A DNA stretch of 64,000 nt from Nitrospirales bacterium. GTDB lineage: Bacteria; Nitrospirota; Nitrospiria; Nitrospirales; UBA8639. The position numbers were made by a program, and so were the translations under genes. Under the pieces are notes generated by a model. That model was not told the DNA's origin and searched no databases. It saw only the letters and a list, made by a program, of their open reading frames with translations. The stretch covers positions 1 through 64,000 of the forward strand of contig BQIV01000016.1 in the NCBI GenBank assembly GCA_021604005.1, given 5' to 3'. Shown piece by piece: positions 1 to 64,000 of this stretch. Within the stretch, counting starts at the first letter, position 1. Every line of letters begins with the position of its first letter.

Positions 1-522
1 CGGGCTTGTTTGAGCGCAGCGAGTTAGCCCGCCCCACCAACCGGGGTTCAGCTCATCCGATGAGCCTGGCCTGGGCGTTCATGGTTTTGGGTCCTTTTGC
101 CGAAACACAAGGGCCTCGGCCGCCGGGACGAACCCCGGCAGGGAGTCAAAACTGAGACGACAAAGAACATAGGCAATGAACGGTGAAGTGAGCCGTGGGC
201 TCGAGCAACATGTCCTCTGACGCAATCGTATTCCCAAAGACTCTTGGGGAACCACATAGCTTCCAGCCGAATCATCCCCACTCACACAACGCGAGGACAC
301 ACTTCGTACTGACGGAAGGGCATGGCACAGCTATACGCCTTAATGAAAAGTTAAAAAACTATAGTGGATTGGATTATGGCGAAACCACGTAACTATCAGC
401 CGAATGTACATGATGTACGCAGCGCAAAAACACTCGTCGTGCAAACGAACGTCTACTGAAGCGGCTATAACGTCTATGCCCTTGACGCATTGGGCACTGT
501 GTTGAACGTCATCATGGGTCGT
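1..522. other. intergenic stretch, possible dispersed repeat at left edge
   Basis: I see no convincing gene here. Short open frames exist on both strands but none has a recognisable product or a good ribosome-binding site. The first 150 bases have the wording of a GC-rich dispersed element found between genes in many bacteria, including a short inverted pair (GCGGGC near position 1 against GCCCGC near 30). This resemblance is from memory and untested. The remainder (about 300-522) is AT-richer and shows nothing I can name. Confidence 0.3.
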
Positions 523-1317
523 CTAGAACTTATTCGGATTCGCTAGAGTATCAATGATAATACAAACCCCTATCAAGCCCACCAGAAGGGCAAATGCCTG
601 GCTGAGTGTTCGTTCTTTCATTTTTTTGGATACGTGCGTCCCTAGCATCATTCCAAGTATACTGCCAAGAATCACCAAGCCCGTGAGTTGAATTTGAATG
701 TGATTCACGTCAAGGTGTCCGACAATCCCACCGATTGATGTCAACGCAATAATGAAGAACGATGTTCCCACAGCGGTCCATATGGGAAATCCTAAGATGA
801 ACATGAGCGCGGGAACAATGACAAAGCCCCCACCGATACCAAAAAATCCCGTAAGGATTCCAACGCCGAAACCAATAATGATTGCTTTGATTGCGCAATT
901 CCCTGAAAAGTGTTGAGCGCAATCCAACTTGCTGTGCTGATCGGTCTTCAGAGCGCGTGTTTGCAACGTCCAGAGGCTAATGAGGAGCAAAAGGAATCCA
1001 AACAGCATCAGGATGATATCTGGCGGGACAAGTTTATGACCTTGGGCACCCAACCATGCGCCAACTATTCCTGTGCTGCTAAAGACCACAGCTGCTCGTT
1101 TCTTTACTTTCCCGTGCCGACTTTGCTGCCATGCACCAAAGGCTGCAGAGTAGCCGACCACAAGCAGAGACATGGCGGTTGCATGCTGAACGGGAATACC
1201 GACGACATAGACTAAGAGAGGGATCGCAATGAGTGATCCTCCACCCCCAGTAGCTCCCATAAGCAGCCCAATAATCCCTCCGGAAAACACCGCCAGAATT
1301 GTTTGAGTGATCATCAA
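523..1317 (-). CDS. TauE/SafE-family membrane transporter (putative sulfite/organosulfur exporter)
   Basis: This is an integral inner-membrane protein of 264 residues, the usual size for the TauE/SafE (DUF81) family. It has two homologous halves of about four hydrophobic segments each. A glycine-rich first segment (residues about 13-28, containing GATGGGGS) is echoed near residue 155-170 (GFFGIGGGFVIVP), which is the family hallmark. The family exports sulfite, sulfoacetate or similar anions; the substrate here is unknown. Because the window also encodes sulfite oxidation 50 kb away, sulfite is a reasonable but unproven guess. The gene stands alone, with the nth remnant starting about 300 bp beyond its start on the other strand. 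Confidence 0.85.
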   Translation of the reverse strand: MMITQTILAVFSGGIIGLLMGATGGGGSLIAIPLLVYVVGIPVQHATAMSLLVVGYSAAFGAWQQSRHGKVKKRAAVVFSSTGIVGAWLGAQGHKLVPPDIILMLFGFLLLLISLWTLQTRALKTDQHSKLDCAQHFSGNCAIKAIIIGFGVGILTGFFGIGGGFVIVPALMFILGFPIWTAVGTSFFIIALTSIGGIVGHLDVNHIQIQLTGLVILGSILGMMLGTHVSKKMKERTLSQAFALLVGLIGVCIIIDTLANPNKF

Positions 1318-1509
1318 ATGCTCACGCTCGACAGTTCACCGATAGGCGAAGGCCAGGGAAGAGAAACACTGGAGGGATTTACACTGCGTAGGTCACTATT
1401 CAAGCGATTGACTCGTTGTTAACGGAATGACAGAAAAACCTATAGCAGTATTGCATCGTATTCTCAAATGTTTCAGTGTTTCCGGTTGATGCTCGCGGCT
1501 GGGAACGCT

Positions 1510-1536
1510 TTGAACTCTGCAATCTCGTGCTATAAT
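1510..1536 (+). promoter_or_regulatory. sigma-70-like promoter candidate ahead of the nth remnant
   Basis: A perfect TATAAT at 1531-1536 is preceded by TTGAAC at 1510-1515, with a 15-16 bp gap (slightly short). It would drive transcription towards the nth remnant and then ttcA. It is based on consensus matching only. No other structure is obvious in 1318-1616. Confidence 0.4.
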
Positions 1537-1616
1537 CAGGCTGTTCACGTATGAGTATCTGTGTAGAGATTTATGACAAACATCGTTGCATCCGTCATAC
1601 ATGCTTCTTCAAATCT

Positions 1617-2076
1617 ATGACAAGCCCATCATTAACACAAGAGACGCATCTCGAGAAAAAACAGCCGATAGCCATGATTATCCGCATGTTAAATCGCACC
1701 TACCCTGATACCACGCTTGCCCTGAATTTCACGAATCCACTCGAGTTGTTGATTGCCCTCATCCTTGCGGCACAATGCACGGATATCTTAGTTAATCAGG
1801 TCACTGCTCCATTGTTTGAAAAATATCGAACGGCGTAAGACTGGGTAGGTGTGGACGCGGGCACACTTGAGAACGAAATACGTCAGGTGACGTTTTACCG
1901 GAACACCAAGCCGATCCAAAAGTGTTGCGGTAAACCTGTTACATGCTTTGAAGGTCCGGTTCTGTCATCTGCTTCAAACCCATGGACGAACCATCTGTCT
2001 AGCGAGAAAACCAAAGTGCGACGAATGTCCCATTCACCAATATTGTCCTTACCCAACCCATGGACTCTCTGCATGA
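1617..2076 (+). pseudogene. nth: endonuclease III (nth) remnant lacking its catalytic core
   Basis: Nth is a DNA glycosylase/AP lyase of base-excision repair. The open 5' part (1617-1838) encodes a normal Nth N-terminus, including the segment NPLELLIALILAAQCTD. The reading frame then breaks, but homologous sequence continues in another frame up to about 1930 (segments VDAGTLENEIRQV and FYRN). At 1960-2076 a third frame encodes the exact C-terminal signature: SHLLQTHGRTIC-like sequence followed by the four cysteines of the [4Fe-4S] loop ([17 protein letters not shown]) and a stop. The whole HhH-GPD segment with the catalytic Lys and Asp is missing. A product cannot be functional, so this is an internal deletion plus frameshifts rather than a sequencing slip. 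Confidence 0.85.
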
Positions 2077-2149
2077 AAAAGGAAGGCACGTACTCGTACA
2101 AAAGCCTAACGCTCGAATCTCTATATATTCCAAGTCGTCACGGGGTACA

Positions 2150-3097
2150 ATGCTGCCAATCATGAATATGTTCTCCACTTTAAATAAACAATCCAACGAA
2201 TCCTCTGTAACGAGTCAATCGCAAAGACTTACCGGTGAAGTTGAGAAACTCCAAACTCGCCTCTGTCGACGGGTGGGGCAAGCGATGACTGACTACAGCA
2301 TGATCGATGATGGCGACAAGGTCATGGTTTGTCTGTCTGGGGGAAAGGACAGTTATGGCTTGCTGGACATTCTTCTGGCTATCCGTCCACGAGCGCCGAT
2401 TCGGTTCGAGATTGTGGCAGTCAATCTTGATCAAAAACAGCCAGGATTTCCAGTGGATGTCCTGCCTAACTATCTGACTCAACTGGGCGTGCCGTTCCAT
2501 ATCGAAGAACGCGACACCTATTCGGTGGTCAAAGAACTGATCCCGGAAGGCCAAACCACATGCTCGCTCTGTTCACGCCTGAGACGAGGCCATCTGTATC
2601 GGGTCGCCTCAGAGCTAGGAGCCACGAAGATCGCGCTCGGCCATCATCGAGACGATCTGATCGAAACACTCATCTTAAACATCTTGTTTGGTGGAAAGAT
2701 GCGAACCATGCCGCCCAAATTGCTTTCAGATGACGGTCAACATGTGGTGATTCGACCACTGGTGAATGTGGAAGAACGAGATTTGGCGCGCTATGCCGAG
2801 CTTCGCGCCTTCCCGCTTATCCCATGTGACTTATGTGGTTCTCAAGAAAACTTGAAACGCAAAGAAGTAAAGCGGTTGTTGAATGAATGGGAAGAGCGAT
2901 TCCCTGGGTGCAAAGACCGGATTTTCGGGTCGCTCTCGAACGTCCTCCCCGAACATCTCCTGGATCACAAACTATTCGACTTTTCAGCTCTACGCAAGAA
3001 AGAGGAACAGGGTGAACAGCATGACTCAGGCGTAGAGAAGCTCGACCCAAACCTGCGCGAACCTCTTACACTTCCACGCCCTTCAACTACTCGTTGA
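2150..3097 (+). CDS. ttcA: tRNA 2-thiocytidine(32) synthetase TtcA
   Basis: TtcA is a cytosolic ATP pyrophosphatase that adds sulfur to cytidine 32 of certain tRNAs through a [4Fe-4S] cluster. The product is 315 residues, typical for the family. The PP-loop SGGKDS lies at residues 63-68, a CxxC pair at 138/141, and a second CDLC pair at about 226/229 followed by ENLKRKEVK, a TtcA signature. The frame is open back to 2060, but that segment overlaps the nth remnant and lacks similarity. ATGs at 2150, 2162 and 2168 are all possible; I chose 2150, which follows a GGGG at close range. The 3' end overlaps the convergent DUF2892 gene by 15 bp. Confidence 0.92.
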
Positions 3098-3310
3098 ATC
3101 AAGCAACGTTTCATCCGGTTCGAATGGACATGTCTTGTCAAGTATGTAGTAGACCGGACAGAATCCCGTGAACCCACTCTGGAAAAGTGTAACGCCTAAC
3201 AAGCCAGGCACGAGCAACCATGTAGGATCAACGGCATATCCCAACCAAGTACCGATGGTAAGTAACGCCCCGGCGATTCCATCGTGAAGACGTCGCTTTT
3301 TGTTCGTCAT
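3083..3310 (-). CDS. DUF2892 small inner-membrane protein (YgaP-type membrane domain)
   Basis: This protein of about 75 residues has two hydrophobic segments and the DUF2892 pattern: basic N-terminus ([12 protein letters not shown]), then a loop ending [15 protein letters not shown]. That matches the membrane module found at the C-terminus of the rhodanese YgaP. Here the module stands alone; the window also has a rhodanese plus membrane-module protein at 58697-59287. The start at 3310 is set by a strong AGGAGAACACC ribosome-binding site; a longer frame to 3346 lacks one. Its molecular role is not known. Confidence 0.8.
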
Positions 3311-3783
3311 GGTGTTCTCCTTTTCTAAAGAATTTTCCTGCTTCATTCAAATGTTTCTAGGCCTCCTTGTCAAATGGTAGGTCTATTTAGAGGACTTCAG
3401 AACAACGGCATATCGGTGTGTGGAAAGAACTCGTATGTCGAACCAGCGTATTCGCTAGAAGCCCTCAACGCAATTACCACGAGGCATAGATTGACAAAAT
3501 TACAAGGTGAGGCTCACACTATTGATAACTTATATATTAGCTAATACTTCGTTTCCACTTTATCCTTGGGCTTCATAAATTAAAAATTACTCCTCCCCGG
3601 TAAAAGGTAAAGCACTGTACCAGCAAGGCTCATTCTCTTTTTGGGATAGAGCGGGCTGTGGTATGGTGCTTTTTCGCTGTCAATGAAAGCTTAAGATTGC
3701 AAGGACTTGTTCAAAACAGGTCAGATTGCAAGAGAGTGAATCAGTCAGGGAAGAGTGAGAGCATCACAATCAACGTTGTTGAG
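3311..3783. other. intergenic region between divergent genes
   Basis: This stretch holds the upstream regions of the minus-strand DUF2892 gene and the plus-strand sigma-54 activator. It is AT-rich around 3500-3600. The activator frame is open back to 3658, so its start is uncertain. I saw no convincing -24/-12 motif, repeat or RNA structure. Confidence 0.4.
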
Positions 3784-6144
3784 ATGGACCAAAACGATTC
3801 AGCAGCTCACGAGGCGGAAGATCGACTCCGCATATTAGCCCATCGTGCCCCAGTATTGATTCGGATGTCAGGGAACGATGGGCTGTGCACATTCGTTAAT
3901 CAGCACTGGCTAGACTTTACCGGACGATCCATAGAACAGGAGTTAGTGAATGGGTGGATGGAAGGTGTTCATCCTGAGGATAAACGTACCAGCCTCGATG
4001 TTTACCAGTCAGCAGTCAAAATTCGACATCCTTATAACATGGAATATCGCCTCAGGCGCGCCAATGGCGAGTATCGTTGGGTGTTAGATGCTGGAATCCC
4101 GTGGTTTAAAGCTGATGAGACTGTTGGTGGATATGTGAGCTCTGCCATAGATATTAACGAGCGCAAGGAAGAGGAGAGCCAGTTACAGCAAGCCTACAGA
4201 GAACTCGAACGCCTGTGTGACGAACAAACCGCAGAGCTGACAAAAGTTAATGATAGTCAACAAGAATGGATCGTTCAACGAGAGCGCGCAGAACAGATTC
4301 TTCAGCTGATCTCTGAGGGAACGACCTCTACGATTGGCCCAGCTTTCTTCCACTCTCTCGTGGAACACCTCGCTCGTGCTTTAGATGCTCGCTATGCATT
4401 TGTGTCAGAGCTGATAGAGGGCGGTTCCCGCGTGCGCACCCTCGCGTTCTGGACCCCAGACGGTATTATCCCAAACATTGAATTCGATCTCGCGAAGACG
4501 CCCTGCGAAATGGTCTTAAAAGGAAAAATCTGCCATTTTCCAGAAAGCGTGCGATCCCTCTTCCCAAATGACAAATGGCTGATCAAATTAGACGTGGAAA
4601 GCTATTTGGCGATACCTATGACCGATCCGTCGGATAAGGTCATAGGACATCTCGCTGTGCTCGATACTGTCCCAATGCCTGTTGAACCTCATTCTTTACC
4701 TGTGTTGAAGACCTTCGCAGCACGAGCCACGGCGGAACTCCAACGGCAGTCCTCAGAGATGGCCATACTCGCGGTCAAGGAACAACTTGAGGACATCTTG
4801 GCTTCTGCCATGGACGGTATCATCACCGTGGATGACAAACAGAAGGTCACCGTGTTTAACCAGGCAGCCGAGGATATGTTCCAGTGTTCCGCGAAGGATG
4901 CCTTAGGGCAACCGCTTGCTCGATTTATCCCCGAACGATTCCGTCTTGTCCTCCAAGAGCATATCGAGGGTTTTGAACCATCGAACATGCCTCGCTCCCA
5001 GATACCACAGCTATTAACGGTCTATGGCACTCGTGTCGATGGCAAGGAAATACCTCTGGAGGCATCTATCTCACAGGTTAATGTAGGAGGGAAACAGTTG
5101 TTTACGGTTATCCTTCGTGACATTACTGAGCGATATCGTGCAAAGGCCAAAATCAGCAAGTTGCAACGGACGACGAGATACCTCCAAGACGAAATTAACA
5201 CTCAGCATGATTTCCAGAACATGGTTGGCCGTTCTCCAACTATGAAAAAAGTCTTTAAACACGTGCAGTCCGTCGCCCCCACCGATACCCTGGCATTGGT
5301 CACCGGCGAAACGGGAACCGGCAAGGAGTTACTGACTCGCGCCATCCACAATTTGAGCCATCGCAAGAAAGAGATGTTCATCAAGGTCAACTGTGCGGCC
5401 ATTCCTGCAGGGCTCATCGAAAGCGAACTCTTTGGTCATGAAAAAGGGGCCTTTACCGGAGCCGTGTCGCGTCATATCGGCCGGTTTGAGCTCGCGCATA
5501 AGGGGACGCTGTTTCTTGACGAGATTGGTGAGTTGCCTTTGGATCTCCAGGGGAAACTTCTCCGGGTTCTGGAAGAGGGAGAATTTGAACGGGTCGGCGG
5601 GACGCGGACGGTAAAAGTCAATGTGCGCGTGATCGCCGCCACCAATCGAGTCTTAACACACGCGGTACAGCAGGGACTGTTCCGACCCGATTTGTTCTAC
5701 CGCCTAAACGTCTTTACCCTCCACATCCCTCCCCTGCGAGAGCGGAAAGAAGACATTCCTTTGTTGGCCAAGTTTTTTCTGCAGAAATATACCACGAAGC
5801 TTGGAAAATCGATCACGAGAATTCCCGAATCCGTGATGGCGAGTCTCATCGAGTATCACTGGCCCGGGAATGTGCGAGAACTCGCGCATGTGCTTGAACG
5901 GGCTGTGCTCATAAGTGAAAGGGCTCAGCTGGTGAGCGTCGAAGGCTTACACCCAGCAGCCAAGGGGCCGCAAGCCGTTCCTTTCCCCACACTCGAAGCT
6001 GTCGAACGAGATCATATCCTTAAGGCGTTAGAAGCCACCAATTGGCGCATCAGTGGCCCCAAGGGTGCGGCCAAACTCCTAGGCCTGAAACGGACCACGC
6101 TAGATTCCAAAATAGAAAAGTTGGACATTCAAAGAGATCCATAA
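3784..6144 (+). CDS. sigma-54-dependent transcriptional activator with PAS-GAF-PAS sensor region
   Basis: This cytosolic enhancer-binding protein drives RNA polymerase-sigma-54 open-complex formation using ATP. Counting from Met at 3784 (786 residues), the order is: PAS about 15-125, GAF about 180-330, PAS about 335-450, AAA+ about 480-710, and a Fis-type helix-turn-helix at the end. Walker A GETGTGKE is at 508-515 and the sigma-54-contacting GAFTGA at 555-560; Walker B reads TLFLDEIGE. There is no receiver domain, so it probably senses a small molecule or redox state directly, like FhlA or NorR. Its GAF-AAA+-HTH layout next to NirK and P460 genes makes nitric oxide or nitrogen-oxide sensing tempting, but no ligand residues prove it. 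The frame extends upstream to 3658 without a clear ribosome-binding site. Confidence 0.88.
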   Translation: MDQNDSAAHEAEDRLRILAHRAPVLIRMSGNDGLCTFVNQHWLDFTGRSIEQELVNGWMEGVHPEDKRTSLDVYQSAVKIRHPYNMEYRLRRANGEYRWVLDAGIPWFKADETVGGYVSSAIDINERKEEESQLQQAYRELERLCDEQTAELTKVNDSQQEWIVQRERAEQILQLISEGTTSTIGPAFFHSLVEHLARALDARYAFVSELIEGGSRVRTLAFWTPDGIIPNIEFDLAKTPCEMVLKGKICHFPESVRSLFPNDKWLIKLDVESYLAIPMTDPSDKVIGHLAVLDTVPMPVEPHSLPVLKTFAARATAELQRQSSEMAILAVKEQLEDILASAMDGIITVDDKQKVTVFNQAAEDMFQCSAKDALGQPLARFIPERFRLVLQEHIEGFEPSNMPRSQIPQLLTVYGTRVDGKEIPLEASISQVNVGGKQLFTVILRDITERYRAKAKISKLQRTTRYLQDEINTQHDFQNMVGRSPTMKKVFKHVQSVAPTDTLALVTGETGTGKELLTRAIHNLSHRKKEMFIKVNCAAIPAGLIESELFGHEKGAFTGAVSRHIGRFELAHKGTLFLDEIGELPLDLQGKLLRVLEEGEFERVGGTRTVKVNVRVIAATNRVLTHAVQQGLFRPDLFYRLNVFTLHIPPLRERKEDIPLLAKFFLQKYTTKLGKSITRIPESVMASLIEYHWPGNVRELAHVLERAVLISERAQLVSVEGLHPAAKGPQAVPFPTLEAVERDHILKALEATNWRISGPKGAAKLLGLKRTTLDSKIEKLDIQRDP

Positions 6145-6312
6145 CTTTTTCCACTATATCGGCATATTGCCGACATAGCGGAAAAATATCCAAGCTCCCC
6201 TCCTTCCTCTCATACATTCAATTCCGTCTCAAACCCCAATGATCACGGCCCTTCGAGAGGCTTCTCTAGGGGCAGTGTGCCTTGGGCACTTGCCTTGCAC
6301 ATAGCCCTCCTC

Positions 6313-6570
6313 ATGTTGCGGCTCACGACACTCCATGAGGGTCCCAGCACCGTGACCATCAAAATTGAAGGGTGCATCGATGCTGAAGGCGCGCGTCTCT
6401 TGGAAAAAGAATGTCGCAAACATCTTCGCCACCAGCAAAGCATCAGCCTTGATTGTACTTCCGTCACGTTTGTCGATCAGGTTGGAAAGGAGGCGCTGCA
6501 ACGCTTAGCGAGAGACAACGTACAGATTCTTAACTGTTCGGAGTTCATCGAAGAGTTGCTCCGTGAATAA
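6313..6570 (+). CDS. STAS-like small protein
   Basis: This product of about 85 residues has the alternating strand/helix pattern of STAS (anti-sigma-factor-antagonist) domains: TVTIKIEGCIDAEGARLLEKEC, then a later ISLDCTSVTFVDQVGKEAL. The latter corresponds to the region that carries the phosphorylatable Ser/Thr in classical family members, but here the usual DSSG-like tetrapeptide reads FVDQVG. That suggests a non-phosphorylated or degenerate STAS. It follows the sigma-54 activator on the same strand after a 170-bp gap. The frame stays open to 6277, but the extension looks non-coding. Its function is unknown. Confidence 0.6.
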   Translation: MLRLTTLHEGPSTVTIKIEGCIDAEGARLLEKECRKHLRHQQSISLDCTSVTFVDQVGKEALQRLARDNVQILNCSEFIEELLRE

Positions 6571-6893
6571 AGACTGAGGTGGCACCTGTGGTCGTGAGAC
6601 CAAATTCTGTGCGCCGAATGGCGATAAGACAACCGGCGCGATGAGGGCCCTGCGTTTGATCCTAGATTTTCCGGGCTTTAAGGGGCAACTCATCGGCTCT
6701 TGCACGGAGTTATTCATGTGGGGTTTCCACACCCGCGGTTTATAGGAGGGAGGTGTCTATGGTTCAAACAACATAAATAAAGGTACATGCAGAACGAGAA
6801 TTACCCTCAGATCGGAGCGCCCTCCCGATTCTGATGGAACCTAGGAGAAACACTGCAGGGCATAATCCATAGCTTGAATAAAGGAGATACATC
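6571..6893. other. intergenic, upstream of cytochrome P460
   Basis: This 323-bp stretch contains no supported gene. It ends with the P460 ribosome-binding site. A GG-N10-GC arrangement near 6679-6692 was considered as a sigma-54 promoter but its -12 half is poor. No hairpin with a T-run was found. Confidence 0.35.
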
Positions 6894-7523
6894 ATGCGTT
6901 CACAATCATTCGTTCGACCCTTACTGACACTACTCGGAGTGGCCGGATGCCTCGTTTTCCTATTCGGCATCATGGCGGCTCCCTCCATTGCCAAAAGTAA
7001 AGGAGACCGCGTCTATACCTTTAATGACAAAGACGAACTCCTTCAACCCTTGGATTGGGACGTGCCCTCGGATTGGCGGGAATGGGTGTATGTCGGGACG
7101 CCCCTGACCCCGAATGAATTGAATAATGGGAAAGCTTCATTTCCTGAATTTCATTCTGTGTACATTCACCCAGATCATTACAAGGTGTGGAAAAAGACCG
7201 GCGCCTGGCCAGATGGCACGATTCTGATTAAAGAAATGACGAGTGTTGGCTCCAAGCAAGCGGTGAGTGGACAAGGCTATTTTATGGGAGAGTATTTAGG
7301 GTTAGAAGCCACGATCAAAGATTCGAAGCGATTTAAAGATGAACCAGGCTACTGGGCCTATTTCAGTTGGACAGATGAAAAAGGGGGGCCTCGGAAGAAG
7401 ACAACGAAAGCCGAGCCGGCTGGCAAATGTAACATCTGTCACCAGGCGTTTGCCAAGGATGATTGGGTCTTCACGCAGTATTACCCAGTTCTCCGGGCAG
7501 CCAAACCCGGTCGAGGGAAGTAG
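6894..7523 (+). CDS. cytochrome P460-family protein
   Basis: Cytochrome P460 is a periplasmic c-type haem protein with a cross-linked haem that oxidises hydroxylamine (with NO) in ammonia oxidisers; its role in nitrite oxidisers is unclear. The 209-residue product has a long signal sequence (about 1-33), the family segments FPEFHSVYIHPD and PDGT..IKE (about 84-114), and a single haem site CNICH at 179-183 near the C-terminus, followed by the conserved FAKDDWVFTQYYP. The start is fixed by AAAGGAG. It is followed by the small secreted protein at 7591. A degenerate copy of its 5' and 3' ends lies at 14329-14535. Confidence 0.88.
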   Translation: MRSQSFVRPLLTLLGVAGCLVFLFGIMAAPSIAKSKGDRVYTFNDKDELLQPLDWDVPSDWREWVYVGTPLTPNELNNGKASFPEFHSVYIHPDHYKVWKKTGAWPDGTILIKEMTSVGSKQAVSGQGYFMGEYLGLEATIKDSKRFKDEPGYWAYFSWTDEKGGPRKKTTKAEPAGKCNICHQAFAKDDWVFTQYYPVLRAAKPGRGK

Positions 7524-7590
7524 AGTGAAGGGAAAGAGCCCAGATACGGAAAGTGAATACAAAAATTTTTCATCATGAAGGAGAAGTGTT

Positions 7591-7983
7591 ATGAATAAAT
7601 TTTTCACAGCAACCTGTCTTGGTATTGCTCTCCTAGCTGGAGGAACAGTCTGGGGCCAAGACGGAATCGCCACCACTCATCGGGACTCCATCCAAAAAGC
7701 GATGGGAAAACATATCGACGACCTAGTCGAATTAAATGGCAACGGGAAGTATCCGATATTTGATCCAGAATCTCGGTCCCTGCTGCAACTGAAGTTTAAA
7801 AAATTTCATGATTCCGTGGAAATCAAAGGGAGGGAAAATTCGTATTTTGTGAGCTGTGCCGATTTTGTTGCTGAGGATGGCACGCTCTATGATCTCGACT
7901 TTTTCGTCTCGAAAAACTATGGCGTCGTCTCTGCGCTTGTGCATTCAAAGAACGGTGTGCATTCAGAGTATGACATTCATTAA
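7591..7983 (+). CDS. small secreted protein of unknown function, paralogue A
   Basis: I do not recognise this 130-residue protein. It has a clear signal peptide (about 1-22) and a mature part rich in polar residues, with the conserved core YFVSCADFVAEDGTLYDLDFF and the C-terminal ALVHSKNGVHSEYDIH. A paralogue at 14599 is roughly 70% identical by eye across its full length, so the family is under constraint. The single cysteine in VSCADF is kept in both. The gene directly follows cytochrome P460 (67-bp gap) with a good AAGGAGA site, which points to a periplasmic role linked to P460. That link is inference from position and from co-duplication. Confidence 0.75.
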   Translation: MNKFFTATCLGIALLAGGTVWGQDGIATTHRDSIQKAMGKHIDDLVELNGNGKYPIFDPESRSLLQLKFKKFHDSVEIKGRENSYFVSCADFVAEDGTLYDLDFFVSKNYGVVSALVHSKNGVHSEYDIH

Positions 7984-8272
7984 GGGGATAGCAGGTAGAA
8001 GAGCATGGTTGTTTTCTTGAAAAGTGCATTAGTGAATGACATTTCACGTAACCGAAGTTGCTGAAACTGAACATCATCAAGTTTGCGATTTTTCACCATG
8101 AGGCTCCGCGAACTACGTGGGGCCTCAGTTCTCTTCCCAGCAATCCTTCGTTTAAGTGCGATGTATGCCAGCTGGGGCTCTTGGGCATAGACTGAGACCA
8201 TCGTTGAACATCGTAAAGGGAGGCCACACGTCATTCGACAGAGTGGGGACTACATGTTTAGGGAGTAAACTT

Positions 8273-9759
8273 ATGAATACATCTGATCACAAATCAGGTC
8301 ATCGTACTGACCAGAATATAAGGCCTTTATTTATCTTCAGAATCATGCCGTTGCTCGGCAACAGCACCGTGCGATCGAAGCGGCTAATAACGGCAAGTCT
8401 CTTTAGCTTGATTATCGGATTCACCGGACTGGTAATGAATGCTCATGCAGCAGACGGGCGTTTCCTTTACATCGAGAGTAATCATATAGCCGAAGGGCAA
8501 AACTCCATCCTTGCTTATGAAAGACAGGCGGATGGCAAGGTGAGGCTATTACCAGGCAGTCCATTTCTCACAGGAGGAACAGGCATAAACAACGATACGC
8601 ATGGGAAGCTTGGGCCAGATGATAATGATACCCCAATTGCGTTAAGTGAAGATGGGCGGTTCTTATTCGCGGTGAATACTCATAGCAATACCATTGCGGT
8701 GTTTAACATATTGGACGATGGCTCACTTCATCATGTGAAAGGATCGCCGTTTCCTTCGAGAGGTATCGGCCCGAATAGTCTGTCCGTCTCAGAGAATGTT
8801 CTACTCGTTTCCAATCGAAACGGCGATTACCATCAATTGGATAAGCTGCGCGGCGCGGCAAAAGCTAATTATGTTTCGTTCCGCGTGAATGACGATGGAA
8901 GTCTCACGTTTCTATCGGCAATAGACGTTGAAGGTGGTCATAAGCCGACACAGGTGTTTTTCTCAACCCCTCACAAGAGGATCGCGTTCGGGAACGATTT
9001 TCAGGTTGACGCTGATTTTGACGGAGATGGGAAACGCTCATGGCTCGCTGACCATGAACAAAAGTCCAGGGTCAATTGCATGCCTTTAAACTCGATGAAC
9101 GTGGCCATCTCGTTGAGACCGATCGGGTGACGTTACCTGAAACAGACCCAGGCCATTTATACGAAGGGTCACCTGGCGTACCGTCGCTTCCTTTGGGGAT
9201 ATGGGACCACCCGAAAAAAAATTTTCTCTATGTCGGATTTGTCACCCGCAATGAATTAGGCGTCTACCGGTATACCCACGAAGGGAAATTGACATTTCTT
9301 ACCTCGGTTCCTAACGGTGGACAAGACATTTGCTGGCTTCTTGCGAATAGGGCTGGCACGCGTCTTTATGCGGTGAATAACCTAAATCGGAAGGAAGCCA
9401 AGGACAAAGCGGGCTCCATTTCAATCTATGACATTTCAGGAGAGAAGGCAGAGCGTCCGGTGGAAATTGGCCGTGTGCAGACGCCCTTCCCTGGCGAGAG
9501 TTTCATTAACAATCGCATGTTTTCCCAACCCGGGAGCACGCCCTTTCAAATGGACTTAGACCCGGAAGAGAAGTTCTTCTACGTCATTAATCAACGTATC
9601 AATCAGATGCCTGAGAACAAGAGCACTGAAGGTAATTTTTTGCACATTTTCAAAGTCGAGAAGTCAGGATTGCTGACGCTACTTGATTCACGGGATTTGA
9701 GAAAGGACGGGGTTCCTAGCAAGTCACGTCCTCAGGGTGTGATCACACTCGATCGGTAA
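8273..9759 (+). pseudogene. secreted beta-propeller (lactonase-like) protein, split by a frameshift
   Basis: The two frames 8273-9130 and about 9060-9759 encode adjoining halves of one protein of about 495 residues. The product has an N-terminal signal region ending NAHAADG and repeats such as ALSEDGRFLFAVNTHSNTIAVF and DHPKKNFLYVGFVTRNELGVYRY, the pattern of YncE/lactonase seven-bladed propellers. The halves join at about 9062-9080, where loss of one base in the TCCAG tract turns the frame. Restoring one base gives continuous propeller sequence. The start at 8273 follows TTAGGGAG. It may be a true pseudogene or an assembly indel. Its leader (8234-8272) is repeated at 15041-15085. Substrate unknown. 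Confidence 0.75.
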
Positions 9760-9999
9760 CGGTGTGGTATCCGAGACAAAATAGTAGATCTGCAAGAGGA
9801 GGCGTCCAAGCCGAGATACATTTGGCGTAATCAGGCCTTGCCAAGGTCGAGAGAGTGAAGGCCAATGATCGTGACGGTGCAGCGTGGGGAAGTTGAGGGA
9901 TGAGTATGTTGAAGGCAAGGAAACTTTTCCAGATTACCTGCTGGCTTGCCAGTGGCGGTCATAAGTTCGTCGCACATTAGAAACGAGGAGGAAGCCAGT

Positions 10000-11505
10000 A
10001 TGAACAGCATGAGAATGAGTTCTGTGCTAATGAGAATGATAGCGATTTTGATCTTGTTCGGACCTGTTAGTGTGTTCGCAGAAGATCCCGGTGATCCTGC
10101 TCGCGGTAAAACAGTTTTTAAACTCTGTTCCACATGTCATCAGGTGGGCGACACGGCCAAGAATGCCTTTGGCCCTGTCCTGAATAATGTCGTTGGTCGA
10201 AAGGCTGGCTCCTACCCCGGGTACAGCTATAGCCCCAGCCTGCAGGAAGCAAACAAAAAGGGGCTGACATGGACCGAGGACCTGATCTTTCAATGGCTGC
10301 ACGGCCCATCTGATTTCGTGAAAGACTATCTCAAGAAACCAGATGCCGCCAGCAAAATGCCAATTATGGTGGCAGATCCTCAACAGCGCCGTGACGTGAT
10401 TGCGTATCTTTCGACGCTTACGCATCAAAGCCCTCACCAAGACACCGCAGGGCATGATATGAGCATGATGCCCGCCGTCTCGAAGGATGAGAAAGATCCT
10501 GTCGATAAACTTCCAAGAGTGAAGCTCGAACTGGTTGATCCGCCATTTTTGCCCAAACATACTCAAACGACGAGCGATGAGCCAAAAGTGGTGGAGGTGG
10601 AATTAACGGTGATGGAAAAAAAGTGGGTCCTGGATGATGAGGGCACTGAAATTGTCGCCCTGACCTACAATGGATCGATCCCTGCTCCAGCCATTGTCGT
10701 TCATGAAGGTGATTATGTTGAATTAACCCTGAAGAATCCATCAACCAATATGATGGAACACAATATTGATCTTCATGCTGTCACGGGAAAATTAGGGGGA
10801 GCTGCTATTACCACCGTCACACCAGGGAATGAAGCCGTAATGCGATTTAAAGCGACCAAAACCGGCACATTCTTGTACCACTGTGCGCCTGAGGGAGTTA
10901 TGACGCCTTATCATGTGACTCATGGTATGACCGGTGTCATCGTCGTTTTGCCGCGTCAGGGGCTGACAGACGATGAAGGGAAGCCTTTGAGCTATGATCG
11001 AGCATATTATATTGGAGAAAATGAATTTTATGTGCCACGCGATGCCAAGGGAAACTTTAAGCAATATAAGTTTTCAGGAGAAGATCTGAACGATTGGGTG
11101 GAGGCGATGCGTGGGCTGGTCCCATCTCATATTGTTTTTAACGGCCGTGTGGGTGCCTTAACAGGAAAGGGTGCCATGAAGGCTAAGGTTGGTGAGCGCG
11201 TGCTCTTCATCCATAGCCAGGGAAACAGAGCTACTCAGCCACATCTCATTGGCGGTCATGCTGACTATGTCTGGGAAACGGGTTCGTTTGCCTCTCCACC
11301 ACTAAAGGACGTGCAGACCTGGTTTATTCGAGGAGGTGCTGCGGGAGCGGCATTGTACACCTTTAGACAGCCAGGGTTGTACGTGTACCTTAATCATAAT
11401 TTGATAGAAGCGGTTGTGCTTGGCGCAGCCGGACATGTGATGGTGGAAGGGGAATGGGATCACGATTTATTAAAGAGCGTCTATCACGGACCTCTAAAGA
11501 AGTAA
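10000..11505 (+). CDS. nirK: cytochrome c-fused copper nitrite reductase (NirK)
   Basis: NirK reduces nitrite to nitric oxide in the periplasm. The 501-residue precursor has a signal peptide (about 1-27), a class I cytochrome c domain with haem site CSTCH at 43-47 and a probable Met ligand in SKMPIM (about 120-123), then a two-cupredoxin NirK. Copper ligands are all visible: type 1 His254, Cys295, His305 and Met310; type 2 His259, His294 and His466. The active-site Asp257 is present, and a catalytic His lies in PHLIGGH (415-421). The haem domain is N-terminal, whereas the best-known haem-tethered NirKs carry it at the C-terminus. The start is set by GAGGAGG. It sits between P460-related genes, with no nor genes in view. 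Confidence 0.93.
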
Positions 11506-11630
11506 GTCGTGTGCGCCGCGGTAGTAAACGGCAAGCTTCACAAGATTGTGTAGATATGATAGTCGAGGCAGTCTGTTGATGTTTGAGGATACTGCTGTCT
11601 GTTGGGTAAATTCTAATTAAGGAGATTTTT

Positions 11631-12233
11631 ATGAAATCCATCGCTATGCCTTTACTCCTCGCGTTGTTTGTCACCATGGGAATACTGGATGTGGCTTTCG
11701 CAGAAGAGAAGAAACCGTTTGCCCCGAATGTCAATATGGATACCGGCGCTATCAGCGTCCCTGAGGATTATTATCTGTGGCCAACATTGGGGACTTGGAG
11801 CCATAGCAAAGTTGATGATGAGGGTGCAGCGGTCATTCACGAGTATCATGTGGTCTACACGCAACCAGCAACGATCGAGTATTACAAAAAGAAACGGCGA
11901 TTCCCTGACGGTGCCGTCCTCGTCAAGGAACTTCTCCATGCCGAGAGCATGTCCATGACGACGGGGCCTGTCGTTGGGCATGGTACAACTCTCAAAGGAT
12001 TCTTTGTTCTCGTGCGGGATACGAAGGGACGTTTCAAGAGTTCAGCGTTATGGGGCGACGGTTGGGGCTGGTCGTTGTTCAATCCAGATGATCTCAAAAA
12101 AACCGTTTCGAAGAACTACAAAATTGATTGTATCCCGTGTCATACACCAGCCCTCGACCTGGCGCCCCGTAATGCTAAAAAAGATGATAAATGGATTTAC
12201 ACGCTTGGGTACCCTGTTTTTCGGGAGAAGTAA
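11631..12233 (+). CDS. second cytochrome P460-family protein
   Basis: This 200-residue exported protein has a signal peptide ending near residue 24 (VAFAEE). The P460 segment EYHVVYTQPA...FPDGAVLVKELL is at about 71-102 and a single C-terminal haem site CIPCH at 167-171, followed by KKDDKWIYTLGYPVF, which matches the tail of the P460 at 6894. Overall identity to that protein is low, so the two are old paralogues rather than the recent duplication. It follows nirK by 125 bp and has a clear AAGGAG site. It probably acts on hydroxylamine, NO or a related small nitrogen compound; this is inferred from family and context. Confidence 0.85.
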   Translation: MKSIAMPLLLALFVTMGILDVAFAEEKKPFAPNVNMDTGAISVPEDYYLWPTLGTWSHSKVDDEGAAVIHEYHVVYTQPATIEYYKKKRRFPDGAVLVKELLHAESMSMTTGPVVGHGTTLKGFFVLVRDTKGRFKSSALWGDGWGWSLFNPDDLKKTVSKNYKIDCIPCHTPALDLAPRNAKKDDKWIYTLGYPVFREK

Positions 12234-12338
12234 CGTGACTTATCAAAATAGCAACCAGACCTACGTATAGATCTCAGAATTCAATGACTGAAAAAAACCG
12301 TGTTCTTGACCTTTCATATTGATGGAGCAGTAGAAAAC

Positions 12339-13117
12339 ATGAATCTCAAAAAGAGAATCCTCATGGCTGTAATAGTACTTGTTCCGAGTCTGGGTTATTC
12401 TAATGAATCATCCATTTCAGACGTGAAACGTGGCATCACACCTCATGGATATGTGTACCAACAGGACTTCATGCCCAAACAAACGCCTGAGATTGACTTG
12501 GAGAGGACCGCCATCTTTATCACCGATCCACAGAACGACTTCCTATCCGAAGGGGGTGGGGCGTGGGGGCTGGTCGGGGAGCAGGTCGTGTCGAGTAAGG
12601 TCGTGGAGCATCAAGTCCAGCTGCGTGAAACAGCAAAAGCCGTGGGAATTCCCGTTTTCTACTCACCCCACATGTATACGAAGATGGACTATAAAAATTG
12701 GAAGAGCCTGAATGCGATCGACAAGCTCATGTTCCAGCAAAAGATGTTCATTAAGGGCACGTGGGGGCACGAGTTTCATCCCAAGCTCAAGCCCGATGAC
12801 AACACGATCGTCATGAATCCACACAAGGGACGAGCAACTTCTGGGCTGGTGACGCTGTGATTCAATTGCGGGAATACGGCATTGAGACGATCATCATGGC
12901 AGGGATGTCCGCAAATTTGTGCGTGGAGTCGCATACCAGAGATGCCATTGAAAATGGTTTTGATGTCATCATCGTGGCGGATGCCACAGCCGGAGCCGGC
13001 CCCTACTCCAAGAAAGCAGCGCTCATCAATTATGAATACATTGCACACGAAGTGGTCACCACCGATCAAATCATCAAGCGACTGCATCAAGCAAAGAAAG
13101 CGAGAGATGCTAAATAG
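12339..13117 (+). pseudogene. exported isochorismatase-like cysteine hydrolase, split by a frameshift
   Basis: The frames 12339-12860 and about 12830-13117 are two parts of one isochorismatase-fold hydrolase of about 260 residues. Family features are the first-strand Asp motif AIFITDPQNDF, a Lys-bearing KGTWGHEF segment, and the nucleophile-Cys region MAGMSANLCVESHTRDA. The break is at about 12828-12845, where one missing base changes NFWAGDAVIQL into an early stop; the next frame restores it exactly. An N-terminal signal (LMAVIVLVPSLGYSN) is unusual, since most relatives are cytosolic. All catalytic regions survive, so an assembly indel is as likely as real inactivation. Confidence 0.75.
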
Positions 13118-13150
13118 TTTTGAAAAATGAAGCTGTCTTGAAAACATGTA

Positions 13151-13184
13151 GTCACGAGGGATTCGAAAAATTATCCTACGTGAC
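13151..13184 (+). terminator. imperfect hairpin after the cysteine-hydrolase gene
   Basis: GTCACGAGGGAT (13151-13162) pairs with ATCCTACGTGAC (13173-13184) at 10 of 12 positions around a 10-nt loop. There is no T-run, so this may be a weak or Rho-assisted terminator or simply a hairpin. Confidence 0.35.
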
Positions 13185-13232
13185 ATCTCGACAATCCTCT
13201 CTATGGAAGTTCGTCAGTGCAGAGGGTTTGAG

Positions 13233-13246
13233 GGAAGTTCTGTTGC
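13233..13246 (+). promoter_or_regulatory. weak sigma-54 (-24/-12) candidate before the barrel gene
   Basis: GG (13233-13234) and GC (13245-13246) are separated by exactly 10 bp, and the -12 half reads TTGCT, a full match. The -24 half (GGGAAG) is poor. It would place a transcript start about 50 bp upstream of the barrel gene. No GTTAAC-type upstream repeats are present. Confidence 0.25.
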
Positions 13247-13308
13247 TGTGCAGTCAAAGCCGGGTTGCAGGTTAGGTCATGCTCTTGAGGGAGGAAAGGG
13301 ATGTCGAA

Positions 13309-14307
13309 ATGAAATTACGCCTTGTCATTGGGTGCAGACTGACCCTTCTGGTTTTACTTATTATGGGCACTCCGGCTTGGGCTGAATGGAAGGTTGAAGG
13401 TGAGGGCAATGTGTTTTATACCGATGATGTTGCGCTTTTCTCCGCGTCACAACGATTGTCCTTGCAGGAAGATCCCACCCAACCGGTGATTGATACTACC
13501 GATCAGGGTGACGATGTGGTCTTTGAACCGGCCATATCACTCGGCCGATCCTTTCAACCGTCCTGGGGCGATGTGGAACTGACCGTCAGAGCCCAAGGGT
13601 ACGTGTTCGCGGACCACTCTGAGTTTAACCATGGCACCTACGGGGCACAGATCACGCAAGCCCTTCCTGCGGAGACACTTCTCCGCTTGCGGTACCATTA
13701 CGGCCCTAACTTATTTGTGGGTAAGAATAGGGAAAAGCGAACCGGGAATGAACTCTTGGTGGAAGAACGAGTTACGACTCATTTTGGAACCGCAGAGCTT
13801 GAACACGATGTTCGTGAAACCCTTATGGTTCGCTTGCTAGGCCGTTATGGACACCGCTCGTATAACCAAGTTTTCAAACAACGAGACACCAACTTTTGGA
13901 CGGTGGGTACTCATGCCATATGGGAAATTATCCCGGGGGTTGAACTTGTTTTGGGCTATCATTACGAACGAACACTGGCCGATGGACGAAAAAGGCCTGA
14001 ACTTGAGGACGATATTTCTTCATTTATTCATTATGTCGTCGCAGAGCTAGAAGTGGAGGTAACAGAAAAAACCGCGGTCAAGCTTGCCTTTGACTTCGAA
14101 CGAACAAACTATACAACAGGGATTCCTGATGATGAGCGCCGGGATGGGAGCGAAAACATCTATCAGGGGGAGATTGAAGTGCGTCATGCCATTCACGAGA
14201 ACATTGATCTTTTGGTTGCGTATCTACGGGGACAGAGAAAATTCAGCTTTGAAGACCGTCAGGCGATCATCAATACGGTATGGATAGGCAGTGCGTTCCG
14301 ATTTTGA
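13309..14307 (+). CDS. outer-membrane beta-barrel protein, paralogue 1
   Basis: The 332-residue product has a signal peptide ending TPAWAEW (about residue 24). It then shows dense alternating beta-strand sequence and a C-terminal strand ending in Phe (WIGSAFRF), the recognition signal for the outer-membrane barrel assembly machinery. I do not recognise a named family. Conserved motifs shared with the paralogue at 55854-56866 include SLQEDPTQPVID, RLRYHYGPNLF and GRYGHRSYN. A third, fragmentary copy survives at 16768-16863. One copy sits with P460/NirK genes and one with periplasmic cytochromes and rhodanese genes, so it could be a porin or assembly platform for periplasmic redox proteins; this is speculation. 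Confidence 0.75.
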   Translation: MKLRLVIGCRLTLLVLLIMGTPAWAEWKVEGEGNVFYTDDVALFSASQRLSLQEDPTQPVIDTTDQGDDVVFEPAISLGRSFQPSWGDVELTVRAQGYVFADHSEFNHGTYGAQITQALPAETLLRLRYHYGPNLFVGKNREKRTGNELLVEERVTTHFGTAELEHDVRETLMVRLLGRYGHRSYNQVFKQRDTNFWTVGTHAIWEIIPGVELVLGYHYERTLADGRKRPELEDDISSFIHYVVAELEVEVTEKTAVKLAFDFERTNYTTGIPDDERRDGSENIYQGEIEVRHAIHENIDLLVAYLRGQRKFSFEDRQAIINTVWIGSAFRF

Positions 14308-14328
14308 CAAAAACGATAAGAGAAAACC

Positions 14329-14535
14329 AATGAACCCTAGTCTAACAAAGGCGCTATTGGTGGCGTTGCCGGGACAGTCGCCATGACGATGAAGTTGGTG
14401 CCCCCCGCTCATGCTTGGGAAACCCCTGGATGTTGCCCACAATTGGCAGCAGTCGTTTGTTAAGGATGATAGGGTCTTGACCTAATATGACCCTTGTCCT
14501 CAGAGGAGCCACACCGGGCCGAGGAGACTAGAGTG
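14329..14535 (+). pseudogene. degenerate cytochrome P460 copy (ends only)
   Basis: This stretch keeps a signal-peptide-like start (MNPSLTKALLVAL, then after a frameshift a segment ending PPAHAWE). It then jumps to sequence matching the 3' end of the P460 at 6894. QSFVKDDRVLT, a stop, and YDP correspond to the intact AFAKDDWVFTQYYP. The haem motif is lost (DVAH in place of CNICH), and about 450 bp of the middle are missing. Non-coding sequence after it (AGAGTGAAG, then GAGAACCCAGATA) also matches the P460-to-secreted-protein spacer at about 7520-7545. It is therefore part of a segmental duplication that has decayed. Confidence 0.75.
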
Positions 14536-14598
14536 AAGAAGGAGAACCCAGATAAGGCAGGCAAAAACGGACAACCTTCATCATCAAGGAGGTGTGTG

Positions 14599-14988
14599 AT
14601 GAATAAATTTTTTATAGCAACTTGTCTTGGCTTTGTTCTACTTACTGGAGGGATAGCCTGGAGTGGGGGAGTCGCAAGTACGCACCATGATGCCGTTCAA
14701 AAAGCGATGAAGCAACATATCCAAGGGCTGACCGAATTGAACGGCAATGGCACATATCCGGTGTTTGACCCTGAAACTCGGTCGCTCGTTCAACTGGAAT
14801 TTAAGGAGCTTCATGACAGTGTGGAGCTCAAGGGAAGAACGAATCAGTATTTTGTGAGCTGTGCCGACTTCGTCGCTCCCGATGGCACACTCTATGATCT
14901 CGACTTCTTCGTCTCGACGAAACATGGCGTGGTCGCCGCACTGGTACATTCAAAAAATGGGGTACATACAGACTATAACATTCGTTAA
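14599..14988 (+). CDS. small secreted protein of unknown function, paralogue B
   Basis: This 129-residue protein is the intact product of the duplicated segment. It shares with paralogue A (7591) the N-terminus MNKFF.ATCLG, the core YFVSCADFVA.DGTLYDLDFF and the C-terminus ALVHSKNGVH. Differences are mostly conservative (Ile/Val, Lys/Glu surface changes), so this copy seems to be under selection while the P460 and propeller pieces beside it have decayed. The start at 14599 is fixed by AAGGAGG. Its function is unknown. Confidence 0.75.
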   Translation: MNKFFIATCLGFVLLTGGIAWSGGVASTHHDAVQKAMKQHIQGLTELNGNGTYPVFDPETRSLVQLEFKELHDSVELKGRTNQYFVSCADFVAPDGTLYDLDFFVSTKHGVVAALVHSKNGVHTDYNIR

Positions 14989-15040
14989 ATGGTACGGCGC
15001 ACAGTTGATTAATTGAGAAGTGTATCATGATTGGACGTTC

Positions 15041-15085
15041 TTCGAGAGAGTGGGGGCTAAATGTTTAGGGGGACATAAGCGATTC
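15041..15085 (+). repeat. duplicated leader of the beta-propeller gene (non-coding copy)
   Basis: Sequence from TTCGAGAGAGTGGGGG onward matches 8234-8272, the leader and ribosome-binding region of the propeller gene (TTCGACAGAGTGGGGA there), over about 35 bp with few changes. No propeller coding sequence follows. This marks the right edge of the duplicated block. Confidence 0.65.
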
Positions 15086-15271
15086 AGTCGCAAATAGCAA
15101 AACTGTGAAAAACTATACAGGTCTTCATCTCGTCCCAGGGGAGAAAACCTCAGCAACATTGACCATTTTAGTTGCAGCATCAGAGAGAAATTCGCCTTTT
15201 TTCTTCCAAAAATTTTTTTGCGACAAAACCAAATAACGTTGGGCTTTGTCTCATCAAGGGAGAGATACACC

Positions 15272-16726
15272 ATGAGTGACAAAAAGAAGTTTACTACCAA
15301 CGCAGGCTGTCCCGTCGTGGATAACCAGAACGTGATGACTGCCGGCCCCCGGGGGCCCATGCTGCTCCAGGACGCATGGTTTCTCGAGAAGCTCGGTCAT
15401 TTCGACCGCGAGGTGATCCCTGAGCGTCGGATGCACGCCAAGGGATCGGGTGCGTACGGGACGTTCACGGTCACCCACGACATCAGCAAGTACACACGCG
15501 CGGATCTGTTTTCGAAGATCGGGAAGCAGACCGAATTGTTCGTTCGCTTTTCGACGGTCGCCGGTGAACGAGGTGCGGCGGACGCTGAGCGCGATATCCG
15601 CGGCTTTGCGATCAAGTTCTACACGGCTGAGGGGAATTGGGATCTGGTCGGAAACAACACGCCGGTCTTCTTTCTGCGAGATCCACTCAAGTTCGTCGAT
15701 CTCAATCACGCCGTGAAACGCGACCCGAAGACGAATCTCCGAAGCGCGTCGAACAACTGGGATTTCTGGACTCTTCTCCCAGAAGCGCTGCACCAGATCA
15801 CGATGACCATGAGCGACCGTGGCATTCCAGCGACCTATCGGCATATGCACGGCTTCGGAAGCCACACCTTCAGTCTGATCAATGCGAAGGGCGAGCGGCA
15901 CTGGGTGAAATTCCATTTTCGAACGCAACAGGGTATCCGGAACCTTAGCGACAAGGAGGCCACGGAGCTGATCGGGCGCGACCGCGAGAGCCACCAGCGC
16001 GATCTCTTCAAGAGTATCGAGAAGGGAGACCATCCTCGCTGGACGATGTTCATCCAGGTGATGCCCGAGAAGGAAGCCGCGACCTGTCCCTACAACCCCT
16101 TTGATCTAACGAAGGTCTGGTCCCACAAGGACTATCCACCGATCGAGGTGGGCACCTTAGAGCTCAACCGCAATCCGGAGAACTATTTCGCCGAGGTCGA
16201 GCAGTCTGCCTTCAACCCTGCCAACTCCGTGCCGGGAATCGGATTCTCACCGGACAAGATGCTTCAGGGCAGACTCTTCTCGTATGGTGATACCCAGCGT
16301 TACCGGTTGGGTGTGAACCATTCATCTATTCCGGTGAATGCACCTCGTTGCCCGGTTCATGCCTTTCACCGTGATGGCGCCATGCGAACCGATGGAAACC
16401 ATGGCGCAACGCTCAGCTACGAGCCGAACAGCTACGGCGAGTGGCAGGAGCAGTCCGATTTCTCGGAGCCGCCGCTCTCGCTCGAAGGGGCAGCCGACCA
16501 CTGGAATCACCGCGCGGACGACGACTATTACTCGCAGCCCCGTGCCTTGTTCCAGCTGTTGAGCGATGCAGAAAAGCAGGTCTTGTTCGAGAACACCGCG
16601 CGCGCCATGGGAGACTCCCCCGACGAAGTGAAGATCCGGCACATTCACAACTGCGCGAAGGCCGCCCCGGCTTATGGCGAAGGTGTCGCCAAGGCACTGG
16701 GTATCCCGATGAGCGAGGTACATTGA
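15272..16726 (+). CDS. monofunctional haem catalase
   Basis: This is a typical small-subunit catalase of 484 residues that dismutates hydrogen peroxide. The distal His is at about 55 ([12 protein letters not shown]), the distal Asn region is [11 protein letters not shown], and the proximal Tyr lies in [12 protein letters not shown]. The frame is open upstream, but AAGGGAGAG followed by ATG at 15272 sets the start; there is no signal peptide. Base composition differs from its neighbours: I counted 40/60 G+C at 15541-15600 and 36/60 at 16501-16560, against 29/60 at 14041-14100. It lies between two duplication scars, suggesting acquisition by transfer into a rearranged site. Peroxide defence fits a cell rich in haem and Fe-S proteins. 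Confidence 0.95.
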
Positions 16727-16767
16727 GGAGACGAGAGCAATGGCATCAATAGAACTCCCCGTACCAA

Positions 16768-16863
16768 TACTCGATTGGAGCACACGAGCAGCGAAAATTT
16801 ACCTTTAAGCTGAGCACAGTCTTCGTGGATACCGTCTGGATCGGCAGCGCCTTTCGATTTTGA
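16768..16863 (+). pseudogene. C-terminal scar of a third outer-membrane barrel gene
   Basis: In one frame this stretch encodes QRKFTFKLS and then DTVWIGSAFRF followed by a stop. The last 26 residues of the barrel protein at 13309 read GQRKFSFEDRQ...NTVWIGSAFRF. DNA identity is moderate, so this comes from a diverged copy rather than a recent repeat. No start or upstream barrel sequence is present. It directly follows the catalase gene. Confidence 0.7.
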
Positions 16864-17031
16864 AGGCAGTTCCTCAGGGGAGTTCCAGGAATCCAATTTC
16901 TAATGAAAGGCTGGCTCGTTTGATTCGTTTAACCCGTGGTTCTCTCAATTGAACAATCTTCCTCTTTTCGCATGGATGACGTTGTTGTTCTAATTTTCGG
17001 CTGGGGCTCTTTCGTCTATTTGCTGAGCTGT

Positions 17032-18376
17032 ATGACTGACAGAGCTGACATTCTTGATGTAAAGGGCTGCCGTAAGGATCTGATTGGCTGCCAGGATTGT
17101 GGGCATATCTTTGATAAGCCTGCTTGCCAACATGGCGACGAGTTAAGTTGTCAGCATTGCGGTGCCTCGTTATTCATGCTTCGTCAAAATTGGCTTCCGA
17201 AGCTGACGGCATTGACTCTGACAGGAATCATTTTATTTCCCGTACCCCTTTCGTTTCCGTTTCTTGGATTGGAGGCTGCAGGGCAAACGCAGACCAGTCA
17301 TTTATTAAGTAGTGTGAGAGCACTCTTTGAGCGAGAACAATTTTTGTTAAGTGCTCTCATATTTATGACGATTTTTCTGTCTCCCTTATTGGAGCTTGTC
17401 GGGCTTTCTTATGTGCTGGCATCGCGATTACTGAATTATCGCTTTCCGAGGTTGAGGGACGTGCTCCGCTTCCTTTTTTGGATCCGCCCCTGGAATTATG
17501 ATGGAAATTCTTTTTTTAGGTATGTTGGTGACCACGATAAAGTTGCAGGGCCTCGCGGAATTGCAGATAGGTGTTGGTGTGTGGGCTTTTGCCGCCTTAG
17601 TCATCGTTCTAACGGCGAGCCATTTGCAACTCAGTCGAGAAGATCTTTGGGAATGGGTCAAAGAAGAAAATTACTATGGTGTGCAAAAGGATGTTTCATC
17701 GGAGAATTATGAAGAGGAGTTGGTTTCTTGCCATAATTGTCGTGCGCTAGTGGCGAGTTCCTTGATAGAGGCTGACGCCCACTGCCCTCGTTGTCAGTCC
17801 TCGTTGCATTTTCGTCTACCAGAAAGCTACCAACGTACGCTCGCGTTATTGATCGCAGGGGCGGTGTTGTACATTCCGGCCAATACGCTGCCTATTATGA
17901 CCACGACCCAGTTTGGCGTGACGACCTCAAACACAATTTTTTCTGGGGTAGTCCATTTGCTTGAAACCGGCAGTTTCCTGATCGCGGGAGTCGTATTTGT
18001 CGCCAGTATGGTTGTCCCTCTGGCGAAATTTCTCGGGATGGCCTATTTGCTGTGGGTTGTGAAGTATCCTGGCATCGGAAATCCTCGTCAGCAGACAGCC
18101 CTCTATCGGTTGATCGAGCTTGTCGGGTGCTGGTCAATGGTCGATGTCTTTGTGGTGGCGTTGTTGGTGGCCCTGGTTCAATTTGGGGTGTTCACCTCTG
18201 TTGAACCAGAATTAGCGATTCTGTGTTTCGGTGCAGTCGTGGTGCTCACGATGCTCGCAGCAGAAACATTTGACCCGCGATTAATTTGGGATGCGTATCA
18301 TCGTGCAGAAGTGCCCAAAGGGCAACGTGGCCATGAACAGACATCGATAAGTGGAGAGATGGGACGAACAACCTGA
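17032..18376 (+). pseudogene. pqiA: PqiA-family membrane protein, split by a frameshift
   Basis: PqiA is the inner-membrane partner of the PqiABC lipid-transport system. Two frames (17032-17712 and 17498-18376) together encode the normal double repeat: a zinc-ribbon-like CxxC...CxxC segment plus four membrane helices, twice (CQDCGH...CQHCGA and CHNCRA...CPRCQS). The first frame should run from RDVLRFLFWIRPWN straight into MMEILFLGMLVTT. One extra T in the AATT at about 17496 shifts it. All domains are intact on either side, so this may be a sequencing or assembly error. pqiB follows 21 bp after the stop. The 5' start is uncertain because no good ribosome-binding site precedes 17032. Confidence 0.8.
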
Positions 18377-18397
18377 ATTCGAGGAAAGGCCTCATGC

Positions 18398-20023
18398 ATG
18401 AGCACAAATTTCCCCGTCGTTTCAAAGATTCGATTGTTCTCTCCTGTATGGATCGTCCCGGTACTGGCTCTGCTCATTGCCGGTTGGCTTGCGTTCAACG
18501 CCTGGCAAGAGATTGGGCCGACGATTGAGATTGTCTTTGATTCAGCCGCCAGCATGGCAGTGGGGAAGACCCATCTTCGCTACAGGGATGTCGACGTCGG
18601 GAAAGTCACGAATATCAAATTGAATGAAACGTTTGAGAAAGTCACGGTTTTTGTAGAGCTGGATCCCCATATCGTCCCATTAATATCTGTGAATACGCGA
18701 TTTTGGGTTGTCTCCCCACGAATCTCCAGCAGCGGGGTGAGTGGATTAGATACCTTACTGTCTGGGGTTTATATTGAAATGGCTCCTGGCGATCCCGGCG
18801 ACGGAACGTTTCGGTTTGAGGGGTTGAGCCAACCGCCGGTCGTGGGTTCTTACGAGAAAGGCAATCATTACGTGTTAACGTCAGAGAGCCTTGGCTCCCT
18901 CGATATCGGCTCACCGGTTTACCACCGTCAAATTCCGGTTGGCGAAGTCACCGGATATACTTTTCTTCCCGAGGAAGAACGTCACGTTCATATCCAAGTG
19001 TTTGTCAAATCTCCTTATGACAAATTGGTCACAACGCGCAGCCAATTTTGGAATATCAGCGGGATCGATGTGAACATCGGCGCAGATGGCATCGAGGCAA
19101 AAGTCGCACCATTAACCTCTGTTATAGCCGGGGGTGTGGCGTTTCACTCGCCCCCTTCTAATGGAACTGACGTTGGACTTGCCGAACAAGGACAGCAGTT
19201 TCAACTGTTTGAGAGCAAGGAGGCGATCGTAGAAGGTGCCATTATGACTTCATACGACTACTTGTTGCGATTTGCCGGTTCTGTGAGAGGACTTCGTGTA
19301 GGTGCGCCAGTCGAGTTACGAGGGCTGCAAGTGGGTCAAGTGACGCATGTCGGGCTAGGTTTTATGTTAGATGAAAATCGTACTACCAATGTCGTGATTG
19401 GCATACAGCCGGAGAGATGGACTTCTGATGATCTCCCGACCCAAGAGCATTTGAACAATATTTTTTCACGGCTCGTCGCTGAGGGTCTTCAAGCGCAACT
19501 CCAAAGCGGTAATCTCGTCACCGGGGCCATGTTTGTCGATCTTGTCCCCAATGCCACAAAACGCATGAGTCCGTTGCAGGTGAAGAAACTGGTTCGTGAT
19601 CGAGGATACGTAGAGCTACCCACAGGAGACAGTGAGTTTACGCAATTGACCAACCAACTGTCAGACACTGTAGAAAAGATTCAAGCCATCCCATTCGAAT
19701 CAATCGGACACAACGTAGACGAGAGCCTTATCAGCCTTCGAAATATTGTCGCAACACTCGAACATTCCAATGTTGCTGGAAATATTGGAGAAGTAGCACT
19801 GAACCTAAAAGCGGCAACAGAAGGTCTCGATGCGACGGTTCGACAATTAGAGCAGACGCTACGGTCCGTCGATCAAACAATCACTCCAGACTCAGAACTG
19901 AATCATAATATGAATAAAATGGTCCGAAACATTTCCGATGCTGCGAAATCCATGGAAGAATTGACTGATGAACTCAATCGGTATCCGAATGCGGTACTTC
20001 GTGGCAGGGAGGACAATGATTAA
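18398..20023 (+). CDS. pqiB: PqiB: MCE-domain intermembrane transport protein
   Basis: PqiB is anchored in the inner membrane and forms a periplasm-spanning tube that moves lipids or hydrophobic compounds between membranes. The 541-residue protein has one N-terminal membrane helix (about 14-34). It then has three MCE domains, recognisable by repeats such as RYRDVDVGKV, YHRQIPVGEVTGY and ELRGLQVGQVTHVG, and a helical C-terminal region (about 405-540) expected to form the coiled-coil needle. Order pqiA-pqiB-pqiC, short gaps and the TAATG overlap with pqiC indicate one operon. Confidence 0.9.
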   Translation: MSTNFPVVSKIRLFSPVWIVPVLALLIAGWLAFNAWQEIGPTIEIVFDSAASMAVGKTHLRYRDVDVGKVTNIKLNETFEKVTVFVELDPHIVPLISVNTRFWVVSPRISSSGVSGLDTLLSGVYIEMAPGDPGDGTFRFEGLSQPPVVGSYEKGNHYVLTSESLGSLDIGSPVYHRQIPVGEVTGYTFLPEEERHVHIQVFVKSPYDKLVTTRSQFWNISGIDVNIGADGIEAKVAPLTSVIAGGVAFHSPPSNGTDVGLAEQGQQFQLFESKEAIVEGAIMTSYDYLLRFAGSVRGLRVGAPVELRGLQVGQVTHVGLGFMLDENRTTNVVIGIQPERWTSDDLPTQEHLNNIFSRLVAEGLQAQLQSGNLVTGAMFVDLVPNATKRMSPLQVKKLVRDRGYVELPTGDSEFTQLTNQLSDTVEKIQAIPFESIGHNVDESLISLRNIVATLEHSNVAGNIGEVALNLKAATEGLDATVRQLEQTLRSVDQTITPDSELNHNMNKMVRNISDAAKSMEELTDELNRYPNAVLRGREDND

Positions 20024-20634
20024 TGGCAAAGCGGCATCTGATTTTCACATGGGTGTCATCAGGGTCTCTTATGATGATGCTGAGCTGTGCCGTGCAACCC
20101 AACACTCATTACTATGATTTGGCTGTACAATCCAACTTCGTACCCGGGGATTTGAATCGTAGCATTCACTTAGGTGTGGGGCCCTTCTCATTTCCGGATG
20201 TTCTCGAACGAGCGGGAATCGTCACTCGGAGCTCTCCTGTCAATATCAAGGTTTCCAATTACCACGTATGGGCAGGTTCCCTGGAGCAAGCGTTTACTCG
20301 AGTGCTCGGAGAATCGTTGGCCCATAACCTGAGCCAAAATGATGTGTGGGCATTTCCATGGGACACGCGTTTTCGTCCTGAATATCAAGTCCGGGGAGTG
20401 GTGAGTCAGTTTTCCGGTGAAGCTGGCGGCACGGTGAAGTTAAAACTCCAGTGGACACTGCTCGAAGATCATGGGAAAAAGGTCGTCACGAGCTACCGGT
20501 ATCAACAGGCAACGACCGCAGAAGATACAAGTTATGACGCCTATGTTGCTGCACTGAATCGATTGCTGAACACCTTCGCCAGTGATCTGTCCAAAGAAAT
20601 TGCTGCACACCTAGTGTCCGATCGCCAACCTTGA
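20023..20634 (+). CDS. pqiC: PqiC: outer-membrane lipoprotein of the Pqi system
   Basis: This 203-residue lipoprotein has a lipobox ending MLSC with the acylated Cys at 22, followed by the family segment HYYDLAV at the start of the mature protein. Members of this family (ABC-type transport auxiliary lipoprotein/PqiC) dock the PqiB tube to the outer membrane. Its start codon overlaps the pqiB stop by one base, implying translational coupling. Confidence 0.88.
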   Translation: MAKRHLIFTWVSSGSLMMMLSCAVQPNTHYYDLAVQSNFVPGDLNRSIHLGVGPFSFPDVLERAGIVTRSSPVNIKVSNYHVWAGSLEQAFTRVLGESLAHNLSQNDVWAFPWDTRFRPEYQVRGVVSQFSGEAGGTVKLKLQWTLLEDHGKKVVTSYRYQQATTAEDTSYDAYVAALNRLLNTFASDLSKEIAAHLVSDRQP

Positions 20635-21009
20635 AGTGGTGGAAAGATTTTCTCCGAAAACGTTGATGTCGATATCGACGAATAGCGCTGCGGATTGAAA
20701 CGACATGAGGCAACGAGAGAATTCAAATCAAAAAAAGAGAGCATGATTAATTGGCGTACATCGCTAAAGACATCAGGCTTATGCCATGAATTTCCGCGTT
20801 TACAGATTTTTGTCTGCGCCTCAGCGACGGCCTTGTATCTGCAACTAGTTACCGTGCTGACCATCTTCCTTGAGCAGTGTGATGACACATCCAAGACCTC
20901 TAATTACTGGTCGATCAATTCAGGCAGCGACGAATGTCTGCAGAAAGACGAACAGGTTGCCTCACTTTCATGTATTTCTTTTCCAGCATTGAGGACACAT
21001 GTGATAACG

Positions 21010-21570
21010 ATGATAAGCATCATTGGTGTTCTGGTAGGAACACTCCTTACCAGTTGCTTGTCAGGTACAAGCTGGGGAGGACCAACAGACCTGGTTGCGA
21101 TTGGGATTCGAGGAGGGATGAATTTTCAGGATGCGGGGTTGCCCCCAGGCGAGAAAGAAGATTTTGAACAATTCGACGTTTTCGGTATTGTGAGCTTACC
21201 AGGTCAGTGGGATTTCTCACCGGATTTGAAGTCAGGGTTGAGACTCTATGGCTCTGTCGGTGCCTTGCGAGGAGCGGGTGATTTAGGTTTTATCACGACC
21301 GTCACCCCCGGGTTGGCGGTCACCAAGAAAAGCTGGAAATTAACGTTCGATATTGCCATGGGTGGGGCTCTGATCAGCGATTGGGAATATGGTCGTCAAG
21401 ATATTGGGGGACCATTCCAGTTTATTGGACATCTGGGAGTAAGTTATCATCTTCCTGGAAATCTGGCAGTTGGATACCGGTTTCATCACATGTCGGATGC
21501 CACGATCTATGGACCAAGCCGTGGGGTAGATTTTCATATGCTTGAATTTTCGTATTACTTTGAGAAGTAA
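21010..21570 (+). CDS. PagL-like acyloxyacyl hydrolase / lipid A 3-O-deacylase
   Basis: PagL-type enzymes are eight-stranded outer-membrane barrels that remove an acyl chain from lipid A. The 186-residue product has an N-terminal signal (about 1-20) and the catalytic HxS motif (His160, Ser162 in FHHMSDAT). It has a terminal strand ending SYYFEK. In PagL a Glu lies 12 residues after the Ser; here Asp174 occupies that place, as I align them, so activity is uncertain. The frame is open to 20695 but the upstream part does not look coding. ATG 21010 (or GTG 21001) is the likely start. It follows pqiABC, fitting a shared envelope-lipid role. Confidence 0.7.
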   Translation: MISIIGVLVGTLLTSCLSGTSWGGPTDLVAIGIRGGMNFQDAGLPPGEKEDFEQFDVFGIVSLPGQWDFSPDLKSGLRLYGSVGALRGAGDLGFITTVTPGLAVTKKSWKLTFDIAMGGALISDWEYGRQDIGGPFQFIGHLGVSYHLPGNLAVGYRFHHMSDATIYGPSRGVDFHMLEFSYYFEK

Positions 21571-21775
21571 GTGGATTCATATCGCAGCAATGAGAGTTGA
21601 AAACGCGAAAAGGAATGACGGTGATATTTTTTCCCATGCGCAATGTACATTCGTCTACACCATTTTTCATTAGTAGCAATGTTCTCAGGAATGACATAGG
21701 GTGGCCGAGCCTCAATCATTGACTGAATCACATGCTTGAAATAGGAATGCCTCTTCGTTCAGACCTTTCAAGGAC

Positions 21776-22843
21776 ATGATGGCGAAATCCTCTAAAATGA
21801 GATCTACCAAAAGTGGGCTTCCACCAGGAACACCGGTTCATCTTGGTAAACAGCACTCTACACATACGGAAATTACGTGGTATCGGTATAATCATGATTC
21901 CCTGCATCGTGACACGTTTATCGATCAATGGCCGACGGGACGCAACCGAGATTCCGATGACCTGACGTGGATCCATGTGCAGGGTGTTCACGACTGCGGC
22001 ATCTTAACGGCTCTGGGCAACGACTTCGATCTTCATCCACTGGTCATCGAAGACATTGCAAATACACATCAACGCCCGAAACTCGAGGACTATGGTGATT
22101 ATCTCTTTCTTGTGGTTCGGCAGGTAGTAATTCGTGATGGTTCTGAGGAGCTGTTCACTGAGCAGTTCAGTGTGGTGGTGGGGCCTCGGTTTGTGATGTC
22201 GTTCCAAGAAGGCCGTGACAATCAACTTGAACCTTTTCAAAAACGGCTCGATAACTCCCAAAGCCCTATGCGGTCAAAAGGGAGTGATTATCTAGCCTAT
22301 GAACTGCTTGATTTTGTCATCGATCAGTATTTCGAGATCTTAGAACATTTCGATCGAATCATTGACGAAATTGATGACGAGTTGGAGATGAGCCCGTCGC
22401 CACTCGTTCTACGAAAGCTCCACGACCTCAAACGGGAACTGATACTTTTTCGTAAATCGATCTGGCCATTGCGCGAAGTGCTCAATCATCTTGAACGAAG
22501 TCCAACGGCCCTGATTCTAGAACCTACTCGCCCATTTTTTCGTGACATTCATGATCATACCGTGACGATGTTTGAATCGCTGGAAATTTTTAGAGACCTC
22601 ACGGGTAGCATGCTCGAACTCTACCATACCACCATGAGTACAAAGATGAATGAAACGATGAAACTGCTCACGGTCACGGCGACGGTATTCCTGCCCTTAA
22701 CCCTCATTACGGGTGTGTTTGGAATGAACTTTCAACACATTCCGGGAATCGAGTGGTACTGGGCATTCCCCATGCTCCTTCTAACGATGGGGGTAATGGC
22801 TGGTGGGATGTATTTATTCTTTAAGAAGAAGGGGTGGATCTGA
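21776..22843 (+). CDS. corA: CorA-family magnesium/cobalt transporter
   Basis: CorA forms a pentameric Mg2+ channel in the inner membrane. The 355-residue protein has the large acidic cytoplasmic domain, the long helix region (about 180-290), and two C-terminal membrane helices with the signature GMN (in GVFGMNFQHIPG) after the first. The C-terminal basic tail (FFKKKGWI) is typical. It stands alone between the PagL-like gene and the TrkA-C protein. Confidence 0.93.
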   Translation: MMAKSSKMRSTKSGLPPGTPVHLGKQHSTHTEITWYRYNHDSLHRDTFIDQWPTGRNRDSDDLTWIHVQGVHDCGILTALGNDFDLHPLVIEDIANTHQRPKLEDYGDYLFLVVRQVVIRDGSEELFTEQFSVVVGPRFVMSFQEGRDNQLEPFQKRLDNSQSPMRSKGSDYLAYELLDFVIDQYFEILEHFDRIIDEIDDELEMSPSPLVLRKLHDLKRELILFRKSIWPLREVLNHLERSPTALILEPTRPFFRDIHDHTVTMFESLEIFRDLTGSMLELYHTTMSTKMNETMKLLTVTATVFLPLTLITGVFGMNFQHIPGIEWYWAFPMLLLTMGVMAGGMYLFFKKKGWI

Positions 22844-23026
22844 GTAGGAGAACGCAAAGCCTTGTTCTTATACGATATGGAGAGGAAATTTCTTGGTGTT
22901 GCGGAAACACAGCCTCACTGTGAGTCTGACATATATCACCATCTTTTCATATATGAACTTGGGAATGCTCATCAAGGCGTGGGGTGATAAAGAAAGTCCA
23001 GCTAACGTGTTTCAGAAAGACAGATT

Positions 23027-23749
23027 ATGGGTGCTGCCCTCTCTCTCTTTGTCTTATTAACGATTTCGGTCCTTGTGATACGAATTGCCTCGGTGGCACT
23101 TCGACTGACGGGGCTTGAAGAACCCAGCGCAAAGTTTCAGGCGCTGTCGGCTTTTTCCGGAACCGGATTCACGACGCGAGAGTCCGAAACCATTGTTAAC
23201 TATCCCATCCGGCGTCGCATCATCAGCCTGATGATGGTGGTTGGCAACCTGGGATTGGTGAGTGTGTTTGCCACACTGGTCGCATCGTTGGTGCATACGG
23301 ATGGGGAGGTCGATGCCATTGTACGGCAGGTTGCATGGCTAGGGGGTGGACTCGTCTTACTGTGGTTCTTCATCTTGAATAAGAGCGTCGAGCGGATCAT
23401 GTGTCGCATCATCGGCAGAATTCTAAATGCAACGACATCTCTTGGGAAGCGCCACTTTCATCGTCTTGTGCAAATCGGTGATCGCTATAGCGTGTGCGAG
23501 CATCCCGTCGCGGATGCCTGGATTGAGGCGACTAGCTCTCTGAATGCCTCTGGTCTAGAACACCTGGGTCTGACCGTTCTTGCGGTACGTGGCGCAAGCG
23601 GGGAAGTGACGCACAACTTTTCGTCGACCAGCGAGCTCGAGCCAGGCGATGCACTGGTACTCTATGGCTGCGATTCAGGACATGAAGCGCTGGAACATAT
23701 GTCTCGTAGCAGCGAAGCCGACAGACAAACGAGCAACGACGCTCGTTAG
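23027..23749 (+). CDS. membrane protein with TrkA-C domain
   Basis: This 240-residue protein has about three hydrophobic segments: 4-24, about 65-90 and about 97-117. Between the first two lies an FSGTGFTTRESE segment resembling the selectivity-filter region of K+ transporters. It ends with a TrkA-C (RCK_C) ligand-binding domain (about 140-225, ending EPGDALVLYG). It may be a small regulator or channel fragment in ion homeostasis. The next gene is a cation/proton antiporter, supporting an ion-transport role. It has no TrkA-N nucleotide-binding domain. Confidence 0.7.
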   Translation: MGAALSLFVLLTISVLVIRIASVALRLTGLEEPSAKFQALSAFSGTGFTTRESETIVNYPIRRRIISLMMVVGNLGLVSVFATLVASLVHTDGEVDAIVRQVAWLGGGLVLLWFFILNKSVERIMCRIIGRILNATTSLGKRHFHRLVQIGDRYSVCEHPVADAWIEATSSLNASGLEHLGLTVLAVRGASGEVTHNFSSTSELEPGDALVLYGCDSGHEALEHMSRSSEADRQTSNDAR

Positions 23750-23833
23750 AAATGCATGGGATCCATAGGGGGGGCGGTCAAATAGTGGGTATGGCCTGCA
23801 GGCCGAGATCTTCTGATCACCACCTGGTGTGAT

Positions 23834-25048
23834 ATGCCAGAACTCTCTCACATCGCCATCATTCTTCTTGGAATTGTGGGTTTCGCGATTCTTTCGCGTC
23901 GGCTCGAAGGGTCGATCGTGACCTTGCCCATGTTCTTTGCGGCATTTGGCTGGTTGATCGGGCGTGCTGGAGCGGAACTCGTGCCCATGACTGCCGAGCA
24001 CGACATCATCCATACGATCGCCGAAATTACACTCGTCCTGGCGCTCTTTTCGGATGCCTCCCGCATGCGCTTCCACGAGCTCACGAAGACCTACACGATT
24101 CCGACGCGCATGCTGCTTGTAGGAATGCCGTTGACGATTCTGCTCGGGACGTTGCTTGCCCATTGGGTATCCCCTGATAAGTCGTGGGTATTGGCGCTTT
24201 TGGTGGCAGCCATTCTGGCGCCGACTGACGCGGCCCTCGGCCAGACAGTGGTGACCAGCCCATCCGTGCCGTCGCATCTGCGTCAAGGGATCAATGTGGA
24301 AAGCGGGCTCAACGATGGTCTTGCTCTTCCGCTCGTCATTATCGCGGCACTGTTAGCGGCTCAACAGTCTGGCGTCGAAGTCGAGGGAGTGCCAGGTAAC
24401 TTGTTCGTGTTCTCGCTGATGCAGGTGACCTTCGGTCCCCTAGCGGGAGTAATGACCGGCTATTACTTTGCCAAGACCCTTGATGTGGCGATCGAATCCA
24501 AGCTGATCACCATCACATTCCAGGGACTGTACTTCCTCTGCGTCGCGTTCCTGGCTTTCACGCTGGCGGAACTGATCGGGGGCAACGGGTTCATTGCGGT
24601 ATTTGTAGGAGGGTTAGTGTTCGGGAACACACTGCGGCATCCTAGCAGCTTCATCAACGAATTCATGGAAAGCGAGGGACAACTGCTGACGATTTTTACC
24701 TTCACCATATTTGGCGCCGTCCTGGTACCGATCGGCCTTGACCACGCGACATGGAAGACTCTTGTCTTAGCGATCGGATTCTTGTCGGTGGTTCGAATGC
24801 TGCCAATCTATCTGTCGTTGAGCGGACTGGCGTTAAGCGACTATGAAAAGCTCTTTCTCGGCTGGTTCGGCCCACGCGGGTTGGCTTCCATCCTGTTTGC
24901 TCTGCTCATTGTGAAACGGTTTCCGGTTCCGGGTTCAGAGGAACTTCTGGCGTGTGTGGTCCTGACGGTGACGCTGAGTATCGTCCTCCATGGCGTGACG
25001 GCGAAGCCGATGTCCGAGCAGTTTAGTCACAGTCAGGTGGCTGGCTAG
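23834..25048 (+). CDS. cation:proton antiporter (CPA1/NhaP type)
   Basis: This 404-residue inner-membrane protein has about 11-12 helices. CPA1 features include APTDAALGQ (about 130-138) and NVESGLNDGLALP (about 152-164), which hold the paired acidic ion-binding residues, and FLGWFGPRGLASI near the C-terminus. It exchanges Na+ or K+ for H+. It lacks a cytoplasmic regulatory tail and lies 84 bp after the TrkA-C protein, so the two may work together. Confidence 0.9.
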   Translation: MPELSHIAIILLGIVGFAILSRRLEGSIVTLPMFFAAFGWLIGRAGAELVPMTAEHDIIHTIAEITLVLALFSDASRMRFHELTKTYTIPTRMLLVGMPLTILLGTLLAHWVSPDKSWVLALLVAAILAPTDAALGQTVVTSPSVPSHLRQGINVESGLNDGLALPLVIIAALLAAQQSGVEVEGVPGNLFVFSLMQVTFGPLAGVMTGYYFAKTLDVAIESKLITITFQGLYFLCVAFLAFTLAELIGGNGFIAVFVGGLVFGNTLRHPSSFINEFMESEGQLLTIFTFTIFGAVLVPIGLDHATWKTLVLAIGFLSVVRMLPIYLSLSGLALSDYEKLFLGWFGPRGLASILFALLIVKRFPVPGSEELLACVVLTVTLSIVLHGVTAKPMSEQFSHSQVAG

Positions 25049-25122
25049 ACCATGCTGTTGAGGCAAATAAGGGCATGGAACGAGCATTTATCGGTAGCGT
25101 TCTTTAAGAAAGGCAGTCTGTC

Positions 25123-25840
25123 ATGATAAATATAACGGGGAGCGTAGCAATCATTACAGGGGCCGCCGGAAATCTTGGGCATGCCACGGCCCAAACGTTT
25201 CGGGAAGCAGGCGCCCGACTTGTCCTCATCGATCGCTCAATTGAACGATTACGAAAAAAGTACCCAGACCTTACAAATTCATCTGATCATTTTCTAGTGG
25301 GAGATGTTGACCTGACTGATCCCGCAGCGTTCGACCGTGTGACACAAGACACCGTTGACCGATTTGGCCGACTAGATGTGTTGATCAATACTGTCGGGGG
25401 CCTTCCGTAGCGGCAAGTCGGTAAATTTGGAAGACCAAGAAACGTGGGATTTCCTGTTTAACGTCAATTTCACCACGACCTTACACAGTTGCAGAGCCGT
25501 GATTTCACGTATGATACAGCAACAGATGGGGAAGATTGTAACGATCGTGAGTCCCAACGCCTTTCTTGGAGCTGCTGGAGTGGGAGCCTACAGTGTCGCC
25601 AAGAGCGCAGTGTTACGATTGACGGAAAGTATGGCGAGCGAGTTAAAGGAGTTTGGTATCACCGTGAATGCAGTCGTTCCCGGAACGATGGATACACCGC
25701 AGAATCGGCAGGCCATGCCCAATGCGGACCCAAGCAAATGGGTTGAGCCTTTTGCAGTGGCCGATGTCATTCTGTTCCTAGCATCCTATACGGCACGTGC
25801 CGTCACTGGTACAGCTATCCCAATCTATGGCAAAACTTGA
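25123..25840 (+). pseudogene. short-chain dehydrogenase/reductase, split by a frameshift
   Basis: Frames 25123-25410 and about 25400-25840 form one SDR of about 238 residues. The N-terminal part has the Rossmann motif TGAAGNLGHA and the NTVGG segment. The second has the catalytic tetrad region with Tyr and Lys in YSVAKSAVLR and a TINAVVPGTMDTP-like segment (TVNAVVPGTMDTP). They meet in the run of five G at about 25396-25400; one more G joins them into VGGAFRSGKS. The homopolymer position makes an assembly error quite possible. The substrate is unknown. Confidence 0.8.
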
Positions 25841-26113
25841 ACCCGGATAGTAGTCCATCATGACTGTTTCAGTCGAACGGAATAACGGGAAAAAATTGTG
25901 TAGCCCGGGGTATGTTCAAGACGAACCTGTCATCTGTAATGTTATGTACCTGCTCCAGACTATACTATCATGACAGGTCTACCACTCGAGTGTGCGGCGC
26001 AGTGTATTCTAGAGAACGTCTAACCGCTGTTTACGGGATTAGTGCAATCTCAATTGATCTGTCAAACAAAAATGGTATAGACATTCAAGGCAAATCACCT
26101 GAACGGAGGACTT

Positions 26114-26683
26114 ATGATGCAGCACGATGATCATGCAGGTACAGCAGGTAGATCCTCACCAACTCAGACTCTCAATTGGAGCGATGTAACGCGCTGGGCC
26201 ACCCACGGCAATCTCCCGCCGCCACGTCGCGTCGAAAAGACGGACGCCCAATGGCGCGAACTGCTTACCGACGAACAGTTCGGCATTACACGTCTGAAGG
26301 GGACCGAACGAGCCCACAGTTCGGAGATGTGCCGATTGTTTGAGCCAGGACGGTACCAGTGTCTCTGTTGCGCCACGCTGCTCTTCGATGCCTCAAGCAA
26401 ATTTGAAAGTCATTCTGGCTGGCCGAGTTTTACTCAACCCGTCGCACTGGGCGTAATCGCCTATCACCAGGATAACAGTCACAGCATGAATCGGATCGAA
26501 ACGACGTGTAATGTCTGCGATGCGCATCTCGGACATGTATTTCCTGATGGTCCAGAGCCAAGTGGATTACGATTTTGTATCAATGCCGTCTCGTTAAAGA
26601 AAATCGCGGATGTCTCAACCAACTTGGACAACAAGCATTCAGAGGAGCAAACGGGCCCCACGACGAAAGGAGCTTCATCATGA
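26114..26683 (+). CDS. msrB: peptide-methionine (R)-S-oxide reductase MsrB
   Basis: MsrB repairs methionine-R-sulfoxide. The 189-residue protein has the zinc site Cys83/Cys86 and Cys132/Cys135 and the catalytic Cys155 in RFCINAVSL, with the family segment SGWPSF at about 101-106. No signal peptide is visible. Its last codons overlap the msrA start (ATGA), so the two are translationally coupled. CGGAGGA sets the start. A damaged SDR gene lies upstream. Confidence 0.95.
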
Positions 26684-27183
26684 GCCGAATGGAAACTGCG
26701 ATTTTAGCTGGTGGGTGTTTCTGGGGTATGCAGGACCTGATTCGAAAGTTGCCCGGAGTGCTCTCCACGCGAGTGGGCTATAGTGGTGGCGATGTGCCGA
26801 ATGCTACCTATCACAACCATGGGACGCATGCGGAAGCCATTGAGGTCGTGTTCGACCCGGACACATTGACGTTCCGAAATTTATTGGAGATGTTTTTCCA
26901 GATCCACGATCCCACGACCTTGAATCGACAAGGAAACGATCGTGGGACTTCCTATCGATCCGGGATCTACTACACCTCGGATGCGCAGCGAACAGTTGCG
27001 GAAGAGACGATTGACGATGTTAACGCGTCAGGGTTGTGGTCGGGAAAGGTGGTCACAGAGGTACAGCCTGCTGGCCCGTTCTGGGAGGCGGAACCGGAGC
27101 ATCAGGACTATCTCGAACGATATCCCGATGGGTATACCTGTCATTTTCCGAGACCCAACTGGAAGTTGCCGCAACGAGCGTGA
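26680..27183 (+). CDS. msrA: peptide-methionine (S)-S-oxide reductase MsrA (copy 1)
   Basis: MsrA repairs methionine-S-sulfoxide. The 167-residue protein has the catalytic GCFWG motif with Cys13 close to the N-terminus, then [23 protein letters not shown] and [14 protein letters not shown], all standard. It starts inside the msrB stop (ATGA) behind GAAAGGAG. A second, more distant msrA (GCFWC type) is at 36215-36775, so the organism carries at least two. Confidence 0.95.
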
Positions 27184-27270
27184 GCCGCACACGTCACGGT
27201 GCATACCTTATCCCACTGGATGACAGACATGCATCAGGAGACTCGAGTACACGTCAAGGCGCCTGAATGA

Positions 27271-27626
27271 CGTGTGGCCCACTGGATTGACGGCAATAGT
27301 CAACCTCGTGCGCCGCTCACACTTGCCGAACTCGGTACTGGGTATAGGGAGTTGGCTTTGCGGTCGTGCAAACTGTCTTCGAGGGTGAGGATATGAACAC
27401 CCCTGTACGATTACGAGCAACCCAATTGCATTATGGCCTGCCCGTGGCCTTTGGACACAATGCAGCCGTCGATGGATATCCCACCGTCATGCGCGACTAA
27501 CGTATGGGCGGGACACTCTGGTTTATCGGCATCAGCCCGACGAGAGAGGTCATTTATAGCGGGTTCCACCTAGACGCGGAAGCCTTTATTTCATTCATCG
27601 AACAAGCGTACGTACCCATGAATTGA
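27271..27626 (+). pseudogene. redoxin/thioredoxin-like gene remnant without its active site
   Basis: In one frame, WIDGNSQPRAPLTLAELGTGYRE (27283-27351) matches the start of a redoxin-type protein as I remember the family. After a frame change FAVVQTVFEGEDMNTPVRL...YGLPVAFGHNAAVDGYPTVMRD matches its C-terminal half. A TAA stop then replaces an expected Tyr codon, and GGTLWFIGISPTREVIYSGFHLDAEAFISFIEQ continues in frame to a final stop at 27626. The central part with the CxxC-type active site is missing. Internal deletion, frameshift and nonsense mutation together make this a genuine relic. Confidence 0.65.
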
Positions 27627-27661
27627 CACGCGTTACGCCCTCTTACCACAAAGGAGTCATC

Positions 27662-27958
27662 ATGATTGTTGCCGTGTTTCGGAGCCGCGTTGCTTCCCAT
27701 GCGGTTGAAGAGTTTACTCAACGGTATGGCGAATTGAACAAGCTTATTGTACAGATCCCAGGATACGTGTCTCACAAGGTCTTTGTATCCGAGGATGGCG
27801 AAAATTGTTTGATTGTGGAGTTCGCCACCGAGGAAGCATTCAACGCGTGGGACACCCATCCAGAACACAAGAAGGCGAAGGAGCGAGGTAAAGGTGACGT
27901 CTTTTCAACCTATGATGTCAAAGTTGGGCATGTGTTTGAGCATCACCATAAGCCTTGA
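27662..27958 (+). CDS. antibiotic-biosynthesis-monooxygenase (ABM) domain protein
   Basis: This protein of 98 residues has the ABM ferredoxin-like fold pattern: MIVAVFRSRV, then IPGYVSHKVFVSEDGENCLIVEFATEEAFNAWDTHPEHKKAKERG. Such small dimeric proteins act as monooxygenases, haem-degrading enzymes or small-molecule binders; the sequence does not decide which. AAAGGAG sets the start. It is an intact gene between two decayed ones. Confidence 0.85.
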   Translation: MIVAVFRSRVASHAVEEFTQRYGELNKLIVQIPGYVSHKVFVSEDGENCLIVEFATEEAFNAWDTHPEHKKAKERGKGDVFSTYDVKVGHVFEHHHKP

Positions 27959-28134
27959 CACACAGGTTCAGGACCCGCATCCACCACGCCTCTGCAGCCC
28001 TTGTCGTATTCAGCATACTGGGCACGATTGGGCTTGGTGCCGTGATTCCGTTGCCGTCTCACACGGAACAGCCGGCTCCGTCATGGATCTTTTCAAGAAT
28101 GATGTGGTCAAACAAAAACAGAGAAACGCTATGA
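27955..28134 (+). CDS. possible small single-helix membrane protein
   Basis: An open frame of 59 residues starts at a TTG that overlaps the ABM stop (TTGA) and ends in an ATGA overlap with the next gene. It encodes one good hydrophobic helix (AALVVFSILGTIGLGAVI) after a basic N-terminus. The overlaps suggest a coupled gene, but there is no ATG and no ribosome-binding site, and both neighbouring regions are decaying. It may equally be a fragment. Confidence 0.3.
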   Translation: MTHRFRTRIHHASAALVVFSILGTIGLGAVIPLPSHTEQPAPSWIFSRMMWSNKNRETL

Positions 28135-28583
28135 CACAAATCAACAAATCGGCATTGATGGATACTCTGCTGAAATTAGAGCAGGTCTCTATTCAAGACA
28201 CACGCGCTCATTATGGGGCGTATCTCAATGGTGCACTCCTGGATCCACTGAACGTCGGCGATGCCGCGGATCAGGCGCAGATTTCCTAGAACGGGTAAAT
28301 CGCACACAAGATCGAAGGGCAGGTGCATGCCCACGAGATACATCTTCAGAAAATTAGTTCGATGAGCTTCGATCAGAAACAGATCGTCGAGGAAGACGCC
28401 GTGGTCAAGGTGAACGGTCGTCACCTGGTGATTGCCGTCCCGACCCCGACCTTCGAGTTCAACGGCATTGAAATGCTCGGAGTCTCTGCCGATGCTCCAC
28501 TCGCCATGGCTATGGCCAGGTTAAGTGCAGGCGACATCTTCAAATTTAATCAGAAGCGCTTCGAGATTGAAGAAGTCCACTGA
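28131..28583 (+). pseudogene. GreA/GreB C-terminal-like protein interrupted by two stops
   Basis: The frame from ATG 28131 (MTQINKSALMDTLLKLEQ) runs to TAG 28287, has a second stop TAA at 28296, and then continues in the same frame to 28583. The second half, ending GVSADAPLAMAMARLSAGDIFKFNQKRFEIEEVH, resembles the C-terminal FKBP-like domain of GreA-type factors (SPLG.AL.GK.VGD... pattern). No frame change is needed to join the parts. The stops may be real nonsense mutations, or the 3' half could be a separately started gene. It is probably a pseudogene. Confidence 0.55.
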
Positions 28584-28857
28584 ACGCGCCAGCACGAACA
28601 GGTGACTGTGTAGGACCAAGATGCCCCTAAAATGCCAGCGCGTTTCACACAGGTGAACACCCACCCCAAAGTCTCGCGCCTTCTCGATTCCGGTCAACAC
28701 GAAGTGCTACGTTGAATGAAAAGCGGGACTCTTTCCGTGTATAAAAAACTCTTGATATCGATGGATTGCGAATGAGCAGCAGCGATGCCGAATGCTGGCC
28801 GTTAATTTGAGTACAACTTTTTTTTCGATTCGACTAATTTCTAAACGTAACGCAAGC

Positions 28858-30600
28858 ATGGAAGAAATACACGCCCTACAACCTGTTCTCATTTTATTAT
28901 CAGCGGGCATTTTAGCTGTTATCGTGATGCGGCCATTAAAGGCGAGTCCGATTGTAGGATATCTTTTGGTGGGAATGCTCATTGGCCCAGAGGGATTGGG
29001 CTTGATTCAAGAAAGCAATACAACTCATCTGCTAGCCGAATTGGGTGTGGTGTTTTTGCTTTTTGATATTGGATTGCACTTTTCTCTCGAACATATTTGG
29101 GATGCTCGACGGGAAATTCTTGGTCTGGGGCCTATGCAGGTCATTTTCTGTACTGTTGCCCTTGCCGGTATAGTGCTTTTGTTAAACGTTGATCCCATCC
29201 TGGCCTTTATTGTTGGCGCAGGTCTGGCCCTGTCGTCTACTGCTGTGGTTGCTCAGGTTTTGGCAGGTCGCCAGCAAAACTGTTGCCCCGTGGGCTCGGG
29301 GGCAATGGCGGTGCTGATTTTTCAGGATATTAGTGCCATTTTCCTTCTAATATTAGCGGACTCTTTTGGCAATGAAGGGGCTTCACTGTTCTCCACCATG
29401 GGGTCTGCAGCCTTAAAAGCCCTGGGAGCTTTTCTTGTAACTGTCGTTATTGGCAGGTACCTAGCCACTCCCATTTTTAGAGAGATCGCCAATCTTAAAA
29501 ATGAGGAGACCTTAACGGCTACTGCGCTTCTCATCGTGTTGGCGACGGCAGCAGCAACCGGTCTGATGGAGTTATCTTTGACTCTAGGCGCTTTTCTTGG
29601 TGGGATGATGATCGCCGAGACCCCGTATAGGCATTTCATTCAAACGGAAGTCAAACCATTTCGAGGCCTATTACTAAGTTTTTTCTTTATCACCATCGGC
29701 ATGTCCTTGCACACGCAAACGATTCTTGGGGATTGGTGGCAAATTCTCCTGGTTGTCGGAGTCCTGCTGATTATTAAAACCGTGTTTATCTATTTAGCGG
29801 CTCTGGCTTTGCATACGCCGAATCAGACAGCGATTCAGCTAGGGTTTTTGCTATCACAAGGAAGCGAGTTTGCCTTCGTAGTGTTTTCATTGCCTCATAT
29901 CACTCAATCGTTAGGAGCTGAGATTTCTTCCGTCTTGATCTCTTCAGTGGCTCTGAGCATGGCGTTGACGCCTCTTGTGGCACAATGGGGCTATCAATTT
30001 GCGGAAAAACTGCAAGCTACGGCACGAAAACATAGCTCCAGTCAAGATGCAAAGGTACAGGTAGAGAATACAAACGTCATCATCATGGGCATGGGCGATA
30101 TTGGCCGCAAGGTGGCTGACGGATTAGAAGCCTATGGAATTCCTTATACGGCGATTGAAGCAAACCATGATCGATTTACTCAGGCAAACACAGATGGATA
30201 TCAGGTCGTTTTTGGAGATGGGACCGATTTGCGCCTCATGGAGACTCTTGAAATTGCTCAGGCCAACACTCTTGTCAATACAGAACCTCGATTGGAAATA
30301 ATCAAGCAAATCCTTCCGATTTCACAAAAGCGATATCCCAACCTCCAGCGTATCGTTTCTGTTGATGATGAGGAGCAGCGCACTCAATTTGAATCATTGA
30401 AAATTAAAGCAGTAATTGACCGAAGCTTCCCAAAGGGGTTGGATATTGCTGCAGCCGTCCTTAGAAATCACTATATAGATGAGAAAACAATTAGTGATTG
30501 GACGAAACGCCAACAATCACGTGCGTTGGATGAAAGAGGAGAGCTTTCAGAATTATCAAGCGCTTTCCCTGGTCTAAACATTTTCAATCAGGAGGGATAG
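28858..30600 (+). CDS. KefB/KefC-type monovalent cation:proton antiporter with TrkA-N domain
   Basis: This 580-residue CPA2 transporter has about 12 membrane helices (1-390), including LALSSTAVVAQVL and GFLLSQGSEFAFVVFSL. It is followed by a cytoplasmic TrkA-N/RCK nucleotide-binding domain (about 400-540) with the motif IMGMGDIGRKVADGLEAYG. It would exchange K+ or Na+ for H+ under NAD(H)-linked control. There is no KefF/KefG-like partner nearby. The frame is open to 28792, but ATG 28858 begins the hydrophobic domain. Its 3' end overlaps the convergent small gene by 27 bp. Confidence 0.9.
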   Translation: MEEIHALQPVLILLSAGILAVIVMRPLKASPIVGYLLVGMLIGPEGLGLIQESNTTHLLAELGVVFLLFDIGLHFSLEHIWDARREILGLGPMQVIFCTVALAGIVLLLNVDPILAFIVGAGLALSSTAVVAQVLAGRQQNCCPVGSGAMAVLIFQDISAIFLLILADSFGNEGASLFSTMGSAALKALGAFLVTVVIGRYLATPIFREIANLKNEETLTATALLIVLATAAATGLMELSLTLGAFLGGMMIAETPYRHFIQTEVKPFRGLLLSFFFITIGMSLHTQTILGDWWQILLVVGVLLIIKTVFIYLAALALHTPNQTAIQLGFLLSQGSEFAFVVFSLPHITQSLGAEISSVLISSVALSMALTPLVAQWGYQFAEKLQATARKHSSSQDAKVQVENTNVIIMGMGDIGRKVADGLEAYGIPYTAIEANHDRFTQANTDGYQVVFGDGTDLRLMETLEIAQANTLVNTEPRLEIIKQILPISQKRYPNLQRIVSVDDEEQRTQFESLKIKAVIDRSFPKGLDIAAAVLRNHYIDEKTISDWTKRQQSRALDERGELSELSSAFPGLNIFNQEG

Positions 30601-30891
30601 GGTAATTTCCAATTGGGTAAGCTTTAGCTGAACCCCTTCTTCGGTGTTAAGCGTGTGCAGGAGACTCCCATCTGAACTGGCATAGGTAATTAATCCACCA
30701 TCCTTAAGTTCAACGACAAGGACGGGATCTTGTGCTAGCGAACTGCAGAAATTTTGTACCTGATAGTCAGGACCCAAAAGTTCCTCAAAGGATATGGATG
30801 GATTATGACTTCTAAGGACAAACTGCCCTGGACAGTTTCGAATGAGGATCCAGTTCCATCGATCCAGCAACTCCTTGACTGTTATCTTCAT
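30574..30891 (-). CDS. hypothetical protein, 105 residues
   Basis: I do not recognise this protein. It is soluble, begins MKITVKELLDRWNW and has a mixed alpha/beta composition without signal or membrane segment. It overlaps the end of the Kef-type gene tail-to-tail. The ribosome-binding site is weak (AACCTC ahead of the ATG), but the frame is clean, and the codon pattern resembles neighbouring genes. It could form a unit with the gene upstream on the same strand (30946-31779). Confidence 0.5.
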   Translation of the reverse strand: MKITVKELLDRWNWILIRNCPGQFVLRSHNPSISFEELLGPDYQVQNFCSSLAQDPVLVVELKDGGLITYASSDGSLLHTLNTEEGVQLKLTQLEITLSLLIENV

Positions 30892-30945
30892 TATGAGGTT
30901 CTAACAGGAAGAAACTTAAAATTCTTATGAACACTTAAACGGCTA

Positions 30946-31779
30946 TTAATTAATGAGAAGCTGGATGCTCTCTTTCACACCCTGCTCGATAATAGCTTTG
31001 ACTTTTGTCTTTTGCTGTTCGGCGCTGATTTCCGAAATAAGGTCACCCGATCGAAGGATCACTGCCGTGAAACCTTCAGTTTGCCAAAAAGCCGGTGCGA
31101 TGAGAGAAGGAAGACTTTCCTTGAGTGGGTGAGGCCAGAGGGAAACATACACATACGGCTCAGGGAATGTCGCATCGCCTGGCGAAAGACCAACACCAAT
31201 CGTGGCCTTGTCCGAAGTGCCCTTCTGCTCGAAGGTTAACAAGGTCGCGATGTCGAAGAAATGCGGCCAACATCGCACGGGAGATGCCTGAGAGTGGGTA
31301 TCATAAACCACCTCTAAGAATGGAGTGACATTACTGTAATATCTCGCAAACTCCTTTCGACTCTTTGCTTCCGCAGTGCCATACGTTCCACCCGAATCAA
31401 GACTATGATCCGCCAACGTGTAGGGACCAGGTTCCTTCAATTTTTGATAATCAAGACCGTACTGGCTGACCAGATCTCCCACCCACTCACCAGCTGCAAC
31501 CTCAGTCTGACCAATGAGACTGAATGATTCTTCACCCTCTTTAGATCGTGCTAAAAGTGTCAGGTCTTCCAACCGCAAGCCCAATGTGAGATTAGCCGTG
31601 ATTGGGCGACTCACCAAGGCCTGAGCTTGAGAATCCCAGGCCATATTCGTATGACTATCATCTGACTCGGGTTGACAATAGGCCCGGGTCGCTCGCGCAA
31701 TCCATTGAGCCGCATGATGCGCTTCAAGACGTGCATCTATAAGTTCTGATGGCGGCACAACTCCTAACATCTTCCACAT
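30946..31779 (-). CDS. hypothetical protein, 277 residues
   Basis: The product is not recognised. It is predicted cytosolic, rich in Trp/Pro in the second half (CWPHFFDIATLL, GVGLSPGDATFPEPYVYVSLWPHPL), with a helical start containing EAHHAAQWIARATRAY. The start at 31779 is set by a strong AAAGGAG; the longer frame to 31839 is not supported. It lies downstream of the Rieske-ThDP gene on the same strand, separated by 107 bp that carry a dispersed repeat, so co-transcription is possible but not obvious. Confidence 0.7.
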   Translation of the reverse strand: MWKMLGVVPPSELIDARLEAHHAAQWIARATRAYCQPESDDSHTNMAWDSQAQALVSRPITANLTLGLRLEDLTLLARSKEGEESFSLIGQTEVAAGEWVGDLVSQYGLDYQKLKEPGPYTLADHSLDSGGTYGTAEAKSRKEFARYYSNVTPFLEVVYDTHSQASPVRCWPHFFDIATLLTFEQKGTSDKATIGVGLSPGDATFPEPYVYVSLWPHPLKESLPSLIAPAFWQTEGFTAVILRSGDLISEISAEQQKTKVKAIIEQGVKESIQLLIN

Positions 31780-31846
31780 TATAAGCTCCTTTTTCGAAAA
31801 AATGTCGCTCGCATCTCGCAGAAAAAACCTTTCGATCATTTCTTGT

Positions 31847-31879
31847 ACGAGCGACGATTCACGAGCGACGAGATACGTC
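31847..31879. repeat. dispersed intergenic repeat, copy 1
   Basis: ACGAGCGACG occurs twice in tandem (31847-31856 and 31861-31870). The 17-nt unit ACGAGCGACGAGATACG at 31861-31877 recurs exactly at 40439-40455. It lies between two minus-strand genes. Confidence 0.6.
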
Positions 31880-31886
31880 TTTTTAA

Positions 31887-33893
31887 CTAAACGAGTTCAG
31901 GATCCGAGATGATTTCGACCAACGCTGGCCCTTTCACCGCGAGCGCTTGTCGAATCGCCTCATCCAGTTGATCAATAGACGTCACTCGTTGTCCATGGCC
32001 TCCGCAGAGTTTGGCATATTCCGCGAAATTGGGATTGTGAAGTGACGTTTGCCAGACTTCCCATTCACCCGCCCGTTGTTCTTTCGTGATTTTCCCAAGC
32101 TGACTGTTATTTAGCAAAATATGCGTGATATCCATTCCATACTTCACCGCGGTCGTGAACTCGGCTAAATATTGTCCGAACCCTCCGTCGCCGCTTATGG
32201 AAATCACTTTGCGACCACGAAACGCTTTAAAATCTTGTGTGGCCGCCCACGCACCCATCGCGGCCGGAAAGGCGAAGCCAATCGAGCCAAGATACCCGGA
32301 CATAAGAACGTGTTGCTCCGCACATTCGAAGTACCGGCCAAACGAATAGGTGTTGTTGCCCACATCAACGGCAATGACAGCATCTGAAGGCGCTTTTCGG
32401 GTGAGCGCGGCAAATATCGAGGCAGAATTCAGCCCCTTGCTTCGATCATCTCTGGTACGGCTCTCTTTTTCCTCACGCCATATTCCCCATCGTTCCTGAA
32501 CCTCAGCTCTTTGATCGGTGACGGTTGTCGTCTCTGGGAGATGTTTCAGAATCTGCCGCGCGGTCACGCCAATTTCTCCCAGTATAGGTACGGTGACAGG
32601 GTGGAATTTCCCTAGTGCCATGGCCTCAAAATCTACTTGGATAATGGGTTTGGATCGTTCAATGCCGGTGTGATTGGAAAAAGAGGAACCAAACGTCAGG
32701 ATCACATCGCATTCGTTCATGAACCAGCTCGCGATGGGTGTGCCTGACCGTCCCAGCACCCCTGCAGCGAGCGTATGAGAGTCTGGAAGTAGCCCTTTGC
32801 CCTTGAATGTTGTGAGGACAGGCGTATGGAGACGTTCCGCCAGGGCGATAATGTCTGGCATCGAATCCCTAGCCCCATAGCCTACGATAATAATTGGTCG
32901 TTTTGCTTTCGATAGAAGCGTGACGGCCTCGCCGATCGATTCTTCAGAAGGCGTCACATCAAAATTTGGCATGCGGCCCGCTGGTTTTGAGATGTTGCCA
33001 CGTTCATCAGCAGGAATGGTCTGAACGTTATCGGGAAAAATAAGATGCGCCACGTCTCGCTGCACGATCGCGTTTTTGCAGGCCAGCGCCATCAGCTCCG
33101 AATGCTTGGAAGAGTTGAGAACAGTATGACTAAAACGCGCGACGGCTTGAAATGCCGAGGCCAGATCGATTTCTTGAAACGCACCGGGACCTAACACTTG
33201 CACATCGACTTGACCTGTGAGTGCCAACACCGGCGCTCGATCGACTTTTGCATCCCAGAGTCCGGTGAGCAGATTTGTTGCGCCAGGCCCTGCGATGGCC
33301 AAACAGGCAGCAGGACGACCGCTCAACTTTGCATAGCCGGAGCAGGCAAATGCCGCCGCTCCCTCATGACGAATTCCAATGTAGGTCAGATTCCCTTTGG
33401 TTTCCTGTATCCTCAGCGCATCGGCTAGACCCAAGTTAGAATGGCCCACCATGCCGAATACTCGTTTCACTCCCCAACTGATCATCGTTGCTGCCATCAC
33501 ATCACTCACCGTGCGAAGCGGTTCTATTTCTTGGGGAATACCCACGCAGATGGTTCCCTCGCGAATTTCAACTGGAAACAGTTCTTGGCCGGAATCCTCA
33601 TGTCCCCCAGGAGGTTTGCCAGTCAATGGATCGAAATCCCAACCATGCCATGGGCAGCGCAGCCAACATTGCCCATCAACACCTGTCTCAATCGATCCTT
33701 CTCCAAGCGGTCCGCCTTGATGGGGACATCGATTATCCATCGCTGAATACTTTCCTTGAAAATGAACCAAGGCAAGAGACTTCGTGCCTGCCGTCACCGT
33801 TTTTACGCGGCCTTCTGGAAGGTCTGTGTTACGTCCCACTTCATGCCATTCGATATGATGAGCGCTTGCAGAAGCCTGTTTTGTCTCGGCCAT
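31887..33893 (-). CDS. Rieske ferredoxin fused to a thiamine-diphosphate enzyme (pyruvate oxidase/acetolactate synthase-like)
   Basis: This 668-residue protein begins with a Rieske [2Fe-2S] domain (about 14-120; ligands Cys56/His58 in CPHQGG and Cys80/His83 in CPWHGW). A complete ThDP-dependent enzyme follows: N-terminal Pyr domain with catalytic Glu177 (IRHEG), central domain (about 310-450), and a PP domain with GDGG starting at 568 and NN at 595-596, the classic ThDP/Mg motif. Closest types are PoxB-like pyruvate oxidases or acetolactate synthases, from motif pattern only. The fused Rieske domain suggests electrons from 2-oxoacid oxidation go to a one-electron carrier. It diverges from the Rieske-glutamate synthase gene at 34151. 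AAAGGATT sets the start. Confidence 0.88.
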   Translation of the reverse strand: MAETKQASASAHHIEWHEVGRNTDLPEGRVKTVTAGTKSLALVHFQGKYSAMDNRCPHQGGPLGEGSIETGVDGQCWLRCPWHGWDFDPLTGKPPGGHEDSGQELFPVEIREGTICVGIPQEIEPLRTVSDVMAATMISWGVKRVFGMVGHSNLGLADALRIQETKGNLTYIGIRHEGAAAFACSGYAKLSGRPAACLAIAGPGATNLLTGLWDAKVDRAPVLALTGQVDVQVLGPGAFQEIDLASAFQAVARFSHTVLNSSKHSELMALACKNAIVQRDVAHLIFPDNVQTIPADERGNISKPAGRMPNFDVTPSEESIGEAVTLLSKAKRPIIIVGYGARDSMPDIIALAERLHTPVLTTFKGKGLLPDSHTLAAGVLGRSGTPIASWFMNECDVILTFGSSFSNHTGIERSKPIIQVDFEAMALGKFHPVTVPILGEIGVTARQILKHLPETTTVTDQRAEVQERWGIWREEKESRTRDDRSKGLNSASIFAALTRKAPSDAVIAVDVGNNTYSFGRYFECAEQHVLMSGYLGSIGFAFPAAMGAWAATQDFKAFRGRKVISISGDGGFGQYLAEFTTAVKYGMDITHILLNNSQLGKITKEQRAGEWEVWQTSLHNPNFAEYAKLCGGHGQRVTSIDQLDEAIRQALAVKGPALVEIISDPELV

Positions 33894-34150
33894 ACATCAA
33901 TCCTTTCATCTCTGTGAGAAATGCGGCGCTTCGCGACGAGGAACTGTTTGAGTATGATACTGCCTTGAGAGATGCCCAGCAATCCAATAATGGAAAGCCA
34001 ATATCCAAGAATTGCTCTGGAGAGAGAATGGTCTTAGATGCATACGAGATGTTACTCAAGAAAAGTCTTCTGTTTCCTCACTGATCCGTGTCAAAATGTG
34101 TGGGAATGGATGAATTCGAAAAATTCACGAATCACTAAGGGGAAGCATTC

Positions 34151-35758
34151 ATGAAGAAAGTGTCGATTGCACAATGGGCCAATCTCAAGGATCGTGAGCC
34201 GACCTATGCGCTCATCGCCAATGTCGACCTTGTCATCGTCCGCTATGAGCAAAACATTTCAGTTCTCTATGGACGATGCCTGCATCGTGGTGCGCTTTTA
34301 GCCGATGGACGCATAGAGGGTGAAGATCTGATTTGCGGGTTGCACGGCTGGGATTTTCAATATGAAACAGGAATCAGCGCTTATAACAATGAAGAGCGAT
34401 TGCACAAATTCAATGCGTGGGTTGAACTGGATCAGGTCTGGGTCGATGAAGAAGAGATTGCCAACTGGGAACGCAACAATCCACAGCCATTTAAGCGCCA
34501 AGAGTATCTTGGAACGTATGCCGATACGCATCCGGTAGACGAAGAGCCTCACGTGGGTCTCATTCAAGGGTATGCCGCGCATGGGTTGGAGAAGACAGGT
34601 CATCATGGATTGGTCGCCGCCATGGGCGTCTCTCGCACGGAACTTCCTTCATGGGATGATATTCAATTTGTCACGGCACAGCTTGCCACATTGCCTCAAC
34701 TGGATGATGTTGCTGTTTCGACGGAAGTAGTGATTGGCCCCAATGCCAAGAAGCCACTCAAATTAAGCATTCCACTTTTTGTCTCAGACATGAGTTTTGG
34801 GGCCTTATCTGAAGAAGCCAAAACGGCTCTGGCCCGTGGGGCTGAAATGGCGGGGACAGGAATCTGTTCAGGAGAAGGCGGCATGCTTTCTGAAGAACAA
34901 GCCGAGAACTCACGGTATTTTTATGAGCTGGCATCCGGACGTTTCGGTTTTTCCATAGACAAAGTCAAGAAATGTCAGGCATTTCACTTTAAAGGTGGAC
35001 AAGGAGCCAAGACGGGAACTGGTGGTCATTTGCCAGGGCCGAAGGTAAAAGGGAAAATCGCGCTTGTACGTGGACTCAAAGAAGGGGAGCCGGCAATCTC
35101 ACCACCACGTTTCCCTGATTGGACCGATATTACACAAATTCGAGATTTTGCTGATGAAGTGCGGGATGAGACAGGAGGCATTCCGATTGGCTACAAGTTA
35201 TCGGCGCAACACATTGAGAAAGATATTGATGCGGCCTTAGAAGTCGGAGTCGACTATATTATTCTCGATGGTCGAGGCGGAGGAACCGGAGCTGCTCCGC
35301 TTATCTTCCGCGACAACATTTCTGTTCCCACCATTCCGGCACTTGCACGTGCGCGCCGTCACTTGAATCGGCTCGGGAGACAAGATGTCACATTAGTGAT
35401 CACTGGCGGACTGCGACAGCCTGCTGATTTTGCTAAAGCGCTTGCATTGGGTGCCGATGCGGTTGCCCTTTCCAATTCGGCGATGCAGGCAATTGGTTGC
35501 ATTGGAATGCGCGCTTGCCACACTAATAACTGTCCTGTCGGTATTGCGACTCAAAAAGATCACCTCCGAGCTCGACTGATCGTTCAAGAATCTGCTGCGC
35601 GACTTGCGCGTTTCTTTGAAGCGTCGACCGAACTCATGAGTCTGCTGGCCAGAGCATGTGGCCATACCCACCTTCATCAGTTCTGTGTCGATGATCTCAC
35701 GACATTTAAAAAACCGATTGCTGAACTTGCAGGGGTTCCATATGGCGGCGTGAGTTGA
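34151..35758 (+). CDS. Rieske ferredoxin fused to FMN/[3Fe-4S] glutamate synthase domain
   Basis: This 535-residue protein has an N-terminal Rieske domain (about 3-105; Cys43/His45 and Cys62/His65) joined to a GltB-type alpha/beta barrel (about 130-530). The barrel carries GGQGAKTGTGGHLPGPKV, the FMN-binding barrel segments and the three cysteines of the [3Fe-4S] cluster at 450, 456 and 461. The glutamine amidotransferase domain of true glutamate synthase is absent. It would therefore need free ammonia or act on another substrate, with the Rieske centre as electron inlet or outlet. AAGGGGAAG sets the start. It is divergent from the Rieske-ThDP gene across 257 bp, so shared control is likely. 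Confidence 0.88.
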   Translation: MKKVSIAQWANLKDREPTYALIANVDLVIVRYEQNISVLYGRCLHRGALLADGRIEGEDLICGLHGWDFQYETGISAYNNEERLHKFNAWVELDQVWVDEEEIANWERNNPQPFKRQEYLGTYADTHPVDEEPHVGLIQGYAAHGLEKTGHHGLVAAMGVSRTELPSWDDIQFVTAQLATLPQLDDVAVSTEVVIGPNAKKPLKLSIPLFVSDMSFGALSEEAKTALARGAEMAGTGICSGEGGMLSEEQAENSRYFYELASGRFGFSIDKVKKCQAFHFKGGQGAKTGTGGHLPGPKVKGKIALVRGLKEGEPAISPPRFPDWTDITQIRDFADEVRDETGGIPIGYKLSAQHIEKDIDAALEVGVDYIILDGRGGGTGAAPLIFRDNISVPTIPALARARRHLNRLGRQDVTLVITGGLRQPADFAKALALGADAVALSNSAMQAIGCIGMRACHTNNCPVGIATQKDHLRARLIVQESAARLARFFEASTELMSLLARACGHTHLHQFCVDDLTTFKKPIAELAGVPYGGVS

Positions 35759-35768
35759 TCAGATTGAA

Positions 35769-36206
35769 ATGGGCGAGGATCCTGAAAGAAATGAAGGCGA
35801 AACTTCCCGAAGTCCATTCGTGCCGATCGGGATAACGGTCTTAGGAATTCTGCTTTTGCCGATGCTCATCTATTCTAACGGTCCCGAAGGGCCAATCAAA
35901 GAAGGTGATGTGGTATTTTCCACTGGACGGCATCGTGTGAATTTTGCCAAACCCGTTGATTACCATGTGCTCGGGTACAAGTCGTTTTGCGTGATTGAAT
36001 TACGGGACCAATTGCTTGTGACGCAACGACCAGCCGATCGGAGGGATAGAAGCCTTATTGCGCATTCTCTCGGGCATACAAAAAAAGAATTTCCATTTTG
36101 CCCGACAAAAGCAGATCTTATCCTTCACCCGCATCAAGCGACGCTTCAAGCCAATACGTGGAATAGAATCAAAGACACATTGGCAAGGCTTTTCTCTGTG
36201 AATTGA
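35769..36206 (+). CDS. hypothetical membrane-anchored protein
   Basis: The product of 145 residues is not recognised. A single hydrophobic segment (about 19-38, FVPIGITVLGILLLPMLIY) is followed by a soluble part containing DYHVLGYKSFCVIELRDQLLVTQRPADRRDRS. It begins 10 bp after the stop of the Rieske-glutamate synthase gene on the same strand, so it may be a co-transcribed membrane partner. It has no clear ribosome-binding site, consistent with coupling. It ends 8 bp before the convergent msrA copy 2. Confidence 0.6.
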   Translation: MGEDPERNEGETSRSPFVPIGITVLGILLLPMLIYSNGPEGPIKEGDVVFSTGRHRVNFAKPVDYHVLGYKSFCVIELRDQLLVTQRPADRRDRSLIAHSLGHTKKEFPFCPTKADLILHPHQATLQANTWNRIKDTLARLFSVN

Positions 36207-36214
36207 ATGCTAAA

Positions 36215-36775
36215 TCACTTGAGTTTTTCCGCAAACTGCTGACGGAATTTGGCGACTTTTGGATTAATCAAGTACGCGCAGTACGGTTGCGAGGGATTCC
36301 GGACAAAATATTCTTGATGATACTCTTCGGCGATGTAGAACGTGTCAGCCGGTGCGACTTCTGTCACAATCGGTTGAGTAAAGATGTTGTCTTTTGTGAA
36401 CGTTGCAATTACGTCTTCAGCTACGGTCTTCTGCTCAGGTGAGTGGTAGAAAATGGACGAGCGGTATTGTGTGCCTGTATCGTTGCCCTGACGGTTGAGA
36501 GTTGTCGGATCATGAATCGCGAAGAATATTTCAAGGATTTCACGGTAAGAAATTACTGACGGTTCAAACGTTACCTGCACGACTTCCGCATGGCCGGTGT
36601 TCCCCATGCACACGGCTTCATACGTGGGGTTCTGCACTTGCCCACCCATATAGCCTGACTCAACCGACTCCACACCCTTCAGTTGGTCATATGCCGCTTC
36701 TAAGCACCAAAAGCAGCCAGCCCCTAACGTCGTGACTTCTTTGCCTGAATCTGTCTGTCTATTTTCTGTGGTCAT
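36215..36775 (-). CDS. msrA: peptide-methionine (S)-S-oxide reductase MsrA (copy 2)
   Basis: This 186-residue MsrA has the catalytic motif GCFWC (Cys21, with a second Cys24), then SGYMGGQVQNPTYEAVCMGNTGHAE and the C-terminal PSQPYCAYLINPKVAKFRQ. The GCFWC form with extra cysteine differs from copy 1 (GCFWG at 26680), so the two are different subfamilies rather than a recent duplication. No signal peptide is visible. Confidence 0.95.
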   Translation of the reverse strand: MTTENRQTDSGKEVTTLGAGCFWCLEAAYDQLKGVESVESGYMGGQVQNPTYEAVCMGNTGHAEVVQVTFEPSVISYREILEIFFAIHDPTTLNRQGNDTGTQYRSSIFYHSPEQKTVAEDVIATFTKDNIFTQPIVTEVAPADTFYIAEEYHQEYFVRNPSQPYCAYLINPKVAKFRQQFAEKLK

Positions 36776-36887
36776 TGTTAAGTCCTATGTGTTGTTCATG
36801 AATGAGTTCTGGAACGACCCCTAACTGTGTTAAAAATAGCATTAGAGCCAGTCACTCGGCCACCTCTAGAGAAAACGACTGATTATT

Positions 36888-37685
36888 ATGCGTATCGCTT
36901 GGGCCACCGATATTCATCTGAACTTCCTGAATGAGCAGAAGCGAGAAACATTTTTCCATTCAACCCTTGAACACAATTCTGACGCGGTGTTCATTACCGG
37001 TGATATTGCCGAAGCGCCAACCTTGAGCTTCCACCTACAGGAAATGGTGGAGTTCATTCAACAACCACTGTACTTCGTGCTCGGTAATCATGATTATTAT
37101 TACGGCGCGATCACCTCGGTACGAAATGCAACAGAAAAATTGTGCGTATCACAGCAAAACCTCACGTATCTAACCGGCAACCGGGTTATTGAATTAACCA
37201 AGAAAACGGCGTTAGTCGGTCACGATGGCTGGGGCGATGGTCGCCTTGGCAATATCGAACAGACGTCAGTGCGACTCAACGACTTTCGATTGATTGAAGA
37301 ACTGACGGGTTTAGAATATAGGAAACTCATAGGCAAACTCCGGGAACTTGGAGATGAAGCTGCGGCATTGATTCAAGATACGTTATCCAATGCTCTCGAT
37401 ACCTATGATCATGTGATCTTTCTCACGCATGTCCCGCCATTCAAAGAATCCTGCTGGTATGAAGGCAGAGTCGGTAATGATGACTGGCTTCCGTTTTTTA
37501 CCTGCAAGGCAGTCGGGGATGTTTTGTATGAACTCATGAAATGTCGAACTCACAGCCGACTCACGGTCCTATGCGGTCACACACATAACGAAGGAATAGC
37601 TCAAATTCTCCCTAATCTCCGCGTGGTGACCGGTTCGGCAGATTACGGTGTCCCGCATGTTCAGGAAGTGCTGGAGATAGATTAA
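36888..37685 (+). CDS. calcineurin-like metallophosphoesterase
   Basis: This 265-residue protein shows the metallophosphoesterase metal-binding series in order: DIHLN (8-12), GDIAEA (about 38-43), GNHDYY (about 65-70), THVPP (about 179-183) and GHTHNEG (about 227-233). It should be a two-metal phosphodiesterase or phosphatase in the cytosol; its substrate cannot be read from sequence. It stands alone, diverging from msrA copy 2 and followed by a strong hairpin. Confidence 0.88.
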   Translation: MRIAWATDIHLNFLNEQKRETFFHSTLEHNSDAVFITGDIAEAPTLSFHLQEMVEFIQQPLYFVLGNHDYYYGAITSVRNATEKLCVSQQNLTYLTGNRVIELTKKTALVGHDGWGDGRLGNIEQTSVRLNDFRLIEELTGLEYRKLIGKLRELGDEAAALIQDTLSNALDTYDHVIFLTHVPPFKESCWYEGRVGNDDWLPFFTCKAVGDVLYELMKCRTHSRLTVLCGHTHNEGIAQILPNLRVVTGSADYGVPHVQEVLEID

Positions 37686-37741
37686 CCAGTGAATCGTTAT
37701 CGTTTTTGTATTCGCGTAGAGTTCTTAGAAATGTACACACA

Positions 37742-37771
37742 AACACGGCCGCCTGTGCTGGCGGCCGTGTT
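37742..37771. terminator. strong bidirectional hairpin terminator
   Basis: A perfect 12-bp inverted repeat (AACACGGCCGCC at 37742-37753, complement at 37760-37771) encloses a 6-nt loop and sits between convergent genes. The stem is GC-rich; the flank TTATCATCATC gives a short T-bearing tail for the plus-strand transcript. Confidence 0.75.
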
Positions 37772-37814
37772 ATCATCATCTATTCTCTCTAATCGGATAA
37801 TCTCATAAACCGAT

Positions 37815-38756
37815 TTAGTCATGCTCCTCATGCTTTTGATGCTCATGCGTCACTTGGATGTCGACGGTGTTCCCTTCTTTTTCGAGGACTTCGGTGCCGA
37901 ATCGATAGTTGGGCTTCATGGTACTGTGAGCCATGCGTCTATCTTTGGGATTGGTAAAAACCATTTTAGTCTGAAGTGTGTCTCCCTCTAGCACCACCAC
38001 TTTCATCTCCAGAAAACCGCCCATGCCTGGATGCCAGGCAATGAGTTTGTATACGCCTTCCGGAATGTCCGGTAAGGTGAAATTGCCTTGGTCGTCCGTA
38101 ATCGCATAGTACGGATTATCGACAGCCATACCCCACGATTGCATATACGGGTGAAAACCGCATTCTAAGTAGAAAATTCGACGGCCTTGTGAGAAATGCA
38201 CATTATCGATCATGGCCTCGCCGGGTTTGTGTTGGTGGTCCATCAATAAATCTTTGGGATGATGCGGGTTGAGTCTCAGCGGTCGGTGGAGCATGACTTT
38301 GTTGCCGAATGGTGCCGTCTCATACGCCACTACATCGTGGATAATTGGATCCATATTGACAATATGTAGTGGCTGTTGATCGCGCACGGCCATTACCCAG
38401 GGTTCAAACACACAGTCTTCCACCGTCACTTTTGATGGCGCGTTATCTTTGTCTGAAAACGGTTTGCCCTTTGTGATTCCCTCAAGAAACACAATAGCGT
38501 TTTTCAGGCCGCCTTCTGATGAAATGTGAAATTCATCCACCACTCGCCATCCGGTCCCGGTGGAGATTCGACCACAGAAGGCCGTATCTGGATTGGCGAT
38601 GATGCTATAGGCTAAGGCCGGTGGTTTTTTTCCATCAAGCAAGACGGTCCCGCTGATCGCCCCGCCATTCGTCACAGGTTCTTCGGTATAGGTCCAGGCA
38701 GCAATCGGGGAGAGTGCGAAGAGTAGAAAGCTAAAGAGTCCGGCAAGGCATTTCAT
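37815..38756 (-). CDS. exported cupredoxin/carboxypeptidase-regulatory-like domain protein
   Basis: This protein of 313 residues has a signal peptide (about 1-20) followed by a beta-rich region with NGGAISGTVLLDGKKPPALAY. A cupredoxin-like half ends in LECGFHPYM, the spacing of a Cys/His/Met copper or degenerate copper site. Next comes a carboxypeptidase-regulatory-like fold (ITDDQGNFTLPDIPEGVYKLIAWHPGMGGF). The C-terminus is His-rich (THEHQKHEEHD), possibly metal-binding. It is periplasmic; copper binding or electron transfer is inferred. The first ATG overlaps the ribosome-binding site, so I chose the second (38756). Confidence 0.75.
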   Translation of the reverse strand: MKCLAGLFSFLLFALSPIAAWTYTEEPVTNGGAISGTVLLDGKKPPALAYSIIANPDTAFCGRISTGTGWRVVDEFHISSEGGLKNAIVFLEGITKGKPFSDKDNAPSKVTVEDCVFEPWVMAVRDQQPLHIVNMDPIIHDVVAYETAPFGNKVMLHRPLRLNPHHPKDLLMDHQHKPGEAMIDNVHFSQGRRIFYLECGFHPYMQSWGMAVDNPYYAITDDQGNFTLPDIPEGVYKLIAWHPGMGGFLEMKVVVLEGDTLQTKMVFTNPKDRRMAHSTMKPNYRFGTEVLEKEGNTVDIQVTHEHQKHEEHD

Positions 38757-39133
38757 GGTCATTTCCTTTGAATAGGGGAAGAAAAAGTTTCTGCTATGTG
38801 TACTTCCTACAACATCCACTTACCGAACGCTTTGGACGAACAGTAATCTAATCATAAATCGTGTATCCGCTCAACGCATAGCCTCTTCTAACGTGTCAGC
38901 TGATGAATTATATCGTTAATGCTATCACATGTCAGAATGTGGTTCACAAACATACCGTGGAGATGTTCGCTCATAGAGATGGCAGGCGCATGGGTAATCC
39001 TACGAAATATGGTAGATGCTTTTCTAGTACCCTGAAGCGTTACAACCCTCTCTTCACGGATCGGTAAAACGAGTGGGCGGAGGCCTTCAAAATTCATGGT
39101 CTACTCGTAGGCCTCTCAGGTAAAGTGAGGTCT
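38757..39133. other. intergenic region between divergent genes
   Basis: This region contains the divergent promoters of the cupredoxin-like gene and the flavoprotein gene. A 69-residue minus-strand open frame (38888-39097) has no homology I recognise and only a weak ribosome-binding site; I do not call it. No other structure is evident. Confidence 0.35.
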
Positions 39134-40327
39134 ATGACAGCCTTTCAGTCTTATGATGTGATCATCGTTGGTATGGGCCCAGCCGGGGCCTCGGCAGCGT
39201 ATGAGTTATGTCAAGCCGGGCTCTCGGTCTTGGGTCTCGAAAAGCAATCCCACCCACGCTATAAAGTCTGTGGTGGAGGCCTTTCGGCCCGCATTGAGTC
39301 GATCTTGCCTCCAGACTTTCACTCTGTCATTGAAGATGCCGTCCATCGCATGATTTTCTCGTACGGACCGAAGGAATCGTACCATGTCGAATCCGAGAAA
39401 CCGATCGCGTATATGGTCATGCGGTCGTGTTTTGATCAATGGTTGGTCGACAGGGCGTTGCACGCTGGAGCCGTAGTTCATGAAGATGAACCCGCCACGG
39501 CATTGACAACGTTGCCTGATGGTATCGAAGTCCGGACAGCCAAAAGCCGGTATCATGGGCGGGTTGTTATTGGCGCAGATGGGGCGATGAGTCTGGTTGC
39601 GCAACAACTTTTTCCGCATCGTCGACTCCGAAAAATTCCGGCATTGGAGAGTGAGATTCTGTCACATTCGCCAGAGGCTCATGCCTATGCCAAGACAGCA
39701 TTGATCAGTCTCAATGCTGCCAAGAAAGGCTATGGCTGGATTTTCCCGAAAAAGCAGGGACTGTCAATTGGCGTCGGTGAATTTGTGCGCGGTATGAATC
39801 AACCGAGGCAAAGTTTTCAGCAATTTACTCGGAAAGAACCGACGTTAGCCGAACAGGTTATTCCATCTCCGCTTGGTCATCCCATTCCGGTGTTTAATCG
39901 ATCTCCCGGTATCATGAATGGACGATGGAACAACGGGTTGGTTCAGGGACGTGCGTTATTAGTAGGAGATGCCGGGCATCTCGTCGACCCGCTATTAGGC
40001 GAGGGAATTTATTATGCTGTACGGTCCGGACAATTAGCTGGGACAAACATCGTCCAGGCATTGCAGCACTCGTCCCCTTGCTTTGATAATTATGAGCATG
40101 CCGTTATCAATGAATTTGGTCGCGAATTTCAAATTGCGTCGAGGCTGGGACGTGTGGTCTATGGCGTGCCTCGCTCGTGGCATCGTTGGGTCGGAAAAAC
40201 ATTTCCAGGTCCCTATCAGGGGGTATTGCAGCGATACTGTGGGATGTTGCAGGGACAGGAAACGTACCAAACACTGTGGGATCGAATGATGACAAGGATG
40301 AAGAAGCCCTTTATTCGTCGTTCGTGA
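39134..40327 (+). CDS. geranylgeranyl-reductase-family FAD-dependent oxidoreductase
   Basis: This 397-residue flavoprotein has an N-terminal FAD-binding GxGxxG motif (IIVGMGPAGASAAYEL), the family's YKVCGGGLS segment (about 38-46), and the second FAD motif GDAGHLVDPLLGEGIYYA near residue 280. Members saturate isoprenoid side chains or lipids; the true substrate (quinone tail, lipid, carotenoid) is not determined. ATG 39134 is preferred over GTG 39125. A perfect inverted repeat begins at its stop codon. Confidence 0.85.
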   Translation: MTAFQSYDVIIVGMGPAGASAAYELCQAGLSVLGLEKQSHPRYKVCGGGLSARIESILPPDFHSVIEDAVHRMIFSYGPKESYHVESEKPIAYMVMRSCFDQWLVDRALHAGAVVHEDEPATALTTLPDGIEVRTAKSRYHGRVVIGADGAMSLVAQQLFPHRRLRKIPALESEILSHSPEAHAYAKTALISLNAAKKGYGWIFPKKQGLSIGVGEFVRGMNQPRQSFQQFTRKEPTLAEQVIPSPLGHPIPVFNRSPGIMNGRWNNGLVQGRALLVGDAGHLVDPLLGEGIYYAVRSGQLAGTNIVQALQHSSPCFDNYEHAVINEFGREFQIASRLGRVVYGVPRSWHRWVGKTFPGPYQGVLQRYCGMLQGQETYQTLWDRMMTRMKKPFIRRS

Positions 40328-40473
40328 AGCGTCGTTCGGGAAGCGTATCTCATGAATCGTCGTTCGTCGCTCGCTGTTCGTCACCCGTGATCCGTGACGC
40401 ATTCTCGTATGAAATGAAAGAGACTCTTTCTACGAAATACGAGCGACGAGATACGCTTCCCGAACGACGCTTC
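40326..40473. repeat. 26-bp perfect inverted repeat enclosing a CGAGCGACGAGATACG repeat
   Basis: The arms 40326-40351 and 40448-40473 are perfect 26-bp complements, separated by 96 bp of CGTCGTTCGTCGCTCG-like low-complexity sequence. The inner flank contains the 17-nt unit also present at 31861-31877. The left arm includes the stop codon region of the preceding gene. No transposase is encoded, so it resembles a MITE/REP-like dispersed element. The remaining 225 bp to the next gene hold only its presumed promoter and leader. Confidence 0.75.
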
Positions 40474-40698
40474 CCATTTGCCTTCCCGTAGGCAGTATGC
40501 TACCGTGATTTTTCTTTAACGCGGAGGGCCTGCGTTATTGAGGCAACAACAGATGAGGTCCACGTCTTTGTGTTGTGTTTTCCGGGTGTCTACTCGAAAG
40601 TGTGAGCTACGTCGCAGCATGGCTTTCGTGCCTGTGCCCCGTCCTTTCCTATCCTCTCGAGTCCACCACCACCTTACGTTTTTAAAAGGAGAATCTCT

Positions 40699-41010
40699 AT
40701 GAGTTTGAAGATTTATGTGGGCGGCTTACCCTATGCCACGAGTGAAGCCGAGTTGAACGATCTCTTTGCTGCACATGGAACTGTGGAGTCAGTGAAAATT
40801 ATTACCGATAAGTTTACCGGCCAATCACGGGGATTTGGTTTTGTGAAAATGGCAGGAAGTGAAGAAGGCAACGCAGCGATTGCTGCTCTCAATGGGACAC
40901 AGTTAGATGGTCGAACGTTGACAGTGAATGAAGCGCGTCCTCAAGAGCCGAGGTCCCCGGGGGGACGTGGTGGATTTGGGGGCGGCGGTAACAAGGGTGG
41001 TCGTTGGTAA
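40699..41010 (+). CDS. glycine-rich RRM RNA-binding protein
   Basis: This 103-residue protein has one RNA-recognition motif (about 2-80) with RNP2 KIYVGGLPY and RNP1 RGFGFVKM, followed by an Arg/Gly-rich tail (GGRGGFGGGGNKGGRW). Such Rbp proteins bind RNA and are often cold-induced in cyanobacteria and other bacteria. AAAAGGAGAA sets the start, behind a leader of about 200 bp without other genes. A DEAD-box helicase with a similar long leader lies 3.3 kb away, so the two may share a cold or RNA-structure response. Confidence 0.92.
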   Translation: MSLKIYVGGLPYATSEAELNDLFAAHGTVESVKIITDKFTGQSRGFGFVKMAGSEEGNAAIAALNGTQLDGRTLTVNEARPQEPRSPGGRGGFGGGGNKGGRW

Positions 41011-41066
41011 GTCGCTGATTACTTTCATTCCTTGACGTGAATGTAACGCACGCCGATAAAAAAGCT

Positions 41067-41101
41067 AAGGGGTCTGTGTAATTGACGCACAGACCCCTTT
41101 T
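41067..41101 (+). terminator. rho-independent terminator of the RRM gene
   Basis: AAGGGGTCTGTG (41067-41078) pairs perfectly with CACAGACCCCTT (41088-41099), 9-nt loop, followed by TTTT. Being near-symmetrical, it may also stop typA transcription from the other side. Confidence 0.85.
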
Positions 41102-41163
41102 CAGTTTGAGGACAGAGTCTCACGCTACGAGTAGATTGCTAGACGTCGTTTTGTCTCTCAACC

Positions 41164-42999
41164 TCATCCCTTTTTGGCTGAATTCCTAGCCGAGCGGCGC
41201 TCATTGTCCGTGAGGTAACGTTTTCTGAGACGGATATGTTTCGGGGTCACCTCGACCAGTTCGTCCTCTTCAATGAATTCCAACGCAAACTCCAGTGTTA
41301 ACTCTCGTGGGGGAATGAGATTAATGGCGTCATCGGACCCTGCGGCTCTGATGTTGGTGAGTTTTTTCTCTCGTATCGCGTTGACGACGAGATCTTGTCC
41401 TTTATTATTGACGCCAAGAATCATGCCTTCATACAACGCATCTCCAGGATTCAAAAATATTTCTCCACGATCCTGTAATCCCCAGAGGGCATAGGCGACG
41501 GCTTTTCCGGGACCATGGGAAATTTGAACTCCCGCGGAGCGCCGCGGGACTTCGCCTTTAAAGGGTTGATATTCGTGAAAGATTTGCGACATGACGCCTG
41601 TCCCTCTGGTCATCATCAAGAGTTCACTGCGGAAGCCCATTAACGCGCGGGAGGCAATGTGAAAGACCATGCGGATTGTGCCGACCGAGCTTTGTTGCAT
41701 GTCTTTGAGTTCTGCCCGTCGATTGCCCAAGGCTTCAATGACTCCGCCTTGATATCCAGGATCGACTTCAATAACGACTTCTTCAACCGGCTCCAAGCGG
41801 TCTCCATCGACTTCCTTGAAGATGACTTTTGGTGGGGACACCTCCAATTCGTAGCCTTCCCGCCGCATCGTCTCGATTAAAATTGATAGGTGTAGCTCTC
41901 CACGGCCGGATACCATGAACCGCTCGCCTCCATCGGCTTCTTCGACTTTAATGCCCACATTCATCATGGCTTCGTGTGCTAACCGTTCCCGAATATGCCG
42001 TGATGTTAAAAACCGTCCACCGTCTTTTCCGGACAATGGGCTGGTGTTGTGGGAGAAGTTCATCGAAATGGTCGGTTCATCGACATTGACGGTAGGTAAG
42101 GCCACAGGATGTTCTGGCGCAGCCAGTGTTTCACCAACACGCACATCTTCAATCCCGGCTATGGAAACAATGTCGCCGGCCTGTGCCTGTTCACGTTCCA
42201 CACGAACAAGCCCTTGGTAAGCGAGAATCTTTGTCACCTTACTTTTGACAATGTCTCCACCACGCTTGACCAAGGCGACGTGCTCGCCTACTCGAATTCC
42301 ACCGTGCACAATACGCCCGACGGCAATGCGTCCAATATAGGTATCGTAGTCTAATATCGTGACCAGCATTTGAAACGGCAAGTCCGGGTCGGCTACCGGT
42401 GGAAGCACACGATGGACAATCGTGTCCAGCAGCGGTTTCATGTCGGCGGGTTTCTCGTTTAATTCAAGCGTGGCCAGTCCATCTTTGCCTGATGCATAGA
42501 CAATGGGAAAATCAAGTTGTTCATCTGTGGCGTTGAGCTCGCAAAACAAGTCAAAGGTTTGATTCACCACCTCGGTTGGACGGGCATTTGGGCGGTCGAT
42601 TTTATTGATGACGACGATTGGCTTCAAATGCAGTTCCAAGGACTTTTTCAAGACAAATTTTGTTTGGGGCATAGGACCTTCAAACGCATCAACAAGCAGC
42701 AAGACTCCATCCACCATGCGGAGAATTCGCTCGACTTCACTGCCGAAATCGGCATGTCCAGGCGTGTCGACAAGATTGATGAGGTGGTCTTTATATCGAA
42801 GGGAGGCATTTTTTGAAAAAATCGTAATGCCCCGTTCTTTCTCCAAGGGATTCGAGTCCATGATGACCGCTTCACCCTCTTTGAACACGTAGGCGCCGGT
42901 TTGCTGAAGCAGCGCATCCACCAAGGTGGTTTTCCCATGATCGACATGCGCGATAATGGCCACATTGCGCATGTCCTTTCGACGTTTTTGTTGAGGCAT
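41164..42999 (-). CDS. typA: ribosome-associated GTPase TypA/BipA
   Basis: TypA/BipA is a translational GTPase that acts in ribosome assembly and stress adaptation, notably in the cold. The protein of 611 residues contains G1 AHVDHGKTTL, the effector region ERGITI, G3 DTPGHADFG and G4 NKIDRP, then domains II, III, V and the BipA-specific C-terminal domain (PRRSAGVQISHGPGKAVAYALW). I chose ATG 42999 with GGAG 9 nt upstream; 43008 is also possible. Its neighbours (RRM protein, DEAD-box helicase) fit an RNA/translation theme. Confidence 0.95.
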   Translation of the reverse strand: MPQQKRRKDMRNVAIIAHVDHGKTTLVDALLQQTGAYVFKEGEAVIMDSNPLEKERGITIFSKNASLRYKDHLINLVDTPGHADFGSEVERILRMVDGVLLLVDAFEGPMPQTKFVLKKSLELHLKPIVVINKIDRPNARPTEVVNQTFDLFCELNATDEQLDFPIVYASGKDGLATLELNEKPADMKPLLDTIVHRVLPPVADPDLPFQMLVTILDYDTYIGRIAVGRIVHGGIRVGEHVALVKRGGDIVKSKVTKILAYQGLVRVEREQAQAGDIVSIAGIEDVRVGETLAAPEHPVALPTVNVDEPTISMNFSHNTSPLSGKDGGRFLTSRHIRERLAHEAMMNVGIKVEEADGGERFMVSGRGELHLSILIETMRREGYELEVSPPKVIFKEVDGDRLEPVEEVVIEVDPGYQGGVIEALGNRRAELKDMQQSSVGTIRMVFHIASRALMGFRSELLMMTRGTGVMSQIFHEYQPFKGEVPRRSAGVQISHGPGKAVAYALWGLQDRGEIFLNPGDALYEGMILGVNNKGQDLVVNAIREKKLTNIRAAGSDDAINLIPPRELTLEFALEFIEEDELVEVTPKHIRLRKRYLTDNERRSARNSAKKG

Positions 43000-43548
43000 G
43001 ATCGTCATCTCCACCCACCCTCACGTTCAAGGGAAGGGTTCTAGCGAAACAATAAAATTATGTACATGAAATACATAAGGCTCGATTATTCACGGCACGA
43101 GAGCTCGCTTCCTACATCTGACTTTTGACGCCCATTCTTTTTCACTGGTTTGCCCGGATGCAGGTGTCCACGTATTGGTGGCTCCGCCCTACTCGTACAG
43201 CAACCGTCAATCAGTGCTAGGCATGTAGCGAAAAAGTCAGTTTCCATTCGTGGACACAAATCTACGACAGGGCCAAGACAGCCACGATCATTCCGGATCA
43301 TACGCACATTTCAAAGTCTGATAAGGATGTTTCGTCACACAACCGACGGGACTCGTCGGAGGAGGGTTTGTTCCGTATAGGACAATGAATTCTTTTCTCT
43401 ATCAAACTACCCCATGGCGGGATTTAATGCAACGTGGTGTCAGTCGTCCTTGGCGAACGTCCCTGTGGGGTATTCGTCTACCAGGCGGTTGCCGATACAT
43501 ATCAACTTACGAGAGCCTCAATTGAGGCTCTCACTATTGCAAGAACGT
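43000..43548. other. intergenic region, no supported gene
   Basis: Overlapping short frames on both strands lack start signals and recognisable sequence. GTGTCCACG near 43163 and CGTGGACAC near 43249 form a 9-bp inverted pair around about 75 bp, which may be chance. The minus-strand typA promoter should lie at its left end. Confidence 0.35.
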
Positions 43549-43908
43549 TCATTTCTTCGCGGTGGCGTTTGCTTTATAGGCCTTGTCTTGAGACTCCCAG
43601 TCAAGGCGGAGACGCTCCGACATACTCTTGGTCTTTTCCATACGTTCATTCATGAGCTCAAGTGTTCGGTCATGAGCTACTGCGGCTTCCGTCAAGGCTG
43701 TAGATTGGAACTGGTCACATAAAACTCGGAGCACTTCAGCGTTAGGCGAGGCAATGCCTCTGGCCTTACAAAACTGGATGCCTGTGTCGGTCAAGGTTGT
43801 GCCGTCGGCTTCTACCAGCGGCTTGGTCCCATCCGGGGCGTTATCGCCGGTATACTTGTAAACCGTGCCAAATTCCCCAATCGCGTATCGAGGCGTCTCA
43901 CTACTCAT
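43549..43908 (-). CDS. hypothetical protein, 119 residues
   Basis: I do not recognise this soluble protein. It begins MSSETPRYAIGEFGTVYKY and has a long charged helix at the C-terminus (HDRTLELMNERMEKTKSMSERLRLDWESQDKAYKAN), likely coiled coil. GAAGGAGCACAT gives a good ribosome-binding site at the chosen start. It is a single-gene unit. Confidence 0.7.
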   Translation of the reverse strand: MSSETPRYAIGEFGTVYKYTGDNAPDGTKPLVEADGTTLTDTGIQFCKARGIASPNAEVLRVLCDQFQSTALTEAAVAHDRTLELMNERMEKTKSMSERLRLDWESQDKAYKANATAKK

Positions 43909-44353
43909 CGTATGTGCTCCTTCTTCGTTGGTAGATGAATGTCCAGATGTACAGAAATCATGAAAGATTCATGCGTGATAGGTTGCTATAAATACTTGAT
44001 AGAACTGTTCTCAACTGAGAGAGATGCGTAGTGTACTCGTTTTTTGTATAAGGTCTCAATGCTTCAGGATGTTATTTCTTGCGGCTATATGTCCTGTCAT
44101 GTACTTGAGGGGACTACCTTGATAATTTTGTGCCACATGGCTCCTACTAGTTTGACATTACGGGAATTCTCGAGTACTCTCAAGATAGTCACTGTTGAAT
44201 CGGTCCGGCGACGCTGACGCTAGTAACACTCCGGGCCCCGCGATCGTATCGCGACCAGATCCTGCTCGGAGCGGACTTCCTCCCAATTCTGCCTCCCTCG
44301 GTTTTCTGACCACGTGTAAATACGATCCCTTTCTAAAAACAAGGAATATCTCT
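43909..44353. other. long leader region before the DEAD-box helicase
   Basis: No gene is supported in these 445 bp. The helicase frame is open back to 44195, but that extension has no sequence similarity, and the SSSDSTSE start at 44354 is the family-like one. A long 5' leader would be consistent with temperature-dependent control, which is only inferred. Confidence 0.35.
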
Positions 44354-45640
44354 ATGTCTAGTTCTGACTCTACGTCTGAAACGTTATCGTTTAGCGCGCT
44401 CGGCCTCTCTGAAGTGCTTTTAAAAGATTTGACAAAAGCTGGGTTTCAAGAGCCAACGCCTATTCAAGCAAAGGCCATTCCCCCGGCGCTCGAAGGCCGT
44501 GATGTTCTGGGTTGTGCCCAGACAGGCACCGGAAAAACGGCAGCCTTTATTATTCCGATGATTGAACGGCTGGCTCAAGGGGCTAAAGGGGCGCCCCGTG
44601 GGCTTGTCTTGGCTCCTACTCGAGAATTAGCCATCCAAATTCAACAAACGGTAGATCGCCTTGGACGATCTCGTCGAATTTTTGCGACGACTGTCGTGGG
44701 TGGAGCCGATATGAATGCGCAGATACGAGGCCTGCGGCAACGTCCCGATATCATCGTGGCCACCCCCGGCCGTTTATTGGATCATATGTGGCAAGGCACC
44801 ATTCGGTTTAACCAACTTCAGATTGTGGTGTTAGACGAAGCAGATCGTATGCTTGATATGGGATTTGCTCCACAACTGAATCAAATTATGGAAGCGGTGC
44901 CGGAAGAACGACAGACGCTGCTGTTTTCCGCAACGATGCCGTCCAATCTTGGCGATCTCGCGCGCATGTCCCTCAAGGACCCGGTCCGGGCCATGGTGTC
45001 AAAGTCAGCCACGTTAGCCACTGGAGTGACCCAGACACTTCACCATACAACTTCTTCAGACAAAACCCCTCTCCTGCTTTCTCTTTTGAAAGGTAAGGGC
45101 GAATCGGTCCTCGTGTTTACTCGAACCAAGCATCGTGCCGATCGTTTAGGGGAAACCTTGGAACGTGGCGGACATCGAGTGGCGGTTCTTCATGGAGGAC
45201 GTCGTCTGGCTCAGCGCCGTACGGCTTTAGAAGGTTTTCGTCGTGGGCGATTTCAGATTCTTGTCGCGACGGACATCGCGGCTCGTGGCCTAGACGTGGC
45301 GAACATCGGACATGTCATCAATTACGATCTTCCCAATGTGCCTGAGGATTATGTACATCGTCTTGGTCGAACCGCACGCATGAAAGCCGTAGGTAGCGCC
45401 ACCAGTTTCGTTACGGTTGAAGATTCTCGACATATGCGAGAGATAGAGAAACTCTTAGGTCAGCCGGTTCCATCGGCACCAGGGAGCCGACCACGATTTC
45501 AACCAACGCCGCAGAGTACTGGCCAACGCCCACGTCCAGGCTTTAATCGTAACGCACCTCGCCAGGGCCAAGATCAACCGCGACGGTTTGGCTCAAACCG
45601 AAGACGTGGTGGACCGCGACCGACAGCCTCTGCAAGATAA
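44354..45640 (+). CDS. DEAD-box ATP-dependent RNA helicase (RhlE-like)
   Basis: This 428-residue helicase has the full motif series: Q motif GFQEPTPIQ, motif I AQTGTGKT, Ia PTRELA, II DEAD, III SAT, V ATDIAARGLD and VI HRLGRTAR. A basic Arg/Gly/Pro/Gln-rich tail of about 60 residues follows, typical of RhlE/CsdA types that remodel structured RNA in cold or ribosome biogenesis. Subfamily assignment is from motif wording and the short tail. It is monocistronic, ending in a strong hairpin. Confidence 0.93.
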   Translation: MSSSDSTSETLSFSALGLSEVLLKDLTKAGFQEPTPIQAKAIPPALEGRDVLGCAQTGTGKTAAFIIPMIERLAQGAKGAPRGLVLAPTRELAIQIQQTVDRLGRSRRIFATTVVGGADMNAQIRGLRQRPDIIVATPGRLLDHMWQGTIRFNQLQIVVLDEADRMLDMGFAPQLNQIMEAVPEERQTLLFSATMPSNLGDLARMSLKDPVRAMVSKSATLATGVTQTLHHTTSSDKTPLLLSLLKGKGESVLVFTRTKHRADRLGETLERGGHRVAVLHGGRRLAQRRTALEGFRRGRFQILVATDIAARGLDVANIGHVINYDLPNVPEDYVHRLGRTARMKAVGSATSFVTVEDSRHMREIEKLLGQPVPSAPGSRPRFQPTPQSTGQRPRPGFNRNAPRQGQDQPRRFGSNRRRGGPRPTASAR

Positions 45641-45690
45641 CCACACCACTTATCAGTTCGGGCTCGTCCGCATAGAAAGACCTCATTGAG

Positions 45691-45725
45691 ACTCTGCTTC
45701 TTCTGATTTTCAGAAGAAGTAGAGT
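45691..45725 (+). terminator. hairpin downstream of the helicase gene
   Basis: Arms 45691-45706 and 45710-45725 pair over 16 bp with one mismatch/wobble and a 3-nt loop. There is no T-run after it, so it may be a Rho-assisted terminator or an mRNA 3'-end stabiliser. Confidence 0.55.
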
Positions 45726-45838
45726 TGAAACGAAGGATTATATCTCCACCCAGCCTTCATACAACTCCAAAGTCTATGTTTTCCTCTCAGTGACCCTCCC
45801 TCTCATTCTGCGCTATAGTGCGCTCGCACGATTTTCAA

Positions 45839-45910
45839 TGAGACGTGAAAAATAAGAAGTCATAAAAAGAGCATTTTGATCGTTTCGTAATCTTGTCATT
45901 TCACGTCTCA
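45839..45910. repeat. 12-bp perfect inverted repeat in intergenic DNA
   Basis: TGAGACGTGAAA (45839-45850) and TTTCACGTCTCA (45899-45910) are exact complements separated by 48 bp. Together with the terminator hairpin they fill most of the 313-bp gap 45641-45953. I believe ACGTCTCAC-type repeats are common between Nitrospira genes, but I could not check. Confidence 0.5.
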
Positions 45911-45953
45911 CTCCTAACTTTTCACTATCGAAAAACAGCTCTATTACTCGTCG

Positions 45954-47279
45954 ATGTCTGCCGTTCCTTCCAACATTCTTCATCGAATGCTCAGGCGAGT
46001 TGTTGTTGTACACCCACATGAGATACGCGCACTGCTCTGGTCGTTTGCCTATTTCTTCTGTGTGCTGGCTGCTTATTACATTCTCCGCCCGGTGCGTGAT
46101 GAGATGGGTGTACTCGCCGGCGTTCATAAATTACCCTGGTTCTTCTTCACCGTATTTCTCACGATGCTCGCAGTGGTGCCCCTATTTGGATGGGCAGCCA
46201 GCTGTCTAACTATTCGTCGTCTCCTTCCAACCATCTATCTATTTTTCATTGTCAATCTAATTGGGTTTTTTATTGCGCTCAGGACTGGGCTCACGATGAC
46301 AGCATTGGCCCCCGTCTTTTTTGTGTGGGTGAGTGTCTTTAATCTCTTTATCGTGTCGGTCTTTTGGAGTTTCATGGCCGATGTGTTTTCTACGGAAGGT
46401 GCCCGACGACTCTTTGGTTTCATCTCTGCGGGTGGGAGCCTTGGGGCCATTAGCGGTCCATTGTTTACGGCAACAGCAGTAAAAGGGCTTGGAGTTGCAA
46501 GCTTGCTACTGGTCTCTGCCGCACTATTGCTTGCAGCGGTAGGGTGTATCCTAGCATTGCTTGCTTGGTTCCAAGAACAGCATGGAGAAGATCTTGGAGC
46601 CAAACATCTACTATCTTCTCAAACCTCCTCTGATCCACCTCCGAGTCTGTGGGTTGGCATCATCCGAATTACGCAATCCACATACCTACAGGCTATCTGT
46701 GTGTATTTGGTCTGTTATTCCATACTCTCAACTTTTCTGTATTCGCAACAAACGATTCTTGTCCCACAGGTTGTTCCCAACTCGGAGGACCGTCTTCAAT
46801 TGTTCGCTTCTTTTGACTTTGCCGTAAACGTGCTCACCGTCTGTATACAAATGTTTGCGACTGGTCGGTTACTGACATTTTTTGGAGTCACGGCCATGCT
46901 CGTGATCCTACCATTGCTCAACATTCTTGGATTTGGGATTTTCGGAATGGTGACGATACTGCCGGTACTGATCGGATTTGGAATCTTGCGAAGAGCGGGA
47001 GAATTCTCAATCACCAAACCCACACGGGAAACGCTCTTTACTGTCGTGCCGCGTGTCGAAAAATATCAGGCCAAAAATGTCATTGATACCGTCGTCCATC
47101 GCGCAGGCGATATGACGGGTACGTGGGTGGGATCGGCTTTGCATGCATTCGGCATGTCGATCTCACAGATGTCGTTTGCCGCAATTCCAATCGCCCTCGT
47201 GTGGTTTTTCACCGGAAGGTTTTTAGGCCGACGGCATGAAATGATTCTGGAAAAACAAAAGACTGAAAAAAAACATTAG
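45954..47279 (+). CDS. MFS-type carrier, NTP/NDP-exchanger-like
   Basis: This 441-residue inner-membrane protein has about 12 helices. It opens with ALLWSFAYFFCVLAAYYILRPVRDEMG, wording seen in bacterial proteins annotated as NTP/NDP exchange transporters (TC 2.A.12-like). It also contains VFWSFMADVFSTEGARRLFGFISAGGSLGAISGP, an MFS-like loop. True nucleotide exchange in a free-living bacterium is doubtful, so the substrate is open. It is monocistronic, followed by a long hairpin. Confidence 0.75.
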   Translation: MSAVPSNILHRMLRRVVVVHPHEIRALLWSFAYFFCVLAAYYILRPVRDEMGVLAGVHKLPWFFFTVFLTMLAVVPLFGWAASCLTIRRLLPTIYLFFIVNLIGFFIALRTGLTMTALAPVFFVWVSVFNLFIVSVFWSFMADVFSTEGARRLFGFISAGGSLGAISGPLFTATAVKGLGVASLLLVSAALLLAAVGCILALLAWFQEQHGEDLGAKHLLSSQTSSDPPPSLWVGIIRITQSTYLQAICVYLVCYSILSTFLYSQQTILVPQVVPNSEDRLQLFASFDFAVNVLTVCIQMFATGRLLTFFGVTAMLVILPLLNILGFGIFGMVTILPVLIGFGILRRAGEFSITKPTRETLFTVVPRVEKYQAKNVIDTVVHRAGDMTGTWVGSALHAFGMSISQMSFAAIPIALVWFFTGRFLGRRHEMILEKQKTEKKH

Positions 47280-47388
47280 GCTCTGGATAATAGTAGGTCG
47301 AATGTTCGTGGTAGTTTTGATGTCTTTGGTTTTTGTCTGTTTGACCGGAGTGACTGCTATAAAAAATAAGTGCTTGTGTGGAAATACA

Positions 47389-47424
47389 TGACAAGAGACA
47401 TATCAATCGATATGTCTCTTGTCA
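47389..47424. repeat. 16-bp perfect hairpin between convergent genes
   Basis: Arms 47389-47404 and 47409-47424 (TGACAAGAGACATATC and its complement) are perfect with a 4-nt loop AATC. No T-run follows on either strand. It is likely a bidirectional transcription end or RNA-stability element; the remaining gap 47280-47541 holds nothing else I can name. Confidence 0.65.
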
Positions 47425-47541
47425 GTGTTGAAACGTATGAAGATGTAAGAGGTAGGTGGTGTTCTTCAGAGAGCATAGCTGTTGATTTCATGCAGCCTTT
47501 CCTCTTGCTGTCTGTCGTTCATAAAAAACTCTCTCCGGCGA

Positions 47542-48045
47542 TTACTTCACATCAACTGACATAATCACGAATTCTTTATTCAATTGCCCACCCTGGTGTG
47601 GCTCTACATAGGTACCGTCATAGTAATACCATTGCAGGGGTTTCATTTTGCCTAATTCACTGGGATGACGTGGCAGCTTTGTCACATCTAGGCCGTTGGC
47701 GATAAAAGTGGCGGGATTGATGAAGTACACGACATCCTCATGCGTTTGTTCAGGTGTCTCGGAGAAGTGAATCATATTATGCTTGCTAGCCGTCTCGAGC
47801 ATACACATTTCCCCGCTGGCATCCGTCGCATCAATAGGTTTCATCTTTGAATCAGGACCAAGAATATTCGCAATCGCATTTATTTCTTTCCGTGCCTTCC
47901 CTTCTAATTTCAACACCGGTCCAAACTGTTCTTTGATAGTATCTAGTGAATCAGCTGCAATGGCAGTAGAAAACACTCCCCAACTAAATACGGAGCTCAC
48001 CATAACCGTGGTCATACACACCGATAATTTCCAGTTCATTTTCAT
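47542..48045 (-). CDS. hypothetical exported protein
   Basis: The product of 167 residues is not recognised. A signal peptide of about 30 residues (ending TAIAADSL) is followed by a soluble domain with a single Met/Cys-rich spot (GEMCMLETASKHNMIHFSET) and an aromatic C-terminal part (MKPLQWYYYDGTYVEPHQGG). The start at 48045 has AAGGAAAC upstream; the longer frame to 48189 overlaps the kinase gene and is not supported. It is the last gene of the minus-strand block. Confidence 0.65.
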   Translation of the reverse strand: MKMNWKLSVCMTTVMVSSVFSWGVFSTAIAADSLDTIKEQFGPVLKLEGKARKEINAIANILGPDSKMKPIDATDASGEMCMLETASKHNMIHFSETPEQTHEDVVYFINPATFIANGLDVTKLPRHPSELGKMKPLQWYYYDGTYVEPHQGGQLNKEFVIMSVDVK

Positions 48046-48185
48046 GATTGTTTCCTTATGAATTGTTGAGTCGTTTGTAAAACACTTGATGTGCTGTATC
48101 CTTTCAATACTCATGGGTGATGCAGACTTTATAGCCATAATTCGTCGGCTAAGTGGTCGATTGACGCAACTTGAACCTTTTAAGA

Positions 48186-49772
48186 TCAAGGTCGAGGTTT
48201 CTGGGTGAGAGGCAGAATAATAGAAAAAGTCGTTCCCTTCCCTTCTTCACTTTCTACCTTGATCTGACCATGATGAGCATCGATGGCGTCTTTCACGATT
48301 TTTGTCCCGAGTCCGGTTCCGCCGACTTTAGTGCTAATGGCATTCTGGGTAAATAATCGATCTCGGATGTCTGAAGGCATGCCCTTTCCGGTATCCGCGA
48401 CAACTAATTCAAGCATTCCCGTTTCAAGGTGAGCTTGCCCACGTATCGTCACTGAACCACCGGAAGGGACTTCCGGTATCGCATTACCTGTGAGGTTATA
48501 GAGTGCTGCAAATAATCGGCGTTCATCAGCTTCAATAATCGGGAGTGTGTCCAGCCCTTTCGCGTACAAAGCCACCTCCTTTTCTTTGGCAGAGATCTGA
48601 AGTGATTTAAATACACCTTTGACAATTTCTTGTACTGTACATGGAGTAAAATTTGGTTCGCTTGTGACGCCTTTGACGGCATCAGCAATCTCGCGCACCC
48701 GGTCTTGAATGCGTCGCGCATTATTCGTGATCATTTCTGTCAATTCAGTGCACGTCGTCTTGCAATGTGTCCAGACCTTGGCATCATCCTTCATGACGGC
48801 AGCAAACACGTCCTTGAGTTCATCCTCAAGGAGACTTGTCCCTGTCAATACTGGCATGAGCATATTTTTAATATCATGTCCAACATTACCTAAGACGCGC
48901 GAGACCTCAGCCAATTTGGCTGCCTCAAGGAGTTGAGCCGCAATGCGTTTCTGTTCCGTCATGTCCTGGAAGGTCACCACTGCTCCCCTCAACTTCCCCT
49001 GTTCATCTCGCAATGGTGTGCTGCAATATTGGGCTGAGAAGTGACTTCCATCTTTTCGCCAAAAGATTTCGTCGGCTCCCATGTGTACTCGTCCGTCTTT
49101 ATAAGCCCCATAGATGGGACATTGTTCATCAGGGTATGGACATCCATCTTCTTTCGTATGATGCCATAGCGAATGGCTTGGCTGTCCGAGCAGTTCATCA
49201 GTCTCATATCCCAGCATCGATTTAGCCGCAGGGTTCACAAATGTATGGCAACCTTCCAAGTCTAATCCTAGAATGCCTTCGCCTGCAGAGTTCAAAATGT
49301 ACTCATTTTGTCGACGAAGCTCCATGATGGTACGTTCGGCCTTTTTGCGCTCAGAAATATCACGAAACGTCACGACAGCCCCTGCAAGATTACCGAATTC
49401 ATCCGTGATAGGAGTGCTTGTGTACTCGGCTGGGAAGGCTGTGCCATCTTTTCGCCAGAACACTTCAGTATCACCATGATGAATGCGACCGTCTTTGTAG
49501 GCCCCATAGATGGGACAGTCTGTTGCCGGATAGGGTGATCCATCAGCGTGAGAGTGATGCCACAATCCATGGCTGGGCCGACCCAAGAGTTCATCGGCCG
49601 TGTATCCCAGCATCTGTGCTGCGGCAGGATTCACGAAGGTATGCCGTCCTTCCAAATCAAGACCAAAAATCCCTTCAGCCGCAGCCTGTAAGAGCAGACG
49701 ATGTATCTCATCTGCCGTGGATCGTACAAAGGGGGAAGAGTCCTGACTCTCTTTCTGCATGTCCGTGTTCAT
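48186..49772 (-). CDS. PAS-PAS sensor histidine kinase
   Basis: This 528-residue cytosolic kinase has two similar PAS domains in tandem (about 22-145 and 155-272), both containing LWHH...YP...CPIYGAYKDGR and FWRKDG, evidence of an internal duplication. A kinase core follows with the phosphorylation His at 299 (VGHDIKN) and ATP-binding N, G1 (VADTGKGM) and G2 (GGTGLGTKI) boxes. There is no membrane segment and no response regulator nearby, so its partner is elsewhere. It follows the CBS protein by 25 bp, probably in one transcript. Confidence 0.9.
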   Translation of the reverse strand: MNTDMQKESQDSSPFVRSTADEIHRLLLQAAAEGIFGLDLEGRHTFVNPAAAQMLGYTADELLGRPSHGLWHHSHADGSPYPATDCPIYGAYKDGRIHHGDTEVFWRKDGTAFPAEYTSTPITDEFGNLAGAVVTFRDISERKKAERTIMELRRQNEYILNSAGEGILGLDLEGCHTFVNPAAKSMLGYETDELLGQPSHSLWHHTKEDGCPYPDEQCPIYGAYKDGRVHMGADEIFWRKDGSHFSAQYCSTPLRDEQGKLRGAVVTFQDMTEQKRIAAQLLEAAKLAEVSRVLGNVGHDIKNMLMPVLTGTSLLEDELKDVFAAVMKDDAKVWTHCKTTCTELTEMITNNARRIQDRVREIADAVKGVTSEPNFTPCTVQEIVKGVFKSLQISAKEKEVALYAKGLDTLPIIEADERRLFAALYNLTGNAIPEVPSGGSVTIRGQAHLETGMLELVVADTGKGMPSDIRDRLFTQNAISTKVGGTGLGTKIVKDAIDAHHGQIKVESEEGKGTTFSIILPLTQKPRP

Positions 49773-49797
49773 GTGTTCACCTTGGTACGTCGTGTCC

Positions 49798-50229
49798 TCA
49801 GCTTGTCCATTCCAACCCTAAGCCTGATTTCACCCAAGCCTGAAGAAGGTCATGCCGTGTGATACATCCAATCACCACGCCATCCTTTTCAACGGGAAGG
49901 TTCAAAAATCGGCTTTTCTCCATAATTTTCACGGCTTCACCAATCGTCGTGTAGGCTGTAACCGGTACACGGTCCTTTGCCATCAGATCTTCAGCTGTCA
50001 TCTGGTTGAGGTCCTTACCATCTGCTAGGGCCTGCAACAAATTAAATTCGCTGATGAACCCAACAAATGTTCCGTTCCGATCCACGACTGGAGCCCCAGG
50101 CGTGTGGCCAGTGAGCAACAACACCGCTATGGCCAAACCATTTTGTTCAGCTTGAAAACGCAGCCTATTGCTTCCGACGATTTCTTCAAGGGTTGCATTG
50201 CCACCGGCGGATATTTTTTCTGAATCCAT
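49798..50229 (-). CDS. CBS-domain pair protein
   Basis: This 143-residue protein consists of two CBS domains (about 15-70 and 80-140) that usually bind adenine nucleotides and regulate partner proteins. Recognisable pieces are VVDRNGTFVGFISEFNLLQAL and LPVEKDGVVIGCITRHDLLQAW. It is encoded just before the PAS histidine kinase and may feed energy status into that kinase; this is inferred from position. Confidence 0.88.
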   Translation of the reverse strand: MDSEKISAGGNATLEEIVGSNRLRFQAEQNGLAIAVLLLTGHTPGAPVVDRNGTFVGFISEFNLLQALADGKDLNQMTAEDLMAKDRVPVTAYTTIGEAVKIMEKSRFLNLPVEKDGVVIGCITRHDLLQAWVKSGLGLEWTS

Positions 50230-50352
50230 CGTACATTCCTCTTATGATGATTGGTGCCAGTTTACTGAAGGTCGCCATTCTTGGAAAGATGCATCATGTC
50301 GGGACACGAAGTGTTTGCGGATCCTAACCAGCGATATACGCTATTCGATTCC

Positions 50353-51042
50353 TCATGACTTCGTGAGATTTCTAATATAAGCAAGAATGTCCTCCATTTC
50401 TTGTTTTGACAGATCGCTCTTCCATGAAGGCATGGCCGTGCCCGGCCGACCGTTGCGAATAGTGTTGAGGAGAATCGTATCTGACTTGTTGCCGGTAGCC
50501 GTCAGGTCTGCTGCCGGGGGAATGAGCGCCTGGCCGATTGGACCGTCGCCTTTGCCCGTTTGGCCGTGACAGTTGAGGCAGTATGTGTTGTAGATTGCCT
50601 TCCCTTTTTCAGGACTTCCACTCTCCCTAGTCGGGATATGTGCCAAACCCGTAAATTTTTTAGCCTCTGGTATAGGTTGAATGGTATTCTGACTCACCAA
50701 ATACTCAGCTAGGGGCGAAATGTGTTCATCCGGAATCGGACACCCAAAGGTGTGTTTCATTTTCTTGATAATTTCCGTCCAACGTTCATGTGAATGTGGA
50801 GGTTGCGTGTAGATATATTCTGCAGAGTGGCAGATGAGACAATAACTACTGGCAATCGCGCTTCCCGGACCCTGCTGAAAAGAGATTGGATCGGCAGGCA
50901 CGCTCAGTGTATCTGAGGCCTCCATCGATTGCGCACCGGACGGCTGTCCCACCATAAACACGCCAAGCATGAACAGGCCCACACACAGGAACACGCTGAA
51001 CCAGCCGACACTTCGCTTTATGATATTCCCGTTACGTCGCAT
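50353..51042 (-). CDS. sorB: dihaem cytochrome c, SorB-like subunit of sulfite dehydrogenase
   Basis: This protein of 229 residues has an N-terminal membrane/signal segment (about 11-34) and two haem c sites: CLICH (68-72) and CLNCH (155-159). The first sits in a SorB-like domain (SSYCLICHSAEYIYTQPPHSHERW); the second in a small class I cytochrome domain ending GRPGTAMPSWKSDLSKQEMEDILAYIRNL. It would accept electrons from SorA and pass them to the respiratory chain. Its start overlaps the sorA stop by 11 bp, so the two are coupled. Confidence 0.85.
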   Translation of the reverse strand: MRRNGNIIKRSVGWFSVFLCVGLFMLGVFMVGQPSGAQSMEASDTLSVPADPISFQQGPGSAIASSYCLICHSAEYIYTQPPHSHERWTEIIKKMKHTFGCPIPDEHISPLAEYLVSQNTIQPIPEAKKFTGLAHIPTRESGSPEKGKAIYNTYCLNCHGQTGKGDGPIGQALIPPAADLTATGNKSDTILLNTIRNGRPGTAMPSWKSDLSKQEMEDILAYIRNLTKS

Positions 51043-52276
51043 GAATATGCACCGTTTCGACGACATTTCGAAGATATCCACTTGGATTCCAGCGAGCGCT
51101 GAAACGTTGGGGTTCGCCAATGCGATTCACGGCTAGTGATTGCAGCATATAGGTTCGACCGGAAACCGGCGTGAATTGCACTTCCCACGGCCGGAAACTA
51201 AAGTCGCCATAGTCCTGTCCTAAGCTGGCAGCCTGCCATTGGCGGCCTCCATCCACTGAGAAGAGCACTCGATCGATGCCATACCCTTGGTCAAAGGCAA
51301 TGCCTTTCACGGTTAAGGGCGTTCCGCCTACCACCGTTCCGCTATCTTGAACATTGGTGATAAAAGAGCGGACGGTCATTTTCCCTATTGGAACGGATCG
51401 GACAATCTTCTCCCCAGGCTGGACGCATGCGCAGGGATCTGCCGGCAACCGATAGGCCTTGGCCATCCAAAACTGTTGATCGTGCTTGTTGAGCACTTCA
51501 ATATCATTCAACATTTTGACCCAATAGGTGGCAAACCAGCCCGGCACAACCAGCCGAAGTGGAAACCCGTTCAACCAGGGAAGTGGCTCTCCATTCATGG
51601 AATGGGCCACCACCACGGTCTCTTGAACGGCATCCTCTAGATTCAGCGATTTTCGAAAGTCCGGCGTGCCATCAGCGATTGGTTGATCAAGACCATCAAA
51701 CCGAACCTGGAGGCCATCATCATTGAGCCCGGCTTTGGCGAGTAAATCCCGCAATCGAACGCCCGTCCACTTGGCATTGCCCATCGCGCCATTTCCCCAC
51801 TGCCCGCCAGGGACACGCGGGTCAAAAAACCCCCGGCTGTTTCCTCCGCATTGGCACACGGCGGCAACCTCAACTTGCTCGAAATCCCGTTTTAACTCCG
51901 CCAAATTCAAAGACAACGGTTGAGTAACTCGTCCCCGAATCTTCAGACGAAACGTGTTCATATCGATCTGCGAAGGAATGTTGGCCAGATGCCATCGAAC
52001 AAAGAAGGCATCATTGGGCGTAAAAATATTCTCATCAAATAGATGAAACGGGGTTTCCAATTGTGGTGGCCTCGTGGTCATGACCATCAGCGGCCGTTTT
52101 TGCGGGAAGGCGACCAATGGACGGCGACCCCGCTCGAACGGCAAATCCACTTTCGGTGCATTCTCAGCCCAAAGCACTCCTGGCTTCACGAAACTTGCAG
52201 CCCCAAGTGCCAGACTCGCTGATAAAAAACGTCGACGAGTCAATTCAGAATCTTTTTCGGTCCTTGTCTTCTTCAT
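51032..52276 (-). CDS. sorA: sulfite dehydrogenase, molybdenum subunit SorA-like
   Basis: This sulfite-oxidase-family molybdoenzyme of 414 residues is exported folded through the Tat system: twin-arginine signal TRRRFLSASLALG at about 13-25. The molybdenum-ligand Cys is at 143 in CQCGGNSR; an oxidoreductase Mo-binding domain (about 60-270) is followed by the Mo-co dimerisation domain. It lacks its own haem b domain, so electrons leave through the adjacent SorB cytochrome. Sulfite oxidation to sulfate is the likely reaction; related enzymes act on other oxyanions or S-oxides. The start at 52276 follows AAGGAAC. Confidence 0.88.
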   Translation of the reverse strand: MKKTRTEKDSELTRRRFLSASLALGAASFVKPGVLWAENAPKVDLPFERGRRPLVAFPQKRPLMVMTTRPPQLETPFHLFDENIFTPNDAFFVRWHLANIPSQIDMNTFRLKIRGRVTQPLSLNLAELKRDFEQVEVAAVCQCGGNSRGFFDPRVPGGQWGNGAMGNAKWTGVRLRDLLAKAGLNDDGLQVRFDGLDQPIADGTPDFRKSLNLEDAVQETVVVAHSMNGEPLPWLNGFPLRLVVPGWFATYWVKMLNDIEVLNKHDQQFWMAKAYRLPADPCACVQPGEKIVRSVPIGKMTVRSFITNVQDSGTVVGGTPLTVKGIAFDQGYGIDRVLFSVDGGRQWQAASLGQDYGDFSFRPWEVQFTPVSGRTYMLQSLAVNRIGEPQRFSARWNPSGYLRNVVETVHIHAT

Positions 52277-52320
52277 GGCGTGTTCCTTGTAGACGTAGGC
52301 TGATTCCGTCTCTTCAGTTC

Positions 52321-53751
52321 CTATTTCGCCAAGGTCCGGATATAGTGAATCATCTGCCATATTTGATTATCCGGCATGCCTGGAAATGCCATCATCCCCG
52401 TTCCGGGCGAGCCATTCTTTATGATCCAGAACATTTGTCCATCGGAAATGTCGGTCATCGTCTCTCCACAGGTAAGGTTGCGTGGGTGTGGATTGAGCGC
52501 AGCGCCCATGGGCCCGTTTCCGTCGCCTTTGTCTCCATGGCATTGTTTGCAGGCCAAGGGCTGCGCCGTTTCGTGAAACAGTTTTTTGCCAGCTTTGATA
52601 TTTTCCGGTGAATTCGGTAAGGGGTTGGTCAGCTTTCGAAATTTTCCAGGGGCGCGTTTCGTGTTGCGCGGTTGAGGACAGACACCTGACGATCCTGAGT
52701 TCGTGGCCGCCGAGGCGACATGAGCTCCACCTGTAAATGTGGCTTTCAAATAGGCAATTACATCGGCGACACCCTGTTTCCCGCCAATCGTCAAACCCCA
52801 ATAGGGCATCAAGGGAGATTTGCCGACACCTTTCCCTCCGTAATAAATCACGTTATAGAGATAATCGAGCGGAATTTTGTCAAAGGGAATATTGGCATGA
52901 ACGGCAGGTTTGGGTTCCAGCCCCGACGCCGCCGGGCCATCGCCTTTTCCGTCGGCTCCATGACATTGCGCACAGTACTCTTTGTATATCTGCGCTCCGT
53001 TTTCGACACGAGGATGGTCAAATTCCGCGCTTTTCCAAGGTTCATAAAAGGGAAAGTCCTCGACGCCGCGTGTCGCAATAAACCCGGTGACATACCGGAG
53101 GCCGAGCTCACTCACATCGCCCACAAATTCCCCGCTGTGCGGGACGAAGTCCGGGGGATTGGAGTTAAAGCGATAGATCCAGTCGGCTTTGAGTCTTTGG
53201 CCCGAATTAAAAAACGATGTGCTTTGCGGACCGCCGGTCTGTTTCCCATCCACCATGATCTGGTGACAGCCGATGCATGAATGCTGCTTGAAGATTTCCT
53301 CCCCAAACTTCGCTTCTTGTTTGCTAAACGTGGTCATATCAATGGGGTTGTTCTTGACGCGCGGGTCTTGGAGGTGTGTCTCGATGTATTCAGCTAGCGC
53401 TTGGGCTTCTTCGTCAGGCACGGTCATGTGAGGTGTTGGCTCTTGGCTCTGATCCCATCGATATGACTTCTGGTACATCGTCGGCTCTTTGCCTGTTAAC
53501 CAATCGATCATCCAATTTTTTTGAAACTTGCTGCCAGCCCACATGAGATCCGGGGCTTTTAAGGCAAACCGGCTTTCGGCTTGCCCTTCGATTTTGTGGC
53601 ATGTTGAACAGACGGTGGTCATCATCTTTTCAGCCTGCTGTTGGTTTGCGGCCCACACGGGGATCACGCTCCACATGATGAAGAGCATGCTGCCAATACC
53701 CAATCGAGTAGTGCGTACAAATGTATGAGTGAACAATGACAGAATATACAT
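52321..53751 (-). CDS. periplasmic tetrahaem cytochrome c
   Basis: This 476-residue exported protein has four haem c sites: CSTCH (48-52), CIGCH (159-163), CAQCH (260-264) and CKQCH (401-405), each in its own class I-like domain. A signal peptide covers about 1-34. The last domain (GETMTDISDGQMFWIIKNGSPGTGMMAFPGMP) resembles the monohaem cytochrome at 57328. It lies directly upstream of sorA on the same strand (44-bp gap), so it probably links SorAB to a terminal acceptor. Confidence 0.9.
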   Translation of the reverse strand: MYILSLFTHTFVRTTRLGIGSMLFIMWSVIPVWAANQQQAEKMMTTVCSTCHKIEGQAESRFALKAPDLMWAGSKFQKNWMIDWLTGKEPTMYQKSYRWDQSQEPTPHMTVPDEEAQALAEYIETHLQDPRVKNNPIDMTTFSKQEAKFGEEIFKQHSCIGCHQIMVDGKQTGGPQSTSFFNSGQRLKADWIYRFNSNPPDFVPHSGEFVGDVSELGLRYVTGFIATRGVEDFPFYEPWKSAEFDHPRVENGAQIYKEYCAQCHGADGKGDGPAASGLEPKPAVHANIPFDKIPLDYLYNVIYYGGKGVGKSPLMPYWGLTIGGKQGVADVIAYLKATFTGGAHVASAATNSGSSGVCPQPRNTKRAPGKFRKLTNPLPNSPENIKAGKKLFHETAQPLACKQCHGDKGDGNGPMGAALNPHPRNLTCGETMTDISDGQMFWIIKNGSPGTGMMAFPGMPDNQIWQMIHYIRTLAK

Positions 53752-53853
53752 AGCCCCGCTCTCCTTTCCCTCAACCGACTCAAAAAAGAACCTTGTTCAA
53801 GATCGACGAACTCACTTCAGTTTTTTCACTGCAATAGATACTGGGAGCGCAGC

Positions 53854-55266
53854 TCACGACGCCGTTCCTAGTGAGCTCTTTGGTTTTTCGACAGCCTGTT
53901 GCCAGGTTTTAATACCTCCAACGAGATCCATCACATTTTTAATCCCATGTTTTTCTAAGAGACTTGCCGCGATCGAGGAACGGTATCCCGTGGCACAGTG
54001 CACCACAATCTGCCGGTCTCGAGTTACTTCGTTAATGCGTTCTTCGAGATGACTGACCGGAATATTCACGCTGTGGCCAATCTGTTTCTCCTTCCATTCC
54101 TGCTCTTTACGGACATCGAGCACAAGCGGGGGCTCGGCAGTTTGTAACTCCTCTGCTAAGGACTGAGCTGTAATTCGAGCCGTGGTTCCCACCAGATCGG
54201 GGCGATGAGTCAGAGCTTCCATTCCTCCTTTGAGATACCCGATGACCTGATCAAAGCCGATCCGGCCCAACCGTATCGCCGCTTCAGCTTCACGGCCCGG
54301 TTCGGCGATGATTGCCATTACCTTGTGTTGCGAGAAAATGGTGCCGGCCCAGGTCGCAAACTTTCCTCCCAATCCGATATTCACGCTCCCCATGAGATGT
54401 CCGCCGGCGAAATCGGCCGGATCACGGACATCCAGGGTTTGAGCCCCGGAATCCTGTAACTCGAGTACCTCGTCAAGTGATAGGGGCTTCAGTTCTTCCT
54501 TCAAGACACGATCCAGCGTGGGCCGTTCTTTGCGATTGAGCATCGCGTCATAGCTGAAGTACTGCGGGGCCTCTGGCTGGTTGGCCGTCACGAGCTGGAT
54601 GAATTCGTCTTTCGTCATCGGCTGCAAGGCATAGTTGTACTTCCGTTGCGTCGCCATGGTGGAGGAAGTCTCGGTACTCAGGTGCCTGCCGCACATTGAT
54701 CCGGCGCCATGAGCTGGATATACGAGTGTGTCGTCCGGCAACGGTAGGATCTTCTTGTGCAGAGAATCGTACAACATGCCTGCCAAGGCATCGGCAGTTA
54801 CGCCGACGGATGCCATGAGGTCGGGTCGCCCAACATCGCCAATAAATAAGGTGTCGCCCGTCAGGATCGCGTGTGGTGTGGACTCACTCTTTCCCATGTC
54901 ATAGACGAGGATGGAAATACCCTCCGGCGTATGTCCGGGTGTTTCAAGTACCTGGAGGCGAACCTTTCCAAACTCGACACTCTCTCCATCGCTGACTGCT
55001 CGAAACGGAAAATCGGCCTGAGCATTGGCGCCCAGACAGATTTCTGCACCAACCCGATCGTGAAGCTCCAGATGTCCGGCTACAAAATCGGCATGGAAGT
55101 GAGTGAGGAAGACGTATCGAATCTGTACATTGTAGACTTTTGCATCATTCACATATTCGTCAATGTCGCGTTTTGGGTCCACGATTGCCGCAGTTCGGGA
55201 TTCTTCATCTCCTATCAAATACGAGGCATGTGCTAAACATTCTAAATAGTATTGTTTCAAGATCAT
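53854..55266 (-). CDS. metallo-beta-lactamase fold / double rhodanese protein (persulfide-handling)
   Basis: This 470-residue protein has an ETHE1-like MBL domain (about 1-250; THFHADFVAGH, TPGHTPEGIS, TGDTLFIGDVGRPDL) followed by two rhodanese domains. The first rhodanese has lost its Cys (the loop reads AIIAEPGRE); the second keeps it in CATGYRS. Family members act on glutathione persulfide or carry sulfane sulfur, giving sulfite in the ETHE1 case. That would supply the neighbouring sulfite dehydrogenase. It lies behind a sigma-54 promoter candidate. No signal peptide is visible, so it is probably cytosolic while the oxidase is periplasmic. Confidence 0.88.
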   Translation of the reverse strand: MILKQYYLECLAHASYLIGDEESRTAAIVDPKRDIDEYVNDAKVYNVQIRYVFLTHFHADFVAGHLELHDRVGAEICLGANAQADFPFRAVSDGESVEFGKVRLQVLETPGHTPEGISILVYDMGKSESTPHAILTGDTLFIGDVGRPDLMASVGVTADALAGMLYDSLHKKILPLPDDTLVYPAHGAGSMCGRHLSTETSSTMATQRKYNYALQPMTKDEFIQLVTANQPEAPQYFSYDAMLNRKERPTLDRVLKEELKPLSLDEVLELQDSGAQTLDVRDPADFAGGHLMGSVNIGLGGKFATWAGTIFSQHKVMAIIAEPGREAEAAIRLGRIGFDQVIGYLKGGMEALTHRPDLVGTTARITAQSLAEELQTAEPPLVLDVRKEQEWKEKQIGHSVNIPVSHLEERINEVTRDRQIVVHCATGYRSSIAASLLEKHGIKNVMDLVGGIKTWQQAVEKPKSSLGTAS

Positions 55267-55365
55267 GATGCTCTCCTTCTTCTATTTATGTCGTGTGCGT
55301 CGATATTCGTTCGTTACAATCGTTGAATAGAGCCGGTTCCCTATTCATATTGTTTACAGGCATCA

Positions 55366-55379
55366 GCAAAAGCGATACC
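55366..55379 (-). promoter_or_regulatory. sigma-54 promoter candidate (P2) for the MBL-rhodanese/Sor genes
   Basis: Read on the minus strand, GG (55379-55378) and GC (55367-55366) are exactly 10 bp apart within AGGTATCGCTTTTGCT. The -12 half TTGCT is consensus; the -24 half is partial. The distance to the start codon at 55266 is about 100 bp. A GTTAA-type repeat cluster lies about 97-143 bp upstream, as for P1. Confidence 0.5.
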
Positions 55380-55460
55380 TAAAAAATGCACAATTGAAGA
55401 ATGCTGATTTTTTAAACAGTTACGTTCGTCTTGCTTCTTTCGCGTGAAGCCTAGAAGCCA

Positions 55461-55510
55461 AACGTTAAGGGCAAGCGTTAACGGCTGACTTAACACGTAA
55501 ACGAAAAACG
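55461..55510. promoter_or_regulatory. putative enhancer (UAS) with GTTAA repeats, copy 2
   Basis: GTTAAG (55464), GTTAAC (55477) and CTTAAC (55489) are spaced 12-13 bp apart, followed by CGAAAAACG. The same words, including CGAAAAACG, occur in the cluster at 59438-59473. I infer a binding site for the sigma-54 activator encoded at 59556-60941. The rest of the gap 55267-55853 shows no gene I would support; a 92-residue minus-strand frame there overlaps these sites. Confidence 0.5.
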
Positions 55511-55853
55511 ATACATGATTGTTGTCGAAAGTGGTTGGTGCAACGATGAGTAAATAGACAGGGAAGGAAGAGAACAAGAAAAAATTTGTCGCCGTCATAT
55601 CTATAGTGTCAGTACGCACTTACGTACGACTCAACGTACGAAGCTATGCGGAATTAACAGGTGGGGAAATAATATGGGTCGAAGGTGCGCAAGATATTTC
55701 GTTGTGATGGAAGCCCAGCCGCGGCGGACGATCCCAACAACAACGGGCCCCGGTTATGAGGACGATCGTTCCTATCTTGTAGGGGGTATTATTCGTATAA
55801 GAATGTCGTTTGCTTTGTGTTGCACTCATGTGGCGTTATCGTCGTCCAGGACG

Positions 55854-56866
55854 CTATTGGAATTGATAACGAAGCCCTCCATGCACATTTACGTCAATGA
55901 CGGCCGCGATTCAAAGCTTGTTTTGCGTTGCGATCGTTGGACCCCCGCATTGACTTCGAAGGCATTTGAAAGCATGTGACGAATTTCCACGTCACCTTGA
56001 AACACATCTTCGGTCGCATCCTTTCGCTCATCGCCCGTTATATCGCTCGTGAAATCATTCCGCTCATAGTGAAACGCCAGCTCTACGGACGTCGCTTCAC
56101 AGACCTCGACTTCAAGCTCCGTGGACACGTAATGATTGATGTAGAAGACATCGTCACGAAATTGCGGCTCGTTTCTTCCATCCGCCACTCCACGTTCAAA
56201 ATGATAACCGACGGTTAATGCGATCTCCGGCCATAGTTTCCATTCCACGTGTGGCCCAACGGTCCAAAAGCTGGTATCCCGGTGTGCAAAGTTCTCGTTA
56301 TATAGACGGAGCCCATAACGTCCCAGCACACGGAGCGTGAGCGTATTTCCTAGGTCTTGTTCAATGGTCCCGGTCCAGAAATGCGTGGTAATCCGTTCTT
56401 CAACCAGTTCCTCTCTCTCAGATCGACGACTTTCATTATCTCCTAAGAATAAATTGGGACCGTAGTGATACCGCAGGCCAAGCGTGAACTGAGAGGGTAA
56501 CGTGTGTTCAAGCCTGAGCCCGTATGTTCCATGGGTAAAACGGGATTGATCGGCGAAAATAAATCCTTGTCCGCGAACAGAGAGGGATGTTGTTCCTACT
56601 CTATTGTTCCATGTTTTCCCGATGATCAAATCAGGTTCGAAGACACTATCCGAGCCTTGGCCGGTGACATCAATGACAGGCTGCGTGGGATCCTCCTGCA
56701 ATGACAACCGGCGGGATGAGGAGAATAGGACTACATTGTCGGTGTAATAGAACGTACTCTCGACTTCGGACGACCATTCCGCCCAACAAGGTGGCCCCCC
56801 AAATTCGGACCACATCACTCCTGCCAACAGCGTAAGGACAGTCCCATGCCACAGTTTCCGCTTCAT
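55854..56866 (-). pseudogene. outer-membrane beta-barrel protein, paralogue 2, frameshifted near its 3' end
   Basis: This paralogue of the barrel at 13309 has a signal peptide ending CWAEW, the shared motifs SLQEDPTQPVID, RYHYGPNLF and TTHFWTGTIEQD, and similar length. The open frame stops at 55889, but one frame over the sequence continues AVIDVNVHGGLRYQFQ to a stop at 55854. That restores a proper barrel C-terminal strand (aromatic at the next-to-last position). One base is missing in the GCGGCCG tract around 55906. It may be an assembly error; otherwise the truncated protein would lack its assembly signal. It is the last gene of the P1 operon. Confidence 0.75.
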
Positions 56867-56898
56867 GGAGCATTGTCTTGGGAAAATGCCTTAGATGC

Positions 56899-57306
56899 TT
56901 AGCAAGGCTGCCCGTTAAACCGGCAGGGCTTATACCGGGTGATGTCAAACTCGGTGTTTTCTTGGTAGATCGCTTCATTGCCGTTGACTCCGTCAAGCAG
57001 GGGGTCATTCCACATCGTGTGGTTCCAGCAATAAAACAACGGGTATTCCTGGAAATAGTACACCGGATTGCCGTATGTGCTTCTCATATGTTGGTAGACT
57101 GTCCGTCCGGTCACGTAATCAATCTCTCCGTCTCTCTTGAGAGAATAGAGTGAAAGAAACAAGCGGGCTTCTTGATCATATATTTCGTCCACGCGTACAC
57201 GTTCATCAGGTTCAGATGGCAATGTCTGTGGAGTGGACCCCATGGCAGCGTCAAAGGCACCGACCAGAAACACAATTGAGAGGCAGAGCGTGATGATTGA
57301 ACTCAT
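56899..57306 (-). CDS. hypothetical secreted protein
   Basis: This 135-residue protein has a signal peptide (about 1-23, ending DAAMGS) and a mature part rich in Tyr, Asn and acidic residues (YYFQEYPLFYCWNHTMWNDPLL), with three cysteines that could pair. I do not recognise a family. It lies between a monohaem cytochrome and the barrel gene in the same operon, so an envelope role with one of these is likely. Confidence 0.65.
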   Translation of the reverse strand: MSSIITLCLSIVFLVGAFDAAMGSTPQTLPSEPDERVRVDEIYDQEARLFLSLYSLKRDGEIDYVTGRTVYQHMRSTYGNPVYYFQEYPLFYCWNHTMWNDPLLDGVNGNEAIYQENTEFDITRYKPCRFNGQPC

Positions 57307-57327
57307 GACGAAATCTTGTCAACGGGG

Positions 57328-57759
57328 TTAGGGGTTGCCAAACGACCGCACATACAGCAACACATGCCAGGCTTCCTCTTCCGTGAGCACCAATGGAACA
57401 AACGACGCCATATCTGTCCCGGGACTTCCGTTTTTTAAAATCCAAAACAGTTCGCCGTCGGTACGCGCAGCTTGCCAGGTGTTGTCTGTAAAATTTCTGG
57501 GAAGCTTTCCGCGAAGCCCAGGAATATTTCCGAGGCCTTTCCCATCTTTGCCGTGGCAGGTGACACAAAACGCTTTGCCATGAAAAATATTTTTTCCGAT
57601 CTCAACATTTTCAGGCGTGGACAAAACCGGGTTTTCCCATGATTTTGCTTCTTCGATCTGATCAGCCGGTACTCTGGGTTTGAGCACGGACGGATCGGCC
57701 GCCCAGGCCATACCACACATCACAAGTCCAATGGCCATAGCTTGCCCTACTCGTTTCAC
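57328..57759 (-). CDS. monohaem class I cytochrome c
   Basis: This 143-residue periplasmic cytochrome has one haem site CVTCH (65-69) and the downstream GELFWILKNGSPGTDMASFVPLVLTEEEAWHVLLYVRSF segment supplying the Met ligand. GTG 57759 is chosen as start because a strong GAGGAGG precedes it; an ATG-type start further upstream (57819) would run through the ribosome-binding site. It resembles the last domain of the tetrahaem cytochrome at 52321, suggesting that they share a redox partner. Confidence 0.85.
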   Translation of the reverse strand: MKRVGQAMAIGLVMCGMAWAADPSVLKPRVPADQIEEAKSWENPVLSTPENVEIGKNIFHGKAFCVTCHGKDGKGLGNIPGLRGKLPRNFTDNTWQAARTDGELFWILKNGSPGTDMASFVPLVLTEEEAWHVLLYVRSFGNP

Positions 57760-57805
57760 AACACGAATCCTCCTCACATATGACTGCGGGTTTTTGTTGA
57801 AGTGC

Positions 57806-57830
57806 GAAGGGAGGCACAATGCCTCCCTTC
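57806..57830 (-). terminator. intercistronic hairpin in the P1 operon
   Basis: GAAGGGAGGCA (57806-57816) and TGCCTCCCTTC (57820-57830) are perfect 11-bp complements with a 3-nt loop, between the DUF1264 gene and the cytochrome gene. No T-run follows, so it is more likely an RNA-processing or attenuation point than a full terminator. Confidence 0.55.
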
Positions 57831-57844
57831 AGTGATGATGCAGA

Positions 57845-58363
57845 TTATTTGGGCTGATTGAATATATGCCCTAGAGATTGTGGATACGTCACTGTCCCGT
57901 CAGGAAACTCTTTGCCCTTCTGCCACAGATGATAAATGACGCCATCGGTCTTGGAAGCAAATTCAACGATTTCTTTCACTTTGTTTTCGTCCGCAATGTC
58001 GAGTACTTGCACGCGTCCTGTTTCGATTTCCTGTTTGTGATCATGAAAATATCGATGCCACTGGATCAACGGAAGTTTTCGGGAAAGATCTTTCGCGACA
58101 AAATATTCGATGGCGACTAATGGGGCTTTGGCATCGGTGGTTTCAAACAACAGGCATTGTAAGATCTTGTCGGAGATGCCTTTGCAATAGTGATGATAGG
58201 GGCCGCCTGGAGTTCCATCCGGCATCAGATGAGGCGCCTGTACATGAATATCATACCCCTTTGCAGGGCCAGGTTCACCGCTAAGTGCGGGTGTTGTCAT
58301 ACAGCCCATGGCCAAAAAACTGAACGCACAGACAAACATGAACGATCGAATAGAACGATGCAT
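57845..58363 (-). CDS. DUF1264-family lipoprotein
   Basis: This 172-residue protein has a lipobox ending AMGC (Cys about 21) and the DUF1264 pattern: GYDIHVQAPHLMPDGTPGGPYHHYCKGISDKILQCLLFE, then AIEYFVAKDLSRKLPLIQWHRYFHDHKQEIETGRVQVL. The family occurs in plants (oil-body-associated proteins) and some bacteria; its biochemical function is unknown. Conserved His/Cys/Tyr clusters could bind a metal or haem. AAAGGAGG sets the start. Confidence 0.8.
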   Translation of the reverse strand: MHRSIRSFMFVCAFSFLAMGCMTTPALSGEPGPAKGYDIHVQAPHLMPDGTPGGPYHHYCKGISDKILQCLLFETTDAKAPLVAIEYFVAKDLSRKLPLIQWHRYFHDHKQEIETGRVQVLDIADENKVKEIVEFASKTDGVIYHLWQKGKEFPDGTVTYPQSLGHIFNQPK

Positions 58364-58456
58364 AGCAACCTCCTTTAGATGATACATGAAACCTCTAAGG
58401 ACTTCGGGTCTCTGTGTACGAGTATAAATGTTTTGATCGGCGTTCCCAAATGACCA

Positions 58457-58645
58457 TTACGCCACATTTTCTTTTTTCGACGTCACAGGCTTGGTTTTGT
58501 CCTCGGTTAGCCGTTTTTGCATAATCAATGGGTCAATTGATGATCCGCAATTCAGGCAACGCCAAATTGGGAGGTCAAAGATTGCCTCGTCGGGTCCGTA
58601 TATTTGGTCAAATACCATTAAGCCTTCGCATCGTGTGCATTTCAT
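58457..58645 (-). CDS. small zinc-ribbon protein
   Basis: This 62-residue protein has CTRC at 3-6 and CLNC at about 30-33, a two-knuckle zinc ribbon, then a basic tail. It has no signal and is probably cytosolic. AAGGAGG precedes the ATG. It lies between the rhodanese and DUF1264 genes of the same operon. Its role is unknown; zinc-ribbon proteins of this size often modulate RNA polymerase or act as metal chaperones. Confidence 0.8.
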   Translation of the reverse strand: MKCTRCEGLMVFDQIYGPDEAIFDLPIWRCLNCGSSIDPLIMQKRLTEDKTKPVTSKKENVA

Positions 58646-58696
58646 GATGTATCCTCCTTCTCTCTTTATTTTTCGAATTCACGAATCGTTCTCGTC

Positions 58697-59287
58697 TCAA
58701 TTTTCTCCGAGAACAGGTCTTTCCATTGCTGAGGGGCTTCTGCGATTGTATGGCAAGAACGTTAACAGCATGCCCATCAAACAGGAGTCGGTCCATCCGG
58801 CGTGCATTAATCCAATTCCCGCCGCTGCCGGTAATAGTAAAAACCATGGACTTATCAGCACACCTGAAATGATGCCTACCACAATCATCATTCCGGCGGC
58901 GAGTCGAACTTGCCGTTCAAGTGACATGCCCTGCTTTCCCCGGATAACAGGCTTTCCATCGGCGACCCACTGTGTGACGCCACCTTCCAGAATGCGTGCA
59001 TGACGGATTCCATGAGCGACTAGCTGGTTGTGGGCAAGTTCCACGCGGTTCTGCGTGCGGCAAACAAGTATGAGTTCTTCATAATTTTTGACCCTCTCTC
59101 TTAATTCAGGTAAGGATGATTCCAGGTCAGTCAAGGGGATGTTCATCGATCCGGGAATATGAACTTCTTCGAATTCACCAGGCGTCCGGACGTCTATGAT
59201 CAACTGGTTTGTGACAGGCGTAGCGTTCCGGTTCGGAGAAATGTTGCCTTGGTATGCCTCTTGATAGATACGGCCAGGGTTTTTCAT
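58697..59287 (-). CDS. YgaP-like rhodanese with DUF2892 membrane domain
   Basis: This 196-residue inner-membrane protein has a cytosolic rhodanese domain (about 20-115; catalytic Cys76 in CRTQNR). It is joined to the DUF2892 helical hairpin (about 120-175; RQVRLAAGMMIVVGIISGVL and GWTDSCLMGMLLTFLPYN). YgaP-type proteins transfer sulfane sulfur at the membrane. It is the first gene of the P1 operon, 45-55 bp after the predicted sigma-54 transcript start. The DUF2892 part is related to the stand-alone protein at 3083. Confidence 0.9.
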   Translation of the reverse strand: MKNPGRIYQEAYQGNISPNRNATPVTNQLIIDVRTPGEFEEVHIPGSMNIPLTDLESSLPELRERVKNYEELILVCRTQNRVELAHNQLVAHGIRHARILEGGVTQWVADGKPVIRGKQGMSLERQVRLAAGMMIVVGIISGVLISPWFLLLPAAAGIGLMHAGWTDSCLMGMLLTFLPYNRRSPSAMERPVLGEN

Positions 59288-59342
59288 GAGTGTTTTTCCT
59301 TTTCACCTGCCTACCGTCTAACAATCTTCATATCCCATGTAC

Positions 59343-59358
59343 AGCAATGCACATGCCA
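59343..59358 (-). promoter_or_regulatory. sigma-54 promoter (P1), near consensus
   Basis: On the minus strand 59358-59343 reads TGGCATGTGCATTGCT against the consensus TGGCACGNNNNTTGCW: only one of the conserved bases differs, with exact GG-N10-GC spacing. It lies about 55 bp upstream of the YgaP-like gene. The GTTAAC cluster is 94-129 bp further upstream, and the activator gene lies immediately beyond. Confidence 0.8.
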
Positions 59359-59437
59359 AACTTTCATTCAGGATTTATTTTAAATATATTAATAAAATCA
59401 ACAGTTTATATCATTCATGCCTTTTAAGCACTATAGA

Positions 59438-59473
59438 GTTAACCGAAAAACGTTAACCTGTTAACTTAACGTT
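59438..59473. promoter_or_regulatory. putative enhancer (UAS) with GTTAAC repeats, copy 1
   Basis: Three GTTAAC palindromes (59438, 59452, 59460) and an adjoining TTAACGTT lie within 36 bp, with CGAAAAACG between the first two. GTTAAC is itself palindromic, as expected for a dimeric Fis-type helix-turn-helix. Position between the P1 promoter and the activator gene makes it the likely binding site. Confidence 0.65.
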
Positions 59474-59555
59474 GTGTGGTTATTGAAACGGAGGGCTATA
59501 TATCTGTCTGTACGGTGTGATGTTGTACGGAGTTACGATGAAGGGGAGAGACTGG

Positions 59556-60941
59556 TTAACTCACGTTGCTCGTGATCCCAAGTTTTTGGAGTTTTTTCCA
59601 GAGCGTGACTCGGCTCATACCGAGTAATTTGGCAGCTTCGAGTTTGCGGCCGTTGGTTTGGTGAAGTGCTGAAAGGATTCGATCTCGTTCTTGATCAGGT
59701 TCTGCTGAGAGAACTGGAGAGGGTGATGCCGGCGAAGGGCTGCAGTCAGGTAGTCGAATTTCAGATGGAAGATCAAGCAGCGTCAAACAATCGTTTTCAA
59801 CGGTCACAAAGGCATGTTCAATGGCATTGCGTAATTCTCGCACATTACCGGGCCAGGGATATTTAATGAGATGCTGCATGGCATTTTGTGCCATGTCGGT
59901 AACGGAACGCTGATACACTGTTGCGTACTCCCCGATGAAGTGGTTCACCAATAGCGGAATGTCTTCCCGGCGCTCTCGCAGGGGTGGCATGGTAATCTCA
60001 AACACGCGAATGCGGTAGTAAAAATCTTCACGTATGTCACCGGAGGCCAGGGCTTTTTTCAATTCCTTGTTGGTTGCGGTAATGAGTCGCACGTTAATTT
60101 TGATCGCACGCTCATCGCCCACACGTCGGATTTCCCCTTCTTGTAAGACGCGAAGGAGTTTGAGTTGAAGCAGCGGGCTGGTATCGCCGATTTCATCTAA
60201 AAATAAGGTGCCGCCATCCGCAGCTTGAAACACGCCGACTTTATCCCGAATGGCGCCGGTAAAGGCCCCTTTGACATGCCCGAAGAGTTCGCTTTCGAGT
60301 AGTGTCTCGGGAATAGCTGAACAGTTAATCGCAAAAAACGGCTGATTTTTTCGACTGCTGAGTGCATGAATGGCTCGAGCCGCCAGTTCCTTTCCCGTCC
60401 CTGATTCTCCTGTGACCAGGACTGACACATCGCTTTGTGCCGCAAGACGCAGTCGGCGAAACACCTCCTGCATGACTTGACTCTTCCCGACAAGTTGTTG
60501 GAAGGCGTCACGCGACTTGGCTTGTTCCTCAAGGACCGCGATCTTTTCATTACTCAAAATAAATGCGGTTAAATCTGTAAATGTTCCGATTGCACCTATA
60601 ACTGTGCCTTGCTTATCGCGAATGACGGAGACATTCCCATACAGGTAGAGTTCGCGACCGTCTTTTCCGAGTACTTTACATTCTTGATTACAGATGCCCC
60701 AAGGATAGGGTGTCGGGTTATCTAAAAATTCTGTGAGTTTGCTGAAGCCTTTGCACGTTTGACCTTCCAGGACATGACAGGGTTGCCCCACGACATCGTG
60801 GCTGGAGTATCCGGTAATCCGTGCTGCTCCTGCGCTCCAGGCGACGATGTGACCTCGGGCGTCAACCGTAAATACGCCATCGGCCATGACATCCACCATG
60901 TTGCTTAAGATGCCAGGGTTTTTTCTAAAATCCAGTTCCAT
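59556..60941 (-). CDS. sigma-54-dependent activator with Cys-rich PAS domain
   Basis: This 461-residue enhancer-binding protein has a PAS domain (about 10-125), AAA+ ATPase (about 150-380; Walker A GESGTGKE 178-185, GAFTGA 225-230, Walker B TLFLDEIGD) and a Fis-type helix-turn-helix (about 420-458, KLEAAKLLGMSRVTLWKKLQKL). There is no receiver domain. The PAS domain holds four cysteines (55, 63, 84, 88), so it may sense redox state, a metal/Fe-S centre or a sulfur species. It is transcribed towards P1 and its UAS and is the best candidate regulator of the sulfur genes downstream. Confidence 0.9.
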   Translation of the reverse strand: MELDFRKNPGILSNMVDVMADGVFTVDARGHIVAWSAGAARITGYSSHDVVGQPCHVLEGQTCKGFSKLTEFLDNPTPYPWGICNQECKVLGKDGRELYLYGNVSVIRDKQGTVIGAIGTFTDLTAFILSNEKIAVLEEQAKSRDAFQQLVGKSQVMQEVFRRLRLAAQSDVSVLVTGESGTGKELAARAIHALSSRKNQPFFAINCSAIPETLLESELFGHVKGAFTGAIRDKVGVFQAADGGTLFLDEIGDTSPLLQLKLLRVLQEGEIRRVGDERAIKINVRLITATNKELKKALASGDIREDFYYRIRVFEITMPPLRERREDIPLLVNHFIGEYATVYQRSVTDMAQNAMQHLIKYPWPGNVRELRNAIEHAFVTVENDCLTLLDLPSEIRLPDCSPSPASPSPVLSAEPDQERDRILSALHQTNGRKLEAAKLLGMSRVTLWKKLQKLGITSNVS

Positions 60942-61021
60942 GGACCGTATCCCTGCAGAGTCGTTTTAGTGTTAGAGTGCCGTTGGAGAGACTATACCGC
61001 ATTCAGGTTTTTCAAACCAAA

Positions 61022-61050
61022 ACGGCCCTTCCCTGTTCGGAAAGGACCGT
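61022..61050 (-). terminator. hairpin after the large exported-protein gene
   Basis: Read on the minus strand, ACGGTCCTTTCC pairs with the GGAAGGGCCGT-like arm around a short loop, with one or two mismatches, and is followed by TTTTGGTTT. It lies 45 bp beyond the stop of the gene ending at 61095. Confidence 0.6.
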
Positions 61051-61094
61051 CCTGGAAATGGCAGTACTATTGCCATCAAATGGTTGAAAAAAGA

Positions 61095-62822
61095 CTATTT
61101 GGCCGCGACTAGCGATTGGAAGCTCGGGTCGGTGTTGACAAACCCCTTGAGGGTATCGTTATGGAGCATGTAGTCCCAGGCTTCCGGCGTAGCTCCGGGG
61201 ACTTGATCAAACCAGTCACGGGCTTGCGTTAAGAGGTCGACCATGGATTTTTTGTCGAGTGGAACACGAAACGCCAAGCTGTATGCCATGGCATATGTTG
61301 CCGTAAACTTCTCAAGCGGGTCTTCGGTCAATGCAAGTGCCGTGTTTGCTTCTTTGTACCCTTTGGTTAAGTCGGGATCATCAAAGTGCCGATTCCACGC
61401 TACTTTCCCTATTCGTGACCATGCTAATTCCAGTAGTAATTTAGCCCGTAGTTCCTTCTGATCTTCAGGAATCTCACTCAATAATTCTTGAGGTGAAGAA
61501 ATCGAGGCTCGTTGATCATTGGTCCATTGATAGGCAACGCCTAACCGGCGGCGGTTTTCAAAGTCACCAGGTTGAAGGGACGACAAGACTTCCATGACTG
61601 GAATCATCCGATATAAATAGTCCGCTGCCTGGGGTTCGGTTTTCCCGCCCATTCCCATATCAAGGGATAAATCCATACGATCGGTTTGTGATTGAACCGT
61701 CCAGTACAATTCATTAAACCGCTGAGCCAATAACTCCTGCTCGATGTGTATCCCGTGATTCCGTTCTCCGTAATTCAACAATCCGTTATATAAACGGTCT
61801 GCGAACACCTGTAGGGCTTCTTGATATCGTGGATTGACGAGCAATATCCGATTGAGCAGCATTAAAGACTCTTCTTGACTTGAGGCCGTCTTTGCTTGCT
61901 CCAATCCTGTTTTAAGCGCTTCTGGTGCATCTCCAGGTCCCCACCATTCGGTCGAGTGCGGCACAAATCCGCCCGCTTCGATCACAAAAGGAATGGTGGT
62001 GCCATGCGGCCCCTCCATTGGAATATCTAAAACCGCCTCATTCACAGGGAATCCTAATTCTTTGAGATTCGACAGGACGACCCATTTAACCTTCACGGCC
62101 TTCACAATGCCTTGGGGTTTTTTATACGGCACGGCCCAGTCTTCTGACCCTGACGCATTGGAAACTGGAGACGTCATAGGATTGGGATAAGTAATTCGAA
62201 CAGTCACTAAACTGGTTGGGGTGGCAAGGACAGGGGCATTCTCTTGAACTTTGAACGATGCGTGAGGAATGGGGCCTACACTCAATTTTTCCATGGAAAA
62301 TGGCGCATCAGGCTGTAGAACAGAGATTTGATGCATGACAAAAAACGATGGCGGTAATTGCCGGCTACCCGTTTCAGCGATAAAAAACCGTTGAAAGTCT
62401 TCAAAGTCGACCACGCGTCCTTCCCCTGGCCACACAGCGTCGAGCGCACGATCTTCCTGTTGAATCGCGCGGCTATGTGCGTCTTCGCGGCGTTGAGTGC
62501 ACCAGTCATAGACTGGGTCGGAGTCTGCTGGAAATTGACTGTCAACAAGCTTGCCCTCTTGCTTCATTTTATAGAGGCAGACAAAGTCATGTTGCCCCGC
62601 AACAATTTCATTCCCCTGCGATACCGCTTCGGCGTACTTTTGGACCGTAGTGAACAGGTGGGCTTCGTCCTTGGCCGAGCCGTTCGCCGCCCAGGCTATA
62701 TGGGCTATGCCGGTAAAGCTCATGGCGACCACGTACGCTGCGACCAGGGAATACGGACTACATGTTCGGATTACCTGCCTATGCCATTTCCAAAATGGCT
62801 CTTGGTGTGAAATCTCTTTCAT
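61095..62822 (-). CDS. large exported protein of unknown function
   Basis: I do not recognise this 575-residue protein. It has an N-terminal signal/anchor (about 22-45, LVAAYVVAMSFTGIAHIAWAAN). The middle is beta-rich (about 170-300), and the C-terminal half is helical and suggests TPR-like repeats (LLNRILLVNPRYQEALQVFADRLYNGL; KLLLELAWSRIGKVAWNRHF). It is presumably periplasmic or outer-membrane attached. It precedes the sigma-54 activator on the same strand, but a terminator-like hairpin separates them. Confidence 0.7.
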   Translation of the reverse strand: MKEISHQEPFWKWHRQVIRTCSPYSLVAAYVVAMSFTGIAHIAWAANGSAKDEAHLFTTVQKYAEAVSQGNEIVAGQHDFVCLYKMKQEGKLVDSQFPADSDPVYDWCTQRREDAHSRAIQQEDRALDAVWPGEGRVVDFEDFQRFFIAETGSRQLPPSFFVMHQISVLQPDAPFSMEKLSVGPIPHASFKVQENAPVLATPTSLVTVRITYPNPMTSPVSNASGSEDWAVPYKKPQGIVKAVKVKWVVLSNLKELGFPVNEAVLDIPMEGPHGTTIPFVIEAGGFVPHSTEWWGPGDAPEALKTGLEQAKTASSQEESLMLLNRILLVNPRYQEALQVFADRLYNGLLNYGERNHGIHIEQELLAQRFNELYWTVQSQTDRMDLSLDMGMGGKTEPQAADYLYRMIPVMEVLSSLQPGDFENRRRLGVAYQWTNDQRASISSPQELLSEIPEDQKELRAKLLLELAWSRIGKVAWNRHFDDPDLTKGYKEANTALALTEDPLEKFTATYAMAYSLAFRVPLDKKSMVDLLTQARDWFDQVPGATPEAWDYMLHNDTLKGFVNTDPSFQSLVAAK

Positions 62823-62913
62823 CGACCGCGACTCCTTCCAACTTATCGTTTGTACTTTGTGCGAATAGACCCTCTCGCTTCACTGCAAACCCTGGACTCT
62901 ACCATACCCATTC

Positions 62914-63369
62914 TTAATCCTGCACTACTATGGTGCCCTGCATCACATGCCCTGGAAGATCGCAAAGAAAGGGGTAGGTGCCAGTATTTTCAGGCGTAAA
63001 TGAAATTTCCGTTTGTCCGGTTGAGGGGAGCAAGACACGGAGGAGTCCCTCGTTTCCAAATTGAGGGGCGCCATTGCCACTGACGTTGTGGGTCGTTCCG
63101 AGAAACAGCCCGACAGGGACAAACGCATGCAGTTCGGCATCTTTGTTCCGCAAAATTATTCGAGTTTTTTGCCCCCGTTGTAAGGAAATTTTGTCAGGTT
63201 CAAATTTTCGAGTTTTGACATCGATGATGATATCGGTTGGTGGTGGATTCGTTGAGTGCGAATTCGATGCCGATGAAATTCCGCCCCAACCTCCGGTTAT
63301 TGCCAAGGTCAAAATCGTCACCGTTACGAGTAGAAGTCTACAAGGTGTACTCTTTTCAGACATAAGCAT
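62914..63369 (-). CDS. exported cupredoxin (plastocyanin-like)
   Basis: This protein of 151 residues has a signal peptide (about 1-34) and a cupredoxin domain. It begins IIIDVKTRKFEPDKISLQRGQKTRIILRNKDAELHAFVP and ends PFLCDLPGHVMQGTIVVQD. The Cys, His and Met of CDLPGHVMQG plus the His of ELHAF give a type 1 copper site. It is probably a periplasmic electron carrier that could serve NirK or the cytochromes. Starts at 63369 and 63363 both fit the GAGGATT site. It is followed on the same strand by the large exported-protein gene. Confidence 0.85.
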   Translation of the reverse strand: MLMSEKSTPCRLLLVTVTILTLAITGGWGGISSASNSHSTNPPPTDIIIDVKTRKFEPDKISLQRGQKTRIILRNKDAELHAFVPVGLFLGTTHNVSGNGAPQFGNEGLLRVLLPSTGQTEISFTPENTGTYPFLCDLPGHVMQGTIVVQD

Positions 63370-63794
63370 GAATCCTCATTTCTCTTGAACGATGTCCTTG
63401 TATCTGATGGTTTTGCATGGCCGCCTCATCGCGTTATGTACTTCCTGTTCTGGCACTTCACTATTTTTAAAGAATGTGAGTGATGTTTTCTTCATTATAT
63501 CCGGCGGGTTGCAAAATACGAAAGTCAATGCGTATTCCATTCGCCAGGTTGTGTAAATTCTGCATGTGGACAGGTTAATGGTGATGCTCAAGAAGTGGCA
63601 AGAACAACCAGTAGCAATGGAAAGCCGATAGGGAAGGAGTCGCGGAAGACTGCTCAAACGGGAAAATGACAACAGACGTGATGTCAGTCTCTATGGGCTA
63701 CCAAAAATCTCAAGAATCCTCTACTGACGCCGATAATTCATGTAGACAGGGCAGCTGAGGTTGTCATCATAAACATACACTAAAGAGTCCGCAC
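63370..63794. other. intergenic region between divergent genes
   Basis: A minus-strand open frame (63376-63672) has no recognisable product. Its last 39 codons from an internal ATG might be a small gene, but nothing supports it. No repeat or promoter stands out. Confidence 0.3.
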
Positions 63795-63968
63795 ATGTTT
63801 GGTAATTCTGTGGAGTTAGTTGTTGTCGGTTTCATCATATTCCTGGGTATTTTTCTCTACGGTTGGATTGATTATCGCCGAACAATCCGGGTTGGAAATT
63901 TCGGATTGGCTTTGGTCAAAAGCCGACTCAACGATACCCGTCAATCCCCTCGCACGCGTGGCCGGTAA
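63795..63968 (+). CDS. small single-helix membrane protein
   Basis: This open frame of 57 residues starts MFGNSVELVVVGFIIFLGIFLYGWIDY, one clean membrane helix, followed by a basic cytoplasmic tail rich in Arg (YRRTIRVGNFGLAL...RTRGR). The positive-inside layout argues for a real protein. The ribosome-binding site is weak (GAGTCC). Function unknown. Confidence 0.45.
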   Translation: MFGNSVELVVVGFIIFLGIFLYGWIDYRRTIRVGNFGLALVKSRLNDTRQSPRTRGR

Positions 63969-64000
63969 TTCGGCGCGATACTCGGAGTATTTGTGCGAAG

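Follow-up and report, generated by a model that had tools for sequence, protein, structure and literature searches.

A small predicted-secreted protein gene retained in an eroded duplicate of a cytochrome P460 gene unit in a Nitrospirales bacterium

Tandem duplication of a gene unit can be followed by partial retention, in which one gene of the unit is kept and the rest become pseudogenes or are lost. The locus described here resembles that pattern, but the retained gene encodes a small putative accessory protein rather than the enzyme, and the gap has been filled by a gene of other composition. The enzyme concerned is cytochrome P460 (PF16694; Nitrosomonas europaea, PDB 2je2/8gar), which is described in passages of a 2025 review (PMC11928373) as oxidising hydroxylamine to NO/N2O; those passages mention no small P460 partner, and a term search of the review gave no match to 'operon', 'accessory' or 'gene cluster'. 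Nor is a small partner named in the titles among the matches listed for cytochrome P460 in the Nitrospira and nitrite-oxidizing literature. The intact enzyme gene at our locus, P460a, is a true member of this family by sequence (CxxCH present; E 6e-52 and 8.5e-52 to PDB 8gar/2je2), and a member of the same family gave rise to the gene stump at 14439. The small predicted-secreted protein (SSP) encoded next to each is unrelated in sequence to cytochrome P460.

The window, that is, the whole stretch of DNA analysed, comprises 64,000 nt of contig BQIV01000016.1 from the 4.7-Mb assembly of a Nitrospirales bacterium (Table 1). A sequence-only reading had proposed a decayed segmental duplication in which the order P460 3' end, spacer, small secreted protein, spacer, propeller leader recurs from 14320. 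Aligning 6894-8330 with 14300-15110 by blastn returned two collinear pieces, 7432-8039 against 14439-15033 (437/608 identities, 72%, E 1e-104) and 8228-8263 against 15035-15070 (E 1e-6). The repeated order is thus present, with recognisable P460 homology starting at 14439. Similarity beyond chance extends outside the small gene into non-coding flanks: compared with 2,000 shuffles each, the P460 tail scored 83 (best shuffle 7), the spacer between P460 and SSP 50 (best shuffle 14) and the leader block 52 (best shuffle 12), whereas the flank just 3' of SSP2 (7984-8039 against 14989-15033) was weaker, its score of 11 equalling the best shuffle. The leader block is common to both window copies and to the corresponding locus of G001, a genome of the same genus (L013 10227-10296); with both strands of the window scanned, its next best match is 22/36, and it may represent a regulatory site. 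SSP1 and SSP2 are the only SSP copies in the assembly.

Table 1 Features of the first unit, the remains of the second unit and the intervening catalase gene
Feature	Coordinates	Strand	Remarks
P460a, intact cytochrome P460, 209 aa	6894..7523	+	First gene of ancestral unit; Pfam PF16694 E 2.6e-27
SSP1, small predicted-secreted protein, 130 aa	7591..7983	+	67 bp downstream of P460a
Propeller leader block, original copy	8228..8263	+	Ahead of propeller gene; recognisable also in G001
Lactonase-type beta-propeller gene	8276..9759	+	PF10282; two frames, single-base indel near 9060
OMP, predicted outer-membrane beta-barrel	13279..14307	+	Last gene of ancestral unit; BBP2_2 below cut-off
Stretch between OMP stop and P460 stump	14308..14438	+	No match in own genome or to P460a 5' end
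Stump of second P460a, 3' end only	14439..14531	+	Haem motif (CxxCH) lost; TAA in frame and one additional base; 68/92 identical
P460-SSP spacer, copy 2	14532..14598	+	46/67 identical to copy 1, ungapped; Shine-Dalgarno-like AAGGAGG
SSP2, intact paralogue, 129 aa	14599..14988	+	72% identical to SSP1
Propeller leader block, copy 2	15035..15070	+	31/36 identical; no propeller gene after
Catalase	15272..16726	+	G+C ~0.58 versus ~0.48 for region; occupies expected propeller-to-OMP place of second unit; absent from G001 locus
Stump of second OMP gene, last 25 codons	16789..16863	+	DNA 71% over 77 columns, E 9.7e-7; tblastx 64%, E 2e-7

Most details of the proposed decay hold as well. The second P460 gene has indeed lost its haem motif and the propeller coding sequence is gone, leaving the small protein, intact at close to the identity first estimated (about 70%), as the sole survivor of the second unit. 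For P460, a loss of about 450 bp had been put forward; it is instead the 5'-most 538 bp of the gene that can no longer be recognised. Comparison of 14308-14438 with the 5' end of P460a gave a score within those of shuffles, and remains of a P460 signal peptide at 14331-14430 are unsupported. The second unit also lacks approximately 190 bp of the interval that separates SSP2 from the leader block.

A third mark of duplication, new relative to the earlier list, lies behind the catalase gene, where the 3' end of a second OMP gene is preserved. Its last 69 bp match OMP at 45/69 positions ungapped, the next best site in the window on both strands reaching 34/69; a protein search of the organism's own genome also returned it at 58%, but with an E value of only 0.0147. 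The same search listed a full-length OMP paralogue (match at 55892-56803, 52% identity; minus-strand gene at 55889-56866). Its C terminus differs from that of OMP and comes earlier, which leaves OMP itself as the closest counterpart of the stump.

Because the P460 tail, SSP2, the leader block and the OMP stump stand in the order of the first unit, with the P460 tail and the OMP stump marking both unit ends, the most satisfactory reading of the locus is the tandem duplication of a P460a-to-OMP unit measuring approximately 7.4 kb (~6.9-14.3 kb), the second unit of which has eroded. The G001 locus reads sigma54-P460a-SSP-propeller-isochorismatase-(410 aa)-OMP-pqiA-pqiB, with each gene present once and with no SSP2 or catalase gene intervening between OMP and pqiA. 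One alternative is that a short dispersed segment (P460 tail, SSP and leader) landed at the 3' end of OMP, the OMP stump then being a by-product of the insertion or of the arrival of catalase. The recognisable remains of the second unit amount to less than 0.9 kb of ~7.4 kb, and blastn and tblastx found no remains of the middle genes (propeller, cytochrome c-NirK, P460b and isochorismatase) in 14989-15271 or 16727-17058, as such an insertion would have it. We nevertheless consider it improbable, since all the marks keep the order of the first unit, and the OMP stump repeats precisely the end of the gene bordering the duplicate, an arrangement that a single step of tandem duplication accounts for. 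In the tandem history, the P460a-to-OMP unit was duplicated; the haem site and the 5' part of the second P460a disappeared, and the propeller-to-OMP part was lost except for the 25-codon stump, its place now being occupied by a catalase gene of different composition. Under purifying selection, SSP2 has kept an open reading frame, a ribosome-binding site and an N terminus resembling a signal peptide.

Several further observations concern the gene content of the region. An ORF at 9946-11505 encodes an N-terminal cytochrome c domain fused to a two-domain NirK-like multicopper oxidase; it adjoins a second P460 gene (11631-12233) and is missing from the syntenic G001 locus. Conversely, a 410-aa gene in the G001 gap between isochorismatase and OMP (L013 12733-13965), with weak similarity to the C domain of squalene-hopene cyclase, is absent from the window. 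The propeller, isochorismatase and pqiA genes are each split by a single-base indel (~9060, 12830 and 17490) relative to intact G001 genes, the intact propeller relative being 495 aa long; these indels are either assembly errors or fresh decay. No Rfam family was found in 6500-17500. The highest-scoring match to the catalase among the 48 genomes of the family is 56% identical (G003), and a second catalase in the organism's own genome (C71) is 52% identical. G001 is without catalase, and Ca. Nitronereus thalassa lacks catalase according to passages of PMC10579370 that make no mention of P460.

The duplication is real, old and eroded, and as an evolutionary event it is ordinary. SSP1 and SSP2 differ with a dS of 1.11, and window genes differ from their G001 counterparts with a dS of 1.06 (pqiB), 1.21 (OMP) and 1.95 (P460a), values that lie above 1 and hence near saturation. 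On this rough dating, the duplication is about as old as the split from G001, or somewhat younger. SSP1 and SSP2 have a signal peptide and spacer in common and are mutually nearest rows in the tree by path distance, not by a resolved fork. Most quartet sites with G002 as the fourth row group SSP1 with SSP2 (6 versus 2 versus 1 protein columns; 20 versus 8 versus 10 nucleotides). With G024a, G024b or G030 as the fourth row this grouping is not favoured, and with G065_126 the protein columns favour SSP1 with G001 (1 versus 3).

We found SSP2 to bear the marks of selection. The synonymous and non-synonymous rates of the two paralogues, a comparison suggested by the sequence-only reading, give a pairwise dN of 0.175 and a dN/dS of 0.16, beside a dN/dS of 0.126 between SSP1 and its G001 counterpart. 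On the SSP2 branch, changes on which both outgroups agree comprise 15 non-synonymous (N) and 14 synonymous (S), an approximate omega of 0.38 given a neutral ratio of ~2.8 (P 0.008); with G001 as sole outgroup the counts are N 26 and S 20 (P 0.008). The SSP1 branch has N 8 and S 9 (14 and 18 with G001 alone), with P 0.016 for its branch test, and the N/S proportions of the two branches do not differ (Fisher P 1.0 and 0.36). The SSP2 branch is longer than that of SSP1 (0.32 versus 0.11; replacement changes 26 versus 14, chi-square 3.6), so that constraint on SSP2 may have relaxed somewhat or its role may have changed. SSP2 retains each of the 25 columns that do not vary in an 11-row alignment, necessarily so as it is among those rows; measured against the columns invariant in the other ten, it deviates at one (Arg31).

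The stump of the second P460 offers a local measure of decay. It differs from P460a at 6/4/14 first, second and third codon positions (10/61 at first and second positions together, 14/31 at third). In the same 92 bp, P460a and its G001 counterpart differ at 0, 1 and 18 sites, so the excess of first- and second-position change lies on the stump's branch. The pattern as a whole is nonetheless coding-like, which implies that the stump was under constraint for a time before it died. This suggests that the death of the second P460 came considerably later than the duplication itself and that SSP2 has stood alone for only part of the time since, timing arguments that rest on the 92 bp of stump and on saturated dS. 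We simulated neutral drift at the stump's rate, with SSP1 as ancestor, the same clock and the uncertainty in the stump's rate included. The SSP frame was still open in a fraction of 0.14, whereas an open frame combined with no more than 24 replaced residues (a threshold that is an approximate reading) and no more than one change in the 25 conserved columns occurred in 0.00135.

Could SSP2 simply be on its way out, looking intact because the adjoining P460 died recently, with selection now gone? A decay of P460 younger than the duplication, as the stump's coding-like pattern indicates, would fit that account, as would the longer SSP2 branch and the neutral survival (0.14) of an open frame of this length. 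The joint outcome of the three simulated features is far rarer, however, and the Shine-Dalgarno-like sequence of SSP2 is intact, and we regard recent release from selection as an unlikely explanation. The selective survival asserted in the earlier reading is borne out, and purifying selection on SSP2 is supported by these sequence comparisons.

What the protein does is less readily read from its family, which is undescribed in the libraries searched: no Pfam or NCBIfam model matched SSP at cut-off. An NCBIfam ExtJ match (E 0.037) was rejected, as it covers only residues 1-30, the signal-peptide region, of one distant row, and a Pfam PorA match (E 0.045) and PDB matches at E 0.23 and above were at chance level, as were promoter- and terminator-like matches around SSP2. 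AlphaFold2 models of three SSP rows had a mean pLDDT of 46, too poor for a fold search. In a 19-row alignment read by inspection, which leaves out G085, G093 and a partial second G316 match and is thus incomplete for the distant set, Asp58, Cys89, Asp103 and His118 occur in 19/19 rows and His73 in 18/19. A metal, haem or thiol role of these residues is possible.

The distribution of SSP among relatives ties it to P460a within the family and loosens that tie beyond it. SSP is carried by 6 of the 48 family genomes, at nine places, and by none of the other 42; genes of the P460a type (at least 66% identity) occur in those same six genomes at eight places, and at 8/8 of these SSP lies 67-92 bp downstream. 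This co-occurrence has P 8e-8, a statistic that ignores kinship. The ninth family copy is SSP2, the only one without an intact P460a. At the three places in genus g9 (L016, L017 and L041), a truncated-globin gene follows SSP, and DsrE and ECF sigma genes lie upstream; these neighbours, like those in G038 described below, speak for a haem or N-oxide context. G024, of this genus, also has duplicate P460a-SSP pairs, 11.4 kb apart. The likeness to our locus is that the same gene pair was duplicated within ~11 kb; in G024, however, both P460a genes are intact and the SSP copies form a separate, younger pair (dS 0.65). The SSP of G065 contig C228 (L042 7018-8111) groups with that of G002 (L014), from another genus, with support of 99/96, which hints that the P460a-SSP pair moves laterally. 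No relatives were found in plasmids (with SSP2 as query) or in viral contigs, and genome_contigs yielded only OFTM51 (= G002).

In a draw of 395 genomes from the phylum, 13 carry SSP. Eight of the 13 are without any P460 hit (G038, G041, G228, G350, G093, G316, G370 and G379), a check apparently made in the same 395-genome draw, and in G076 and G085 a P460-like gene lies on another contig than SSP. Distant SSP homologues, mostly without P460, have genes for a MauG-like peroxidase, a cytochrome c or an ECF sigma factor as neighbours: a MauG-type peroxidase and a cytochrome c gene lie beside SSP in G038, and three f4 loci have cytochrome c and FGE-domain neighbours in common, with a MauG-type peroxidase at two. 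These homologues argue that the SSP family can work without P460. P460a-like genes at 47-53% identity were found at 11 places in other genera of the phylum (nine places belong to genus g12, family f3), in genomes without SSP, so P460 does not need SSP in general.

These patterns bear on the further claim of the sequence-only reading, that the survivor has a function of its own. Such a claim agrees with the distant homologues that lack P460 (8/13), but goes beyond the evidence: within the family, SSP otherwise always follows an intact P460a, P460a at 6894-7523 is available in trans, and the selected SSP2 gene may serve it. Alternatively, SSP2 could have acquired a role unconnected with P460; it might, for example, contribute to peroxide defence together with the neighbouring catalase, or partner a different haem enzyme, as its distant relatives seem to do. 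Homologues in genomes lacking P460, the cytochrome c and MauG-type settings of the f4 loci and the faster evolution of SSP2 relative to SSP1 all fit a new role. There is no sign of a specific partner, however; the catalase starts 283 bp downstream and differs in composition, and N/S does not differ between the two branches. We hold a change of role to be rather doubtful, if somewhat less so than an SSP2 on its way out.

We infer instead a periplasmic location, a haem-enzyme helper role and action of SSP2 with the remaining P460a. SSP would be a periplasmic accessory of cytochrome P460 encoded in the same operon, probably helping, by assembly, protection or ligand delivery, a haem enzyme that handles hydroxylamine or NO, and may act through its one invariant Cys and the conserved His and Asp residues. 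SSP2 would then have been retained because it supplies P460a in trans with an additional dose or a variant, expressed separately from the first. Taken as a whole, the tandem history with SSP2 kept as a helper serving P460a is the account that we favour, with moderate confidence.

A protein that travels with P460a, is duplicated or moved with it and here outlasts it is a concrete candidate partner for the enzyme, and the locus illustrates the extent of erosion that a tandem unit can undergo while selection maintains a single gene. More tentatively, SSP may define a family, so far undescribed, of periplasmic proteins in Nitrospirota that help haem enzymes, acting with P460 in relatives of nitrite oxidisers and with other haem proteins, such as the MauG type, in other settings. 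If that broader reading is true, the window would present a natural experiment, with a helper persisting after the loss of its enzyme.

Follow-up and report, generated by a model that had tools for sequence, protein, structure and literature searches.

The window analysed here, a stretch of 64,000 nucleotides, is part of a 98-kb contig from a Nitrospirales genome of 4.7 Mb; the closest named relative found was NPIRA04 (MAG). It carries a block of genes lying wholly on the minus strand (Table 1), which begins with genes for a cupredoxin, a 575-aa protein, the sigma-54 activator-like protein Reg, a rhodanese-YgaP-like protein, a CxxC protein, a DUF1264 protein, a c-type cytochrome and two more proteins, and continues with genes for an MBL-rhodanese (mbl), a multi-haem cytochrome c, SorA-like and SorB-like proteins, a CBS-domain protein and a PAS kinase. 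Two sigma-54-type promoters, P1 and P2, precede the rhodanese-YgaP-like gene and mbl, respectively. The genes for the 575-aa protein (61095-62822) and the cupredoxin (62914-63369) precede reg in most family genomes as well; the 575-aa protein had no Pfam or NCBIfam match, and a Pfam search with the 62-aa CxxC protein was likewise without a match.

The product of mbl matches known MBL-rhodanese fusions (PDB 3r2u, which we take to be CstB, and 3tp9) over its full length. For the SorA-like and SorB-like proteins, the best-matching models were those of curated SorA and SorB, with scores just under the cut-offs. As a putative SorAB is encoded downstream of a CstB-like MBL-rhodanese, a route from persulfide through sulfite to sulfate is plausible from the gene content; no SQR was seen in the block.

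Reg combines the features expected of a bEBP: a Sigma54_activat AAA+ domain with an intact GAFTGA loop, and an HTH_8 domain. Four cysteines of its PAS domain (C55, C63, C84, and C88) are kept in 41-42 of 42 orthologs, a pattern that suggests thiol, metal, redox or reactive-sulfur sensing. RpoN is encoded once in the genome (PF04552 match, C44:19808), together with dozens of sigma-54 activator-like bEBP candidates (first-look count 51). Plasmid-borne relatives of Reg (~38% identity), considered as a clue to the inducer, adjoin unrelated genes and were uninformative.

Table 1. Features of the gene block, with positions in the window.
Feature	Position	Strand	Evidence or remark
PAS-PAS histidine kinase, P2 operon	48186..49772	-	orthologs behind own array in several relatives
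CBS-domain protein, P2 operon	49798..50229	-	Pfam
SorB-like cytochrome c subunit, P2 operon	50353..51120	-	NCBIfam NF052246, 76.9 bits (cut-off 93)
SorA-like sulfite dehydrogenase, P2 operon	51032..52360	-	NCBIfam NF052245, full length, 584.6 bits (cut-off 600)
Multi-haem c-type cytochrome, P2 operon	52321..53751	-	Pfam
MBL-double rhodanese (mbl), first gene past P2	53854..55266	-	CstB-like architecture; Pfam; PDB 3tp9 and 3r2u, full length
P2 sigma-54 promoter (-24/-12), AGGTATCGCTTTTGCT	55365..55380	-	PWM 10.5, rank 13; family-typical distance from array
P2 half-site R5 (CTTAAC)	55464..55469	-	90 bp upstream of -24 element
P2 half-site R4 (GTTAACG)	55477..55482	-	103 bp upstream of -24 element
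P2 half-site R2 (GTTAAG)	55489..55494	-	115 bp upstream of -24 element
P2 half-site R1 (GTTTAC, degenerate)	55497..55502	-	123 bp upstream; profile model positions 2-7
CGAAAAACG copy at P2	55502..55510		judged coincidental
c-type cytochrome, P1 operon	57328..57819	-	Pfam
DUF1264 protein, P1 operon	57845..58387	-	Pfam
62-aa CxxC protein, P1 operon	58457..58645	-	kept in relatives
Rhodanese-YgaP-like TM protein, first gene past P1	58697..59287	-	Pfam
P1 sigma-54 promoter, TGGCATGTGCATTGCT	59343..59358	-	top sigma-54 score in window; conserved in family
P1 activator array, GTTAAGTTAACAGGTTAACGTTTTTCGGTTAAC, R2-R5	59438..59470	-	34.5 bits, E 8e-8, profile from 39 other genomes
Reg: PAS-AAA+ (sigma-54 activator, GAFTGA)-Fis HTH	59556..60941	-	Pfam; likely activator

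The candidate P2 promoter and its upstream array

The first-pass annotation had placed a GG-N10-GC element about 100 bp before the MBL-rhodanese start, and we confirmed it there: the site, with a TTGCT -12 box, is followed by the mbl ATG 100 bp further on. Judged by the sigma-54 consensus alone, P2 makes a weak site, ranking 13th in the 64-kb window, where P1 comes first on the same scoring; the matrix used for this ranking was drawn up from general knowledge of the consensus, without training on these genomes. Its -24 half is poor, AGGTAT against TGGCAC. A GG-N10-GC site also lies 114 bp before the mbl ATG in NPIRA04 (G023), with a shifted one in G021. On the minus strand between 55200 and 56000, no sigma-70-like promoter for mbl was found.

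Upstream of P2, the predicted GTTAAG, GTTAAC, and CTTAAC repeats are all present, within an array that ends 84 bp before the sigma-54 site. Its half-sites R1, R2, R4, and R5 stand at offsets of 0/8/20/33, with R3 absent. Taken singly, GTTAAC shows no excess in the window, with 13 copies against an expectation of 10; what is unusual at P2 is the spaced array. The annotation had further described two elements recurring with the same geometry at P1 and P2. This held for the GTTAAC array but not for CGAAAAACG, the supposed second common element, which occurs twice in the window where 0.89 copies are expected by chance. At P1, it forms the spacer between R4 and R5, within the array; the P2 copy falls beyond R1, ~36 bp more distant from the promoter. 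No copy was found in the other reg-downstream regions of relatives. Since it is not conserved and occupies a different place in each array, CGAAAAACG was rejected as a regulatory element and is regarded as a coincidence.

The specificity of the array was examined across the 4.7-Mb genome with a profile derived from 39 genomes other than this one, both window sites being excluded. The top two loci were P1 (34.5 bits, E 8e-8) and P2 (17.3 bits, E 0.023), followed by P1 on the opposite strand and then by a lone phage-like site (C28:32828, 13.5 bits, E 0.35); this last match, which is without a sigma-54 site and lies before terminase-like phage genes, was taken as chance. The pattern STTAAS-N6-7-STTAAS-N7-8-STTAAS likewise matched only P1 and P2 in the 4.7 Mb, and its reversed control gave zero matches in the same genome; as this pattern was picked after both sites were known, the profile is the fairer test. 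A plain matrix from the same 39 genomes gave P2 29.7 bits, while the next position in the window outside the P1 and P2 regions scored -0.7, and no score in 269 Mb of simulated first-order Markov DNA reached that of P2. The whole-genome motif search proposed in the first-pass annotation, run here as profile and pattern, thus returned P1 and P2 as the sole matching loci, and not the many equal GTTAAC clusters elsewhere that would have spoken against a shared activator. GG-N10-GC, a specific array (expected about 80-150 bp upstream) common to P1 and P2, and an RpoN gene, the sequence elements that mark a sigma-54 promoter with a bEBP upstream activating sequence, are all present.

Arrays in related genomes

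Of the 49 family genomes, 41 encode a reg ortholog (at least 70% identity), and in 39 other genomes a sigma-54 site beside reg is preceded by the array. Half-sites in the relatives stand at 0, 8, 13, 20/21, and 33-35, giving a consensus of GTTAAC-nn-GTTAA(G/C)TTAAC-n(n)-GTTAACG-n7-GTTAAC that is near-symmetric about the central G/C. Among 236 Nitrospirales genomes, reg orthologs were found in the family and in G064 only, and strong array matches had the same distribution, with a full array after reg in G064; this co-occurrence is partly trivial, since the main array adjoins reg. Marginal array matches in G050 and G060 (E 0.003-0.01) are at about chance level for this many searches. An array search of the family genomes that lack reg (G002, G004, G005, G007, G008, and G045) was without a match. 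In G039, which has two reg paralogs (L065, G039:C122; L113, G039:C37), one locus has ~4 kb between reg and the array, and the array stays beside the rhodanese gene.

Several relatives carry a second array. One lies before mbl in G021, at the ortholog of P2, where GG-N10-GC is kept too; others lie before cytochrome-sorAB (G027, G016) or before genes for a receiver protein and a PAS kinase (G019, G021, G022, G023, G024, G038, G048), a unit that in G021 continues with CoADR-rhodanese, cytochrome, and sorAB. The sigma-54 site lies 83-95 bp downstream of these extra arrays in nearly all cases (133 in G016). Half-sites of the second site in G038 stand 123/115/110/103/90 bp from the -24 element, against 123/115/103/90 at P2, so that the degenerate R1 of P2 occupies the position of R1 in G038; at the second site of G048 the distances are 122, 109, 102, and 89 bp. 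Because this spacing matches that of the relatives' second sites, the poor-looking -24 box of P2 is credible. The PAS kinase gene of the window has no adjoining receiver-domain gene, whereas its orthologs behind their own array have one in seven relatives.

The P2 operon of the window joins the mbl, cytochrome-sorAB, and PAS-kinase units of these relatives, and in several other genomes mbl, sor, and kinase-type genes are collinear after reg with a single array. An ancestral single block would have split, each piece retaining its own copy of the array. In NPIRA04, the sigma-54 site is kept before an 81%-identical mbl but the array is absent there, indicating that membership of mbl in the regulon differs between species. 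The same genome has an array at G023:C1:210198-210237 (L163, G023:C1:203000-218000), followed on the same strand by genes for two cytochromes, one multi-haem and one small, and for a NiFe hydrogenase, so that the predicted regulon may include a hydrogenase. The small genomes of genus g2 (L103, L104, L106-L112) have no mbl or sor at the locus, yet retain reg and the array together with DUF1264 and cytochrome c, and therefore DUF1264/cytochrome, rather than sulfite oxidation, may have been the regulon's ancestral core.

A predicted Reg regulon and its alternatives

Taken together, the evidence makes P2 very likely a genuine sigma-54 promoter, whose upstream activating sequence would be recognized by Reg, as at P1. 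We propose that Reg would bind the GTTAAC half-sites ~90-125 bp upstream of -24, loop onto RpoN-RNA polymerase at -24/-12, and open the promoter by ATP hydrolysis once its PAS domain senses a signal, probably reactive sulfur or a redox signal. P1 would drive the rhodanese-DUF1264-cytochrome genes, and P2 the genes for MBL-rhodanese (a CstB-like persulfide dioxygenase/sulfurtransferase), cytochrome c, SorAB, and the PAS kinase, each set presumably being co-transcribed. One dedicated switch probably governs both operons: the suggestion in the first-pass annotation that a single activator controls both halves of the block is strongly supported by the genome-wide profile, which matches only P1 and P2, and the comparison adds to it the likely activator, the full array architecture, and the extra regulon members in relatives. 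Single-activator control of such operons seems to extend across the whole family.

The assignment to Reg draws on adjacency and co-occurrence, and the genome encodes other bEBP-like candidates. It could be argued that another Fis-type or global regulator binds the arrays and that reg is a mere neighbour, given the many sigma-54 activator-like candidates and the fact that GTTAAC, an AT-rich palindrome, is open to other proteins. However, 39 other genomes and the distant G064 have the array directly behind reg, the reg-less family genomes named above gave no array match, and the only strong match outside the family is again in G064; we consider this explanation unlikely. That the cluster and the sigma-54-like site arose by chance in AT-rich intergenic DNA would fit the near-expected number of GTTAAC copies and the unremarkable score of the sigma-54 site taken alone, but is highly improbable given an array that is unique in the genome, is matched by an independent profile, is beyond the simulated scores, and has the same geometry in relatives.

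Alternatively, P2 could be a decayed relic, its array brought in by a rearrangement and its promoter no longer working, with mbl-sorAB expressed by read-through from P1 or from another promoter. The weak -24 box, the missing R3, the low consensus rank, and the arrayless mbl of NPIRA04 are what such decay would leave. Against this, the spacing at P2 is exactly family-typical, the orthologous promoter in G021 keeps both array and GG-N10-GC, the region offers no sigma-70-like substitute, and between the P1 operon and the P2 array lie ~400 bp and a single weak terminator-like site. We therefore think it quite improbable that P2 is a relic, and favor a functional P2 under Reg.

The sequence evidence points to a bEBP regulon dedicated to sulfur oxidation in those Nitrospirales that carry SorAB; no description of such a regulon was found in the literature searched. 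More tentatively, and as a possibility rather than an expectation, it may be a lineage-wide regulon of SorAB-bearing nitrite-oxidizing Nitrospirales, in which a PAS-cysteine activator senses reactive sulfur and turns on a persulfide-sulfite-sulfate respiratory branch (CstB-like enzyme, SorAB, and cytochromes), with a NiFe hydrogenase operon in at least one species and with broken-away operons each carrying a copy of the array. SorAB is largely confined to one Nitrospirales lineage, lineage IV/UBA8639 (PMC12342949), a distribution that fits the present family, which is probably that lineage. In nitrite oxidizers, no phenotype has been tied to SorAB or to the hydrogenase of group 3b (PMC10579370). 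With a candidate activator, its binding array, and a list of target operons, the role of SorAB and hydrogenase in these organisms becomes open to a direct test, namely, which compound induces the regulon; they also provide a clean predicted binding-site model for one bEBP over ~40 genomes.

Comparison with known systems

Sites of the NtrC/NifA type are interrupted palindromes ~100 bp upstream of -24. The TTAAC-N7-GTTAA of the array spans 17 bp, as typical bEBP sites do; here, in contrast, four to five overlapping GTTAAC half-sites form one ~40-bp near-symmetric array. The closest functional precedent, by analogy, would be FisR, whose sigma-54 sulfide regulons are described in Cupriavidus pinatubonensis and Acinetobacter baumannii and in which the gene for a Fis-HTH sigma-54 activator similarly adjoins the promoter of persulfide-dioxygenase-type genes (PMC7315123, PMC9774590, PMC12170894). 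FisR senses sulfane sulfur through cysteines of its regulatory domain and drives SQR/PDO genes. Compared with FisR by its description, the candidate sensor here is a PAS domain in which four cysteines are conserved, and the predicted targets, in place of SQR-PDO, are SorAB, c-type cytochromes, DUF1264, and a PAS kinase, spread in some genomes over several unlinked operons. The staphylococcal CstB operon is under the repressor CstR (PMC9774590), whereas the CstB-like gene here would be under a sigma-54 activator. Within the Nitrospirales, sigma-54/NifA-like regulators linked to NXR adjoin the respiratory operon nxrAB in Nitrospira moscoviensis (PMC6606698); reg, likewise the gene of a sigma-54-type regulator next to a predicted respiratory operon, lies beside sulfur genes and is missing from nearly all other Nitrospirales.
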